Positions 1 to 64,000 of a stretch of DNA of 64,000 nt are shown here, piece after piece (positions within the stretch are counted from its first letter, which is position 1; the number at the start of each line of letters is the position of its first letter). The stretch is from Cliona cf. orientalis. Lineage: Eukaryota > Porifera > Demospongiae > Clionaida > Clionaidae. The notes beneath the pieces are model-generated. The model saw only the letters and a list, made by a program, of their open reading frames with translations, was not told the DNA's origin and searched no databases. The position numbers and the translations under genes are program-made. The DNA lies in the NCBI GenBank assembly GCA_963930775.1, contig OZ005692.1:6248135-6312134 (forward strand), read 5' to 3'.

Positions 1-23
1 GAGATACATACGTACTATGTATA

Positions 24-53
24 ATTCGGGGCGAGCCTGAGCGAGCCCCGAAT
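24..53. repeat. Short GC-rich inverted repeat
   Basis: The arms ATTCGGGGC (24-32) and GCCCCGAAT (45-53) are exact reverse complements around a loop that itself repeats GCGAG. The same 'gcgag...gagcga' style recurs at the centre of the foldback elements further right, so this may be the remnant of one. No target duplication was seen. Confidence 0.45.
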
Positions 54-1506
54 ACACGAGAGACAGGAAGCGGTTTTATATGTTTATATAACATATTATA
101 TATATGTTTGTGGGGTGATCATTTCAGTGAGGAGAGAGTTAAATTTTGAACGCATAAGGTAATGGTTGTCACGCGCTATACGCGATCTGAATGGCAACTC
201 GTGCACTGAGATGACCTGTACATCTAGCGTAGGTAAAGGCATGAATCTGGAAAGGTGAGTACTGTCAAGGCACAGTCTGTCAGATCCATAATAACATCAC
301 TGGTAGATCTACTTTCTGAGCATGAAGTTGACTGCATAGAGGCCCTTGTCCTCATGATGGTCATGGCATGTTGACTGGACTCTCTCAATACACTACTATT
401 TAAATAATATCATTGAACTACTAGAAGTCTGTGATACTTTCACTGTCGAGGTAGCTTCTCAGACCAGGCTTATGCTATTATAGCCAACTACTCATGCACT
501 GACTGACATAAGCTTACTGTTAGTCAGTACCAGCCCCATTCATTTGTGCTTTCAAAGAAATCATGACTTTCACGAAGGCTCGCGACCATTACCTACTGCT
601 AGTACTAGCTACACTCCTACACTGTACCACTTTCGCCAATTTGGCGATCAACGCGACTAGACAATCGCCAGAAGCCATTGGACATCACCAATAGCAATTT
701 TGGCAACTGTCTGGGGAACCACTGAGATGCCTATAGTAGCTGCCATCAATCAGATGCAACTGGTCATTTATAGGAGTGCGTATGTGCTATCTGTATAGCA
801 CACTCTATATAGCATACCACGTGTGTTTTGTATAGCCACATTGAGGTGTTAGCCCATATGGACCAGGAGACAGCATGTGTTCAAAGTGCTCTATCTCACT
901 GAACAAGGTGAATAACAGTTTATAGTGTATTTGCTGGATATTTGTACAAGTTGTTCTACACGTCTGGTTATAATTAAGGGCTTGTGAGAGCCCCTATAGT
1001 TTCACTTGAATTTCCTCATCGATTACTTCCATAGATTTTGTCATAATTACCTACTATCAGCATAATATCATATGCATTCAGGTATATGTACATTGTATAT
1101 ATTACGCAAGTATAAAATCTAATTGTACAATTATGTATTTGCACTTGCTTGTACTAATTAAAGGTACCGGGTAACACATTTTCAGGACCTAGGTTCAAAT
1201 ACTTTATCAAATCCCTGTTCCACTGCCCCCAACTTTATTCTGGGCTAAACGAAGCTCTGCATGTTTGTGTAGTAATGTATTATAAACCAGAAGCCAGTTG
1301 CGACAGGTGGGTGACATTGAATAGCCAGCGGATGGAAGTGCCCACATACAATACACCTATCTAGTATACGTACTCCACATACATGCCTGCTCTGTGTACT
1401 TGTACATGTGTACAAGAGTGCTAGTTACATGTATTGGTGTCTGCTTTGCTAATTAGCTGTGACACAGTGAATTTAATATTTTGTACATGACATTGTACAA
1501 TATTAG
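54..1506. other. Gene-poor left flank, probable 5' region of the RAF gene
   Basis: I see no long open frame. A good donor (AAAG|GTGAGT) follows a short ATG frame at 241-254, but it ends in a phase that does not fit the first recognised RAF exon, so it is at best an untranslated exon. A short open frame starts at ATG 564 and reads like a hydrophobic leader, without further support. The better start candidate, 875-907, is listed separately. Confidence 0.4.
875..907 (+). CDS. Candidate first coding exon of the RAF gene
   Basis: An ATG with A at -3 opens an 11-codon frame (MCSKCSISLNK) that ends in AAG followed by GTGAAT, a usable donor. It ends in phase 0, exactly what the RAF exon at 1507 needs, and no closer phase-compatible ATG exon was found. 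Nothing in the peptide is recognisable, and the equivalent part of B-Raf proteins is poorly conserved, so this rests on splice phase alone. The real start may lie elsewhere or outside the window. Confidence 0.3.
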
Positions 1507-4500
1507 GTCCGTGAGATCCGTGAGGTCATCAGATCAACCAAAAAGCAGCTTGATGAAATCCAGTCTCAATTTTCCACAGTTAACCGACCTTCACTTGTCG
1601 TTGAGGTATGACTAATTAACAACATGGACATTGTACATGTATATTATTGAGGTCTAAAAACTGACAGCTTATTGCATGATAGTGATGTACAATGTAGCTA
1701 CATGTATGCACATAATAGTAGCTTCAGATATACCATAGGACGGGTTTTAATTGCGTAGTTTAATATTTGCGTTGTAGTCAAGTCAGGTCAAATTGCGAAT
1801 CCAATAATTGTGATAGACGACCCCGTACCGTACTGTAGTATACGTGCACGTTTATGTTTGCGAATCAATTAATTGCGAAATGTACAAAAACTCGCAATTC
1901 GCAATTAATAGATACTTGCAATTAAAACCCGACCTACGGTACCTTGGTGTGGATATACATTGTGTAGGAGGAGAATGAACTTCATGAGCGTTTGGCTGAG
2001 CTGCAGAGGAAGGAGAGATTACTCATGTCAAGAGGGAAGGATCAAATAAAGCCACCCGAGCAAGGTGCACATGCATAACTGATAACATCTAGCCACTATT
2101 TCCTGTTCCCGAGTCCATTAGACTGTAAGCCAATGGAGCACAAGGATAAGCCAGAACATGATATAATTAATAATATTATTCGCAAAATTCGGATGTTGTC
2201 TCCATTAGCTCGGTATGGTATTGTGGACTTATTGGGAAATCGCTAAAGCACAGTATATAGAGTGGTGCAGCACTGATATTAAAGCAATTTTGTATTTGAT
2301 GTGATTTTTCAAACCACTAATTCCCTTTGATGTTCAGCCACAGCACCGCTCTTCAATTTTGCTCTAGTGACTTGCCTGACATAATAGGGATAGGCAAAAG
2401 GTCCTAAGGGCCTCATGTTTATAAATTGCACAGGATCTCCCCCTGCGGTTCAAAATCGTAATGCCTATAAAGTCAGGATTACATACATATCCATATACAT
2501 GTACATGTACATGTACATTGTAGGTCCCCTGATTTCCACAGCACATGTAGTAGAATGATTTTGAATACTTCCTGTGTGTACTGCATTCTACACAAATGTT
2601 GTATGATGCCTATGACGCAAACTAGCTTTAGCTGATTACACCAGGCAGGCAGAGGAATCACTAGCTATACTGTAGTATACACATATACATACGTATGTCC
2701 ACAGATTCGTAACTCGTGCAGTAGTGAATATTCCAATGCTAGTTAGTAGGGAAAAAGCCATTGGCCAAGATTCTTGACTGGTTGCTTTGATGAAAATAAT
2801 ATGAAAAGTGTCTGCACACAAGTGTGCATAATGTACATGTATATAATATTATGATGAATAATTGTTTACATGTACACTGTATATTATAGCATATATAGGC
2901 ACAATTAAAGTGTATGTTCAATCTCCACTGTGTTTTACTCATCTTCATGTGGCTAGGCTGCTTGAATTACAGCTAGTTTTTGACAATACTGTCTATCAAT
3001 GTCTATTGATGGCTGTAGATTTTGATTCTTCGGACCATGAACAGCTGACCAACAGTTCACCTGAATGCGTTGGCTCTCCAACACAGGCTCTCTCCCCAAC
3101 TGTCGTGTGAGTACATACTACATGTACATGTGTGCATGTGCATCCAGTGTTCAGTGTAGTTACTGAGAGAGAGAGAGAGAGGGAGAGGGAGAGAGAGAGA
3201 TGAATGGTGAGTGATTGATCATCGATCAATTCATGCACAGTACCCCAGGTGGCTCCTACAATCGCAATTCTGTCCACATTCCCCTGGGGCCAAGCTCTCA
3301 GCACAATCCACAGCACACCCCGCTCCAGTCCAGTCTTTCCTACATCCCTCCCTCCTCCTCCCCATCGACCCAAGCTTCTCCTTACTACCAGCAACAGTCC
3401 CATCTCCCAACACTACCAGAGACCATCAGAGTCTTCTTACCTGAGGGACAAAGAACCACTGTGAGTACTCTGTGTACATGACTATAAGCGTAGTAGCATA
3501 GGCTGTACATGTACATACATTATATTCAATCATCCATCAGTAGAGTGTGAGTGGACAGCAGTCACTACAAGTATATAGCAGAGATTCTCTAGGTACTGTG
3601 GGGTTGTTAGAGATACATGAACCCATGCACCTCCTCATACATTGATTGTGATATAATAATTATAGTTAGTTATGTGACATTCTCTCCTGTTTCGATTGCA
3701 CATTCTCAAGCTCTCAATATGATTTAGAGTGATTAAATCAAACTGATCTACAGTTTACATGTACATTTGTTATAAGTTACTAAGCAACCAAGTACAGTAG
3801 AGTAGTGTTCAAGAGTTTTATAGAACTGGTTGTTGAGCAGTCACCCAGAGTACATGCCATACACTCTAGCCACAATCCAATTAGGTGTGCAGGATTACAT
3901 AATCCTACATTACCAACAGTGCTCGATACAACAAAATAGTTATCTGTTCAGTGAGTGAGCAATATGAGCCCTTGCAGGGCTCATATTGCTCACTCACTGA
4001 CAGATATCTATTATGTACATATGTGTATGCTAGCATAGCAGGCAGTGGTATTATTACATAATGGGTAAAATGATTTATTCTGTCATTTGTTATCATTGTC
4101 CGCACAAAATTGCTACTACTACTACGTGTACATGTACCATACGTTGTACGTGTACATACATGTATCCTGCTTTACTTGCAAGCATGATATACTTTAAATT
4201 CTATTATTTTGTATATCCACTGTTCATGTATGTACATGTAGGTCCATGTCAAGCCTAACCAGACCATTAAACAAGCTCTGAAGAAGGCCATGCATACTAG
4301 AGATTTCTCCACTGCACAGTGTGTAGTCTATGCCCTGCGTCCTGACAAGGCAAAGGTGCCCGTAGACTGGAACACTCTAAGTTCGTATCTTGCTGGAAGT
4401 GAGGTAAGTCAAATCACCCAGCGAGAAAGAAAAAGAAATTTAGAGAAACATAATTTTTGCCACCCTTGTGTTCAATAATGTAAACAACCCTTTCGGTGAA

Positions 4501-7500
4501 TATTGATAGACTTTTAGGTATAAAACAGCCCATAGAACGCGATGGTCAAGGTTAGAAGTTCTGAGACTATTCTGTTCTCAAGATATTTTCGTTTCTGTAC
4601 TTATAGAGTCAACTGACTCTATGGTACATCAGCTTTGTACATGTACATGTACATAAATTATTACTAATAATCAACTTTTGTACATGTACATATAGGTGCA
4701 TGTGGAGTACAGACAGACTCTAAAGCAGACTGCATTTCCCACCAATCATCATAACTTTGTGAGTTGTCTTCAGTTTGTACAATAGTCTGTACCGTATAGC
4801 AGGAAACTTTTGAGGGAGAAAACTTCCGCAATCAGTAGGAAGGGGAACATTTCGCAGAGGAAACTTTCACGAAATGTGAAACTGATTGCATACATGTAGA
4901 TGGGTGTGGTATGCCTAAAATTTTATGGAGAAAACTTTCGCTGGTGGCTGTAAATCTCCCTCAATAATTTCCTGCTATTCAGTATGTCTTATCATTGCCA
5001 CTTCTGACATCTATGTACATTGCACCAAAGGGCTTGTTGTCTATGAAGAGTATATCTTCAGCTGGGAGTTTCCTTAGGGGATTGGCACACCTTTTAACCA
5101 CTATCCTAGTAACACTATGAAGCCAACACTTGCATGTGCATGTGGCAGCTGCCTTGAAGCATAATTTATTATGTTCCTTCATCATTGCACCTACACAGAC
5201 AGACCTTGGTGTGTGAGAGTACATTGGGTGATTGTATACTTAATATGTATGAGATAATTATAATACATGTACAATGTATATGTACTACAGGTGCGGCGAA
5301 CATTCATTACCTGGCAGTACTGTGATGTTTGTAAGAAGCACATCTTCCATGGCTTCAAGTGAGCTAGAGCGTCTGCACAGCTTGTATAATTTAATGTATA
5401 CTGTATAGTGGGAAACTTTGGTAAAACTGCTCTCAGTTGGTACTGTCGAAAATTAAAGTAATTGCTTAGTGCTAAGTCATATAGGTGCACATGCAGTTGC
5501 ATAAATTGGATTTGGTAATGTTTACCCAATTAGTCAAATGGCCAGATTAAAAACCTCACCAAAGTTTATTATGGTAACTATTGTTCATATGTACATGACA
5601 ATGTATAACTGAATGATCAGGGGCTATGGCTACAATAGATAATGTATGTGATCATCTCATTACTCTAAAATTTTTGGAGCAATGATTAATACTGTATAGA
5701 ACGCATGATCCAATTTAATGCAGTAATGATTGTACAATGATTGTGAAAACTGTTGTGATTAGGTGTGAGACGTGTGGGTATCGCTACCATCAGCGTTGTA
5801 GTCCAGGTGTGCCCATTAGGTGCTCCTATGTCGATGAGGACATCTTCTATGCCACGTGAGTACACTTGTGTTGACTTCCAATGATGGGGACTTTGTAATA
5901 CTGTAGAAACTGGTTGTTAAGCGCATGCGCTTATAATAATTGACGACAAGTAACTAGGTGCTTAATAAATAGTATGCGCTTAACAGCGAGTGTGCGCTTA
6001 ATAGAAAGGGCGTAGGCATTTAAGGCAGGGCCATCTACCGCGTGGTGTTAAAAGTCGTTGATGCGTCTTGATCGCAATGGAAGAGTATGTTATGGAGAGT
6101 GTCATTCGAGGACATCACATCTACAAAAGCGTTTGTCATCCAGTGGTGGGAGAGCAACTTACTCTTGAGAGAGAAAACAGCAACAGTCATGACAGACACG
6201 CTGTCAGTGTGATGAAAGACACCTCAATAATCACACGTACTGATGTCCACATAATACATACGTTTGTTAGACACATGCGCTTAATAAATGTGGGGGAAAC
6301 CCTCTTAAAACTATGCGCTAAATAAAAAGTATGCGCTTAACAACGAACAGCACTTAACAACCCAGTTTCTACGGTATTTTGAATACATGTGTACACGTAC
6401 ATGTACATGTTCATAATGGTTCAGCTGATATGGTTGGAGGCCTTCATATCTGTGTTGATAGCAGCTGAGCTGTACATGTAGTAGAGTACCACCACAGACC
6501 CTGCCGTTCATGCAATGATGTACATGTATCTATACACATCTGTTCACACACAATATACATGTACATGTATGCATACACACTCGACCACAGCATCCTTTCT
6601 GGTCAGAATACGCCCACTGCTGTCCTCCATCCCTCTTCCTCTACCTCTGCCCTGCCTCGCAGCAATAATATTACTCCTTATTCCCTGATTCTCTCTGATA
6701 AGATCCAGCCGCTTCGCTCCGACAGTCCTCCAGACCAGCAGCAGGCACCCGCACCAGCAGGACCTGCCACTACTCTGCAACAACATAGGTAAAATGTTCA
6801 AGTGATGTCAGTGCGAACCTTAGCTAGCTCTTGGATATTAGTACCTGGCAACAGTGGATAGTTACCAGTACACTATGGGTGGATATGGTGGCCTGCAGTT
6901 AGCTAAGTAGGTTGATTCATGAGAAAGTATTGTCTGAGTCATTGTAACAGAGGCAGTAGACTCTGTTTTTGGCTTCTTGCCTTCACTGCTCATGAGAGAG
7001 ATGGCAATGAGTTCTTGGCCAGCTGATTGATTTAGGCTGCAGACTTGATAGTATGTTGTACAGGCAATGCTGTCTGAGTCTCTTTTACCTTATTATAAAC
7101 CCTTCATGTGTGCAGGGTCTGTCCTTTCACAGCCCTGTTGGCGATATATGCATGCTGGATGGGTTCAGGTGGTACATACATGTGTATAACGTGCATATGG
7201 CATTTTAACTTGCATAGTGTACATTGTTACAGTACCTTTGGTAATCACTATGATAATTCATTATACTCAGGAAAGTGTCTCGTGAGCGTTCCATCTCTAC
7301 TCCTTCGATCATCAACTCGCTGACCAATGCCAGGGACAGGACATACAGTGAAGAATCGCGCTTCTCAAGGAGCCAGTCTCCTCATACTCGCACTACTGGA
7401 GCAACCACACCTACGGCATCAATACTGGATGTTCCACCGTGAGCAAATATCATTGAAAATAATTTGATCTGGAATTTTTGTTGCTATTGCTTTTTATGGC

Positions 7501-10500
7501 AGATGATCTTGTCATGTACATTTGTTTGTATAGGCTAATGTTTGATTCATGTCATTTCATGGCTTATGCTAACAATAGCAAAAATTGACGATGAATGTTT
7601 CCTGATCCATGGTATACCAATTTTTGCTGTTTGCTGGTGCAAGCCATGAAAATAATAATAACTCATTGGTGTACACACATATAATATATGGAGTCCAAAA
7701 CAATAAAATATAGCAAATTTTCCGAAGCAAGCACAATAAGCAATCTATAGTAAAGCTCGTACATACTACATCTGTGCGTACCTGTTATGAGGTTATTGCC
7801 AATGCAAAGGCAGGCTATTGCGACATACAGACAGTTGCAGCTGCTTGTTGACCAGCTAAGCAGTCATTGTTACTTATGCATTATACACAAGCTATTATAT
7901 CTTTATTCTTGTTTTAGAAACACATGATTGTATCAATAGTGGTCCAGTCATGATAGCAACTATGGATGTGACCATGATGGTTGCTCACTAATGACAAATG
8001 TTTACCCTCTCTCTCACTCTCTCCTCTCTCTCAAATGTACATGTACATTTACACACTACATGCAGTTCAACATCTGTGTTGAGTCCCAATTCTGCTTACT
8101 CTGATGGAGTTGGTGGAGAGGGTCGACCACACAGGCTGAGCATGTCACGCCATACGTCTAACTCCTACTCCTCCCTAGAGCAGTATGCTGTGTCTACATC
8201 CTCCATTGATAGTGGGAATGTCTCTATGTCCAGTTCAGGGAGCCGCAGTAGACGACACAAAAGAGGGGTACTTGTTGCACACTTATTATAATGATTATAA
8301 TTATTATAATATGTACATGTAGCTAGAAACCACTCTTGATATCATCGTCGATTCGACGAAATTTTATCCATAATTTTTTTTATTAATGATTACATAGAAG
8401 ATGTGGTGATCTTTACCACCAAGTGAACCACCCTGCTTGTAATATTTTGTACAATGTATTGTTATGTTCATTTATGTTGTCCTATGTCCCACAGGGCAGT
8501 AGTAGTAGTCTGGACTATTATCAAGCCCAGGCAGTGAGTGTGGATGACAAGGGAGAGAGGCGTGGCTCTGTTGAGGGTCGCCATCAGAGACTGGAGAGAA
8601 AGAACTCTGGCAACGACAGACAGGGTCACTATGACAAGGCCAAGAGATCATCACTGGAAAGGTGAGCTAAGAGTACTAAAACTTCAAGCTTGGTACAAGA
8701 AGGAAGTGTACAATCCTCGGATCACCTTGCTGCTGCTTGGTTGTTAACACTCTGCATGATAGTGTACCAACCATGCTTAATCTAGCATCATGCAAGCTAC
8801 ATGTAGTACATATATGCGTGCATTAAATACCATGAATAACATGTTTTTGAGATGGCATGGGCAATGCAAAAATTATGTGCATTATTAATACAAATATGAT
8901 ATGGGGTTGTTTTTCTGAAATATTTAGATATGAAACTTGATCAGAATATTAAATTATTTATCATGTGAAATATTTGCAAATTTCAGTAAACAAGATAATA
9001 CAGTTCAAAGTGATTAATTCTCAACCACATGAGAAAAAAAGGGATCAGTTATAGTGACTATAAGATAGTAAGGGCTATGTCAGTAGCCTTGTCCCCAGGC
9101 CACTCCTACGTTTTCAATACATTGAAAATGTGGGAGTGGCCTGGGGACGAGGCTACTACGTCAGTGCTTGGTAACTACATGTAATGCCATTTTCGTGCCT
9201 GTTCCAAGCATCGATTGTTGGGCTGAAATTTTCTCCTCAAGCAAACTTGTATGTAAAACCACTACCATACTAGTAGTGCACACAGCAGACAAATACCTAT
9301 TTATAGTTCTTGATTATTAGTAGTAATGTATTATCCATATAGACGTAGCTCTTCTGGGGATCGTCTGTCCATCACCCCAGAGAACCTCAGTCCCAGTCCA
9401 GGGAGCAGCCCTGGTCTCCAGGTGATGCAGAAGGGCTCTCCTTATTCTGGCTCAAGCCTAGAGGTGGCTACCAATACAAGTGACTATAGCAGTGATAATC
9501 GAACTAGTAGCAGTGGTCCAACCTCCTACAACAGCAGCACTCTTCCTCTGAGGAGACCTAGGACTAAGATCTCTTCTGAGGAGAAAAGCAAAAAGGTAAT
9601 AAATTTCCTTTCGATGTAGACTCACTGGCTTGCATGTCGAAGTACGTACATTGTATATACAATGCTCCATACACATTGCATGCTCTACTACTTATTCCCA
9701 AGTCTGTAAGATACATGTAGCTACATGTACGTTGTAGCAGTTCATATCCTCCTAGTCTAGATCTGGTGCGGAGAGAATCGGTGGGTTTTTTTGGCTGACA
9801 TCACCGGGCCCTACAACTATGCACACGGAGTATGTGCTCTTTGAGCTCCAGTTTTAGTAGCAAAACTAGGGCTCTGTAGAGCACATACCCAGCATGCTCA
9901 TTGCGCAATCAGTAGCTACATGTACAGAGATGACAATACGGTAACCGCTATTCTAGATATTTCAGCCAGCATGTAAAGAGCACAATATATAAAATATTAT
10001 TTCAGTGACATTTATATATACTAGGCCAGTTAGTTGTGCACATGAGCAGGAATACATGGCCTGCATGCATTATATGCATTGAGTAGGCACTGTTGATAAG
10101 CGTGGAGCCAGTGTTTCGCCAAATTCGTTTGATTTTTTGTGCTTCAGTCGCTCAGGTGCCTAGATCTCGAGAAGTGGCAATTTTGTGCTCTTAACAACTA
10201 CAGTACCGGACAACGACTCAATCAATTATTTTTACCTTTGTGCATGCGCACGGGATAATTATGTGCTGTAAGATTGACCTATTTTCTATATGGTAATAAA
10301 TACATGCACCATGTAATGTACAGTGTGTCTAATTAGGAGGGATTATGAATAATTTGCTACTTACTCTTCACTGTGTTCTGCAGAAAGCTCACAGAGACAG
10401 TACAGATGTATGGGAGATTCCTTATCAAGATATAGAGATTGGTCCAAAGATTGGATCTGGGTCGTTTGGAACAGTCTATAAGGGAAAGTGGCATGGTAAG

Positions 10501-13500
10501 GTTATTATTACTGGAGTACAGTCCAGCCTTGATTACCCAAACCCCTTTGGACATCTCAGAAAATCTTTAGTATTGAGATAAGCAAAAGTACAGATAATGG
10601 AAGTTCTATAGTAGCACTCCCAGTCATACTTTTCTATTATTACCCCGCGCGCGCATGCGCAGCAAGGGGTAAAGTAATCGGTTGTGTCGTTGTTGTGAGC
10701 ACAAAAATCGCCATATCTCGAGATGTAGGCATCTAAGCGCCTCGTAAGCACAACGAATTAATAGAATTCGGCGAAAAACTAGCTTCAGTGTGCGTCAAAT
10801 CGATGGACACGGTCCACGGGCGTCACAAATAGTGCTTTTTTGTTGGCTAACGTAGCCACGCCTATCGACAGTGCCCACTCAATGCATAATGCATGCCCAT
10901 TGTATTTTGTGCCCATGCGCACAACTAAGTAGCCAAGAATATGACTGGTAAAGATCGTCGAAATTAATAAATGCTCGTTAAATAAAGTCTATCCACATCC
11001 GCTGACGGAGCTGAAATCTGCAGCCCTATGGAACCAAAACATAATGTAAGACGGCTATACTATTAATTTTCAACAAAAATAGTATCTGTCTATCTGGTGC
11101 AGAGAGAGTGCTTTTTGTCACCGGGACCTCCAGTAGCTACATATTATATACAATTAAGCAGCACTTCCACTAATTTTCTGAAGTTCACTATGACAAAATT
11201 ATGACCATGCACACGCACAAAAGCAACTCTATAGATTGCGCAATGTGCGCGCGGGGTATGTGCTCTACAGAGCTCTAGTTATACTACATATATATACAAT
11301 GAAAAATATTTTTCATACGATCATTTTTCTTATATAGTCCGTGTCATTACATGAGGGCATGGATACGCGTCTTTGACGAGCCCGGTTGCTATGAACGCGT
11401 GGTGCTGGCGGAGAGAAGTCCGCACTACAAGGCTCAGGATTGGTCAGAACTGTAGCTTGTAGGGCCGTGTGCACAAAGAAGAGTGGCCTTAATGCCTCGG
11501 GCCATAGCTACAGCTAGAGACCCATTGTCGAACGATCGTTACGAAAGCGCCGTGTGTTTCGAGAGGCCTGCTAAGTAGGTGCTAGTGCGCCATTGCACAC
11601 TTAGTTGGAGCCAGAGCAACTGCTTGCTGTAAGGGGTGTGGCCTATACAATAATTGGTACGCATGCGCACAGTACTAATGCAATACTGTTTGTGCATGAA
11701 CTATTATTTCTATGTTTTGTGAGCATGTACTGATCATGCATACTAGCCACATTATCCCATGACTGTGACATTAAACATACTTGTATAAAATTATGTATAT
11801 CACAGACCTACTGAGTAATTCGATGTTTCTACTCCAATTAAATGGCTCACTTATACTTCATATTGTATGCTTATCTTGAACATTGTTTTTGCACTCCTGG
11901 CCATCATTAGTGCGAACATAATGAATAGGGGCTGTATGTGCATATATTAGTTCGTGCCCCATTGTTGTAGTTTTGACCTTTACTTTTGGCATATTAAATT
12001 TAATGTTGAGGGTAATTGAGGTTTGGGTAATCGAGGTTTGACAGTATGCCATGCATACGTAATAGTTATCTGACAGTAATTGGGGTGCATGAGATGCATG
12101 ATCAAATGCATCCCAATTACTGTCAGATAACTGTTTTGTTGGTAGTTGACCTCTGTTCATCATTGGCCTACTTTATGATGACCCACCCCCTTCCCATAGC
12201 CGGCAAATCACCTATAAAAACTTTGGTTGCTAAGCAACTACCAACTAATGTACGTATGTAGTAAATATGAGTGAGGAATAGGGATACGCATACATGTACA
12301 TGTATACCGCTAGTAGTACTAGTGGAGTGCCAAGAATGTCACCACGCTAGGGGGTGGTGGGTTACACTTTCTTGTGCATGCACGGTGTGTCTGTGTGGTG
12401 TAGTATATATATTATTGTTTAAAGATTCCAATAATCTTTACTTGGTTGCTGTACTTGATACAAGGTCCTGTTGCTGTAAAGAAACTTAATGTGACCAATC
12501 CAACAGAAAAACAGCTGCAAGCATTCAAAAATGAAGTGGGCGTGCTGAGGTAAGGGAAATGGAGTATACTGTATATCATGCATAGATCTGTAGTCCTTGG
12601 GTGACAATACATGTACGTGTATATCATCACCATAATATTATTATTATATGTACCTGTAGTTGGTCATATCCTGTTTATCCTAATTTCAGGGCCATGTAAT
12701 TTACATGTACATGTAGATATCCACTTACTGTCAGTACCTACAAATGTAATTATTCCCTCCAGAAAAACACGTCATGCAAACATTCTTTTGTTTATGGGCT
12801 GGACAGCACTGCCCCAGATCACCATAGTGACGCAGTGGTGTGATGGCTCCACCCTATATAGACATCTGCATGTCATGGAGACTCGGTTTGAGATGTACCA
12901 GTTGATTGACATTGCCCGACAATCAGCACAAGGGGTTGAGTAAGTATAAGTCACTATAATAAAATTATGTAGTAAAGCATGAATTCATTGTGCTTGCATA
13001 TTGTCTATCACCAGCTATCTTCATGCAAAGAATATTATTCATCGAGACCTCAAATCTAATAGTATCCTACATGTGCTATGATGATATTGGGTTGTTGGCA
13101 TGTGATAAACCGTGTACATGTACATAGAAATATTCACCAAGAGAAAAATTTCACCAATTTTGCCGCCTGCTCTCATTAGTGAAATTTTTTGTCCTGTGTT
13201 AAAGATTGTATAGAGGATATGGTGACATTTACTGCATTGGTAAAAATTCATTTCTTCAGTCGCTGCTCTTGGATAGTCGCCACACCTCCAGAAATGCTGA
13301 ATGAAGTAGTCACTGCTCTCGAATAGTAGCTACGCCATGCCTACTATTCGAGAAGCATGTTAGCATGTGAACATGCCTCGCAATTCGTTCTTGATGGCAG
13401 GTACAAGAAAAGCTCCTATAACGATAAATCACTTAGCAGTAGAGACAGAAGAGGCTATGTACATGTACATATACATGTAAGTGTAGTGTAATAACAATTA

Positions 13501-14505
13501 CCAATGTTCAACTAATAAATAAGATTATAAAGGTATCGTAACTAGCTCAGCTATGGCTCACATATCACAGCAAAACCAGTATATGCATTGGAATATCCAT
13601 TCTTTAACTTGTTACCAAGACATCTTCCTCCATGATGATTGCACGGTAAAGATAGGGGACTTTGGTCTAGCAACAGTCAAGACAAGATGGAGTGGAGGAG
13701 AGAAGATGAGGCAGCCAACTGGGAGCATCTTATGGATGGTAAGCCTCTCACCACTGTTGTGGGTCCCATGCCTTGTACATGTACATGCACCACCACCACC
13801 ACCACCACCAAACTTTCCCATCAATGGGAACTCTCCACCCTTCCTACATAAATACAGGCACCAGAGGTGATTCGTATGAGTGAACCAGACCCCTACACTC
13901 CTTACTGTGATGTCTACTCATTTGGTGTTGTAATCTATGAACTCGTATCAGGCCAGCTCCCTTATTCCAACATGCACGAAAGGGACCTAGTAAGTCACTC
14001 GCAATATTGTATGCACAGATTGTTGTAGCTATGAATTATGTCTCTCTCTCTTTCACTATCAAGATCTTATTCATGGTTGGGCGTGGTTTTCTTCGCCCTG
14101 AGCCCTCTCATGCAAGGAAGGATACTCCCAAAGCCTTTAAGCAACTGCTCGTCAAGTGTTGTGGTTTCAATAAGGATGAACGGCCTCTATTTCCTCAGGT
14201 GAGGAACCAATGAACCAATCTGATCATTTCAGAAACCATCATCTTATTGTACTATTGTTAATAAAATTTGTGCAATGACCAATGGAACATTAGTGATTGT
14301 ATAATGATTGTCATTGCTGCAGATCCTCATGGACCTGGAATCTCTTGCTGATAACATGCCTAAGATAAAGAGATCCAACTCAGAGCCAAGTTCTTTGCAC
14401 TATAGCCACATTCCACTTGCTGACTCCTTCTCTAACTCTCCACATACTCCAGTTCACAATAAAGGGCCTCTTTCTGAAACATTCCAGTTCAATTCTGAAG
14501 CATAG
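1507..14505 (+). CDS. BRAF: RAF serine/threonine kinase, B-Raf type (21 exons)
   Basis: MAP kinase kinase kinase linking Ras to MEK/ERK at the plasma membrane. Exons: 1507-1605, 1968-2064, 3019-3106, 3241-3460, 4242-4403, 4696-4758, 5291-5358, 5763-5855, 6591-6788, 7271-7438, 8066-8267, 8495-8661, 9343-9595, 10384-10495, 12465-12549, 12763-12939, 13015-13061, 13620-13738, 13858-13989, 14064-14198, 14323-14505. All junctions are GT-AG with matching phase and give 955 residues without the N-terminus. Order: BRS domain (about 1-54), Ras-binding domain (about 156-233), C1 zinc finger with its His/Cys ligands (from His241), Ser/Pro-rich linker with 14-3-3 site RSISTP (369-374), kinase domain with GSGSFG, VAVKK, HRDLKSNN and DFGLATVK, and C-terminal 14-3-3 site RSNSEP (912-917). 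The BRS domain marks the B-Raf type. The acidic N-region reads [10 protein letters not shown], so one of the two aspartates usual in B-Raf is Val. Confidence 0.95.
1733..1939. mobile_element. TA-flanked MITE in RAF intron
   Basis: Near-perfect terminal inverted repeats CCATAGGACGGGTTTTAATT and CCGTAGGTCGGGTTTTAATT are flanked by TA on both sides, which suggests a Tc1/mariner-type non-autonomous element of about 207 bp. The interior repeats TTGCGAAT/AATTGCG motifs and has no coding capacity. Confidence 0.75.
3163..3200. repeat. GA microsatellite
   Basis: An almost pure GAGA run lies in the intron just upstream of RAF exon 3241-3460. Confidence 0.85.
3941..4006. repeat. Near-perfect hairpin, about 31 bp stem with 3-nt loop
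   Basis: 3948-3972 and 3976-4000 are perfect reverse complements around the loop TGC, and after one bulged T the pairing resumes for six more bases (TATCTG/CAGATA). It lies in the RAF intron before exon 4242-4403. There is no visible target duplication. Confidence 0.85.
4792..4982. mobile_element. TA-flanked MITE, 'GTATAGCAGGAAACTTT' family
   Basis: The left end CCGTATAGCAGGAAACTTTT and a right end reading CTGAATAGCAGGAAATTATT on the other strand are flanked by TA. The interior repeats GAGAAAACTTTCGC-like motifs. Relatives sit at 53081 and 62350. Confidence 0.65.
5401..5574. mobile_element. TA-flanked MITE in RAF intron
   Basis: The left end CTGTATAGTGGGAAACTTTG and a right end reading CCATAATAAACTTTGGTGAG in reverse complement are flanked by TA. 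It is a distant member of the family at 4792-4982 and lies in the intron after the first half of the C1 domain. Confidence 0.55.
5901..6374. mobile_element. Tc1/mariner-type MITE carrying a HIRAN-like coding fragment
   Basis: The ends CTGTAGAAACTGGTTGTTAA and (reverse complement) CCGTAGAAACTGGGTTGTTA are flanked by TA. The motif TGCGCTTA recurs inside both arms. The middle holds an open frame described separately at 6068-6250. No transposase is present. The element sits in the RAF intron between the C1 exon and the Ser/Pro-rich linker. Confidence 0.75.
6068..6250 (+). pseudogene. HIRAN-like domain fragment inside a MITE
   Basis: The frame contains [20 protein letters not shown] followed by [20 protein letters not shown]. 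The order 'V-I-R-G-H-H-x-Y', 'P-V-x-G-E', 'L-x-x-E-R-E-x-x-N-x-H-D-x-x-A-V-x-V' is that of HIRAN-type domains, a DNA-end-binding fold. Only the N-terminal half is kept; after about residue 50 the frame runs into element sequence. It therefore looks like a captured and truncated piece of a gene. A shorter relative is at 53299-53360. Confidence 0.5.
9084..9156. mobile_element. Minimal hAT-like MITE (palindrome)
   Basis: TAGCCTTGTCCCCAGGCCAC and its complement GTGGCCTGGGGACGAGGCTA meet almost head-on, giving a 72-bp snap-back. The ends match those of the larger element at 23301-23814. The flanks TATGTCAG and TACGTCAG resemble an 8-bp duplication with one change. Confidence 0.65.
9864..10259 (-). 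mobile_element. Helitron-like family copy, reversed
   Basis: On the minus strand this runs from ATTATCCCGTGCGCATGC through the conserved GAGATCTAGGCACCTGAGCG segment to GTGCTCTACAGAGCCCTAGTT. It is the same family as 10639-11280 and lies inverted beside it in the RAF introns on either side of the first kinase exon. Confidence 0.6.
10515..10565. repeat. Fragment of a pogo-like element end
   Basis: TACAGTCCAGCCTTGATTAC followed by CCAAACCCCTTTGGAC closely follows the termini of the element at 39722-41898. Only one end is present, immediately after the donor of the first kinase exon. Confidence 0.55.
10639..11280 (+). mobile_element. Helitron-like family copy (longest)
   Basis: It begins ATTACCCCGCGCGCGCATGC, where TTACCCC pairs with GGGGTAA to form a 5' hairpin, and ends GTGCTCTACAGAGCTCTAGTT with a small hairpin next to CTAG|T. 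It has no long terminal inverted repeats and no target duplication. Other copies are at 9864, 37993, 55297, 59998, 61445 and 42632. It carries no coding region. Confidence 0.65.
12064..12132. ncRNA. miRNA-precursor-like hairpin in RAF intron
   Basis: Arms 12064-12090 and 12106-12132 pair over 27 consecutive positions with a single G-U and no bulge, around a 15-nt loop. The size (69 nt) and shape resemble a short miRNA precursor, but a MITE-derived snap-back would look the same. There is no expression evidence, and neither arm matches a miRNA I can name. Confidence 0.4.
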
Positions 14506-14698
14506 TTGTGCTATAATTATTATTATTATAGTAATAGCTATTTTGTTTGTAGTTGTATTGTGTTGTGTTGTAAGAATATTATAATTTTAATTATTGTAGC
14601 TATAGCAGCAGCTTGTGTGTATTATTTCACCATGCATATAGCATCATTCTGTACAGTAAATATTTAAATTTGTATTTTATGAAGTGCATTATTTTTAT

Positions 14699-14704
14699 AA
14701 TAAA
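14699..14704 (+). terminator. Polyadenylation signal of the RAF gene
   Basis: A canonical AATAAA lies about 195 bp after the RAF stop codon in an AT-rich 3' region, and no better copy lies closer. Confidence 0.7.
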
Positions 14705-14788
14705 GATTATATCTGTATACAAATTTTGAATGATATTATTACTTTCATTTTATTGAACACAGCACTAAATTAAATGTAATGATGGCTA

Positions 14789-15016
14789 CTGTATACGTTC
14801 TAATTAACGCGTCATGAAAAAAATAATTACGAGTGCTGGGTGGTGCGGTATTAGAGTGTGAAAATTACCCTTCGCGACCAGGTGGCGTGCAAAATTTGTA
14901 CACAAAAGTATAGGGACGCGTGGGTGGGCGCATTTAAATAGAGCGTGAAAATTGCACTTCAGGCTGAGGTGGCACATCTAAATATTAGAGAGGCGCGTTA
15001 ATTAGATTGGACACGG
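14789..15016. mobile_element. TA-flanked MITE between convergent genes
   Basis: Left end CTGTATACGTTCTAATTAAC and right end (reverse complement) CCGTGTCCAATCTAATTAAC are flanked by TA. It occupies most of the space between the 3' ends of the RAF and amine oxidase genes. Confidence 0.7.
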
Positions 15017-15119
15017 TATAGGTCAACAGCTGGTACTTGACAGAATCTGGACAGTTGTAATAATTATTATTATGACATTGTGCTAAAGTCCCTCTTGAGA
15101 GCTGTATAGTCAATCGGGA

Positions 15120-16607
15120 TCATAATTCTTTCTTTGAGTTAGCAATGACCTGATTTGCTACATCAATCCCAGAGAAGTAGGCACCGTGGACACAGCCACT
15201 ATATTTATCATTTGTGGCTTCCCCTCCAAAGTAGAGCCTGCCTGCTGGAGAGATTAGGTCCGCTCTGAGGTGCCCATAGCCCGGAGGAAAATCACTATAC
15301 ATTCCCATAAACTGAGGATTGACCCCCCAGTCTGGTATAGTGATACTAACTGGGTCAGGGATTTGACTGCCATAAAGCTTTCGTAGGACTTGCATGATTT
15401 GTGACTGTGTTGTGTTGGGTGTTTGATTGTATACAGCTATTGCCCACCTCCCAGTGACCGTTGCTAGGAGGATGCTGGGTTGCCCAGGAGGGAAGTCTTG
15501 AGACAATGATTGAAAGTGGCAAAAACAACCTCGCTTCTCATCAGCATGCAGAATGTAGTTGGCATCTATGGGCCAAAATGTCTCCTCGAATTCCAAGAAA
15601 ATCTTTAGGTATAGGCCATTGTACAGGTAGTTGAAAGCTTTCTGCTTTGCATGAGGCAGTTCTGGGGTAAATTTCACTGTTTTTGATTTCAAAACTCCAA
15701 CACTAAATGTAACTATAGCGTATGGAGCGCAGTAGCGTTTGAGGGACTTGGACTCGGTAGCTGTAGCACACACACACTGGTCACTCCACTCAATCTCCTT
15801 GATAATACTCCGGAGGTGAAGTCTGGAGTCACTGCTGGCCAAGTATCGATCAGCCAAACACTGAACTACTCTAGCATAGCCAAATTTTTGGTCAGTTACG
15901 AAAAAGTCTACTGTCTGAGAAGAGTCACTGAAGTCAGTGTACGTGGGATCAGGATAGTTAATCTGCAGAGATGTGTTCTCTGGTGTGTAGGCAAAATCAA
16001 AATCAATCCCCAACCACTCTATCACGCTATCGACTGGTGACTGAGGTATCCAGCCATTATCCTCGAGTGCTCTTCGCAATGATATATCAGGGAGTCCTGC
16101 CTTAGTTCTTCGTATTGCTTCATCTGTCATCTTCTCCTCCACAGAGTACCAGTCTTTGATCCTCTGCTGGAGCTCCCAGCTACTCGTGATCTCGACTCCA
16201 TTAGAGTCGTAGAAGTGGTGGCTTACATTCAGCTCGGTACCCATGTAAAATCCCCGCACACCACCACACTCTTGGGCTATGCTGTACAGTGGATGTTTCT
16301 CTGGTTGATGAGGATCAATTCCGTGGATCCAATTCGCTCCCAGCTCGATACGGGCACCAGATTTCTGCAGTACTTGGCTCTTCACTCTCCCACCAATTTG
16401 ATCACCTGCTTCCAAGATAATAAAGTTTCTTGTACCATTTTGTTTGTTACTCAGCGTGTAGCCTGCAGCAATTCCCGCCATACCCGCGCCAAGTATGAGG
16501 ATATCAGCATCGTGACAATTTTTCTGGCTATGAGTATCCTGTATTTGTTTAGAGATGCAGAAACAAGTACAGATGAGAAACATCAGTATGATTGCCAATG
16601 CAGTCAT
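15120..16607 (-). CDS. Secreted FAD-dependent amine (polyamine) oxidase
   Basis: Flavin enzyme expected to oxidise polyamines or similar amines, releasing hydrogen peroxide; 495 residues in one uninterrupted frame. Residues 1-20 form a signal peptide. Then comes the dinucleotide-binding motif DADILILGAGMAGIAAGYTL (GxGxxG at 40-45), EAGDQIGGR at 66-74, GANWIHG at 90-96, and the C-terminal FAD motif YFGGEATNDKYSGCVHGAY at 459-477. Lys335 in YLKIFLEFEETFWP corresponds to the conserved active-site lysine of plant polyamine oxidases. The length is usual for the family. The protein ends in KKEL, which with a signal peptide could act as an ER-retention signal (inference). The lack of introns contrasts with its neighbours and suggests retroposition or transfer. 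The exact substrate cannot be told from sequence. Confidence 0.93.
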   Translation of the reverse strand: MTALAIILMFLICTCFCISKQIQDTHSQKNCHDADILILGAGMAGIAAGYTLSNKQNGTRNFIILEAGDQIGGRVKSQVLQKSGARIELGANWIHGIDPHQPEKHPLYSIAQECGGVRGFYMGTELNVSHHFYDSNGVEITSSWELQQRIKDWYSVEEKMTDEAIRRTKAGLPDISLRRALEDNGWIPQSPVDSVIEWLGIDFDFAYTPENTSLQINYPDPTYTDFSDSSQTVDFFVTDQKFGYARVVQCLADRYLASSDSRLHLRSIIKEIEWSDQCVCATATESKSLKRYCAPYAIVTFSVGVLKSKTVKFTPELPHAKQKAFNYLYNGLYLKIFLEFEETFWPIDANYILHADEKRGCFCHFQSLSQDFPPGQPSILLATVTGRWAIAVYNQTPNTTQSQIMQVLRKLYGSQIPDPVSITIPDWGVNPQFMGMYSDFPPGYGHLRADLISPAGRLYFGGEATNDKYSGCVHGAYFSGIDVANQVIANSKKEL

Positions 16608-16958
16608 AGCTGAATCGGTATCATAAAAATTTAATAATTATGGGGACCCCGTGTCTCCATTCTCATTATGATTTTGGGGACCCCCCAGTGTAATTCGATG
16701 TTAATCAGCGGTTGCCGTGAGTTTATTGGGGTCAGCAGAGCTCATATTATTGTTAGAAGAAGTTAGTGGCTGGCTAGAAACAGTATGGCCAACTTAGTAC
16801 ACGATGATCGATTGTTAGCGATCCTTTGGTAAAGGGTAGTCACGTCCCCAGGTAGCTATATACGAAGTCTCGATAAAGATCGTCAACGTTATACATGTGT
16901 ATATCTATGCATATCATGCATATCGACATGCATATGGTTTATTTACTCTGCAGGTCCC
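16608..16958. promoter_or_regulatory. Divergent intergenic region
   Basis: About 350 bp separate the oxidase start codon (minus strand) from the candidate start exon at 16959 (plus strand), so the two would share a bidirectional promoter. No TATA box was identified. The left part holds a dispersed repeat (16668-16723). Confidence 0.35.
16668..16723. repeat. Dispersed repeat, copy 1
   Basis: ATTATGATTTTGGGGACCCC and the following AATTCGATGTT...TTGCCGTGAGTTT recur with few changes at 27894-27969 in the same orientation. No ends are visible. Confidence 0.7.
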
Positions 16959-16979
16959 ATGGCTAGAAAACAAGAAAAG
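16954..16979 (+). CDS. Orphan start exon, MARKQEK
   Basis: A CTGCAG acceptor, then GTCCC and ATG (16959) GCT AGA AAA CAA GAA AAG, then a strong GTAAGG donor, make a complete small exon. The peptide resembles the start of the splicing factor ISY1 family, but seven residues are not enough to name it. No continuing exon is recognised before the block of mobile DNA from 17073, so the gene may be broken or have a very long intron. Confidence 0.35.
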
Positions 16980-17072
16980 GTAAGGCATCAGTACAAGTAT
17001 TTACAGCAAACTCTATAGTCTGGGTGCTAGCTAGCTATACAATTCTGTAGCCACATACGTGTAGTCAGATGT

Positions 17073-17514
17073 TAGTCTGGCAGGCTAGCCCCTTCACAAG
17101 AGGGAGGAGGAAGGGTCTGGTGTCATGCCTATACGCGATTTGTACCGCTGCAGCCAGGAGTGCAGCCCAATCAGATCTCGCCACGTCACCACCAATATTG
17201 TGGCACTATCTAAATATTCGGGCTGACCAATCAGATGCCTGCTCTTCGTTTTTAATAAATTGTTATGATCGCCAGCCTCATGAAGATCTAGCACCTGGTT
17301 GGTCAGAACGCATGGTAGGGACAACCCCAACCGTTTATTGAGTGGGCCTCTGATTGGTCGGCCTGCATACCAGTAGCCACACAATGTTAGTGGTGACGTG
17401 GAGCGATCTGATTGGGCTGCACTCCTGGCTGCAGCGGTACAAGTCGCGTATAGGCATGACACCAGACCCTTCCTCCCTCTTAAGATCTTGCGAAGGGGCT
17501 GGCCCGCCAGACTA
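17073..17514. mobile_element. Foldback element with 9-bp target duplication (MULE-like)
   Basis: Arms of about 130 bp, beginning TAGTCTGGCAGGCTAGCCCC on the left and TAGTCTGGCGGGCCAGCCCC on the complementary right, face each other around a unique centre. GTCAGATGT precedes the left end (17064-17072) and follows the right end (17515-17523). Long arms with a 9-bp duplication fit Mutator-like elements. The open frames on both strands are mirror images of the same arms, not genes. Confidence 0.8.
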
Positions 17515-17626
17515 GTCAGATGTATGAGATGGAGCCTCAGTGGCAAAGCTCCCGACGTACTGGGAATGAATAATGCATGGTACGCAACTGTTATCTAGAC
17601 TCCTCATCCCTTGATCTATTATATGT

Positions 17627-17772
17627 AATAGTTATATCACGGGCGCGAGGGATGTATGGCATTTATTGCACCGAAGCACGAGGGCGCGAAGCGGCCCGAG
17701 GGCTAGGGCCAGGGCTGAGTGCAATTTAATGCCATACATCCCGAGTGCACGTGATATAACTATTTTATATCC
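17627..17772. mobile_element. Foldback MITE, GTTATATCAC family
   Basis: TAATAGTTATATCACG on the left mirrors CGTGATATAACTATTTTA on the right; inner arms GGGATGTATGGCATT and its complement also pair. The centre reads GCGCGAAGCGGCCCGAGGG. A shorter relative is at 50862-50926. Confidence 0.7.
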
Positions 17773-17790
17773 CGTGGGCGTTAGCTACCA

Positions 17791-17835
17791 TGGATACTGA
17801 AAAGAAGAAGAAAGAACAACTCATCTTGGGAGTTA
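17791..17835 (+). pseudogene. Possible coding start split by the 7-kb element
   Basis: CTACCATGG is a strong start context, and the frame MDTEKKKKEQLILGV runs to the TTA target site. If the 7-kb element and one TTA copy are removed, the frame stays open for about 28 more codons after 24821. It could equally be an exon ending at GTTAG|GTGCAG. The peptide is not recognised. Confidence 0.25.
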
Positions 17836-18146
17836 GGTGCAGTATTGGCTTTTAGCATAATAGCACTATAATAATAGCACCTTGCTATTACTATATGTTT
17901 CCATACTAATTTATGCTATTAGCACTTAAGTGCTATTTATGCTATTGCACACCATAGTTTTGCTATTTTGCTATAAGAACAATTCTGTGGATTACCCAGT
18001 AGGGTGCAGTATTGGCTATTATACAGGTTTATACTTAATTTGACAATATTTGACTGTCAAATTGTATAATATACATTTTATACGAAATAGCAACATATTT
18101 TACAATAACTGTCTATTGGCCTGTATGAAGTCAAATTTGTCTTGTA

Positions 18147-18525
18147 ATTAATGTTTAAATGTCTCAGCCCCCCTGCCAATCATAATAAATGTTTAAATAT
18201 CTCAACCCCCCTGCCAAACGTAATTAATGTTTAAATGTCTCGACCCCCTGCCAATTGTAGTTAATGTTTAAATATCTCGACCCCCCTGCCAAACTTAATT
18301 AACGTTTAAATGTCTCGACCCCCCTGCCAAACGTAGTTAATGTTTAAATACCTCAGCCCCCTGCCAAATATAATTAATTTTTAAATGTCTCGACCCCCCT
18401 GCCAAACGTAATTAATGTTTAAATGTCTCGACCCCCCTGCCAATCGTAAATATTTAAATATCTCGATCCCCCTGCCAAACGTAATTAATATTTAAATGTC
18501 TCGACTCCCTGCCAAACGCAATTAT
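18147..18525. repeat. Tandem array, about 38-bp unit, ten copies
   Basis: The unit reads about AATTAATGTTTAAATGTCTC followed by GACCCCCCTGCCAAACGT; roughly ten copies differ by a few bases. Confidence 0.9.
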
Positions 18526-18539
18526 TTTATTAATTGACA

Positions 18540-19440
18540 ATCCAAATTAGATAGTATAAAGTATTATAGTCTAATTACCATATAAAGTGAAGTCAAATAT
18601 GTCTAATTAGACAAAATATACAAATTAGACAAATTTGACTGGGATATCAGATTATAAATTTCAATATTAAATTTGACAGTCAAAATTAGATAGTATAAAG
18701 TATAATAGTATACTTGTACTTTGATGTGTACAAATCTTGTATACCAATTACAAGTATTACAAGTGAAATAGGCACCTGAGTTTGAAATACCACTCTGAGT
18801 TGAAATACCTATCTGACTTTGTGTATGTATACTATTAGCCTGTGATAGTGAGGTTGTATGTTGAATTAGGATAAATAGCTCTCTGAAATAGGCATTTGGT
18901 TCATCAAATTGTACTCGCTATTGCTCGTACAATTTTTGAACCAAATACCTATTTCAGAATGCTATTTTACCCAAATTCAACATACAACCTCACTATTACC
19001 TATACAAATTGTAATCTAATTACTATATAAAGTGAAATCAAATACGTCTAATTAGACAAAATAATTATACAAATTAGACGATTTTGACTGGGATGTCAGA
19101 TTATAAATGATTTCAATATTTGACAGTCAAAATTAGACAGTATAAAGCAAAATTTTAATCTAATTACTGTATAAAGTGAAGTCAAATACGTCTAATTAGA
19201 CAAAATATACAAATTAGACAAATTTGACTGGGATATCAGATTATAAATGATTTCTGAATCAATATTTGACAGTCAAAATTAGACAGTATAAAGTAAAATT
19301 TTAATCTAATTACTGTATAAAGCGAAGTCAAATATGTCTAATTAGACAAAATATACAAATTAGACATATTTGACTGGGATATCATACTTACCAATATTTG
19401 ATAATTAGACAGCATGAAGTAAAGCTGTAGTCTACTTAAT
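18540..19440. repeat. AT-rich tandem array with internal foldback
   Basis: Four or more imperfect copies of a segment with GTCTAATTAGACAAAATATA, TTTGACTGGGATATCAGATT and TTTGACAGTCAAAATTAGAC. Between copies, 18841-18997 folds back on itself (GTGAGGTTGTATGTTGAATT and its complement). Confidence 0.8.
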
Positions 19441-19603
19441 GTATAAAGTAAAACATCAAGTTTGACAGAATATACTGGCAAAATGTACTTTTGATTAAAT
19501 TATACATATCAAATATTGTATAATTTACATATTTAAGTATTATATTAGACATTTGTCTAATCAAATATGAAGTATAATTTGTAAAATAGCCAATACTGCA
19601 CCC

Positions 19604-20080
19604 CTCTCGGATTACCACTGGGACGCTTGCTATTTTGCTATTCCGTGGTTTACCTGGCACTGGGACGCTTGCTATTATGCTATTTTGCTATTTTGTGGTT
19701 TACCACTGGGACGCTTGCTATTTTGCTATTTATGCTATTTTGCTATTCTGTAACTACCACTGGGACGCTTGCTATTTTGCTATTTATGCTATTTTGCTAT
19801 TCTGTATCTACCACTGGGACGCTTGCTATTTTGCTATTCTGTGATTTCCACTGGGTCACTTGCTATTTTACTATTTTTGCTATTTTGCTATTTTGCTATT
19901 TATGCTATTTTGCTATTCTGTGATTATTACCACTGGGACGCTTGCTATTTTGCTATTTATGCTATTTTGCTATTCTGTGATTACCTCTGGGTCACTTGCT
20001 ATTTTGCTATTTATGCTATTTTGCTATTCCATGGTTTACTTGGCACTGGGACGCTTGCTATTTTGCTATTAATTTTATGC
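19604..20080. repeat. Subterminal tandem array TGCTATTTTGCTATT
   Basis: Around nine units contain ACCACTGGGACGCTTGCTAT followed by TTTGCTATT with one or two additional TTATGCTATT blocks. They match, inverted, the right-side array of the 7-kb element. Long open frames here are products of the repeat, not genes. Confidence 0.9.
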
Positions 20081-20094
20081 ATGCTATATATAAG

Positions 20095-20421
20095 TTAGAC
20101 ACTGAAGCCAAGGGATCTACAGGATTTAGAATACTGAAGACACTGATATAAAATCCCGAAGGCGAAGCCTGAGGGTTTTATAAGTGTCTGAAGTATTCTA
20201 AAGACTGTAGATCCCATTGGCCGAAGTATCTAACTTATTTAGACTCTAGCATGAGGTTGCTAAGTAACATGATGCAAGTTGTTGCCCTAGGTATCAAAAA
20301 CTGGGTTTCTAAGTTGTAAGTATTCTAAGTTGTAAGCTTTCTAAGTTGTAGGCTTACTAAGTGACTTAGATACTTGATTCCAACCAATCAAATGACAGAA
20401 TTTGTTACAACTAGAGTCTAA
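20095..20421. mobile_element. Foldback element, TTAGA-ended family, copy 1
   Basis: The ends TTAGACACTG and (complement) TTAGACTCTAGTTGTAACAA bound a foldback whose stem meets at CCCGAAGGCGAAGCCTGAGG. The right part carries GTTGCTAAG, AAGTTGTAAG repeats and CCAATCAAATGACAG, as in the copies at 47192 and 52277. Confidence 0.7.
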
Positions 20422-21049
20422 TTTGTATTTTGTGGTGGGATGCTTAAGGACCACTGAAGTGCATAAGTAATGATTGCTACTGCTTTTGGTATATAGTATG
20501 AACCCTTGACCATCTCCCCAGTAGTTGCATAGTGTAATGGTGCATGTGGTAAAAGGTCGTCAATAGAATGCGTACACATCAATCGATGCTCGCCCCAGAA
20601 ATCATGGAGATGGCGTCTAAGATCGACTCTCAGCCTTGACAGCGACAAGTTTCGATGCTTCAATCACAGAGACGAACTCGACAGTACAGTATTCCTTCCG
20701 AACTTCAGGTTGGTCACGCTGCTGCAGTCGCGCGCGGGACAGTCCCTTGTGACAATACGTGCTATATATAGCACAAGGCTAGCTTTATTTATCCACGGCA
20801 TTACGTAAGCCAAGAAAACACGTGAAGTTCAACCAACAGTACAGTACTTCTCAGAGAAAGTAGCGCTCAGCTTGTAATGTATTCGCTGGATACACGCGTA
20901 AGATACTCTACATATTTACTGATTTTCAAGTCCCAGAAAAGCTCCAGCGAGGCCCTGAATTTTCTCATAATTACCTCATAGATTACACCATAGGTTTCAT
21001 CATAATTACACCATAATTACCTCATAACCACAGAAAAGTAAATTGCTAC
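20422..21049. other. Element interior, no recognised gene
   Basis: A minus-strand open frame (20418-20663) has mixed composition, with residues such as HDFWGEHRLMCTHSIDDLLP, but matches no family I know. The rest holds short GC-rich stretches and ATTACATCATAA-like repeats leading into the array. Confidence 0.3.
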
Positions 21050-24000
21050 TGGGGAGATAATGAACAACTTAGAGACTACATCCCGAGTCCCTCACGAAAA
21101 GTAGCCGCCATAAATTCGAACTAGGACACGTCGACGAACTGCGCATGCTCCGTACACGCGTATATTGGGGCGCGCGGCTTGAGCCGGTTGACCCGAACGT
21201 GACCTCCACCTGCCCATGTGCTAGACTGAACAGGGAAATCCCCCCGAGTGCGAGCTCGCCAAAGAAAGCGAACTGAGAAAATCGCCATATCTCATCGAAA
21301 GTCCACGACGTCTGCTACGCTAGGTTCGAATTCTGGGTCCCAACAACCTCTCATGCGCGCTAAACATTTTGAAACAGTTTCACAGCAATTACATCATGAA
21401 TTTCATCATAAATTTCATCATAAGTTACCTCATCGGTTTTCATCATCATTTCATCATCAATTACTCATCGCGCGGCCGAATTGTTTTTTGCGGATTGGGA
21501 CTCGGGACGTAATGAACAACTTGGAGACTACGTCCAGAGTCCCTCACGAATACGCCGCCATAAATTCGAACGAGGACACATTGACAAACTGCGCATGCTC
21601 CGTATACGCGTACACTATTGGGGCGCGCGGCTTGAGCCGGTTGACCTTCACCTGCCATGTGCTCGACTGAATAGGGAAATCCCCCCGCCCTGAACGCGAG
21701 CTCGCTAGAGAAAGCGAACTGAGAGAAACGCCATAAGGATATCATCGGATAGTCCACGATCTCTTCTACGCTAGGTTCGAATTCTGGGTCCCAACAACCT
21801 TTCATGCGCGCTAAACATTTTGAAACAGTTTCATAGCAATTACATCATAAGTTTCATCATAGGTTTCATCATCATTTCATCACAATTTCATCATAATTTC
21901 ATCATAGCTAGAGCCGAATTCTTTGTTTCTAATTGGGACTCTGGACGTAATGAAAAACTTAGAGACTATGTCCAGAGTCCCTCATGAAAAGTAGCCGCCA
22001 TAAATTCGAACTTGGACACGTCGACAAACTGCGCATGCTCCGTACACGCGTATATTGGGGCGCGCGTCTTGAGCCGGTTGACCCGAACGTGACCTCCACT
22101 GCCATGTGCTAGACTGAACAGGGAAATCCCCCCGAGTGCGAGCTCGCCAAAGAAAGCGAACCGAGAAAATCGCCATATCTCATCGATAGTCCACGATGTC
22201 TTCTACGCTAAGTTCGAATTCTGGGTCCCAACACCCTGTCATGTGAGCTAAACATTTTGAAACAGTTTCACAGCAATTACATCATAGGTTTCATCATAGA
22301 TTTCATCATTAATTACATCATAGATTTCATCATAATTTCATCATAGCGAGAGCGGAATTCTTTGTTTCTAATTGGGACTCTGGACGTAATGAACAACTTA
22401 GAGACTACGTCCAGAGTCCCTCATGAATACGCCGCCATAAATTCGAACTAGGACACATCGACAAACTGCGCATGCTCCGTATACGTGTACAATATTGGGG
22501 CGCGCGGCTTGAGCCGGTTGACCTTCACCCGCCATGTGCTCGACTGAATAGGGAAATCCCCCCGAGTGCGAGCTCGCCAAAGAAAGCGAACCGAGAAAAT
22601 CGCCATATCTCATCGATAGTCCACGATGTCTTCTACGCTAGGTTCGAATTCTGGGTCCCAACAACCTTTCATGCGCGCTAAACATTTTGAAACAGTTTCA
22701 CAGGAATTACATCATAAGTTTCATCATAGGTTTCATCATCATTTCATCATAATTTCATCATAGCGAGAGCCGAATTCTTTGTTTCTAATTGGGACTCTGG
22801 ACGTAATGAACAACTTAGAGACTACGTCCAGAGTCCCTCACGAATACGCCGCCATAAATTCGAACTAGGACACATCGACAAACTGCGCATGCTCCGTATA
22901 CGCGTACAATATTGGGGCGCGCGGCTTGAGCCGGTTGACCTTCACCTGCCATGTGCTCGTTCATCATAATTACCTCATCGCGAGGCCGAATCGATTTGTT
23001 AATTGGGACTCTGGACGTAATAATGAACAACTCAGAGACTACGTCCAGAGTCCCTCATGGATACGCCGCCATAAATTCGAACTGGGACACATCGACAAAC
23101 TGCGCATGCTCCGTATACGCGTACAATATTGGGGCGCGCGGCTTGAACCGGTTGACCTTCACCTGCCATGTGCTCGACTGAATAGGGAAATCCCCCCGAG
23201 TGCGAGCTCGCCAAAGAAAGCGAACCGAGAAAATCGCCATATCTCATCGATAGTCCACTATGTCTTCTACGCTAGGTTTGAATTCTGGGTCCCAACACCC
23301 TTAGCCTCGTCCCCAGGCCACTCCCACGTTTTCAATGTTGCACGCAGAAAAGAGGGAGAGCCTGGGAGGCGAAATCACGTGAGCGCGGTTGCGCAATGGC
23401 TTTGTACACAAAACATAGAACCGTACCGATAGCACAAACGGCCCTATTTCGCAGTTTGTTAGCCTTTGCTACTGTTTCAGGGGAGTCACTCGAGACGTTT
23501 ACAGCTACTAAAAGTGTTCAACTCGATCGCTGTGTCGATTTGTCTGTTGTGGCCGCTCGGATCGATCATCTAGTCTGAAGTCTCTAGTCACGATCGACGT
23601 TATCTCGAGTGTTGGATGTCAAATGTAGTCGTGCACTGGCCAGGTGAGCGAAGATAACGCCCGCACTTTCCTTCAAAACATAGTTTTTCACGGTTCGGGT
23701 ACGCTTTGTGTACAAAGCGATTGCGCAATCGCGCTCACGTGATTTCGCCTCCCAGGCCTTCCCTCTTTTCTGCGTGCAACATTGAAAACGTGGGAGTGGC
23801 CTGGGACGAGGCTACAACACCCTGTCATGTGAGCTAAACTTTTTGAAACAGTTTCACAGCAATTACATCATAGGTTTCATAATAAATTTCATCATAGATT
23901 TCATCATAATTTCATCATAGCGAGAGCCGAATTCTTAGTTTCTAATTGGGACTCTGGACGTAATGAACAACTTAGAGACTACGTCCAGAGTCCCTCACGA

Positions 24001-24375
24001 ATACGCCGCCATAAATTCGAACTAGGACACATCGACAAACTGCGCATGCTCCGTATACGCGTATAATATTGGGGCGCGCGGCTTGAGCCGGTTGACCTTC
24101 ACCTGCCATGTGCTCGACTGAATAGGGAAATCCCCCAGCCCTGAAAGCGAGCTCACTAGAGAAAGCGAACTGAGAGAAACGCCAAAAGGATATCATCGGA
24201 TAGTCCACGATCTCTTCTACGCTAGGTTCGAATTCTGGGTCCCAACAACCTTTCATGAGCGCTAAACATTTTGAAACAGTTTCACAGCAATTACATCATA
24301 ATTTCATCATAGGTTTCATCATTATTCATCATAATTAGCGAGAGCCGAATTCTTTGTTTCTAATTGGGACTCTGG
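21050..24375. repeat. 420-440 bp tandem repeat array, eight units, each with a hairpin
   Basis: Each unit contains a palindrome (GGGACTCTGGACGTA, spacer AATGAACAACTTAGAGAC, TACGTCCAGAGTCCC), a GC-rich block with GCGCATGCTCCGTATACGCG and GGGGCGCGCGGCTTGAGCCG, and a tail of TTTCATCATAA repeats. Palindromes lie near 21053, 21497, 21935, 22373, 22790, 23005, 23948 and 24366. One unit (22790-23005) is cut to about 215 bp and one is split by 23301-23814. The many open frames on both strands repeat from unit to unit and are not independent genes. Confidence 0.9.
23301..23814. mobile_element. hAT-like element with 8-bp target duplication
   Basis: Arms of about 110 bp, starting TAGCCTCGTCCCCAGGCCAC and carrying CAATGTTGCACGCAGAAAAG, face each other around a unique centre. 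CAACACCC flanks both ends (23293-23300 and 23815-23822), and other units of the host array contain this sequence once. An 8-bp duplication is the hallmark of hAT transposons. A 60-residue plus-strand frame spans the centre without recognised similarity. Confidence 0.85.
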
Positions 24376-24399
24376 ACGTAACTATGATTATGAGTACTA

Positions 24400-24720
24400 T
24401 GATTATGATTGCAAAATAGCAAAAATAGCATGCTGTCCATGAGTAAACCAGTAACGATGGAAAATAGCAAAATAGCAAAAATAGCATGCTGTCCATGAGT
24501 AAACCAGTAATGATGGAAAATAGCAAAATAGCAAAATAGCAAAAATAGCATGCTGTCCATGGTAAACCAGAAATGATGGAAAATAGCAAAATATATAGCA
24601 AAATAGCATGCTGTCCATGATAAACCAGAAATGATGGAAAAATAGCATGCTATCAATGGAAAATTAGCGATGATAGCAAAATAGCATGACAATCCAGTGA
24701 TGAAGCAAAATAGCAGAATT
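24400..24720. repeat. Subterminal tandem array AATAGCAAAATAGCA
   Basis: Four to five units of about 57 bp read AAAAATAGCATGCTGTCCAT followed by GAGTAAACCAGTAATGATGG. They form the inverted counterpart of the left array of the 7-kb element. Confidence 0.88.
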
Positions 24721-24821
24721 AGCACAAATAGCATCCCTAAATCTTTCCTTGCTATTTATGCTAATAGCATGGTTTTGAAATAGCATAAATAGCACGTGCT
24801 AAAAGCCAATACTGCACCTTA

Positions 24822-25306
24822 ATGCATCTTGGTCGTATCAGACTACTAAGCTGCTCTCTGAGTCAGCTCTCGAACGTCGATCGTTCCTTAGAGCGCCTCG
24901 TGACTGAGGGGTGTGGTCAAATCGACACTAAATTCGATCGCGTGACAAGCACCATCGAGTTCAGAATCTGATGTTCGTCGCTCAAGCTGTTGCCTAGCAC
25001 AGAAGCGAATACCTATTGCCATGCCAAAGCTTCTACGCGATAAGCTTACCTTGGTATGTCTGTAGCTTTCTCAGTCTGTGTAGACTTGCGATCGACCGAC
25101 CGATCGACGATACGACTCCACCCATCGCTTCGAACCGCTTTGTGCTTTCTCCTGCCATTCTTCCCGCTACACGCTCCATTAATATAGCTTTACAGAGCCC
25201 CACAGAATCGCTGAAGAAGCGGCTAGTTCTTTGATCCTCGGCAATACTTTTGCCTGAAGCGCGTTAAGACAGTGCAATATGAGTTTGCGGTTAGTGCAAT
25301 ATGGCA
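24822..25306. other. Unannotated spacer
   Basis: No convincing exon or repeat is seen. The first 110 bp continue an open frame from the broken ORF at 17791 (see findings). A 72-codon frame at 25016 has no recognisable features. Confidence 0.4.
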
Positions 25307-25397
25307 TATATTTTACGCTGTGGCTAACGTACCGCTGGAAATTTTGCGCTTCGAGTACCGGCAATTAGCCCGCCAAAAAACTTAGAAAATTTCTCAA

Positions 25398-25510
25398 GTG
25401 GGAGGAAAAAAAAAAAAATCGAATAATCAAGCGGGATTCGAACCCATGACCATCGCATCACCAGCCCCAGCCCTAGCCCACTCGTCCACCCAGCTCGCTG
25501 CTGCCAGATG
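25398..25510 (-). repeat. tRNA-derived (SINE-like or pseudo-tRNA) sequence
   Basis: On the minus strand, TGGACGAGTGGG resembles an A box and GGTTCGAATCC is a perfect B box about 40 bp later. A run of 13 T follows, a typical RNA polymerase III stop. The acceptor-stem halves do not pair, so it is not a working tRNA. Confidence 0.55.
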
Positions 25511-25653
25511 CCGTTTTTTGCCACATTTATACACCGTACCACTGTAATACTAACCCTTGGTCAACAACCATAACCTAAACCAAACCCCCCCCGGCTCCTA
25601 GCCTCACTAGCCGTCTAGCGTTCAGTAATAACATATTATAATATATTATATAT

Positions 25654-25700
25654 ATAGCTATAGATCCCAGCCCCCTTCGGGGGCTGGGATCTATAGCTAT
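25654..25700. repeat. Perfect 22-bp hairpin with 3-nt loop
   Basis: 25654-25675 and 25679-25700 are perfect complements around TTC; the arm includes GATCCCAGCCCCC. AT-rich palindromic sequence precedes it. Confidence 0.9.
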
Positions 25701-25857
25701 TATAGCGTTGCCGGTACTCCAAGCACTAAATCTTCGGTACCGGTACCGGTACCGGTACGTTAGCCACAGCGTATATTTTACTTAGCAACAACATAGTAAC
25801 GGGATATAAATTTATATATAATATACCGGTATTATATACTCTTGTTTATAGTGATAA

Positions 25858-26313
25858 GGCCACTCCAACTTAATCATTAGTTTCTGGTCACCCGCCCGCA
25901 TGATATTTTGAAAAGCCAATTTATGAGGACCATAATGATATTCATAGTAAAAATGACGTAAAACGACATATTGATACTATCGAGATCGGCCACTCGATCT
26001 CGAGCTCATTGCCTGCTGCATATCAGTCCATGATGGTGTACTGTGGTTTGGCATTCTGTACTGTTAAATTGCCTGTGTACTTGTACAGCTCATAGCATGA
26101 GCTCATGTGATGATATGATCTGACAGGCTGTTATTTGCACTCGAGGTTTGCTGACCATTCACCTGTGGTATACGGGTATGATTTAAGCACTTCCTCTTCC
26201 TGTCTTAATTCAATTAGTCATAGTCCCATAGTCCTAACCACCCGCCCGCCCGCATGTACTTGAGACATGTACAACTGGTGTGACCAGAAACTAATGATTG
26301 ACTTGGAGTGGCC
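25858..26313. mobile_element. Harbinger-like MITE with TAA duplication
   Basis: The ends GGCCACTCCAACTTAATCAT and (complement) GGCCACTCCAAGTCAATCAT continue with TTAGTTTCTGGTCAC on both sides. TAA flanks each end (25855-25857, 26314-26316). No coding region. Confidence 0.8.
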
Positions 26314-26316
26314 TAA

Positions 26317-27060
26317 TAGACTGAATCAGCTGAACGACAGGCAGCTGATTGGGGGCAGCTCAATTATAGATTATATATAATATTAATATATTATATTCCC
26401 CTCCTCATGTATAGGGAATATATTATAATCTATGCATGGCTCAATCCTCCCTAAGTCTCTCTATGCTGTAAAGCGAAGGCTTGTCCCCTCGATGATTTAG
26501 TTATACTAGTTATTATATTTAGGGATAAAAAGAACCCTGTCAGAAGGTGATTCCATAAAATTAATAGAGCGAGAGTCAAAAGAATTCCTGGGAGGGATGT
26601 GTAAGAGAGCCTGGGGATGAAGATAATTGCACATTCTAACTGGCAGGAAAGAGTGTACCCCGGAAAGGGGTAGCTATATTCTTTCCTGCCCGAATATAAG
26701 GGGCAATGAAGAGGGGGTATATGCACTCTTTCCTGCCTAGGCAGTGAAGAATGCAGGGGTACACTGACTCTTTCCTAAATTAAAGGGGGCAGCAAAGAGT
26801 GTATACGTACGAGCATAGCTATATTATACTCTTCTTGGATCTACAGTATCGGATTGCTTTAGCCCCCCCCCCCCCCCCCCCCCGGACATTCGTTCGAGGC
26901 TGCTCTCTTTGATTTAAATATGGAAGGAAAGAGGGTATACACATTGCCACTCCTTGCTGCCTGAATATAGTAGGGTGTACCCCTACACTCTTTCTTGCCT
27001 GACTCTTGAAAATGGAGGCAAGGTCCAGACTCCTAGTGTACACCCACACCATAAATTTTG
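26317..27060. repeat. Degenerate minisatellite and poly-C tract
   Basis: Loose repeats around AAAGAGTGTACCCC / GGTATACACTCTTTCCTGCC alternate on both strands between 26640 and 27030, interrupted by a run of about 20 C near 26864-26883. AT-rich inverted repeats occupy 26360-26430. Confidence 0.5.
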
Positions 27061-28223
27061 CCTAGGCCTGCCTCCGGCTTTCAGTTAGAATGGGTATGGA
27101 CCGTATGGTCATGGTCATCCAAATAGTGTAATTTTATCCATACCCCTGGGGGAGCATACCCCCTGGATACTATGATTTGCTACTGAGCCCCTCTGTGTAC
27201 TTTTGCAGCAGCGAGCATTAATTCTCCAACCCTAATTATATGGGGTTTTAACAAAAAAAATTTAGTGTGCATAGGCTTTTGAACCATGATCACTCAATTG
27301 AAAGTTCAGTATCTAGCTACTCAGGACCTGTCAAACAGATGAAGTTCAGAATGTTGCACTGCAAAATTCATATCATTCTCTCTTAATAGCTAATATAATA
27401 GCTAATGACTATGAAAGAACATAGTTATCCATGAGGCAGGGAAAAAGCAAACTTTCAATGTGCATCTGTGGGTACCCAGATACTTGGAAGCCATGGTGGC
27501 CTCACAGCGATGGCTGCAATGTACCATTGGTTTCATATTTCATGTATCACTGTTGACATGGAGCAGTATGGATTGCCAGGATTGGTAGCTATTGTTTAGA
27601 TTGCAAAACTTGAACAGTGAGTAGTTAGATTCAGTAACACACTCTATGTGTCAGCAATTATAATGGTGATATTACATAAATTCTGAGACAAAGTGAAAGG
27701 GAGTCATTTTATCCTGGAGGGAAGAGGGAATAATTAATTTTATGTCTTACATTTCTACCTACATGACTTGTAGCTAGGTTAAAAGCCTATGCTAGAATGA
27801 ATCATTTTAGTCATTGATCTCCATGCACCGGACTGGTAGCTACAGTGTCCTAAAATTTTGGGGAACTGCATGAAAGTAGGATCCCCAGGTCCCCATTTCA
27901 TTATGATTTTGGGGACCCCAAGTATAATTCGATGTTCAGAATCGATAATCAGCAGTTGCCATGAGTTTACGTAATTAATCCATCTAGCTGGGTTTTTTTT
28001 CCTTAAGCCTGTGCGCAATCTGATTATTGTTTGTGTGCAATCATTCATTATAATATATTAATCTATCGTGCAATATTGAAAAACTGGATAAGGATGAGGC
28101 CGATAGTATTATTAATGCTCATCCAGCATATTTAGATAGTCGATACTTCTTTACATTATTATCATACCCGGTATGTAGCCAGTATTGTACAATACAAATG
28201 TTATCAGCAAGAAAGGCAGGCTA
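27061..28223. other. Intergenic, one dispersed repeat
   Basis: No gene is recognised. 27894-27969 repeats the sequence at 16668-16723 (ATTATGATTTTGGGGACCCC). The rest is AT-rich single-copy-looking DNA downstream of the von Willebrand A gene. Confidence 0.5.
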
Positions 28224-30178
28224 CTAGTGCAAAAATGTAAAAATCGATGTGAACAATGAAAGAAGCAGTCCCACAGACACTAGATGTGTTGAAGCTCCAG
28301 CTGCATGTAATGACATGTTTATTATAGGTATGCAAAAGCTGAACAATTGGGAAATTCCAAATAACTTACATGTATCTCCAAATGTTGTCTCAAGTATGAA
28401 GGAACTAAAGTCTTGTTGGCCCTCAATAGATACAAACAGAGTCCTATCAGAAAACTCCCTTAAGCTTTCATCCTCAGCAGTTCTTTTCACCATCCTTTTT
28501 GATGGTTGTCCATCCACATTTGGTGATTGATTACTGTCTCCAAGTGAAATGAACATATTCCCCGATGATTCTATCCTGAAGCTGTGAAAAGCTGAGTTAG
28601 GATTTTGTATTTCAAATGAGCCATAAAGTGTAACACTGCCCCTCTGTTGCTGCAGTTGGATGGTCATGCCATCCAATGGAAGCTGAAACTGAAAGAAGAT
28701 AAATTCACCAGCATCAACAGCTGACTCAATTGGCTGCTCGATTGGAATGAAAGCTGGAACTGTATGGCAATATTAGAACGTACATATGATGTTTATTTCA
28801 TTACACAGCATGCCATGCTTCAGTCATGCAGGCAATATTAAATTATTATAGTAGTTATAGTACGTCACTTACTAATGCATGCTTCAGCACTGATTCTCCT
28901 TTGAAGGCCCACGAATTCCATCAAATTGAACCGAGACAACAGAATAACGAAATTGTCTGAGGACGCAATGCTGTTGAGTTCATCCATGTCAATATTCCTT
29001 CCCACACCTACAGCAAACACGGTCACACCATCATCATGGAGAGCCTCTGCTGATGGAACAGTCAGACTGCGATTGACATTTGAGCGTCCATCAGTCACCA
29101 CCACAGTGACCCGAGGATAGCCAAATGCTGTATCTCTAGCACCACCAGAAGGAGTAAATATTTCCTGTCGAGTGCGAATCAGAGCATCAGCTGTATTAGT
29201 ACTGGGTCGACCATTTCCGGGAAGATCAAAATACTCTATTGCATCTAGTGCACCTATGATTGAGCTCAGATTGTTGAAGGAGTCCAAGAAGAATGATATT
29301 CTGGCAAAACCACTGTATGCAATAGCAGCAATCTGTGTATCCAAGGGTCCAATAGAGAAAGTCCTTGCAACATCGATAGCAAAATTTTTCTCTAGCTCAA
29401 AATTTTGCTCTCCAACACTTCCAGAAGAGTCGAATACAAAATTAAGGTCAATACCTCTTGCTGGGCATTCTACTTAGTATAAACACACAGTACAAAGATA
29501 AAGATATAAAGATAGTGCTTCTCTGGATACTTAGATATACATTTACCTTCAAGTTCTAGAGCATCCACATCATTGATGAAATTTTGTACTGTATCTTGTG
29601 GATTGCTGTTAAAGTGATCTTTCCAGAATTGTCCTTGGCCTTCAAGGTCTCCAATATCGGGAATATCTTCTCCAACTATTTCAAAGTAGATTCTTGCTGC
29701 AAGTGCTGAAAAGAAAGGCCTCCTTAAATCAATCCATTGTACTTCAGCTGTCCAGTTGACAGCAAATGCTCCAAACACTCTGGTGTATATATCTGCCAAT
29801 TCAGGATGGTTGGCCACACTCTGAGTCTCATCAAAGATGTTCTCATCAACTTGCCAAATGCCACCATTGTAACCTTCCCTACAGAATAATTATTTTCGGC
29901 AAATTGTACTAAGTGATCATAATATGGAAGTTACAGTGCTATTACTAATGATTGCTACTGATTTACCTGTATGTGTCTGGATCAATTCCGTCTCTAGTTT
30001 CTGCAAATGCAACTCTTCTGAGCAGACGATTGTCATCCGGGAAGACATTTGCTTGCTGAATTCTTGAGACAGAAGCAAAGACAACATCAATTCCAGCAGT
30101 CTCAGGAACTGTAGTCAGATCTATTGACTGACAAACACAGAAGAGAAATGCTTGAGCAATGGCAATCTCCAACAGCAT
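28224..30178 (-). CDS. Secreted/GPI-anchored von Willebrand factor A domain protein
   Basis: Four exons with matching GT-AG phases: 30178-29967, 29878-29547, 29469-28873, 28759-28224, giving 558 residues. Residues 1-18 look like a signal peptide. About 20-180 form a domain with FAETRDGIDPDTYREGYNGG followed by IWQVDE; a glutamate before a GGxWQV loop resembles lysozyme/transglycosylase-type folds, but this is only a resemblance. Residues 188-365 form a vWA domain with intact MIDAS motif DSSGS (195-199) and VVVTDGRSN, implying metal-dependent binding of an extracellular ligand. A beta-rich domain follows. The last 20 or so residues (LVSVGLLLSLFTSIFTFLH) are hydrophobic, as in a GPI-anchor signal. 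It probably acts in cell-surface or matrix adhesion (inference). Confidence 0.85.
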
Positions 30179-32066
30179 GATGAAAATATTTGGGACGTTT
30201 ATCTCACTAGTCTATAAGCAATGATAGTTTTAACTTCAGGTATCTTACTGCATGCATAGGCTTGATCTGAATTTTTTTTATAGCATTGTTTGTGTAAGCT
30301 TAGTGGCTAGTATAACCTACATACCTACCAGCTAGATGCTAGTTAGGCGGATGGATGCCTTAGAAATGTACATGTTTGGGCACACAGAACTTCGAAGTTT
30401 ACCATTTGTCTACAGATCACATTAGCACCTTTATAAGGTATTGCACTGGAAGCTCATGTCATGCTTAGTGAAATAAACAAGTCTTATTAGGAAAGTGATA
30501 GCAGCAGTCACATTATGTAACTCATGTCACCAAATTTTATTTAGAGAGTCTCAGATATTATTATGCCACCAATTGAACGGTTATCCAAGTCTGGATTAGA
30601 TATCAATGTGTGGTGGTAAACCCTTACACTAGCTATCATGATGATATGAAGTTGCAATCAATGCAGGTGCACACATAGTTTGTGGCTTTGTCATCACTAC
30701 TCTTATTCCTGCCCAACTATATGATCATACTTGACCGCAGTAGAAAGATATTTCTTATTACACATTTACCTCAAATGGTCCCACAGTGACGTGTGGCATT
30801 GTTATCCACCATACACACATCTGAGGTTTTACTAAGTAGTATTGTATTTCTTATTAATAAACATGGCATGTTTGGCCACAATTGTGATTAATGCTATGGT
30901 AAAAGGGGAAGTTGGTACAGCAATGTCAGCTGTTGTTATTCAAAGTGCATGCAAATACATTGCTTAATAGCACAAGCAATGCATTTATTTGGCAGTATAT
31001 GTGCAAGTAAGCAGTCCTATAAATGTATGAGGATTAAAGTGTATGATTCAGAATAGGTGATAAAGGATAGAGTATGAATGCTGCTGTAATTGCATGCCTA
31101 TGGGAGTTAATAATTATTATGAATCACCTCACATCAGATCACGTAACTGTATATAGTACAACTGGGACCACCAAGCTACTGGTAATTTCTTACACATAAC
31201 ATTTGCAGGTAATTTAGTTGATGTTGCAAGGTTATAAAGCATGCAGGAAGGTAAATCTATTTGAGTAGATTTTATAGGAACAGAGCACAAATCAGTGATG
31301 TAGTTATTAATCATGAATAATAATATTATTTTGAACTTTCATCCCCAATTATTATGTTGAGCACAAGGTCAAGCTCGATTCAATCACTAATCAGCCAGAT
31401 AGTAATATTCCTTAATGTTTTAATTCTGCTATAGGCATTCTATATCGCATGCAATGACATACAATAAGTGTTTAAGTTTTAAGTGGCATATGTTGGCAAT
31501 GGTAAGCCTTTAAGGGCAATAGGAAATAATTACAATCGCATGTGAGCAAGATGATATTAAGTAGAATCTGATGGTTTCCTGGCTGATCTAGCCATGTTTG
31601 GTTATGATATTGAGTATAATATTATGTTTATAGCTTGAGAACTTTGTGTGTCATTATAGTGAGTCTAATATATCTGAGCAACTGTCTATCCAATGATAAA
31701 AGTTAATGTACATTGTCATAGAAACCTGTTGCCATCCGAATCCGTAGCATGTGTACCGCAGTAGTATTAAGTTAAATTGGTGATCTTTACCAAATTAACC
31801 AAGTTGTCAAATTCAAGAATGTTTCCCGAAGTATAATTATTGATTTTCCAACAATCATAATAGGCTGAGACCGTTTTATAATTGTACAGACTGAAAAATG
31901 GCAAAACACTACTGTGCTAATGCATATGAGATCATCTCCTATTATATTGTACACAAAAAGCTAAAAATTGAATACGTGAACAAATTAGGGGTCTGTAAAC
32001 TTTGTAGAGTTTCAATGCATGTTGTGATGCAAAGGTAAATCTGTTACTGGCTGGCTAACTGCATAA
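30179..32066. other. Intergenic region, AT-rich
   Basis: It contains the promoter of the vWA gene and the 3' flank of the giant membrane protein gene. I see no exon with convincing splice sites, no terminal inverted repeats and no tandem array. Confidence 0.5.
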
Positions 32067-35000
32067 TTATTTTAGCAAATCCTCCTGAGTGTATGTCTCA
32101 CACTGGTGTTGTGATATGGACCCTTTGTTGGAAGTCTCAATTGACTGAGTTGCATGATTTATCGAAGGCCGCGGTATTCGGACCAATTGATATCCAACAT
32201 TGCCCCGTCTATTATGAGCATCAACAAATTCAAGAAATACATCCATATCTTCATGATCACCAAGTTGTTCCACATCATTGTTTTTATGCTGTATGTTTCT
32301 CACCTTTTTTCGATACAAAACATAAGTGATTATCACTAGAAATTGAATAAAAGCGAAAATAGCAGAGAGGTAAGCAATTGGGGCCTGCTCTCTGTCTGCA
32401 TCTAGTGCGAACCACGTAAAGGTACAAAGTATGATAATACTAAAGTAGACAGATGTTTCCATGAAATCAATGATCAAATTCTTGTAGACTCTCAATGCGA
32501 TGGAGGCCTTGAGGAATAGAAGACAACCAACCGTGAATGCTGTAGATGTAAGCACAATTCTTGGATCACCAGAAAAATTTGTTGCTGCAACAAGATACAA
32601 TGCGAACCGAATAATAAGTAACAGCCCCACCCAGTAGCGATGTTTGCCATTGAAAGGAGCATGGTAGGTTTCCATAAAAGAATTCAGCTTACATGTAGAA
32701 TTCCTGGTCCACTTAAGTATTTTCCATTGCTGACCATAGAGAATCCACTGCCACAAGAAAAGAAGCATTGTATAAGCAAATCCAAAAAGTAAGATTATTA
32801 TCGCTGTGATGAACAATGGGATGTGCTTTCCCTTCAGATACTCCACGCTAGCATCAGGGCGCCACACGTACCTTACAGAGCCATTGGGATAATGCAAAGT
32901 AGCAAATGATAGAGCAGAGATTGTAGTGCTAAGAAACTTTGTATACGATAGCAAAATAAGAGTTGATAATGTAGCCACAGGATTTTTCTTTCCAATGAAG
33001 TTAGCAAATCTGGAAGAATATTGACTGACCTTTATGATTATGAGTACGAGTATAAATACGTACAAAGGAAAGACTAACTGCAACCATGTCCTGATGTAGG
33101 TGTCCATTCCATTCAGGTAGCATACATTGAGTCCCAAATCAAAATTAAGCAGTGATATGAATACAGAGGCAAAGTTAGGTAGAGGCTTAGGAAGAAAAGT
33201 ACTGTAACTAGCAGCTATTACATTTGCATAGAATATGATTCCATTGATAGTTCCCTCAGCAACAGTTAGATTTAACACAAGAATTAAGATACACAGAACA
33301 AGTCCTCCTAATAAAGCACCCAAAGTAATTGGGAAGGCCAGCCAATGTTCTGTGCATGAAAGGCACTTTGAACTACCAAGAGAGAGACTGAGACCAGGTT
33401 GACACCTTCCACAGAGTAATCCAGTACGATTGAAGGCACACTGTGCATCAGAACCACTGGGAACGTTAAGATTAAGCTCTGTAATAGGAGGCTTACAATA
33501 GTCCATGGGACAAAATTCATAAATCAAATATCCTGAGTTATTTATGTAGGTAAGCCAAAAATCAGTCTCCCTCTGAATTGTACCAGTTGATGAGTTACAC
33601 CTTGTTATGACAACAAATGGCTTCAGAGATGAGTCACAAGTGCATTCGCATCTCTCGTTAGTAGTTTGTGGCTCAAATCCAATTGGACACCCTGAACAGG
33701 AATAAAAATCAATATCAAATCTAAGCTTGGATAGCTCAGCATCCTCACACGGTCCTTCAACATGTAGGATAAATTTGTCTGAACTATTTCCTGGTGATGT
33801 GCTAGTAATTTCAAGATCAGTGCATACAGAATTTCTATCTTTGTTAACTGTAAAAATATGCTTCATCAAATCATTTTTCGTTGACTCGAAGGAGCTATAC
33901 ACTGTGGCAGGAACAGGTTGATTGGCCTGGTCTACTGCAGCAACTGAGATAGTAAAAGATTCACCTTTCATTATCTTGATTGGACAGGGTTGGTAATTAC
34001 AGTCCGGCCAACCACCTCTACAAGAGCAGATCTGAATTGGATCAGAGCTGATACTTTTCAGCTGAATATTGCTGATACGGGTGATGTATGATGTTCCATT
34101 CACCATGGCAATGGTTGTTGGGATCAAGCCACTTTCTGGGTGTGGATGATTTTGAGCTATGTTGGATTGACTAATGATGCAACTAGAGATCAGTCCTCCA
34201 TATATGCCAGGACCAGATTTAGCAGTATTGTTGAAGAAGTGTACTAGGCTATTTTCACTAAAGATCGAGGTGAATGTTGATGAATCAGTAGGTTCATTGA
34301 TCATATAAGACGGCTGAATGTTGTACTGCTCAATAGTTTGAAGAAAACACTCATTGGTGACATAGGGGAGCATGTTTGTGCTTGTACAGGAGTGAGGTCC
34401 GTCTATGACATGTACTGCTCCTCCATCTGTTTCCGCTGAATTTGAAATAAAACTGATTGCATTGGTAGAGTTTGCTTCAGTCTTCAATATATAAATTTTG
34501 GTATCCATTTCCAAGCAGATCCCTCCACCCATCCCTGCCCTGTTTTTCGTAAAGTAAACTGTGGAATGGGGGTTGGTCACTTTGATTAGTGAGCTAAAAG
34601 CATGGACTCCTCCTCCTCTCATGGCAGCAGAATTATTATGAATGAGAAGGTTACATTCAACCTTGCAATTAAGTTCACTCTGGTAAAGATAGACACCACC
34701 TCCGGTATCTGTGGCCTTATTGTCGGCTATGACACACTCTCCATTCAAGTATACTTTGCTTTCAGCAACAATCAATCCACCCCCAACTTTGGCACGATTG
34801 CTGATGAAAGAACACTGTCCATTAAAGGTGATTGTACTTTCAAATGTTATTGTGAGTGCCCCACCTTCGAGTCGACTGATTTCAGTTGCTGTTGCTCTCT
34901 TTGTTGTTGCAGGTTCCTCTGGTGAAGGATCAGATGAACTGTTTTCAAAGACAGTGATACCACCGAATGTAACGTGACTGCTAATGGTATATAGTGATCC

Positions 35001-37142
35001 ACGGTTTTGTTTAAAAGTGGTGTTTCCAGTAAAATTAGCAGTGGTGTCATACAGGTAAATCACTCCTTTCAGGGCTGTGTTCATGTGAATAGTTGTCTCA
35101 CCACTCGTATGAATAGCACCATTCATCCAGTGTATAACAGACCCATAATATTTCGCTTCATTATTATGAAAATCACTTCCATGCACTATGTTCAGTCTTG
35201 CACCTACTCCAGTCAAGGCACCACCATCTTTCATTGCTCTATTGTTGCTAAACTTGGATTTCTCTATGATCAGTGAACTTCCATGGGAATACACTGCACC
35301 GCCTTCTTTTGTAGCTTCTTGGTGCATTAGTATGCTACTATTCACAATAAGTGTACCCTGGTATGATGCTAAAGCTCCTCCCCATTTAGCTCTGTTATTT
35401 GTAAATGTGCATGTCTCCATAGTGATGGTAGAATTCTCGTATGCTGCTACAGCACCAGCCCACTTTGCAGTGTTGCTTATGAACTTACAATTTCGTATCA
35501 TCACTGTATTTTGTGCACCTGTTATCCCTCCAGCATCATTGCTTGCATTATTGAACGAAAAAGTACTGCTTTCAACTATCACAATAGAATTATCGATAGA
35601 GGAAATGCTACCACCATTTGTAGCCTGATTATGTGCAAAGTTGCAGTCAGTGACCATAGCTGTGCCTTGCTGTATTGTCATTACTCCCCCATTTCCATTC
35701 AGTGTCACTGAATTGGCGGTGAAATTATTCCTTGTAGCATTTATAAAAGCAGCATATGAGTATACAGTGCCAGCAGACAAGTTAGCACTGTTGTTATACA
35801 TTGTACTTTCATAGAGTGTGACAACGTTGTCACTAACAGTACCTATTTTGAAAGTTGCATATACTGCTCCTCCTGTATCATTTGCTCGGTTGTGGCTCAG
35901 CATACTTTTAATCACATTAAGAATGGTGTTTTTTGTGAACACTACACCACCGAATAGATTTGCTACATTGTAGCTGAAGTAGCTTTTGTGAAGTATAACT
36001 GATCCGCTTTCAGCGTAAATCACTCCACCTCTATTGTATGCTTTATTGCCAGTGAATACACACCTGTCTATGCTAAGTTCACTTTGCAATGTGTACAAAG
36101 CTCCCCCATAGCCAGGTGCTGCTGTGCCAGCACTAGGGTGAGGATTAGCCACACTCATGCTCTGACTGTAGTCTGCTACATTACTGGTTAAGTTGCACTC
36201 ACTAAGGTTAATGACACTCCTGTAGGCAAATATTACACCACCACTTTGAACCGAATGCTCAAGAAAAGTACACTGGTTAGCAGTCAATGAGCTGTTGTGG
36301 AGAAAAACTGCTCCTCCAGAGCCACGGTTCAGTACCATTGCTAACGAAATATTTCTTCTAGCAGTTGCTATACCATTATCAATGTTATTATGCTGGCCGA
36401 TTCCAGTAAATCTGCTACGACTGATCACAATCTGGCTACCTTGCTCTGCAAATATAGCTCCTCCGAGTGGAGCACTGTTTCCATTAAAATTACAATCACT
36501 GATGTCGACATTGCTTTCTCTAGTAGCAACAATTGCTCCACCTAAAGAAGTATTATCCAGATTATCTCCTTCACTTAGGGCCAGTACTGGGCCTGCATGT
36601 TTGCTACCAACTATGTTGGACACAAAAGAGGAATTCATTACCATTAAGTTTGAATGGTTTACTGTCAATGCAGTGCCACTGTTTTCACTGCCCATAAAGA
36701 TGGTATTAATAATTACTTGCCTATTATTTGAGTCAGTTATGGTGAACACACATCCTCTAAATTCCAGATCTGATATGACAAGATGATCAAAGTTATTGAA
36801 GTTGAATCCTGATGATTTGTCACAAACAATGATAGGTTTTGCTGAATTTCCTTGGCTTGAGAACATTTCAAATCCCTGGACATTAACTAACTTCAATTCA
36901 GTCTCGAGATAGTGTTTGCCAGGCAGAAAATAAAGTGAATTCAAAGACCTGGGATCAGCAAACTGAGCAGAATTATCAGCAAATTGGGATAGGGTTAGGC
37001 ACACGTCTCCATGGTTTACTTCGCAGGGACCATTTTCTACATCAATACTTGGCATGATGAAGTACGCCTTACCACTCACCATATTAATACTACAGCTCAT
37101 GAGCAGCAGCAGTGTGACTGAGACTGCTATAGCTGCAGCCAT
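32067..37142 (-). CDS. Giant beta-helix repeat, multi-pass membrane protein
   Basis: 1691 residues in a single exon, starting at the ATG at 37142. A signal peptide (about 1-25) is followed by roughly 850 residues of short repeats built on NxA...GGAIxA and FxxNxA (such as GGAVYATF, GGALTGVG, GGGVHAFS). This is the pattern of right-handed parallel beta-helix proteins and of the repeats named after chlamydial polymorphic membrane proteins. Around 1040 there is a Cys-rich CSCRGGWPDCNYQPCPIKI segment, and around 1240-1266 a second one (LLCGRCQPGLSLSLGSSKC). From about 1267 there are about eight hydrophobic helices, beginning at FPITLGALLGGLVLCILILV, and a roughly 90-residue cytoplasmic tail. The architecture suggests a surface receptor or adhesion protein with a carbohydrate- or microbe-binding stalk (inference). 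The function is not known. Confidence 0.88.
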   Translation of the reverse strand: MAAAIAVSVTLLLLMSCSINMVSGKAYFIMPSIDVENGPCEVNHGDVCLTLSQFADNSAQFADPRSLNSLYFLPGKHYLETELKLVNVQGFEMFSSQGNSAKPIIVCDKSSGFNFNNFDHLVISDLEFRGCVFTITDSNNRQVIINTIFMGSENSGTALTVNHSNLMVMNSSFVSNIVGSKHAGPVLALSEGDNLDNTSLGGAIVATRESNVDISDCNFNGNSAPLGGAIFAEQGSQIVISRSRFTGIGQHNNIDNGIATARRNISLAMVLNRGSGGAVFLHNSSLTANQCTFLEHSVQSGGVIFAYRSVINLSECNLTSNVADYSQSMSVANPHPSAGTAAPGYGGALYTLQSELSIDRCVFTGNKAYNRGGVIYAESGSVILHKSYFSYNVANLFGGVVFTKNTILNVIKSMLSHNRANDTGGAVYATFKIGTVSDNVVTLYESTMYNNSANLSAGTVYSYAAFINATRNNFTANSVTLNGNGGVMTIQQGTAMVTDCNFAHNQATNGGSISSIDNSIVIVESSTFSFNNASNDAGGITGAQNTVMIRNCKFISNTAKWAGAVAAYENSTITMETCTFTNNRAKWGGALASYQGTLIVNSSILMHQEATKEGGAVYSHGSSLIIEKSKFSNNRAMKDGGALTGVGARLNIVHGSDFHNNEAKYYGSVIHWMNGAIHTSGETTIHMNTALKGVIYLYDTTANFTGNTTFKQNRGSLYTISSHVTFGGITVFENSSSDPSPEEPATTKRATATEISRLEGGALTITFESTITFNGQCSFISNRAKVGGGLIVAESKVYLNGECVIADNKATDTGGGVYLYQSELNCKVECNLLIHNNSAAMRGGGVHAFSSLIKVTNPHSTVYFTKNRAGMGGGICLEMDTKIYILKTEANSTNAISFISNSAETDGGAVHVIDGPHSCTSTNMLPYVTNECFLQTIEQYNIQPSYMINEPTDSSTFTSIFSENSLVHFFNNTAKSGPGIYGGLISSCIISQSNIAQNHPHPESGLIPTTIAMVNGTSYITRISNIQLKSISSDPIQICSCRGGWPDCNYQPCPIKIMKGESFTISVAAVDQANQPVPATVYSSFESTKNDLMKHIFTVNKDRNSVCTDLEITSTSPGNSSDKFILHVEGPCEDAELSKLRFDIDFYSCSGCPIGFEPQTTNERCECTCDSSLKPFVVITRCNSSTGTIQRETDFWLTYINNSGYLIYEFCPMDYCKPPITELNLNVPSGSDAQCAFNRTGLLCGRCQPGLSLSLGSSKCLSCTEHWLAFPITLGALLGGLVLCILILVLNLTVAEGTINGIIFYANVIAASYSTFLPKPLPNFASVFISLLNFDLGLNVCYLNGMDTYIRTWLQLVFPLYVFILVLIIIKVSQYSSRFANFIGKKNPVATLSTLILLSYTKFLSTTISALSFATLHYPNGSVRYVWRPDASVEYLKGKHIPLFITAIIILLFGFAYTMLLFLWQWILYGQQWKILKWTRNSTCKLNSFMETYHAPFNGKHRYWVGLLLIIRFALYLVAATNFSGDPRIVLTSTAFTVGCLLFLKASIALRVYKNLIIDFMETSVYFSIIILCTFTWFALDADREQAPIAYLSAIFAFIQFLVIITYVLYRKKVRNIQHKNNDVEQLGDHEDMDVFLEFVDAHNRRGNVGYQLVRIPRPSINHATQSIETSNKGSISQHQCETYTQEDLLK

Positions 37143-37315
37143 CACTGTATTGTTCAGTAATAAATATCAGTAGTGTACCTAGTTTGTGAGGAAAAAGGGT
37201 ATATGGTAAATTTGCAGTATTTTTGTAGTTGATGACAGGTATAATTCATACATACGTTATGAGGTGAGCTAGTATTCCATCCACAAGAGCTATATGCTCC
37301 ATTCAAAAGATTAGT

Positions 37316-37635
37316 CAGGGGCGGATCCAGGGGGAGGGAACAGGGGGCCAGTTCCTCCCCCCCCCTCAGCTGTGAGCTTCCCATTCAACACAATTGATCT
37401 ATATACTTCAATATTTTATAGTGTATACTACTTTTTCTTTCATAAAACATACCAAGCTCTGCTCAGAAGTTCAAAACTTTGTCGAAACCTCCGGAGCATT
37501 TTACTGCCTGAAAGCAGGCAATCGCGGCAAATAGGAGGCATGGTTTATCAATTTTGGGGGTGTGGCCTAAAATTTTGCGTGCGTGCACGTCTTCATTGTG
37601 CTCCTCCCCTTCCTCAAATCCTGGATCTGCCCCTG
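37316..37635. mobile_element. CAG-ended element i, 5-bp duplication TTAGT
   Basis: CAGGGGCGGATCCAGG begins the left end and its near-complement CCTGGATCTGCCCCTG closes the right. TTAGT flanks both (37311-37315, 37636-37640). It sits 170 bp upstream of the giant membrane protein gene. A reversed, degenerate copy is at 49836. Confidence 0.8.
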
Positions 37636-37784
37636 TTAGTACAATGCTCTGTCAATCGTGCTTGTTGCTGATGTGAATCACCATAATTTTTTAGAATTAG
37701 ATATAGGTCTTTTAGTATCATGGTTATCTCTCTTTTCTTTACTATATACAAAATTGCTTAATCCTTTCCACCTATCTCTTCTAG

Positions 37785-37992
37785 GATCTGGTAGGTGACT
37801 ACAACAATATCCTTCCCTCAGGCATTGGAGGCCAGTCTACACTACAAGGGTTTCATTTCAAGGGGATTTCCATTGGAATCTGTAGTAACAAATCAGCAGC
37901 TGTTACTCTAACAGATGTGGACGCTCAAAGATGCACTAATGAAAGCTGCCTAAACATTGATCGATATATATATAGTGCGCACCATACACATC
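37785..37992 (+). pseudogene. Possible orphan exon
   Basis: After a pyrimidine-rich acceptor (CTATCTCTTCTAG) the frame stays open for about 69 codons and looks protein-like (SGIGGQSTLQGFHFKGISIG, then SAAVTLTDVDAQRCTNESC), until a Helitron-like copy begins. No start, donor or partner exon was found and the peptide is not recognised. Confidence 0.25.
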
Positions 37993-38371
37993 ATTACCCT
38001 GCACGCATGCACAAGGGGTAAAGCAATTGGTTAGTCTGTTTGTCGTTGTCATCGTCGGCATAAAAATCACCAGATCTCGTGTTCTAGGTATCTGTGCGTG
38101 CTGTAAACATAACAAATCGGTAGATATCGGTGAAAAATTGGTTTCTACGCACTTCAAATTGCTCAAAAAGGCTTACTAGTGCTGCATTTTCATGCCTGTG
38201 GTTTATCGATCACACCCACTCTTTAATATATTATGCGACTGTACATGCTCAAGCTCAGTGTTGGAAAGGGTCATTAAGTCATAAAACAGCTATGCTGCAG
38301 AGTGTTGCAATACTATGCTACAGTGGCTACAGAGCGCGCTGGGTATGTGCTCGATCTACAGAGCTCTAGTT
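37993..38371 (+). mobile_element. Helitron-like family copy
   Basis: It starts ATTACCCTGCACGCATGC, contains CAGATCTCGTGTTCTAGGTA, and ends GGGTATGTGC...GAGCTCTAGTT. Same organisation as 55297-55691. Confidence 0.65.
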
Positions 38372-38545
38372 CATATTGTTAAAGTATCTTAGACATTACT
38401 AGGCTTCATGCCTTGATCATAATATTATATCATATCAAGCTACTGTTTTGAGAGAATTAAACATGAAGATGTATTCTATTACTATTGGGGAGCTTGCATG
38501 CTTTTCAGTAGCAGCTGTGGCTGAATAATTATTATCTTGCTCTAA

Positions 38546-38811
38546 CAGGGTTTCATCTAGTGACAAAAATTTGGGGTAAAAGTGTGACAAATGAGTGGGT
38601 GTATTTAGCATGCCAAGCTCCTTAGGATGTATTTTTCTTTATTTCCTCCAGATTGTTTCAGATAATTTTTGATCAAAACAAATGCTAGTGGTTTCAATTG
38701 ATTTGATGACTTAATTATTGTGGTATTATGATGCTTAATTTAATTAAAGCCAAAGTTTTAGTGGGGAAGCCAGGGAGTTTGGGGACCCCCTCCCCACTGG
38801 ATGAAACCCTG
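38546..38811. mobile_element. CAG-ended element ii, 5-bp duplication TCTAA
   Basis: Left CAGGGTTTCATCTAGTG and right (complement) CAGGGTTTCATCCAGTG are flanked by TCTAA at 38541-38545 and 38812-38816. It is non-coding. Confidence 0.82.
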
Positions 38812-38975
38812 TCTAATGTAGTATACACTATCTTTTATCATAATCTGCTGACCTGTATATTAAGAAATTTCTGACATAGGAAACTAGTAAGTATAGTACG
38901 CTATTCAAGATAAAATGTGTTCCATGCTTGTTGGTATGCAGATGACAGTGTCCCTCACCACCCTTTACTACAATT

Positions 38976-39229
38976 CAGTGGAGTAGGAAGCAATCGCGTA
39001 TTGCAGGGGCCACCGATACAAGTTGTGGGTGTGGCTTTGATTACTGAATTTTGTGACCACAATTATTCTTTTGTAGTGGTCGTATTTTAATAATTTAAAC
39101 CAGACTTTTACGATGAAAGTCTGATATATTATAATGAAATTGGAAGAATACATACACAAGGGTTTGTATCAAGCTTGATTATTGGGGGGGCCAGTGGCCC
39201 CCCTGGCTCCCCTGGTTCCTACTCCACTG
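38976..39229. mobile_element. CAG-ended element iii, 5-bp duplication CAATT
   Basis: Left CAGTGGAGTAGGAA and right TTCCTACTCCACTG are exact complements, flanked by CAATT (38971-38975, 39230-39234). It is non-coding. Confidence 0.85.
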
Positions 39230-40144
39230 CAATTATTATTGTCCAGTGAGTTGCCAGCTACCTGACCAACAGGTCTGAAGTGGCTACTAGTCATAGAAGG
39301 AACTTATTCTTCCACTTTTATCAGGGATCCCCCAAGGCTCATCATGCGCCTGAGTCTTGCTGTTACTATTCCTAATTTACCGTGTTTATGCTAATAGAAC
39401 GCAAGCAAAAAAAATAATTTCAAATCTGGTTTGCGCATAATTAGAGTCAAAACAATTCCAGGAAGTGAATTTTCTTGCGTTAATTAGATGTTGCGTTGTA
39501 ATAGAACAATTAGCATTAGCTTTGAGCGATGACGAATAGTGGCTATCGATGGTATCGTACCTGTGCCCCTGGCCCCGATCATCACAAGGGTAGCCCGAGA
39601 AAGGCCTCCTAACAGCCGCGACGCATGGTTAGCGATGCCACTGAATCGTGCTGATCGCAGCCTGAGGCCCTGGCTGCTGGACTTAGTGCAGTTCCAACTA
39701 AGGTCAGTCCCGAGTGTAGTACAGTCCAACCTCGATTATCCGAACCTCGATTATCCGAACCCTCGATTATCCGAACTCGAGATCCGAAGAAAATGCAGGG
39801 TCAAAGTACACATTGTGACCACGTGACCCAATTGCGCATGCGCAGTAAACCAACGTCGCATAGTTGCCACGCGAGAATCAGCTGCCGCGCTGCTATTAAA
39901 TCTAGTTCTAACACTCAAAGAAGTAAAAGAAACGCAAGGTAAGTGTTCTATCCAGCCGTTAAGCAAGCGGTCCAATTGTTGCAGATCCAGGAAGTGCATC
40001 CGGTGGCACATTCCAGTGCATGCAATTTTTGCCGTTTTTTATCTATTTTTCTTACCTGTTCTATCTAGGTCATCCTTCACTTCTAGGACTCCAAACAAAG
40101 ACCAGAAGACAGAGGAACTCTTCTATTTTCTTCTCGTTCAAGTC

Positions 40145-40348
40145 CTATAACCCGGAGACATTCATGAGCTCTGCGGCGACCGCTTTTGTGCATGCTACTC
40201 TCAAGCGCTCACAAAAAGTACCTCGCGTAAAAAGTGGCACGTTTTGGTTCCCTAGGATGGATTCCCATGATTCAAGTACCATTCTGTAGCTCTTGTATTG
40301 CTCTACAATATAAGACTGGAACGAAGTTTTTCCATCGAGCGGTTCCAA
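40145..40348 (-). pseudogene. Coding-like arm of the pogo-like element (left copy)
   Basis: The minus-strand frame reads YRMVLESWESILGNQNVPLF and CERLRVACTKAVAAELMNVS. Its twin is on the plus strand at 41463-41675. Two diverged copies of one frame suggest a captured gene fragment duplicated into both arms; the source protein is not recognised. Confidence 0.4.
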
Positions 40349-40848
40349 AGTTACACGCTGTTAAAAATAGTATAAATTTTTGTTAATTCACCATAGAAAC
40401 ATTGAATAAAATACGTATAAATCAATGATAACGCTTTCTAGGTGGTACAAAGATATTGTGCAGCCATCAAAGGCCTTCTTGAAGGTTTGCAGAAGGTTGT
40501 TAAAGCTTTCACAATCAGTCTCCTATGCCATCATCACACATTGACAACTACCGTTGATAGAGAGTGCTCAAGCAGCCACAGTGATGGTGCGAGGACCTAG
40601 ATCGAGTAGCTAGTTCTCTCAGCACCTCAGAAGATAGCTTCAAAACAAAAGCTAAGTCTGAGGAGGCCTAGGCAGCACCTTCTCTTTGGCAGTGGAACTC
40701 CAGTGCTCCCCCATCTCACCATCTCATCGATAGCCGATCATCACCTAAGAGATTGTGTACGTGCGCATACATGGGGTAGGGGTGTGTGTGTGAGAGAGTG
40801 AAAGAAAAAGAGGGAGAGAGAGTGAGACAGGTGGGACAAGTACTAGCA

Positions 40849-40993
40849 TATTTAACCGCCATGGATGTGAACTTGTGCTTTTCATATTTAACCGCCATGG
40901 ATGTGAACTTGTGCTTTTCATATTTAACTGCCATGGATGTGAACTTGTGCTTTTCATATTTAACCACCATGGATGTGAACTTGTGCTTTTCAG
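40849..40993. repeat. 36-bp tandem repeat, four copies
   Basis: The unit is TATTTAACCGCCATGGATGT followed by GAACTTGTGCTTTTCA, with single-base changes. The period is a multiple of three, so it is open on both strands (12-residue repeats) without being evidence of a gene. It lies in the centre of the pogo-like element, beside a GA-rich tract. Confidence 0.92.
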
Positions 40994-41462
40994 CTTCAAT
41001 GTTGGCTGATTTACACAAATTATGGTGCAGATACATTAAAACTACCTACTCTTTTGCCATTTCAGCTGGTAAGGCTCATCCCTGGACTTCATTATTTACC
41101 TGATACAGAAGTTAAGTATACTTGCCTCACACTAGCCTTGAATCCCAAGTGAGCCTGGGTTCGAGGCTAGCCTCACACACGCTAAGACTATACCATCCAG
41201 ATTCCTTCTTGAAAGTTTGAATAGAGAAAGAAACTAACCATTTGAATGATGATGTCTGGTCCCTAGAAACTTGGAGAGCACTCTCCTCCTTGGCATTTAC
41301 TGGACAAATCATCAGACACTCGACTAAACTTCGAGAAGACGTGGAGAATACCACGCGGTTGTACTGAAAATTTCTGATTTTTGATGCCGTGTAACTCTGG
41401 AACCGCTCGATGGAAAAACTTTGTTTTAGTCTTATATTGTAGAGCAACACAAGAGCTATGGA

Positions 41463-41675
41463 ATGGTACTTGAATCATGGGAATCCATCCTAGGGAACCC
41501 AAACGTGCCACTTTTTGCGCGAGGCACTTTTTGTGAGCGCTTGAGAGTAGCATGCACAAAAGCGGTCGCCGCGGACCTCATGAATGTCTCCGGGTTATGG
41601 GACTTGAACGAGCTGAAAGTAGAGGAGTTGCTCTATCTTCTGGTCTTTGTTTGGAGTCCTAGAAGTGAAGGATGA
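41463..41675 (+). pseudogene. Coding-like arm of the pogo-like element (right copy)
   Basis: The frame reads MVLESWESILGNPNVPLFAR, CERLRVACTKAVAADLMNVS and LWDLNELKVEELLYLLVFVW, running about 24 residues longer than the inverted copy at 40145-40348. The differences between copies are mostly conservative. The protein family is not recognised. Confidence 0.4.
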
Positions 41676-42631
41676 CCTAGATAGGACAGGTATGAAAAAA
41701 TAGATAAAAACGGCAAAAATTTGCATGCTCTGGAATGTGCCACCGGATGTACTTCCTGGATCTGCAACGGTTCCATATGTTTTGGACCGCTTGCTTAAGT
41801 GGCTTGGGCGTGGTCATCGTTATCCGAACTCCTTGCTTATCCGAACGGTTCGAGATTTCCCCTTGGCCAAAGGGGTTCGGATAATCGAGGTTGGACTGTA
41901 GTACCCTCATGAACGACGAACGACACTTGCGATTTGGTTAACTATAGCTAGCAACGAGTCCGAGAGACAGAGCGAGATATAATATAGAGGCTTCCAGAAC
42001 GGTTCATTACTAAGCAGGTGTGGTTTAACCGTGCAGCACGCGGTTTGAGCATGCGCAATAGCCTCACCTTAGCATTATTGCGCTAATTGGATTCATAGAA
42101 AATAATTACAGACAGTCGCTTCCGTTCTAATAGAATACAAACAATTCCTGGAATTGAATTTTCTTGCGGTAATTGGATCATGCGTTCTATTAGCATAAAC
42201 ACGGTATATGATGATGCATGTTTCAAAACTAATGTACTATCAACAAGGAGTTCTCTATCACTTTTTGCTGATGATATGGAACCAATCTGTTCCATCATCC
42301 ACAGCTAGACCTATCAACTCTCACGCATTTGCCGGGAGTCTCACACCTTCATCCACAATCTCATGCTCTCACACTATTAGTACCTTAATCTCACGTCTTT
42401 GCGGTCTCAATGGCTCATGGCTCAAGTCAAGTTGGCAGATAGCTACTAGCAGAGTTCAATAGTGCAAATCTATAGGAAGGAAGGGCTTGCCACACCCACG
42501 TAAATTCATGTCACATGTTGATCGCGTGAATATCATGTGAATATGTGCTTCAGATCTGTACGTGGCCACGAGGGCTAAAAATGCTTGATTTAGTGTTGAT
42601 CTTGCCTGTACATGTACATGTATATACAGCT

Positions 42632-42727
42632 GACCACGTGCTTTCTGCTCATGCACACAAGTTGTTGATGACTACGCAGGATGCACATGCAACGCACGTG
42701 GGGTATGTGCTCTAGAGAGCTCTAGTT
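42632..42727 (+). mobile_element. Helitron-like family, 3' end only
   Basis: ACCACGTGCTTTCTGCTCAT, then GTGGGGTATGTGCTCTAGAG and GAGCTCTAGTT match the last 100 bp of the copy at 61445-61786. Confidence 0.55.
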
Positions 42728-42819
42728 ACTCCCTGCTGTTCCCAACACATATCTAATATCCAACCTATAGGCGACACATAGGTATGTTGTACCAAAATTC
42801 TACAAGAGTGCACATCCAG

Positions 42820-43244
42820 CCAGCAGTTGCACGTATCCTTCGTCTGGAGTACTGCTGTGCAGTTTGGGATCCCTACCTCATAAAACTACTCAAAAAGATC
42901 CAGATTTAATGCCTGCATGAAGAACTGGTACTGAGCGTCTAGCTCGATCCTCTCTAAAGCAAATGTTCCGTCCTTGGCTAAGAGGCATTCCCAATTAAGC
43001 TAGGCTCTGCAATATGTATAAAACTATGCACAAAGAAACAGGTTTTCCTCATGCTCCCATTGAAAACAGTGTATCTCATTATGATAGCAGGTCTGATAAC
43101 TCCATGGCTATCCGGAAATCAATCCATGCATACAGTATTGATCACCACAAAGCTCAGTATCCCAATGGAATTACCAACGAGTGTGGCTTTCCAATTATTA
43201 AAAGCAGATCGTCTGCATGTACTATAATACATGTTCTGTTTTAG
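42820..43244 (+). pseudogene. Degraded LINE reverse transcriptase, C-terminal remnant
   Basis: With frame changes, the peptides RLEYCCAVWDPYLIKLLKKI and then ARLCNMYKTMHKETG follow the order seen at the end of CR1/L2/Jockey-type reverse transcriptases (LEYxxxVWDPY, later RLxxMYK). Several stops and frameshifts show it is dead. Confidence 0.5.
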
Positions 43245-44589
43245 CTGAAGGCTATTCATCGTATATACATACAGACAAAAAAAAATGACTTTTGAAGTAC
43301 AGTAGTTGTATGATCATGATAATAATAATTAATACCGTAATAGTTTTTCACTTACACTGTTACAGTTGCAAGTTGGCTGCTTTGCTGGATGGTAGTGACT
43401 CTACATGCTCTGACTCAGAATTCTTTACTCTTTTATATCGATTCATAATACTCGGTATCAAATTACTGGCTCAGGCCAGGGGATTTCCGTGTAAGTTGCA
43501 GTAAACAGGTGATGTTATGGGCCCACCTCTAATTAACCACCCACATGAAGACGAAGTCATACAAGTCGTAGCCTCGTTCCCAGGCCCAAAGAAACGAGGC
43601 TATACAAGTCAGAGACTATAGCTACTGTGAAAACTTACTGAGCAGTTGGGCAATGCTGAAGAAAAACAATAATATTATATTGAGTGATTTTGCAGCCCTG
43701 AATTTCCATTATTGCACTTAATAGCCATATTATTTCTACAGTCGCTGGCCGCAATAAACTTGAATTTCATGAATTTCCACCATGAATAAATAACATTATG
43801 GAATCCCTATCATTAATCATGATTGTACATTTGTGGTACCGTCATAATTATATAAGAATATCCCTAACAAAATCTTAGGTGCCTATAATATACTGATCAT
43901 TTTGGACATTATTATAGGCTAGTCTAAGAGCACTGTGCTGTAAAAATTAAATTCATTATTGGCTGTGCACATTGTTATATTAAATACCGGGACCTGTCCA
44001 GCTAAATAATAATATCTATCAGCATAGATGTACATGATCCCAGTATACCATCTGAGTGTATAGCATACTGTGACAGCCACGGCCAGCTGTCATTCAGGGT
44101 ACATGTATTGTGCCCAGGATATACATGCATTGCATGCTCATGATCAGTCAGCATGAGACTACCACATCAAATTTTGTGGAGGAGATGATTGTATGATGAT
44201 CGTTACAACATAATTAATACAATAAAACTTCTCTTGGATCATATCTTATGCATGCATGAATTCATTGACTCCTCCTAAAGGAAGAGTATAGTTATAATAA
44301 TAATATAGGCCCAGGTGTAAGAATACCGAGTCATAGCTATTAGAAAAGCATAATAGCATATTTATTGCTCTATGCTACATGTATTCTTCAAGCTTAAGTG
44401 ATACAGAAATGGATTTAATAGTGCTATTAACCTAACACAGACCTATGGAATAATACTATTATATGGGCAACAACATAATTACCATTCTGTTAACAGCTTC
44501 ACCCTAAACATTCCTAGCATTCCATAGCACATGACATGCAACCACTGTGCTGATCGAAGGTTAGCAGTTCTGTGTAGATAATAATAGAG
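43245..44589. other. Intergenic, promoter side of the small secreted peptide gene
   Basis: It is AT-rich, with one short hAT-end-like foldback at 43569-43602 (TAGCCTCGTTCCCAGGCC and complement GAGGCTA). No exon recognised. Confidence 0.45.
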
Positions 44590-45006
44590 ATGAAAGAAAT
44601 CCTTGTAGTAGTAGCTATTGCAGTGTATAGTGTGCAAACAAGCTACACAGCCCCAGTAGAACATGGTAAGCTTATTCTAGGTACTAGCTATACTTCTATT
44701 AAAAGTGAATTATTTGTTGCAGATTATAGGCAAATGATGAGTGTGTATGCTGAAAGCACACCTAAGGATAACCAACATCAAGTTGACAATTCACTGACTT
44801 TCAAGTTACTCCAAGCAGCACTGAGTTCTGATCAAGTCAAGCTCCCACTTGCTCAGGGGCAGGCTAATGAACAGATGCAAGTTCTTAAAGCTATTGGCAA
44901 GCAGATGATGGCCAATGGCTCTCAGGAGGAACTACAGAGAGCACTTCAACAAATCTTTGATATGCCATCTTTTCCCATCATACGCTTATACCCCAATGAT
45001 GGATAG
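44590..45006 (+). CDS. Small secreted peptide precursor, unknown family
   Basis: The ATG opens a clear signal peptide (MKEILVVVAIAVYSVQTSYT). A 57-nt segment (44666-44722) begins GTAAGC and ends TTGTTGCAG and is very likely an intron. Because 57 is a multiple of three, the frame is open whether or not it is spliced. Spliced exons 44590-44665 and 44723-45006 give 119 residues; unspliced gives 138. The mature part is Gln-rich and amphipathic (KLLQAALSSDQVKLPLAQGQ, LQRALQQIFDMPSFPIIRLY) with no cysteines and no obvious dibasic processing sites. It could be a secreted signalling or antimicrobial peptide, but no family is recognised. It converges on the sulfurtransferase gene, whose stop is 170 bp away. 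Confidence 0.65.
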   Translation: MKEILVVVAIAVYSVQTSYTAPVEHGKLILGTSYTSIKSELFVADYRQMMSVYAESTPKDNQHQVDNSLTFKLLQAALSSDQVKLPLAQGQANEQMQVLKAIGKQMMANGSQEELQRALQQIFDMPSFPIIRLYPNDG

Positions 45007-45175
45007 TACTTCCCATGACACTCTAGACACTATATATACTAGTACTTCACTTCTCACTTCTTTTATCATCCTCCACATTGATGACCCTTAATTATTATTA
45101 ACCATTGTGCACTATTATTGTTATTATCACACAAGTAGATGATCTATATGCAAGTATCAAAAATTAATTAAAGGT

Positions 45176-48100
45176 CTATTTATTGAGGTCTTCTCCCTTC
45201 ACACCGAGATGCATGGTATCTTCTGGAGCATTTTTCACCCACTGAGCCCATGAACCCTGCAGTAATGAGTATTATGATTGTAGAGTCACAGAGATATCCT
45301 GTGCATAGCAAAACTACTATGAGCATACACCGTATTATGGCACTCTGATTTTACAACACATTATTATGAGAATAAAGGTACATCTTATAGCCTTGATACA
45401 ACCACTCTTATAACAGTACATTCCAATTACACAGATATGCTAGCATACTGTACAGTAACAAGTTTATGGTACTGTAATTCATGCATGTACATTGTAGCTT
45501 ACGTCATAAACAGGTATTGATAGTCCAGTGAGGTAGAGGGCGAATGCTACTAGTGGTGCCACCATTGCCCCACCACAGCTGAATACAATGGGCTGGGAGA
45601 CATCCACACCACCCGATTGAAATGCTATAAAATAATAAAACAAATATTGGTTACCGGTATGTATACATGTACGTAAAGCTTTCTACATCTAAAGGCTGCA
45701 TAAGGTGGTTGGTAAGGGCATAAACTGGTAGGCATGGTACTATAATATTATTATACATAATGAGTATTGTACCCTGTTTAAACTTGCACTTCATAATAAT
45801 TATGAATTAACCTATGGTATGTAATAATTACCACTTGCTCCTATTGGTGCACTAGCATGCTAAGGGTTAAATAGAATACCCGGCCCATCACCATCTAACT
45901 GCAGGCACATGCACACCTTGTTTGATGGCATCAACATCCTTCATGGTCTTGGTCTGGGAGTCAATGACATTAGTGAAAGGAAAGCTGATTGAGCCATGCA
46001 TGTGACCACTACGAATCTTTGGGTTAGGCTCTGGTGCAGTCCCATCATAGCGTCCCTTGGGACGAGTGTCCACCACCTGTATGACACAATGTGAAATGTG
46101 CATAGTGATAAAGTATTGTCACATGTACCTTTAGCCAGGCAGGTGAAAATGTTCCATAATTAGGGCTTCATCCGGGGAGGGGGGAGCTTCCCCTCTCCCC
46201 TCATAAAACTTTGACGTTAAACATCAACAAAATTATACCATCTTTCTTTATCATCAAAAATTACCTGAAGCAATCGGGAGGATTTAAAGAAAGATTCTCT
46301 CCTAAAAGTTTGTCAACATCCACTTGTATATTGCGATTCCACCCAAATTTTTATGAAACTCTGATGATATAGGTTGAATTCTCCTTAGAAATGTATTCTA
46401 ATTAAGAGGGCCACCTTAGCCAACATGCATGTATTTCTAAGGGAAAGTCCAAGCCTTGAAGTGCCTTTCGGGGATTATACAATGTATATAGCCTCTTGAT
46501 TATTAGCCTTGTCTACGAGGAATTAAACGTTGCACTTCTATAAGCCAAGTTCCATGTGACGGTAGACCCTTTACTTTTATTGTATCATCTAGTCCGCATA
46601 GAAAGTATGTTTGGTCTTGTTACATCAACACTGGAAGAATAAGAATGAGCGTACTTGCTATGCAGACTAGATCTACTATCAATCCAATAACCTCAACATT
46701 CTTTTATTGTAACATTCTGACCAATCACATAAGAGGTATCTTATTCTATAAGATGTACATTGTAGGTTCTATTTTATCTGAGGTTACACAAAGGAGAAAT
46801 TTTGCGAAAAGTAATCTTCATGCATAGCTTAGAAGAAATTTAGAGCAGTGTATGCCAATTATTACTATCCCGTATAGGCTGGCTATGTCATAATAGTATA
46901 TCATGTGAGTACCTGTTCCTTTCTGGTGGAATGGTTCTCCATCATTTGTTCTAGTGTTCTATAGAGCTCAGGATGGTAGTTTGCCTTGTAGGTGGAGGTG
47001 GGTACCTCCTGCTGGGGACCAGACACAGTGGGATAGCCTCCCTCAATCCATTTGGGCAGACCACCATCAAGGATGGACACTTTTTCATGACCATAACACT
47101 GCAGAATAGTAAATTTTGGAAAAGGAGAGTAATTACATGAAGCGAAGCAGATCAGAATGCAATTAATGTTAGTACTAGTATATAAACTGATTTAGATCCT
47201 AGTTGTAACAAATACTGTTATCTGATTGGTCAGGAGCAGGTATCTATTTCTCATATAAACCTGTAAAAAGCTCATATAAACCTGTAAATTTTTCATATAA
47301 ACCTGTAAAAAAATTGTTGCCTGTGGTTAGGATTGTTGCTAGGCAGCAGTTTATATGTCAAGCCTATGGGCATTGTTGCTAGGATCTAAAGTTGTTAGAC
47401 ACTGTTTAGTTGGTTTCTATGTGATTTAGAAGACCTCAGGGCTCAGTAGAACCCTTGCTTCGCTCGGGATTCTACATAGAGCCCTTCGGTCTTCTAAATC
47501 ACGTAGAAACCTCCTGAACAGTGTCTAACTATTATATGGATCCTAGTCAAAAAGATACATGTATATAGGCACACCCACAAATCTTATGCTAGTACATGTA
47601 CGTGATAGTAAAGCGTACCTTAAACATCCACCAGACTCTTCCAGCAGAATAAAAACCAAACTTGGGATTGTTGTCATACACTACAATGTGAGTGTCATTG
47701 CTGATACCCAGCTGAAATAAATATATTATAGACAGAAATAAAATATGAATTAATCAGCCAACAAATCATTGGAGCAGGAGTGGCCATGGGCAGGATGGAG
47801 AAGCAGACCTGAGGTTACCAAGGAAACAGCTACTGCCATGGTAACGTCAGGCATGGCACTACTGGACACTGGAGTTGTATACCTGACACCCATACCTGGT
47901 ATACCTGACAGGGTGTGATTAAACTTTGACCTATACCAACCCACACAATGAATACAATAACACAACATAGAATAGTATATCAGGCAAGGACCATTATAAT
48001 AATATACATGTACATCATGTATACACAGATTGATGGACTAGGTAGGCCACAGGCAGACACACTACATGTATATGAACCTTCCCGACTTGCTCTTCAAACT

Positions 48101-48836
48101 GTTGTGGTGGTGGAAGCATGAGAGGAGCTGATGACTGCTTATCAGAGATGTCAGATATGTTGAATCTCACTGCAGTGTCAATATGCTTGTCAAGGTACTC
48201 CTGTTGGGCATCTCTCTTCCATGCTGGCTGGTTCCATGTCCCTAGTCATATAATTAAATATCAAGTCAGGTGGTTGATCTAGTGGTATTATGTAAGAAAA
48301 GCAATCTGCACAGCAAAACGATAGCCCAGTACCAAGGCCCATGCATCTCAGCTATTTAATGTAGCACGCTGAAACATTGAAAAACTACCCACTGGCTCCA
48401 TGAAGTACATTCCAGCACTATGCATGGTGATCTCAAAGCTTGCTGGATCACTTGTAACAATAATACAGTTCTTACAGTTGGATTGTCTATACTACCCTTG
48501 ACACTGAGTCACATCAAAGCATTATTAATGAAATATCAAATTTTTAGTGTAGCTTGTGCTATTTTTTCAGCTTCTGCACAATTTTGTATTAAATTTTATG
48601 ATCTACAGTAGTGGCTGAATGGCTCTACTATATTAAAATACACTTTCACGCATGTGCTATGAGTTTTATCAGCATTATTTATATTTAATATCAATTATGT
48701 GATATATCACATAATTATATATCAGTGTATGACATGCACACTGCCCTGACAACTCACCATCAATGATCCTTAAGTTAGGTACCTTCTTCTCCAGCTGCTC
48801 TTTCAGCCACTCACACGATACCAATGGAGAGACCAT
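45176..48836 (-). CDS. Rhodanese-type sulfurtransferase (mercaptopyruvate/thiosulfate type)
   Basis: Tandem-rhodanese enzyme moving a sulfane sulfur to cyanide or thiol acceptors in cysteine catabolism and hydrogen sulfide metabolism. Seven exons: 48836-48758, 48241-48078, 47711-47619, 47098-46913, 46076-45917, 45624-45503, 45256-45176; phases all match and yield 294 residues, normal for the family. Landmarks: start [36 protein letters not shown] and [15 protein letters not shown] (N-terminal domain), [19 protein letters not shown] and [14 protein letters not shown] (second domain), [12 protein letters not shown] with catalytic Cys244, and YDGSWAQWV near the end. The active-site loop CGGAMVA departs from the usual CGSGVTA (mercaptopyruvate) and CRKGVTA (thiosulfate), so substrate choice is uncertain. 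The donor after exon 2 (AAG|GTTCAT) is weak. An AATAAA overlaps the stop codon. Confidence 0.93.
47192..47528. mobile_element. Foldback element, TTAGA-ended family, copy 2
   Basis: It starts TTAGATCCTAGTTGTAACAA, has three CATATAAACCTGTAAA repeats, then a foldback with arms GTTTCTATGTGATTTAGAAG and complement, meeting near TTGCTTCGCTCGGGAT, and ends GTGTCTAA. It is almost identical, in inverted orientation, to 52277-52592. It lies in an intron of the sulfurtransferase gene. Confidence 0.85.
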
Positions 48837-49223
48837 GACTGCTCGATTTTTAAATTTATAATACTAAGCTGCTGTCAAATTTAATATCAAAGGCGACGTG
48901 CTGTCTATTTATACACATGCGCAACGACCATTTCCCATCGAATGTGCACACTGTGTTGACGACCTTTTACCGCATGCACCGTTACTACAATATACCATGG
49001 GAATAATAATTATTATGGCATATATTATTAGTGTTTCATAACTTATCCATGCAGGTCCTGAATGATTTAAAAGCTAGTGATTTCCTATTGTGGGTATGTT
49101 GCTTGATCCTCTTGATTATCTCGCGGTCACCCATTAATTTTAGCTATAAAATTAAATTTAATGATGTCCATATAATTATTATAATAATAATATACAAAAG
49201 TAATAACAAGGCATCCAGATAAC

Positions 49224-52200
49224 TTAATTTTCAGGAGCAGTTTCGAGATCTTTCAAAAAGTCTCCGTACTCAATAAACTGCTTAATTCTTTCCTTCATCC
49301 AGGGCCCATACTCAAATGTGTCTGTGCACTCTGCAGCTGACGAGATACTGGATAGATCCTGAGGCAGATTGCGTGGGACTTTGGCATGGTAGGATGGCTC
49401 GAAAAAGAATGGTACAGACTGACGTGGACGGCCTATGGCTAGAACACGATGCTCCGTGGATTTTAATCTATCCCCAGTCATGTGAGTCAAGACAGTGCCC
49501 AGGTTGACAACCAAAGAGCCTTCTCGAGGTCTCACATCAAACCACTCGTTCTCCTCCGTCATGATCTGTAGCAACAAACACATCAATGATGTACATAAAC
49601 ATTAGGCCACAATAATATTAGCTACATACAGAAAGTATGCTGGTCTGCAGCAACTTGCAACAGAAAGCAATTATCAAGTCCCTTATTTACATAAAGCAGT
49701 TACCATTTCTTGCCACAACTGCAGGGCTTCATTGGGAGTGGGGGTGTGTGGGGGAAGGGGGAACTTAATAGACTCTTGAACCCCACCCCCCCCACCCCCC
49801 CCCCCCCCCCATGAAACCAGTATTATCACATGCATCAGGGGTGGATCCAGAATTTGAGGAAGGGGGAGCACAATAGGCATGCGCAAAATTTTTGGCCACA
49901 CCCCGAAAACAATATACCACACCTCCTAATTGCCGCAATCAAGGCAGTAAAGTGCTCCATTTCAATAAAGTTTTGAACGTCTGAGCAGATCTTGGTATGT
50001 TTTATGAATGAACAAGTTGAAGACACTAATTTACAGATCATTAGGAAACTCACAGCTGAAGGGGGAGACCTGGCCCCCTGTTCCCTCCCCCTGGATCCTA
50101 TCACTGTGCTCCCCCCCCCCTCCCCCCTTCCTCAATTCCTGGACCTGCCCTTGCAGTCACCATTACACCTCCCAAGAGAAAGGTATACACATGTAACTAG
50201 CGGGGAACAATGAATTTCAGATACTTTATCTATTTCCTAACCTGGAGTCCTTCATAGTCGAATGTACAGAGCAGAGTCACAATGGATGTATCAGTATGGC
50301 GAGCTGTGCTGACAAGCTTCCCATCTGTATCAAAAGCATCATCAGGCAACTTAAAATCATGAACAGGATAGTTGATAAGCCGAAGAGTTGAGAGAGTCCA
50401 AGGACTGTATAGACACTCAAAGAATGTCTCATTCATGCCCAATCCTAAGCATATCAGACGCAAAAATTCAGTACAGGTCCTGACAAGCACTGCATGAAAC
50501 TCAGTCATAAACTTGTGAAACTCTTGATATGGTGTTGAGTCCTCTCCATTGTCAGGTTGAGGCCATGTGCTGTGCTCAGTTATGGGATAACCGGACTGGA
50601 GTTCTGGGTGGCCAGCTGGGAGGTCTTGACCCATCTCAAATGCTTCTTTGTATGAGCTGCCAACCTTATTCACACCGAAGTACCCTCTGAAACGCTGCAA
50701 AATCAAGAATAAGCATTTCATTATGCATCGTTGTTATGTAAAGTGTCTCCAGCAAAATTTAATTTGATAATTTAATACTGACAACAATTATTACTGTAAT
50801 AGAACGTATGATTGTAAGAAATTAACATTTATGAATTCTCATAATGTTTATATGACATTGTAATAGTTATATCACTGAGTGCAATATGTTGCCATAGATT
50901 CCGAGTGCATGTGATATAACTAATTTATATTCCGAGGAAGTAAACAGTGGCCCCCGCAGTGTTTTATCACACCACTGATTGGTCAATGGCTCCTCTCCAT
51001 GGAAACAAGCTGCTCCATAGAAACAAATTCAATTTTGATAGTGACAAAGACAAAGAATCATCCAACTCGAACTCGATGACTGAGCGAGGTTAACTATTAA
51101 CGCCAACACTAGGCATACGTGTAGTCTTTCATTGTATGCATAGCTGTTCCATGCTTTGGATGTCTTGACTGTTTTGCCAACTCCATTATTCACTCCTTTC
51201 AGGAAGTGTGAGCTGCGATCGAGATAAAGATAAGCTGATTTCAATGGCCTTGTTAATGCCATATATAGCACTTCAAGTTTATGAGGTAGGCTACAAATGC
51301 TGTTAGGGTAATGGATCCGTGCAGTATCGTATGTACATGTCCTATACCATACCATAGATACTATACTTACACTGTATTTTACTAGAATGTCAGAAAAAAG
51401 AATTTATTTGAAAAACGTACACTTTTCTGGTATAGGTCGTCAATCTCCCCATATACTTGTATATCCCTATAGGACAATTACCCTTAATAATTATCACACT
51501 GCTAAGTGTGTGATATTAACCCTCTCAGGGTGTACAGTGCGATATTAATTCCTTTAGAGTGTACTATACTTGATACTGCTCAAGGTAAGTTAGGAATATG
51601 AAGTACATGTATAATAGGTATAGGGAGGGAATAGGTGACCAAGGTTTTCCCCAATCAAGAATACAGTCGCAGGCCTAGGAAGCGTATGAGCTAGCACCAC
51701 AAGGATACAATTTAGCAATCATTCAATTGACACTTGCCACGTACAAGAACTAGCTAGCTACCGTATTACCTCTAATTTAACAGACACGAGAAAAATAATT
51801 ATTTTGGCCAATGTCCGCTATAATTAAAGCACACGAAAATAGTTGGCGTTCGAAGTGTCCGATGAATTAGAACACACTTTCACGCATGCGCATTCGGTCA
51901 AATGGACATACATGTACGATTGAGCAGCTGCAGAGATTGAGAAAATGAGACGGTACCTGGAGCTCCCTGTTCATGGTGGGAAAGAGAATAACTCACCTCC
52001 TTCATACACTGATATGGGTATAGGTAGCGCACTAGTGTGAGCTGTCCAGATTAGAACAACGATGTCCAGATAATTAGAACAATAAAAATTCAAACTTCAT
52101 TCACTGTCCGGTGTAATTAGAGGTAAAAAAAATTCGAAATGGTGTCCGGATAATTAGAGGTGTCCGTTAAATTAGAGGCAATACGGTAGTTCATACAGTG

Positions 52201-55200
52201 TACCACACTTCTCTTGATCGAGAAACTAAAAGGATGCCACTATTGTTAACCAAACTGATGCTGGACTACATAATAGTTAGATACTGTTTAGGAGGTTTCT
52301 ATGTGATTTAGAAGACCGAAGGGCTCTATGTAGAATCCCGAGCGAAGCGAGGGTTCTACTGAGCCCTGAGGTCTTCTAAATCACGTAGAAACCGACTAAA
52401 CAGTGTCTAACAACTTTAGATCCTAGCAACAATGCCCATAGGCTTGACATATAAACTGCTGCCTAGCAACAATCCTAACCACAGGCAACAATTTTTTTAC
52501 AGGTTTATATGAAAAATTTACAGGTTTATATGAGAAATAGATACCTGCTCCTGACCAATCAGATAACAGTATTTGTTACAACTAGGATCTAATAAATGCT
52601 AGTAGTACAGCTCAGTAGTGTGCAGCTATTGCCAGTCTGGCACCTACCTCAGCTACATACATGACTGATTGCTTTGCTGGTCAGTCAATGCAGTGCTCAG
52701 TGTACTTAGGGCCAGGTACTAACTGGAAGCTACTGCTGAAAATTATAGGCATACTTCAAAGGCTGGTGCTGCTTCTAAATAGAAGGATAGAGGCCTCATC
52801 GTGGTGTTTGAATGAAAGATTAACTAAGTACTTCAATATTAATAATCAATTAATCACAACCAATTAACTAATTAAGCACTATGCACGGTGTTTAGCCACA
52901 CCCTCTAGATTGCTAAATCGCCAGTTCCAACCTTAAAGCAGCAACTTTCAGCCTACCTTAACTATGAGTAAGAAAGTGATCTAAACTTTCATCGGAGGGA
53001 TTGTGAAAATAGCATTCTGGTCAAGTTTTATTCCATGTAGATATTGTTTTTGGAGTGCTGACAGCTTAATCTTCCGCATACTGTATAGCGGGAAACTTTC
53101 GAGGGAGAAAACTTTCGCGAATCGGTGAAATATAAGATTTCGCGGAGAAAACTTTCGTGGATCTATGATCCTGCATGGGTGTGACTATAGACTGAGCATA
53201 CGCACAGGCAGACCACCTATGGCCACACCCACAATTATCAGTTGGAAGCTTCGAAGCAAGCAAGTACTATTATAAACGAGATCATAATAGTCCGCCTGAT
53301 GAGCACCTACACTGTAGAGACCATCGTTCGTGGCTACCACGTCTACCGGAGTACAGTGTTCATACACTCCATGCTTCGAATTCTTTTCAGGCTTTGTCTA
53401 GAACTTGTTTCACCTCTTTGTTGGCGGCAGCAATACTGGAAGACGGCATGACGGTAGAGAGACGACCTTCAGGCTCTGGTAGCATGGAGCTCAGCTGAAA
53501 GTACTTCAACAGGGGCATTGCAATCGATGGCTGACACCTAGCTTAGCTAGCCGCATATGCGCATAGCTAGCACCTCTATATGACACGTGATGTATGCCAT
53601 GCCCCAAATTTCGTGGAGAAAACTTTCGCTGATGGTCGAAATTCCGTAAAATTTGTGAGAGTTTTCTCCCGGTATGAGTTCAAAATGAACAAACGTATTC
53701 ATAATCTCTCCGATAGATTCTCGAAATCCATCCCAACGATAACCTTCTTGCTGTCAGACCTGCGAAATGTTGAGTGGAATAACCCTGGATGGCTTTTGCT
53801 TGAGATATTGAGCTCCAATCTGCAGCTATGTGGCCCCAACACCGTGGCTTGTATGTGCTCGATACGATAATATGACGTCACAGTACAAGCGCTAATTGAC
53901 CGCAAACATGAGCGATAAGAGGCTGTTAGTCGGGCGCACGCTAAGAGTTCAGAACCTGGCCTTAAGTACACTGAGTGGACAGCGTAAGCAGACAGTGGCT
54001 CTCAAGTACATAATTCAGTCTAGGTATGTCACAGAGGCTTTCTATGGAAGCCGAGAAGTGCAATTTCCCGCACGACGCCCATTTCCGCATGCGGAGGGCC
54101 AGCTCCGCATGCGGACGTACTTTCTCCGCGTGCGGAGAGCCAGCTCCGCATGCGGAGACCCTGCTCCGCATGCGGGGGTGTCTTCTCCGCGTGCGGAGAC
54201 CCTGCTCCGCATGCGGAGATACCTTCTCGGCGTGCGGAGACTCTGCTCCGCATGCGGAGGTAGCGTCTTGACGTGCGGAGACCTTTTTTTCAAACCATCA
54301 CAGCCTAGCCGTTTCATTACCCCACCAGTATTAATAGTAGCGTCGATCTTGGCGTGGTTAACCTTCTTGAGAAGCCTCTTCAGCAGGGACTGTGACTTCT
54401 ACAAGACTGTGACTGCCCGGCGTGCGGGGCCCTAGTGTGGCTAGCGAGACTAGGTCCGGCGACGATCGAGCCAGAGTGTGTCACAATTAGATAGTATACT
54501 AGTAAGTTGTAGCTATTGAATACTTAGTAACTACTGTCCATAATCTCTGGCTACGTTTGCCCGCATGTGGAGCTGGCTCTCCGCATGCGAAGAACGTTTG
54601 CCCGCATGCGGAGATGGCTCTCCGCACGCGGAGAACGTACGTCCGCATGCGGAGCTGGCTCTCCGCACGTGGAGAACGTACGTCCGCATGCGGAGCTGGC
54701 CCTCCGCACGCGGAGAACGTACGTCCGCATGCGGAGCTGGCCCTCCGCATGCGGAAATGGGCGTCGTGCGGGAAATTGCACTTCTCGGCTTCCACAGCTT
54801 TCAGTTTATTCCGAGCGAAGCGAGGTCTCTACTCAGGCTCGAGTCGTAGTGTGGCTTCTGGGTGTATATCTTGCAGGCATCTAAATTTTGGTTCTTATTC
54901 TTTCAGTGACTCAGGCCACATCGCCTGGTGCAACGACGTCAAAAGACATGGGCTCCCTCATGATCAAGGTGAACATGCAAGGCCTATAAAATCTACAGCT
55001 CAGCTGGACTATGCTCACTGGGAAATTAATATTCGTGCGGCCAAAAGTGATTGCACCTTCTTGGCCCAAAATTATTCATCATTTTGCTGATGGTGACGAT
55101 GTACAGAAGCTACCTGGTGTAAATCAGATAATATTAATCACCTAAATACACTGAAAGAAAACAATTTAGCTGTCCTTACATTAGCGTTTCAACTCAAATA

Positions 55201-56278
55201 TTGTCCCCCCAGGGCATTTAGAAAAAGTCAAATCCCCTGTTACCCCCACCCTTGCCTATACAGGGGTAGTGGGGCATAATATTGACAAGTGCATTTATTA
55301 CCCCGCGCGCATGCGCAAGGGGTAAAGCAATCGGTTTGTATGTCTGTTGTTGTTGTTGTAGTTGTCGTCGGCACGAAAATCGCCAGATCTCGAGTTCTAG
55401 GCGTCTGTGCGTGTTGTAAGCACAACCAATCGATAGATATCGGTGAAAAACTGGTTTGTACGCGCTTCGAATTGCTCAAAAAGGCTTACTAGTGCTACAA
55501 ATCGTGCATTTTCTGTTCTGCATGCCTGTGGTTTGTCGACCACACCCACTCTTTTAGTATGCTGATGCAACTGCGCATGCTCAAGCTCAGTGTTGAAAAG
55601 GGTCGTCAAGTCATAAAACAGCTTTGCCCAAGTTGCAATATTGCAGAGTATTGCAGAGCGCGCGGGGTATGTGCTCTACAGAGCTCTAGTTTAGCTATAG
55701 TGTACGTAGTACACCCTTGAAGCATTTTATGCTTAGTCAGCAAAGGTTAACTTTGAATTGAAGTGAGGCAAGGTCAAGAAACATATTATGGCTGGGTATC
55801 ATTTATTTAATGGAAGTGTTCACCAGCAAGCTACAACCAATCCATAAGCCCTTTCTAGTTCCTACAACTAGAGCTACCTAATTGCTGACGAAATTACATC
55901 ATCATACAGTATATGTACAAGCGCCAGGCACATGCACATGCATGCACTATCCATGGTCCATGCATGCCAGGATCGTGGAGGCATTCGTGCATGGCTGACA
56001 CGTGTATTATTAAAATCTGTCCTAACTCGACTCTTCTAGTTTCTGATTCTCACATGTTTGTTCGTTGGGTTGTATCTCTTCCTGGCAATCTTCATCTTCT
56101 TCTCCTTGGAGAGCGACCAAAACCAGTCTACCCACTTACGCAACACTCGCTCGTCGTGGCCGGGCACTTTGTCAAGAAATAGAAATCCAACAGTCTCCAT
56201 AGCGCGTACTATCTGTTGGGCTTTCTTCAGCCGATCGGGAGAAGAAAAATCTATCACTGGAAGGTCAACCATCTTCAT
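49224..56278 (-). CDS. 2-oxoglutarate/Fe(II)-dependent oxygenase (isopenicillin-N-synthase-like)
   Basis: Non-haem iron enzyme coupling 2-oxoglutarate decarboxylation to substrate oxidation. Exons 56278-56054, 50694-50242 and 49565-49224 are all in phase 0 and give 339 residues. The N-terminus has MVDLPVIDFSSPDR and AMETVGFLFLDKVPG, typical of the DIOX_N region. The iron ligands are His208 and Asp210 (STARHTDTSIVTLL) and His265 (LKSTEHRVLAIGRPRQSVPF); Arg274 and Ser276 form the RxS motif that binds 2-oxoglutarate. Another ATG lies two codons after the chosen start (56272). Intron 1 is about 5.4 kb and packed with mobile elements, while intron 2 holds a CAG-ended element. The substrate is not predictable from sequence. 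Confidence 0.92.
49836..50153. mobile_element. CAG-ended element v, reversed copy of element i
   Basis: CAGGGGTGGATCCAG opens the left end and CTGGACCTGCCCTTG the right. The interior matches 37316-37635 in reverse (for example TAAAGTGCTCCATTTC and GAGCAGATCTTGGTATG). No clean 5-bp duplication remains. It lies in intron 2 of the oxygenase gene, next to a poly-C tract. Confidence 0.65.
50862..50926. mobile_element. Foldback MITE, GTTATATCAC family, short copy
   Basis: TAATAGTTATATCACTGAGTGC mirrors GAGTGCATGTGATATAACTA. It is a deleted version of 17627-17772. Confidence 0.6.
51761..52186. mobile_element. TA-flanked MITE in oxygenase intron
   Basis: Left end CCGTATTACCTCTAATTTAA and right end (complement) CCGTATTGCCTCTAATTTAA continue with CGGACACC-like sequence and are flanked by TA. 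Inner motifs GTCCG(C/G)ATAATTA repeat. Confidence 0.78.
52277..52592. mobile_element. Foldback element, TTAGA-ended family, copy 3
   Basis: It is an inverted near-identical copy of 47192-47528, ending GTTACAACTAGGATCTAA. The stem centre reads CCCGAGCGAAGCGAGGG. Confidence 0.85.
53081..53672. mobile_element. MITE-like region, 'GTATAGCGGGAAACTTTCG' family, with HIRAN-like scrap
   Basis: It opens CTGTATAGCGGGAAACTTTC after TA; the far side has GGAGAAAACTTTCGCTGATG and GAGTTTTCTCCCGGTA. At 53299-53360 the plus strand reads STYTVETIVRGYHVYRSTVF, resembling the start of the fragment at 6068-6250. The right boundary is uncertain, so this may be two adjacent fragments. Confidence 0.5.
54043..54796. 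mobile_element. GC-rich element built of TCCGCATGCGGA palindromes, 6-bp duplication
   Basis: The first and last 78 bp are inverted repeats with one mismatch, starting TATGGAAGCCGAGAAGTGCA. GCTTTC flanks both ends (54037-54042, 54797-54802). Inside each end is an array of about eight units containing TCCGCATGCGGA or variants (TCCGCGTGCGGA, TCCGCACGCGGA) in alternating spacing, surrounding a unique centre (about 54290-54545). The open frames across the arrays come from the repeat. It matches no superfamily I can name. Confidence 0.85.
55297..55691 (+). mobile_element. Helitron-like family copy (intact)
   Basis: It begins ATTACCCCGCGCGCATGCGC followed by AAGGGGTAAAGCAATCGGTT, has GCCAGATCTCGAGTTCTAGG in the body, and ends GGGGTATGTGCTCTACAGAG and CTCTAGTT. 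It is the best reference copy for the family in this window. Confidence 0.7.
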
Positions 56279-56393
56279 ACACCGAAGAGGCCCCACCCCC
56301 TCTTACGCCTAGTCTCGCGCGCCAGCCCCTCCTATTATGCAAAAAGCTCATGGCTGAATGCAAATCATGGATCAGTAGCTACCTACATAGGCT

Positions 56394-56743
56394 CAGGGGC
56401 GTACCCAGGATTTAATACAGGGGGTTTCTGACGAAGCGCGCGCGAAAAATTTAGCGACCACGCCCACTTTGGGGCCACGCCCTCTAATTAACGATCGCCG
56501 TTTAGCACGTTTTAGTAGCAGTTTGCCAGATTCTCGAAAATTTTAGCAAAGAAACACAAGGAAAAACACCAGAGGAGAGTTCTAAGCTAAGTTTTAAGAG
56601 ATTTTAGTGCCTGCAGATGGAATCTGGAAACCAAGGGGGTTTCCTATAGCAGCTAAGTCATACTAAGATAATGCTGAATCTGACTGCCAAGGGGAGTTTC
56701 CGGGCAACGAGGAAACAACTCATGCAACTAAGGTACGCCCCTG
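56394..56743. mobile_element. CAG-ended element iv, 5-bp duplication AGGCT
   Basis: Left CAGGGGCGTACCCAGG and right GGTACGCCCCTG are complementary and flanked by AGGCT (56389-56393, 56744-56748). It lies about 110 bp upstream of the oxygenase start, so it may affect the promoter. Confidence 0.82.
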
Positions 56744-58143
56744 AGGCTCTCCCCCAACATTCAAGTTATAGTTATCATACATCCATAGTGTTGAGCCCAG
56801 CCCCCTTGCCTTTATTTCTTTCACTCATTTTTTGGCTTCACTGTGTCATGATCAGATTATGCTATAAATTATGATTATAGTGAAGGTTGCGACAAAAAGT
56901 GAAAGAACGGTGAGGGGGCTGTGCTCAACACTATAGGTGTCACCGCAGGCTGAAAAGATTGATAGTGAGGAGCATGGCACAGTTAATTTCCTAGTTATAG
57001 TAGATCATCCCACAGACAGAATGCATGCACTAGCTAATATAAATCATCTCATTGTGGAAATTATACGTTTCTTTTATCCTAGGGGATATTACATCCTGAA
57101 ATCATCTATGCTGAAATAAACCTCATACAAATTTAATATACTATAATAGGGAAAAGCTATGGTATACTGAACAGAAGCAACTATGCATGTATAATAATGT
57201 TATTATATGAAAATACAAATTTCCTGGGGCAGTGATGGAGATAATATTATTATTATGATAGCTAGATTGGCCGGGGTTGGTACAGCTCACCATGGCTACT
57301 CGGTTACCAATTCTCAGCCCCCCTACTCTTACGTCACTGTTTGCTACTGTAGTGTAGGACCATGATAAGTATACTCGACGCACTTCACTATTACATAATT
57401 ATAATTATGACTAATTAAAGGGGTATGTTAGCCACACCTCTTCCTTCCACTAAGAATCCTCCAAACTTGCCAATATTGAGAGCTTTGTCCATCAAACAAA
57501 CTTCCGCAGAAAATGGTATGTGCTGCGCCCATATAATAATATTAAGCATTGCTACTTAATGCTTTGCTATACATGTACTATATTCCTCTTACTTTCGTTA
57601 TGAGATTAAAAATACTTCCTTCAATTTAAAATTTTAAGTATGTACCATCTCATAGCACACAATAAATATTATAATAATATTCTAATGCTAATTACCTTGA
57701 GCCAAAGGAGTCAGTGCAGATGGGCTAGAAAGAGAATCATAGGCAGCACTGCAGGCAAGTAAAATTGAAGATCGGGTGTTGTGATTAAACATGAAAGGGT
57801 GTTTGTGGTTTGAAAAAACACATCAAGTGCAAATCGAATTTTTAAGAGCAGTGCTGCACTACTCTACCAGCCGCTCTTTAGTGACTTCCCTGCACTGCCC
57901 AAGCAGGCCAACACTGTTCGCAAGGACTTACTGAAGAGATCAGGACTGATAAACTGAGTGAAGTGGTATACTATTGTCTTATACATATTATCGTGATCGA
58001 CGTGCAGTATATTGGTATTGTCAATCCATTCTGTTTAATTAGTGTACTGCAACAGTTTAAAAAGGTGCTTGAGGAAACTTGTGCACCTCAAAATTATTAT
58101 GCAAAGTAGAGTGTGTTGCTTTGTTTGTAGTTCTGCATGTACT
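56744..58143. other. Intergenic region with possible exons on the minus strand
   Basis: Minus-strand pieces 57528-57443 (ending FLVEGR, donor GTGTGG) and 57343-57291 (NSDVRVGGLRIGNRVAM, donor GTGAGC) have compatible phases, but no third exon or family was found. The paired TGAGCCCAGCCCCCTTGCC (near 56795) and GAGGGGGCTGTGCTCAACACTATAGG (near 56912) suggest another small inverted-repeat element. Confidence 0.25.
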
Positions 58144-58314
58144 AGTTAATGCACCGTAGCGAGTACTCTACGGAAATTATTGCACGAGGGGGTAGGTCGA
58201 GAAGTTCATATAGCACGAGGCGCAGCCGAGTGCTATATGAAACTTCGAGACCTACCCCCGAGTGCAATAATTTCCGTAGAGTACGAGCGTATACGCTATA
58301 CGGTGCATTAACTG
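58144..58314. mobile_element. Foldback element, AGTTAATGCACCGTA ends
   Basis: Arms of about 75 bp (AGTTAATGCACCGTA...; ATTATTGCACGAGGGGGTAG and its complement) meet at GCACGAGGCGCAGCCGAGTGC. No clear duplication. Confidence 0.75.
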
Positions 58315-58445
58315 GTTTGTAGTATGGTATCAGAAATTTAAAAATTCCGGGGTCACGTTTGCTTTTGAAAAAAGGCAAGCAAAATGGCTGAGTGTAGCTC
58401 TACTTTCATAGCTCCCCACTGATAGCGAGAAAGAAGAAAACACCG

Positions 58446-58742
58446 AACTTATAAACGGCTGCATAGCGAAAGGAGTTTGGGAGAAGATTACAAGCAGCGA
58501 AGAGTATAAGAAGGTCGAAAGTATGGAGCTGGAGGAACTCGAAGCTTATCAGTCTCGCCGATGATCCCAGCTTCTTTCCCGAAGGATGGCTTGACAAGGA
58601 ACCTAGCCCTCGCTGGGATCATCGGCGAGATAAGGCTTCGAGTTCCTCAGGGCCAGCTCCATATTATCGACCTTCTTATACTCTTCGCTGCTTGTAATCT
58701 TCTCCCAAACTCCTTTCGCTATATGCAGCCGTTTATAAGTTT
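58446..58742. repeat. Long inverted repeat, about 127-bp arms, 40-nt spacer
   Basis: 58446-58571 and 58612-58742 pair with few mismatches and small indels (for example GTTTGGGAGAAGATTACAAG and its complement). A transcript would form a long double-stranded RNA. The mirrored open frames (LLILFAACNLLPNSFRY on both arms) derive from the repeat. Confidence 0.88.
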
Positions 58743-58917
58743 GAGCCCTCCCAAGAAGAAACTAGTTCATTTGAATTGGTGAGATGGACTTTTGGCTGCT
58801 TTTTTGCTGTTCAGTACTCAATATCAATCATGGCAATTCTTAATTTGCTGCCTTTTTGCTGTTCACTACTCAATACAAATCATGATTCTCAATTGGGCTA
58901 TTCCAGTTAATAAGGAT

Positions 58918-59225
58918 ACACCCCTATGGAGGAGCAGTTTGCGCATTTATACCCTCAACACCTAATTAACTGATTGTACCCCTATGATACAATGATTAAA
59001 CTTGAATTCTACCCCTTAATACTTAATTAACTCAACAGGTCCCTATGATACAATGATTAATACTTAAATTTTACCCCTCAGTACTTAATTAACGTAATGG
59101 ACCCCTATGATACAATGATTAAAACTTGAATTCTACCCCTTAGTACTTAATTAATTAACTCAATGGACCCCTATGATACTGAACAATGATTAAAACTTGA
59201 GAATATTACTCTCAGTACTTAAACT
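58918..59225. repeat. Tandem array, about 62-bp unit
   Basis: Five imperfect copies of ACCCCTATGATACAATGATT followed by AAAACTTGAATTCTACCCCT and TAGTACTTAATTAA. Two further degenerate copies lie at 59420-59515. Confidence 0.88.
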
Positions 59226-59539
59226 TTGGAGAGATCTTTTATTTCGCGATTTGGTGAATTCGGTGAAGATCGCCAAATAAAACATCTTACCAATATAGAT
59301 TATTTCATGCACACTTATGGCACTAAGACTTCAGATCACCAAAATTTAAATTTCACTAAAATACCTACTGAGAGTAAATTCACCAAAGTTAATGCCTTCC
59401 AGCTATACGGTAGCTCAATGGATCTCTGATACAATGATTAGAACTTGAATACTATCCCATAGCACTTAATAATAATATTATTAGTTAACTCAATGGATCC
59501 TATGATACACTTGCATAATACCAATTATGTGTCATAATA

Positions 59540-59961
59540 TGTGATAGGATCTGAGAAAAGGTGTAATTTCGCGCAAAACGCTAAATTTTGACATTTTTCA
59601 AGTTGCCACCACTCAAAGGTACCAAGAGCCATAGGCTTTATTCTTGGTTTATAAGCACCCCAGCCCTTCTACTAAAGAAATCCAACGTTAGAAAGCCTAG
59701 CTATGTTCTTACCTGAAATGGTGGAGCTCCAAAGTGAGGCATAAAACGGCCGATTTTAGACCGCGTGCGATATCGGCGATCGCCACGCCCATACCGGAAG
59801 TGGGCGGGGCACACAATTCTCAGCGAGTGTAGAGCAATGATTGGAGAATCACTGTACCAGGTTTGAAGATTGTAGCTACTACAGTCTTGAAGATATGTGC
59901 GATTTAAAACGAAAATTCGGCCTGCGCGCGAAATTACCCCTTTTCTTAGATCCTACCACAT
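59540..59961. mobile_element. MITE with ATAGGATCT ends
   Basis: Left GATAGGATCTGAGAAAAGGT and right (complement) GGTAGGATCTAAGAAAAGGG continue to TAATTTCGCGC on both sides. ATATGTG occurs outside both ends in mirror orientation, so the exact boundary is unclear. No coding region. Confidence 0.75.
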
Positions 59962-59997
59962 ATTATCCTAAATTATAATATTACTATAGCAGGATTT

Positions 59998-60055
59998 ATT
60001 ACCCCGCGCGCATGCGCAAGGGGTAAAGTAATCGGTTTTGTCTGTCGTCGTCTCA
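59998..60055 (+). mobile_element. Helitron-like family, 5' end only
   Basis: ATTACCCCGCGCGCATGCGC followed by AAGGGGTAAAGTAATCGGTT, then the match stops after about 58 bp. It directly abuts the MITE at 59540. Confidence 0.6.
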
Positions 60056-60338
60056 CGGGTGTTTCAGCGCAATACGCATGCGGCAACTTAGTCGCCCACG
60101 CATAATTTTTTCCTATACCTAGCAACGAGGGATGCACTTTCCTAGCAACCACTCTATGCACTTTGCACTGGTATGCTGTGAATATCATTAAAAACACGTG
60201 GTTATCCACAGCATAGCAAGATGGAGCAACTCAAGCTGGCTTTAGTGGTCCAAGGTTGACTCTTCTACGACATTCCTACATCGAGTTATGGCTCCGCGCG
60301 CACACTAATCTTTTTGTGATGGGTCTCTTTGACAGCCT

Positions 60339-61227
60339 ATGTTGGCTCTTGTGAAGTTTTCCTGCCAAGGTGAGTTTTTGAGTAGCCTTGTGCTATGACT
60401 GAAGGTACCTGTAAGCCATAGTATGAGTTGTTACTTATTTTTTTAGTTGGTGTTTTACGCGATGGAAAATTATTGAAATTTTCAAGCTCTGACTATGGTT
60501 CCTGGCCGTTTATGAGAATGGTAAGCCCAGAATGAACGTAGTTTTGTTGTGAAGGGGCAGTTAGTTGATAAAACAGCCTCAGGTAACATTCAAAAGCTGT
60601 GTATTTCAGTTCTTGGGAGGATATTGTGGGGGTTAGTACACTCCATATATTCGTATAGGCCTATTAGTCAATATGTACAGTGAACATGCAAGGGTACATC
60701 TCTCATGTCCTATCTACTCTCTCTCTCTCTATTCCCCCTATCCTTCACTCCCTCTCTTTCTCTGTTTTTCACCTTCTGCCTTTGCCTCTTACTCTCTCAT
60801 GCCATGTGCAATAAGCATTTTGTGTACAATATATTACAACATTGCATATTTCAGTACTATCGTACATTTACACACACTCAGCAGGACTATTAGGCCTGGC
60901 TAGGCAAGACTTCATTCCACAACACCTTTACTGAGTCTCAGGGAACTCCACTGGTGCCTCATGATGCTGCTGGATCTGTAGATTAGCTTGTTTCAGTGTA
61001 TTTATTAGCAATTATTCGTGAATTTTTGGACCTTGATATCCATGTGTAAAAAAATAGTAACAAGTGACTCATGGTATGTCTGGGTTTGTTAGGCCTTCAG
61101 CTATCTGGCAGAAGTGGAGAAGAAGCCAGGAAAACTTCAGGAGATGCACTATAGGCTGTCAAACATGACCATTGTAAAAATCTTGTTCAGGGTGGCAACT
61201 GTTGTACCTATGCGCACAACAGTATAA
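60339..61227 (+). CDS. Tentative small multi-exon gene
   Basis: Three pieces join with matching phase: 60339-60369 (ATG, MLALVKFSCQ, donor GTGAGT), 60447-60520 (GVLRDGKLLKFSSSDYGSWP then FMRM; acceptor TTTTTTTAG, donor GTAAGC), and 61093-61227 (AFSYLAEVEKKPGKLQEMHY then RLSNMTIVKILFRV, ending TAA). Together they encode about 79 residues. An alternative microexon near 60610 (TTCTTGGGAGGATATTGTGG) or alternative last exon at 60892 (AWLGKTSFHNTFTESQGTPL) would also keep phase. The protein is not recognised; the splice signals and residue composition are the only support. Confidence 0.4.
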
Positions 61228-61444
61228 AGCGTTCTATATTTGCGCACTGGGTCTTGGGTGAATCAGGAGACTTAGTTTGCTATTTTAAGACTGTTTTTAT
61301 TGCCTTCTATGGCAAAAGGCTCTGGTGGTATATATAGCAACCACTGAGGTCGCTAATGAGTTCGCGTTGCTATGCGTGTAATTGAAATTTACAACCATAC
61401 CGTAAATTCTAATTAAAGACTAAGTGTCCGCGTTGAAACACCCG

Positions 61445-61786
61445 TGGTCTGTCGTCGTCTGTCGTCGTCGTCAGCAAAAAAATCGCCAGATCTGGAGATC
61501 TAGGCGTCTGAGCGACTTGTAAGTACAGCATATCCGTCGATATCTTCGAAAAACTGGCTTCATTGTGCTTCAAATCGTTTGGCAAGATCCATGAGCGTCG
61601 CAAATACTTCATTTTGTTGGCCACGCCTATCAACACTACCCACCATGTGCTTTCTGCTCATGCGCACAACCTGGCACAATGTGTAGGTAAAGGTCGTCAA
61701 TGGGCTTATGCCGCTGTAGGTGGCATGGCATGGTTCTCACATCGACGCTGCAGCGCGCGGGGTATGTGCTCTATAGAGCTCTAGTT
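61445..61786 (+). mobile_element. Helitron-like family copy, 5' truncated
   Basis: It runs from GTCGTCGTCTGTCGTCGTC through GCCAGATCTGGAGATCTAGG to GCGCGGGGTATGTGCTCTAT and AGAGCTCTAGTT. The usual ATTACCCC start is missing. Confidence 0.6.
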
Positions 61787-62349
61787 TCAGGATTTTGCTC
61801 AAGAGGGGGCAAAGACTAAGCAAGCAGCAAATTAATTTCAAGTGGGGATATCCACCCCCCTTGCAAATTGGCTTTCCCTATAATTTAATATGGGATTGCC
61901 CCTTCCCCTCTCCCCCCACCCCCTCCCCCCATCCTTGGGGTGAAAGTACCCCCTGGTCCCCTGAAATAAACCCTGTTAAGTTCATATAAATACATGTATT
62001 ATTTCTTAGGAATAATAGTGACAATTAGAGCTCTAAGAGCATGTACCCTGCACATGCCTGAAGCTTGCACAACGCATGTCACATCTGCAGTATCTTACAA
62101 CTCCAATCTATGCTGTCGACGACCTGTACCTACGCGTACACCATTGAACTATAATTACAGACAGTTAAGGCTATTCAGTCTTTAAAGTACCCAATCCATT
62201 CTGTCGTTTTGTGCTCAAAAATTATGCCTTAATTCATTTTCATCATCCCTCTCACATACTCTGGATGTATAAACGTTAGCCAAGCTCGACTGGAATGACC
62301 TCACTTGGCTTCCTACACAAGTCATCTGTAGCTATGAAGGTAGCTATTA

Positions 62350-62560
62350 CCGTACAGCAGGAAGCTTTCAAGGGAGAAAACTTTTGTGGATCTATTAGAG
62401 TGACTATTTCACAGAGAACTTTCATAGAATGTCAAACCTAACATAGGTGCATGGGTACAGCATGCCTAAATTTCATGGAGAAACTTTTGCAGGTGGTTCT
62501 AAAACTGCGAAAATCATGCATGAATCTTTTCTCCCTGAAAAATTTTTTCTCCCTACTTTC
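62350..62560. mobile_element. 'GTACAGCAGGAAGCTTTC' MITE, degenerate
   Basis: CCGTACAGCAGGAAGCTTTC followed by GGGAGAAAACTTTTGTGG matches the family at 4792 and 53081. The right end (TTTTTTCTCCCTA) is approximate. Confidence 0.5.
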
Positions 62561-62762
62561 AACTATGATCTTTTAAGTTCCACTAATTCCAGAAGTCAAA
62601 GAGTATAGTCTAAGAGTGAATGATATACATAGTATGCTAGTCTAGCCTGCTAGACCCACTACACCTCTCCTATTCACTATATTCAGGGAGAGGACGACAT
62701 GGCAGTTATGGCGCCTATTAGCAACTAAGACCAACTGTATGATTAATAGGTAATCACACATA

Positions 62763-62935
62763 CTGTAGTGTCCCTGATAAGCACCCAGGTACCAAATTTC
62801 AAGGGGTTGACTGTTGTAGCTTCCATACAAACATACGGAATTTATGTCCTGGGTAAGCACCCATACTGGCAGAAATCACAAATTATAATATACTTATTAA
62901 TAAGCGCCCATGGATGCTTACCCAGGACGCTACAG
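62763..62935. mobile_element. TA-flanked MITE
   Basis: Left CTGTAGTGTCCCTGATAAGC and right (complement) CTGTAGCGTCCTGGGTAAGC are flanked by TA, with ACCCA following in both. Confidence 0.78.
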
Positions 62936-63057
62936 TATTCTCATCGAATTCATCAAATAATTTTACACGCTATTAAATTTTTTTAATCATACTCAGTTTC
63001 ATGCATTTTTAAATTGCTTAGTACAATAATTCCCAATCAGACTTAAATGCATGAATA

Positions 63058-63281
63058 CCGTATTGTCGGAAATATTGGCGGGAATTAAATTTGGTGGTTG
63101 AGCCCCAAATTGCTATTATAAGAATACTGGCGGATTTAAATTTGGCGGTTCGGTACGGGATTGCCATATGTATAATATGCGAGTAGGAAATTTTGGCGGA
63201 TTTTAATTTGGCAGTTGTAATATAGACTGCCAAACCGCTAGATTTAATTCCCCACCAAATTTTCCGGCTATAATATTATGG
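63058..63281. mobile_element. TA-flanked MITE with GGCGG(A/G)ATTAAATTTGG repeats
   Basis: The left end CCGTATTGTCGGAAATATTG and a right end with TTTCCGGCTATAATATTATG are flanked by TA. GGCGG(A/G)ATT(A/T)AAATTTGG occurs three times inside on one strand and once in complement. Confidence 0.65.
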
Positions 63282-64000
63282 TATATTATAATTTTATTCA
63301 CATAATATTATTATGTGAATTCGTCAAAACGGGCCTCTTGATAAAATTAATATACGATTTTCAGAAATCTATGCATTGTAATGTATGGCACTATAAAAAT
63401 TTACATGTATGCAACTGGCGCTTGACTCATTGTATAAAATGTCGCACATAATTTGTCTTGTTGTGGTACCAATATTGAATGAATATTTTAGTCTACCTAC
63501 AGGATAAGAAGTAGATGTATAAGGTACTACCTCGTAAGGTGTCAAGTAACTGTTGGTTATTATTAGCTGTTAACACACATCAGCACTGCATTAGTTGAGG
63601 GCAACTGATAATATTATAGATGTCATCTATAGTATCGCGAGTGGATTAAGAGAGTACACCACTGCCGTGTAAAGGCTAGCTCAATGATTCGAAAATAGTG
63701 TCATCATCTTCTGTGGGTTAGCCTTACCCTGATGCATAGCTATTCAAGTATCATGTTTAGTGAACATACATGTACTTGTGCTATTGTGGTTGCAGGTGTA
63801 ATAGCACAGAGCTATCCCCACCAGGGGAATGCCCTACAGTACTACTCATAGGCTTGTGGCCACACAGTTTTCAGTAGTGTACATGTGCCAGTACAGCATT
63901 TGTCTGGTATCTATATATGTACATGTGTACTACTTGCTCTGACACCACCTATCACTAATTTACAATCAGGAGTTCCATATACTTCTTAATCCAATCTTAT
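63282..64000. other. Right edge, no recognised gene
   Basis: AT-rich DNA with several TGTACATG/ACATGTAC motifs near 63770-63930. No open frame or splice-bounded exon was supported. Confidence 0.45.

Follow-up and report, generated by a model that had tools for sequence, protein, structure and literature searches.

Among eukaryotic transposons, IS3EU is a group that has received little study. In the parts of the source available, its ends are given as always TA..TA and its target duplications as usually 6 bp long, and GingerRoot elements are likewise said to make 6-bp duplications, with ends that are TA..TA and occasionally TG..CA (PMC10045372). For fungal IS3EU elements, the available sections describe ends of the form TAYGG..CCRTA and inverted repeats longer than 30 bp, and those that bear TET carry an alpha-kinase gene opposite to the transposase (PMC12730594). 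Styx, an IS3EU-related element of Zymoseptoria, is reported in the available text to have 36-bp inverted repeats and 6-bp duplications, and its recent movement was observed in a pedigree (PMC10853768). Outside this group, the inverted repeats of Galileo contain several transposase binding sites, proposed in the accessible part of the report to give specificity (PMC3688188). In the literature on IS3EU, none of the titles listed describes the family studied here, and no biochemistry was found in the accessible parts; using CCGCATGCGG as a search word gave nothing evidently relevant among the matches listed. The family may already be catalogued in Repbase or Dfam. Here we describe one of its copies, located in a stretch of 64,000 nucleotides (the window), together with its relatives in the host genome.

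Structure of the window element

The element is non-autonomous and spans 754 bp at positions 54043..54796, exactly the coordinates of the original prediction, as delimited by its ends (TATGG..CCACA, the termini being TATGGAAGCC and GGCTTCCACA) and by its target duplication. The latter, GCTTTC, was found by flank comparison as had been predicted, and is perfect, with 6 bp on the left (54037..54042) and 6 bp on the right (54797..54802). End-to-end alignment of the left (54043..54120, plus strand) and right (54719..54796, minus strand) terminal inverted repeats gave 77 matches in the outermost 78 bp, that is, the single mismatch foreseen, and 111 in 115 over a longer stretch. This low divergence had also been taken as a sign of recent movement, a step that we do not follow, as the likeness of two ends alone does not date an insertion.

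Inside the ends lie the two facing palindrome arrays that had been announced. The left one (54084..54278) is made of TCCGCATGCGGA and variants whose starts are 20-21 bp apart; the right one (54560..54755) is made of the same palindrome and variants, with a double unit of 41 bp, and the middle between them (54279..54559) has no palindrome array. Allowing up to two mismatches, TCCGCATGCGGA was matched 23 times in the whole window, 19 of them within the element; in 100 shuffled versions of the window the mean number of matches was 1.20 and the maximum 4. The two bins of 500 bp that hold the element have a G+C content of 0.568 and 0.546; the surroundings had been described as AT-rich, which is mildly overstated because the remaining 14 bins of 500 bp in the interval 50000-58000 range from 0.364 to 0.494.

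A transposase gene was looked for in the window copy (54043-54796) and none was found, and an Rfam search of the window gave no match. The best genomic relatives of the element display 95-96% identity over its bases 1-512 and 511-754. Elsewhere in the window, a 1699-aa frame on the minus strand (32070-37166) matches the Chlam_PMP repeats of Pfam, a frame at 15123-16637 matches amine oxidase, and another at 28868-29473 matches a VWA domain.

Copies and target sites in the host genome

The existence of other copies, proposed as a check on the element, was examined in the host assembly (216.8 Mb, 149 contigs), where 263 sites match the 24-bp end with up to three mismatches, against 0 for the reversed control. 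A set of 38 two-ended elements was counted, after dropping L001-L008 and L046 (the same places twice), L022 and L043 (overlapping L066 and L061) and 13 unpaired ends. Their target duplications are exact in 30 cases, with one mismatch in 6, two mismatches in 1 and four mismatches in 1; as a control, flanks were paired across elements, and 2 of these 1406 combinations agree. The consistency of the ends and of the 6-bp duplications across copies thus bears out the claim of a DNA transposon family. As to end types, 18 of the 38 elements are TA..TA and 20 have one TG-type end, TG at both ends being found in none.

Five of the 38 elements make up a second subfamily, in which the outer 24 bp are the same except for one base and the inner repeats differ, being tandem CCGCAAC/CCGCATC; its exact end occurs 78 times in the genome. 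Among the copies there is one of 94 bp (L067:1574-1667), with little beyond two ends and one palindrome, and flanked by an exact duplication, CTTTGG.

Uninterrupted targets, which the original prediction had also suggested looking for, were seen in related repeats. With the element removed and its flanks joined, L019 has five matches (89-94%) in a tandem repeat of the window (21,255-24,383), and the target GTTTCA is intact at three of these five places; the case is weakened because the target area is an 11-12-bp tandem repeat. The tandem repeat of the window extends over 21058-24383, with a unit of ~417-437 bp and short ATTTCATCATA runs, and its relatives are the target of L019. For L062, a place in L070 resembles the joined flanks with 84% identity. 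Flank comparison of L073, considered as a third uninterrupted target, gave no clear case, and an apparent empty site of L015 was rejected, being the L015 locus itself. For the window element 40 of 953 candidates were scored, two of the 40 rows corresponding to its own locus, and at 38 of the 40 listed places the match to the joined flanks spans the junction, with 84-94% identity. These matches stop 3-8 bp past the junction, where a high-copy repeat probably has its edge. The sequences on both sides of the element (53974-54042 and 54803-54810) form a repeat of ~72 bp that is present at 38 other listed places, the element lying 3-8 bp from its edge.

A longer relative with a transposase gene

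The original prediction had also pointed to the need for a longer relative with a transposase, and such an element, of 10.77 kb, was found on contig 11 in one copy. It is one of three copies longer than 6 kb that were examined, together with L009 and L061. It is 10,770 bp long, is flanked by the exact duplication CTGATC, and has ends and arrays like those of the window element: the right arm of the window element shares 95.9% identity over 244 bp with the contig-11 G end, ~115 bp in the left part of the middle of the window element resemble both contig-11 ends (83-84%), and non-autonomous copies resemble its A end to ~929 bp inward. On its minus strand, five predicted exons, free of stops and separated by four GT..AG introns, together code for a DDE transposase core. 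The joined core exons match Pfam rva_4 with an E-value of 4.4e-20, at profile positions 1-119 of 194, and Pfam rve with an E-value of 0.02; we take rva_4 to be the IS3EU transposase type. A later frame on the minus strand (L010:8204-8434) matches rva_4 positions 142-173 with an E-value of 0.005, below the family cut-off. Judged by eye, the motifs HVDGYD, RSDYGTEN and RIEGWW would presumably hold the D, D and E of this transposase. A PDB search with the core gave no match.

In the stretches compared, no second inverted repeat was found more than 675 bp from the termini, thus giving no sign that the transposase gene is nested in the contig-11 element. Of the 26 genomic places that match the central transposase exon, the one on contig 11 alone is enclosed by a pair of family ends, going by the ends listed (part of all), so that a single copy among those examined ties the family ends to a transposase.

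Other sequences were considered as movers and set aside. Pfam rve_3 has at least 67 matches (150 of 433 candidates scored), many of them in frames longer than 900 aa and retroelement-like; the best one (L078) adjoins reverse-transcriptase-like sequence and was discarded as a Gypsy-type retroelement, to which we assume its motifs to belong. In a second-subfamily copy (C14:4733515-4739327), 601 bp of the centre resemble a LINE-type endonuclease frame, a type that we presume from its motifs; two further long end pairs of this subfamily are located at C4:1722192-1727501 and C14:2923577-2929605. Of 79 frames collected near other ends, 65 were analysed and 14 set aside; no transposase was revealed among the 25 families listed out of 27.

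On account of the duplication length, the TATGG..CCATA ends and the transposase type, we provisionally file the family in the IS3EU/GingerRoot lineage, an assignment made from sequence features. The element had been presented as possibly new and had been left without a superfamily; at that level, the ends, the duplication length and the transposase point to this known lineage instead. The 6-bp duplications (exact in 30/38) agree with the lineage, as does the DDE integrase-like transposase enclosed by family ends in one copy, the contig-11 element; the A-type TATGG ends fit TAYGG..CCRTA and the TGTGG ends do not.

Spacing of the palindromes

Palindromes are regularly spaced in family-1 copies, where 703 of the 775 spacings below 60 bp are of 20, 21 or 22 bp. 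The G end of the contig-11 element has 18 palindromes whose spacing alternates between 20 and 21 bp, and its A end has 25, with the same alternation save for one step of 23. A spacing of ~20.5 bp is about two turns of B-DNA, and successive palindromes should therefore face the same side of the helix. Moreover, a CCGCA motif is common to both subfamilies, being located in the inner repeats of the second one, and this motif together with the helical phasing suggests a protein-binding array. We infer from these sequence patterns that the palindromes bind a protein, and it is plausible that they are transposase-binding sites, as the original prediction had it. The arrays would not be strictly needed, because an exact duplication also flanks the 94-bp copy, which contains a single palindrome; in our analysis a role in enhancement, such as has been put forward for the repeated binding sites of Galileo (PMC3688188), appears likelier than a strict need.

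The kinase gene opposite the transposase

The plus strand of the contig-11 element, opposite the transposase, carries protein-kinase exons that match ordinary protein-kinase families in Pfam. The kinase exon has 29 genomic matches, 9 of which are within 6 kb of a transposase-exon match, on the opposite strand in 6 of these pairs and on the same strand in 3. Loci with such a pair include C1:8.73, C1:35.07, C1:29.86, C6:2.39 and C2:1.34 Mb. With contig 11 excluded, 8 of 28 are paired, compared with 0.18 on average and at most 4 over 2000 random placements, for which part of the end and rva_4 lists was used and the lengths of three contigs were assumed. In 6 of 7 places, the first-exon domain and the kinase exon share a strand and are no more than 4 kb apart. 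Given its recurrence beside the transposase, the kinase gene is more probably part of the element than a capture from the host. A kinase relic at C1:33164737 is located ~290 bp outside, and not inside, a family end. At G000:C1:15824672-15845108, second-subfamily ends 20.4 kb apart enclose a kinase match with stops.

A recurring kinase, of another fold than the fungal alpha-kinase, raises the question of why such transposons keep one. It could be, although we consider it rather unlikely, that the IS3EU machinery regularly includes an element-encoded kinase in this animal-like genome as it does in fungi, though here one of another fold; a dimeric protein encoded by the element would then assemble on the helically phased arrays, along one face of the DNA, thereby pairing the ends, and the kinase would regulate this assembly or the host response.

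Proposed mechanism and alternative explanations

Our main reading, to which we give a probability of about 0.75, sees in the 754-bp unit a non-autonomous member of the IS3EU/GingerRoot lineage of DNA transposons, one that moves by cut-and-paste through the transposase of autonomous relatives and whose palindromes most likely bind a dimeric protein. A transposase produced by autonomous copies (the contig-11 element or a relative) would act in trans, recognising the common terminal sequence; it would excise the non-autonomous copy and insert it with a 6-bp stagger, which would give rise to the 6-bp duplication. The palindromes, one per ~20.5 bp, would bind a dimeric protein along one face of the DNA. 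This protein, a partner of the transposase or the DNA-binding portion of the transposase itself, would assist in bringing the two ends together and pairing them.

Both other copies longer than 6 kb contain a transposase of a different kind. The 6.9-kb copy (L009) bears the family ends, its duplication is almost exact (GTATTG/GTATTA) and it contains exons that match TNP-like_RNaseH_N (E 1.4e-10), which might suggest that a P-superfamily transposase moves the family; we find this extremely improbable, as the P-like unit (L009 1712-7237) is nested. It has ends CAAGAG..CTCTTG, its own inverted repeats (1712-1857 and 7093-7237) and a 7-bp duplication, ATCACGC, and its insertion place is uninterrupted in L012 and L017, thus being a later insertion that does not link the family to the P superfamily through a cognate transposase; a 403-aa frame on the strand opposite to the P-like gene of L009 has no Pfam match. 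It is hardly credible, too, that the mover is a KDZ (Kyakuja-Dileera-Zisupton) transposase like that of the 6.2-kb copy (L061), even though this copy bears the family ends, is flanked by a duplication that differs at one base and contains a KDZ match (E 2.3e-13), since the KDZ unit (L061 1061-6681), situated inside the palindrome array, has its own inverted repeat and recurs in L076 and L077 with more than 99.6% identity (3.7 kb compared), among other flanks and without arrays. It is therefore also a later insertion, albeit one around which no clear target duplication of its own was seen, and provides no cognate transposase that would make the family a member of KDZ/Zisupton. That the contig-11 transposase is in turn a passenger or an old nested copy, the true mover belonging to another, perhaps undescribed, lineage with 6-bp duplications, seems to us quite unlikely. 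The mixed TA/TG type of the ends would be consistent with such a passenger, as would the single linking copy and the two closest paralogues of the contig-11 exons (61-62% identity), near which there is no family end among those listed; however, no nested boundary was found in the contig-11 element, and the 6-bp duplications and TATGG ends are, in the descriptions available, those of the very lineage that its transposase resembles.

Protein binding by the arrays has a competing explanation of its own, which we hold to be possible if somewhat doubtful: they might be satellite-like tandem repeats that expand and contract through slippage or recombination, or might act through hairpins, CpG content or chromatin. 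Their size would suit this explanation, varying from 1 to 45 palindromes per copy, and so would the periods of 20, 41 and 61 bp reported by Tandem Repeats Finder for the window arrays, the one palindrome of the 94-bp copy and the different inner repeats of the second subfamily. On the other side are the phasing near two helical turns, the recurrence of CCGCA in those same inner repeats, and a palindrome core better conserved than the spacers across 864 units, a difference that is inflated by selecting the units by core likeness. The family offers natural copies down to 94 bp, a series of 1-45 palindromes and a relative whose predicted transposase core exons are free of stops, and with these the role of sub-terminal repeats becomes testable.

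Comparison with known systems

The family resembles IS3EU/GingerRoot in its 6-bp duplications and its DDE integrase-like transposase, and in part also in its ends, those of the TATGG..CCATA type, and in the inverted repeats longer than 30 bp of the window copy. It departs from that lineage in having one TGTGG end in 20 of 38 elements, and never two, such mixed ends being absent from the available portions of the descriptions, and in its phased palindrome arrays, which those portions do not mention. As in the TET-bearing IS3EU elements of fungi, a kinase gene lies opposite the transposase (contig 11), but the kinase is here of the ordinary protein-kinase fold by Pfam, whereas the fungal one is an alpha-kinase. 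Styx is similar in its inverted repeats and 6-bp duplications, as described in the accessible text; it differs in being fungal, and palindrome arrays are not mentioned in that text. Finally, going by the parts of the sources available, Galileo and Foldback-like elements of the P superfamily share with our family long, internally repetitive inverted repeats, although they belong to another superfamily, and Galileo has a THAP DNA-binding domain and binding sites proven by footprint and gel shift.
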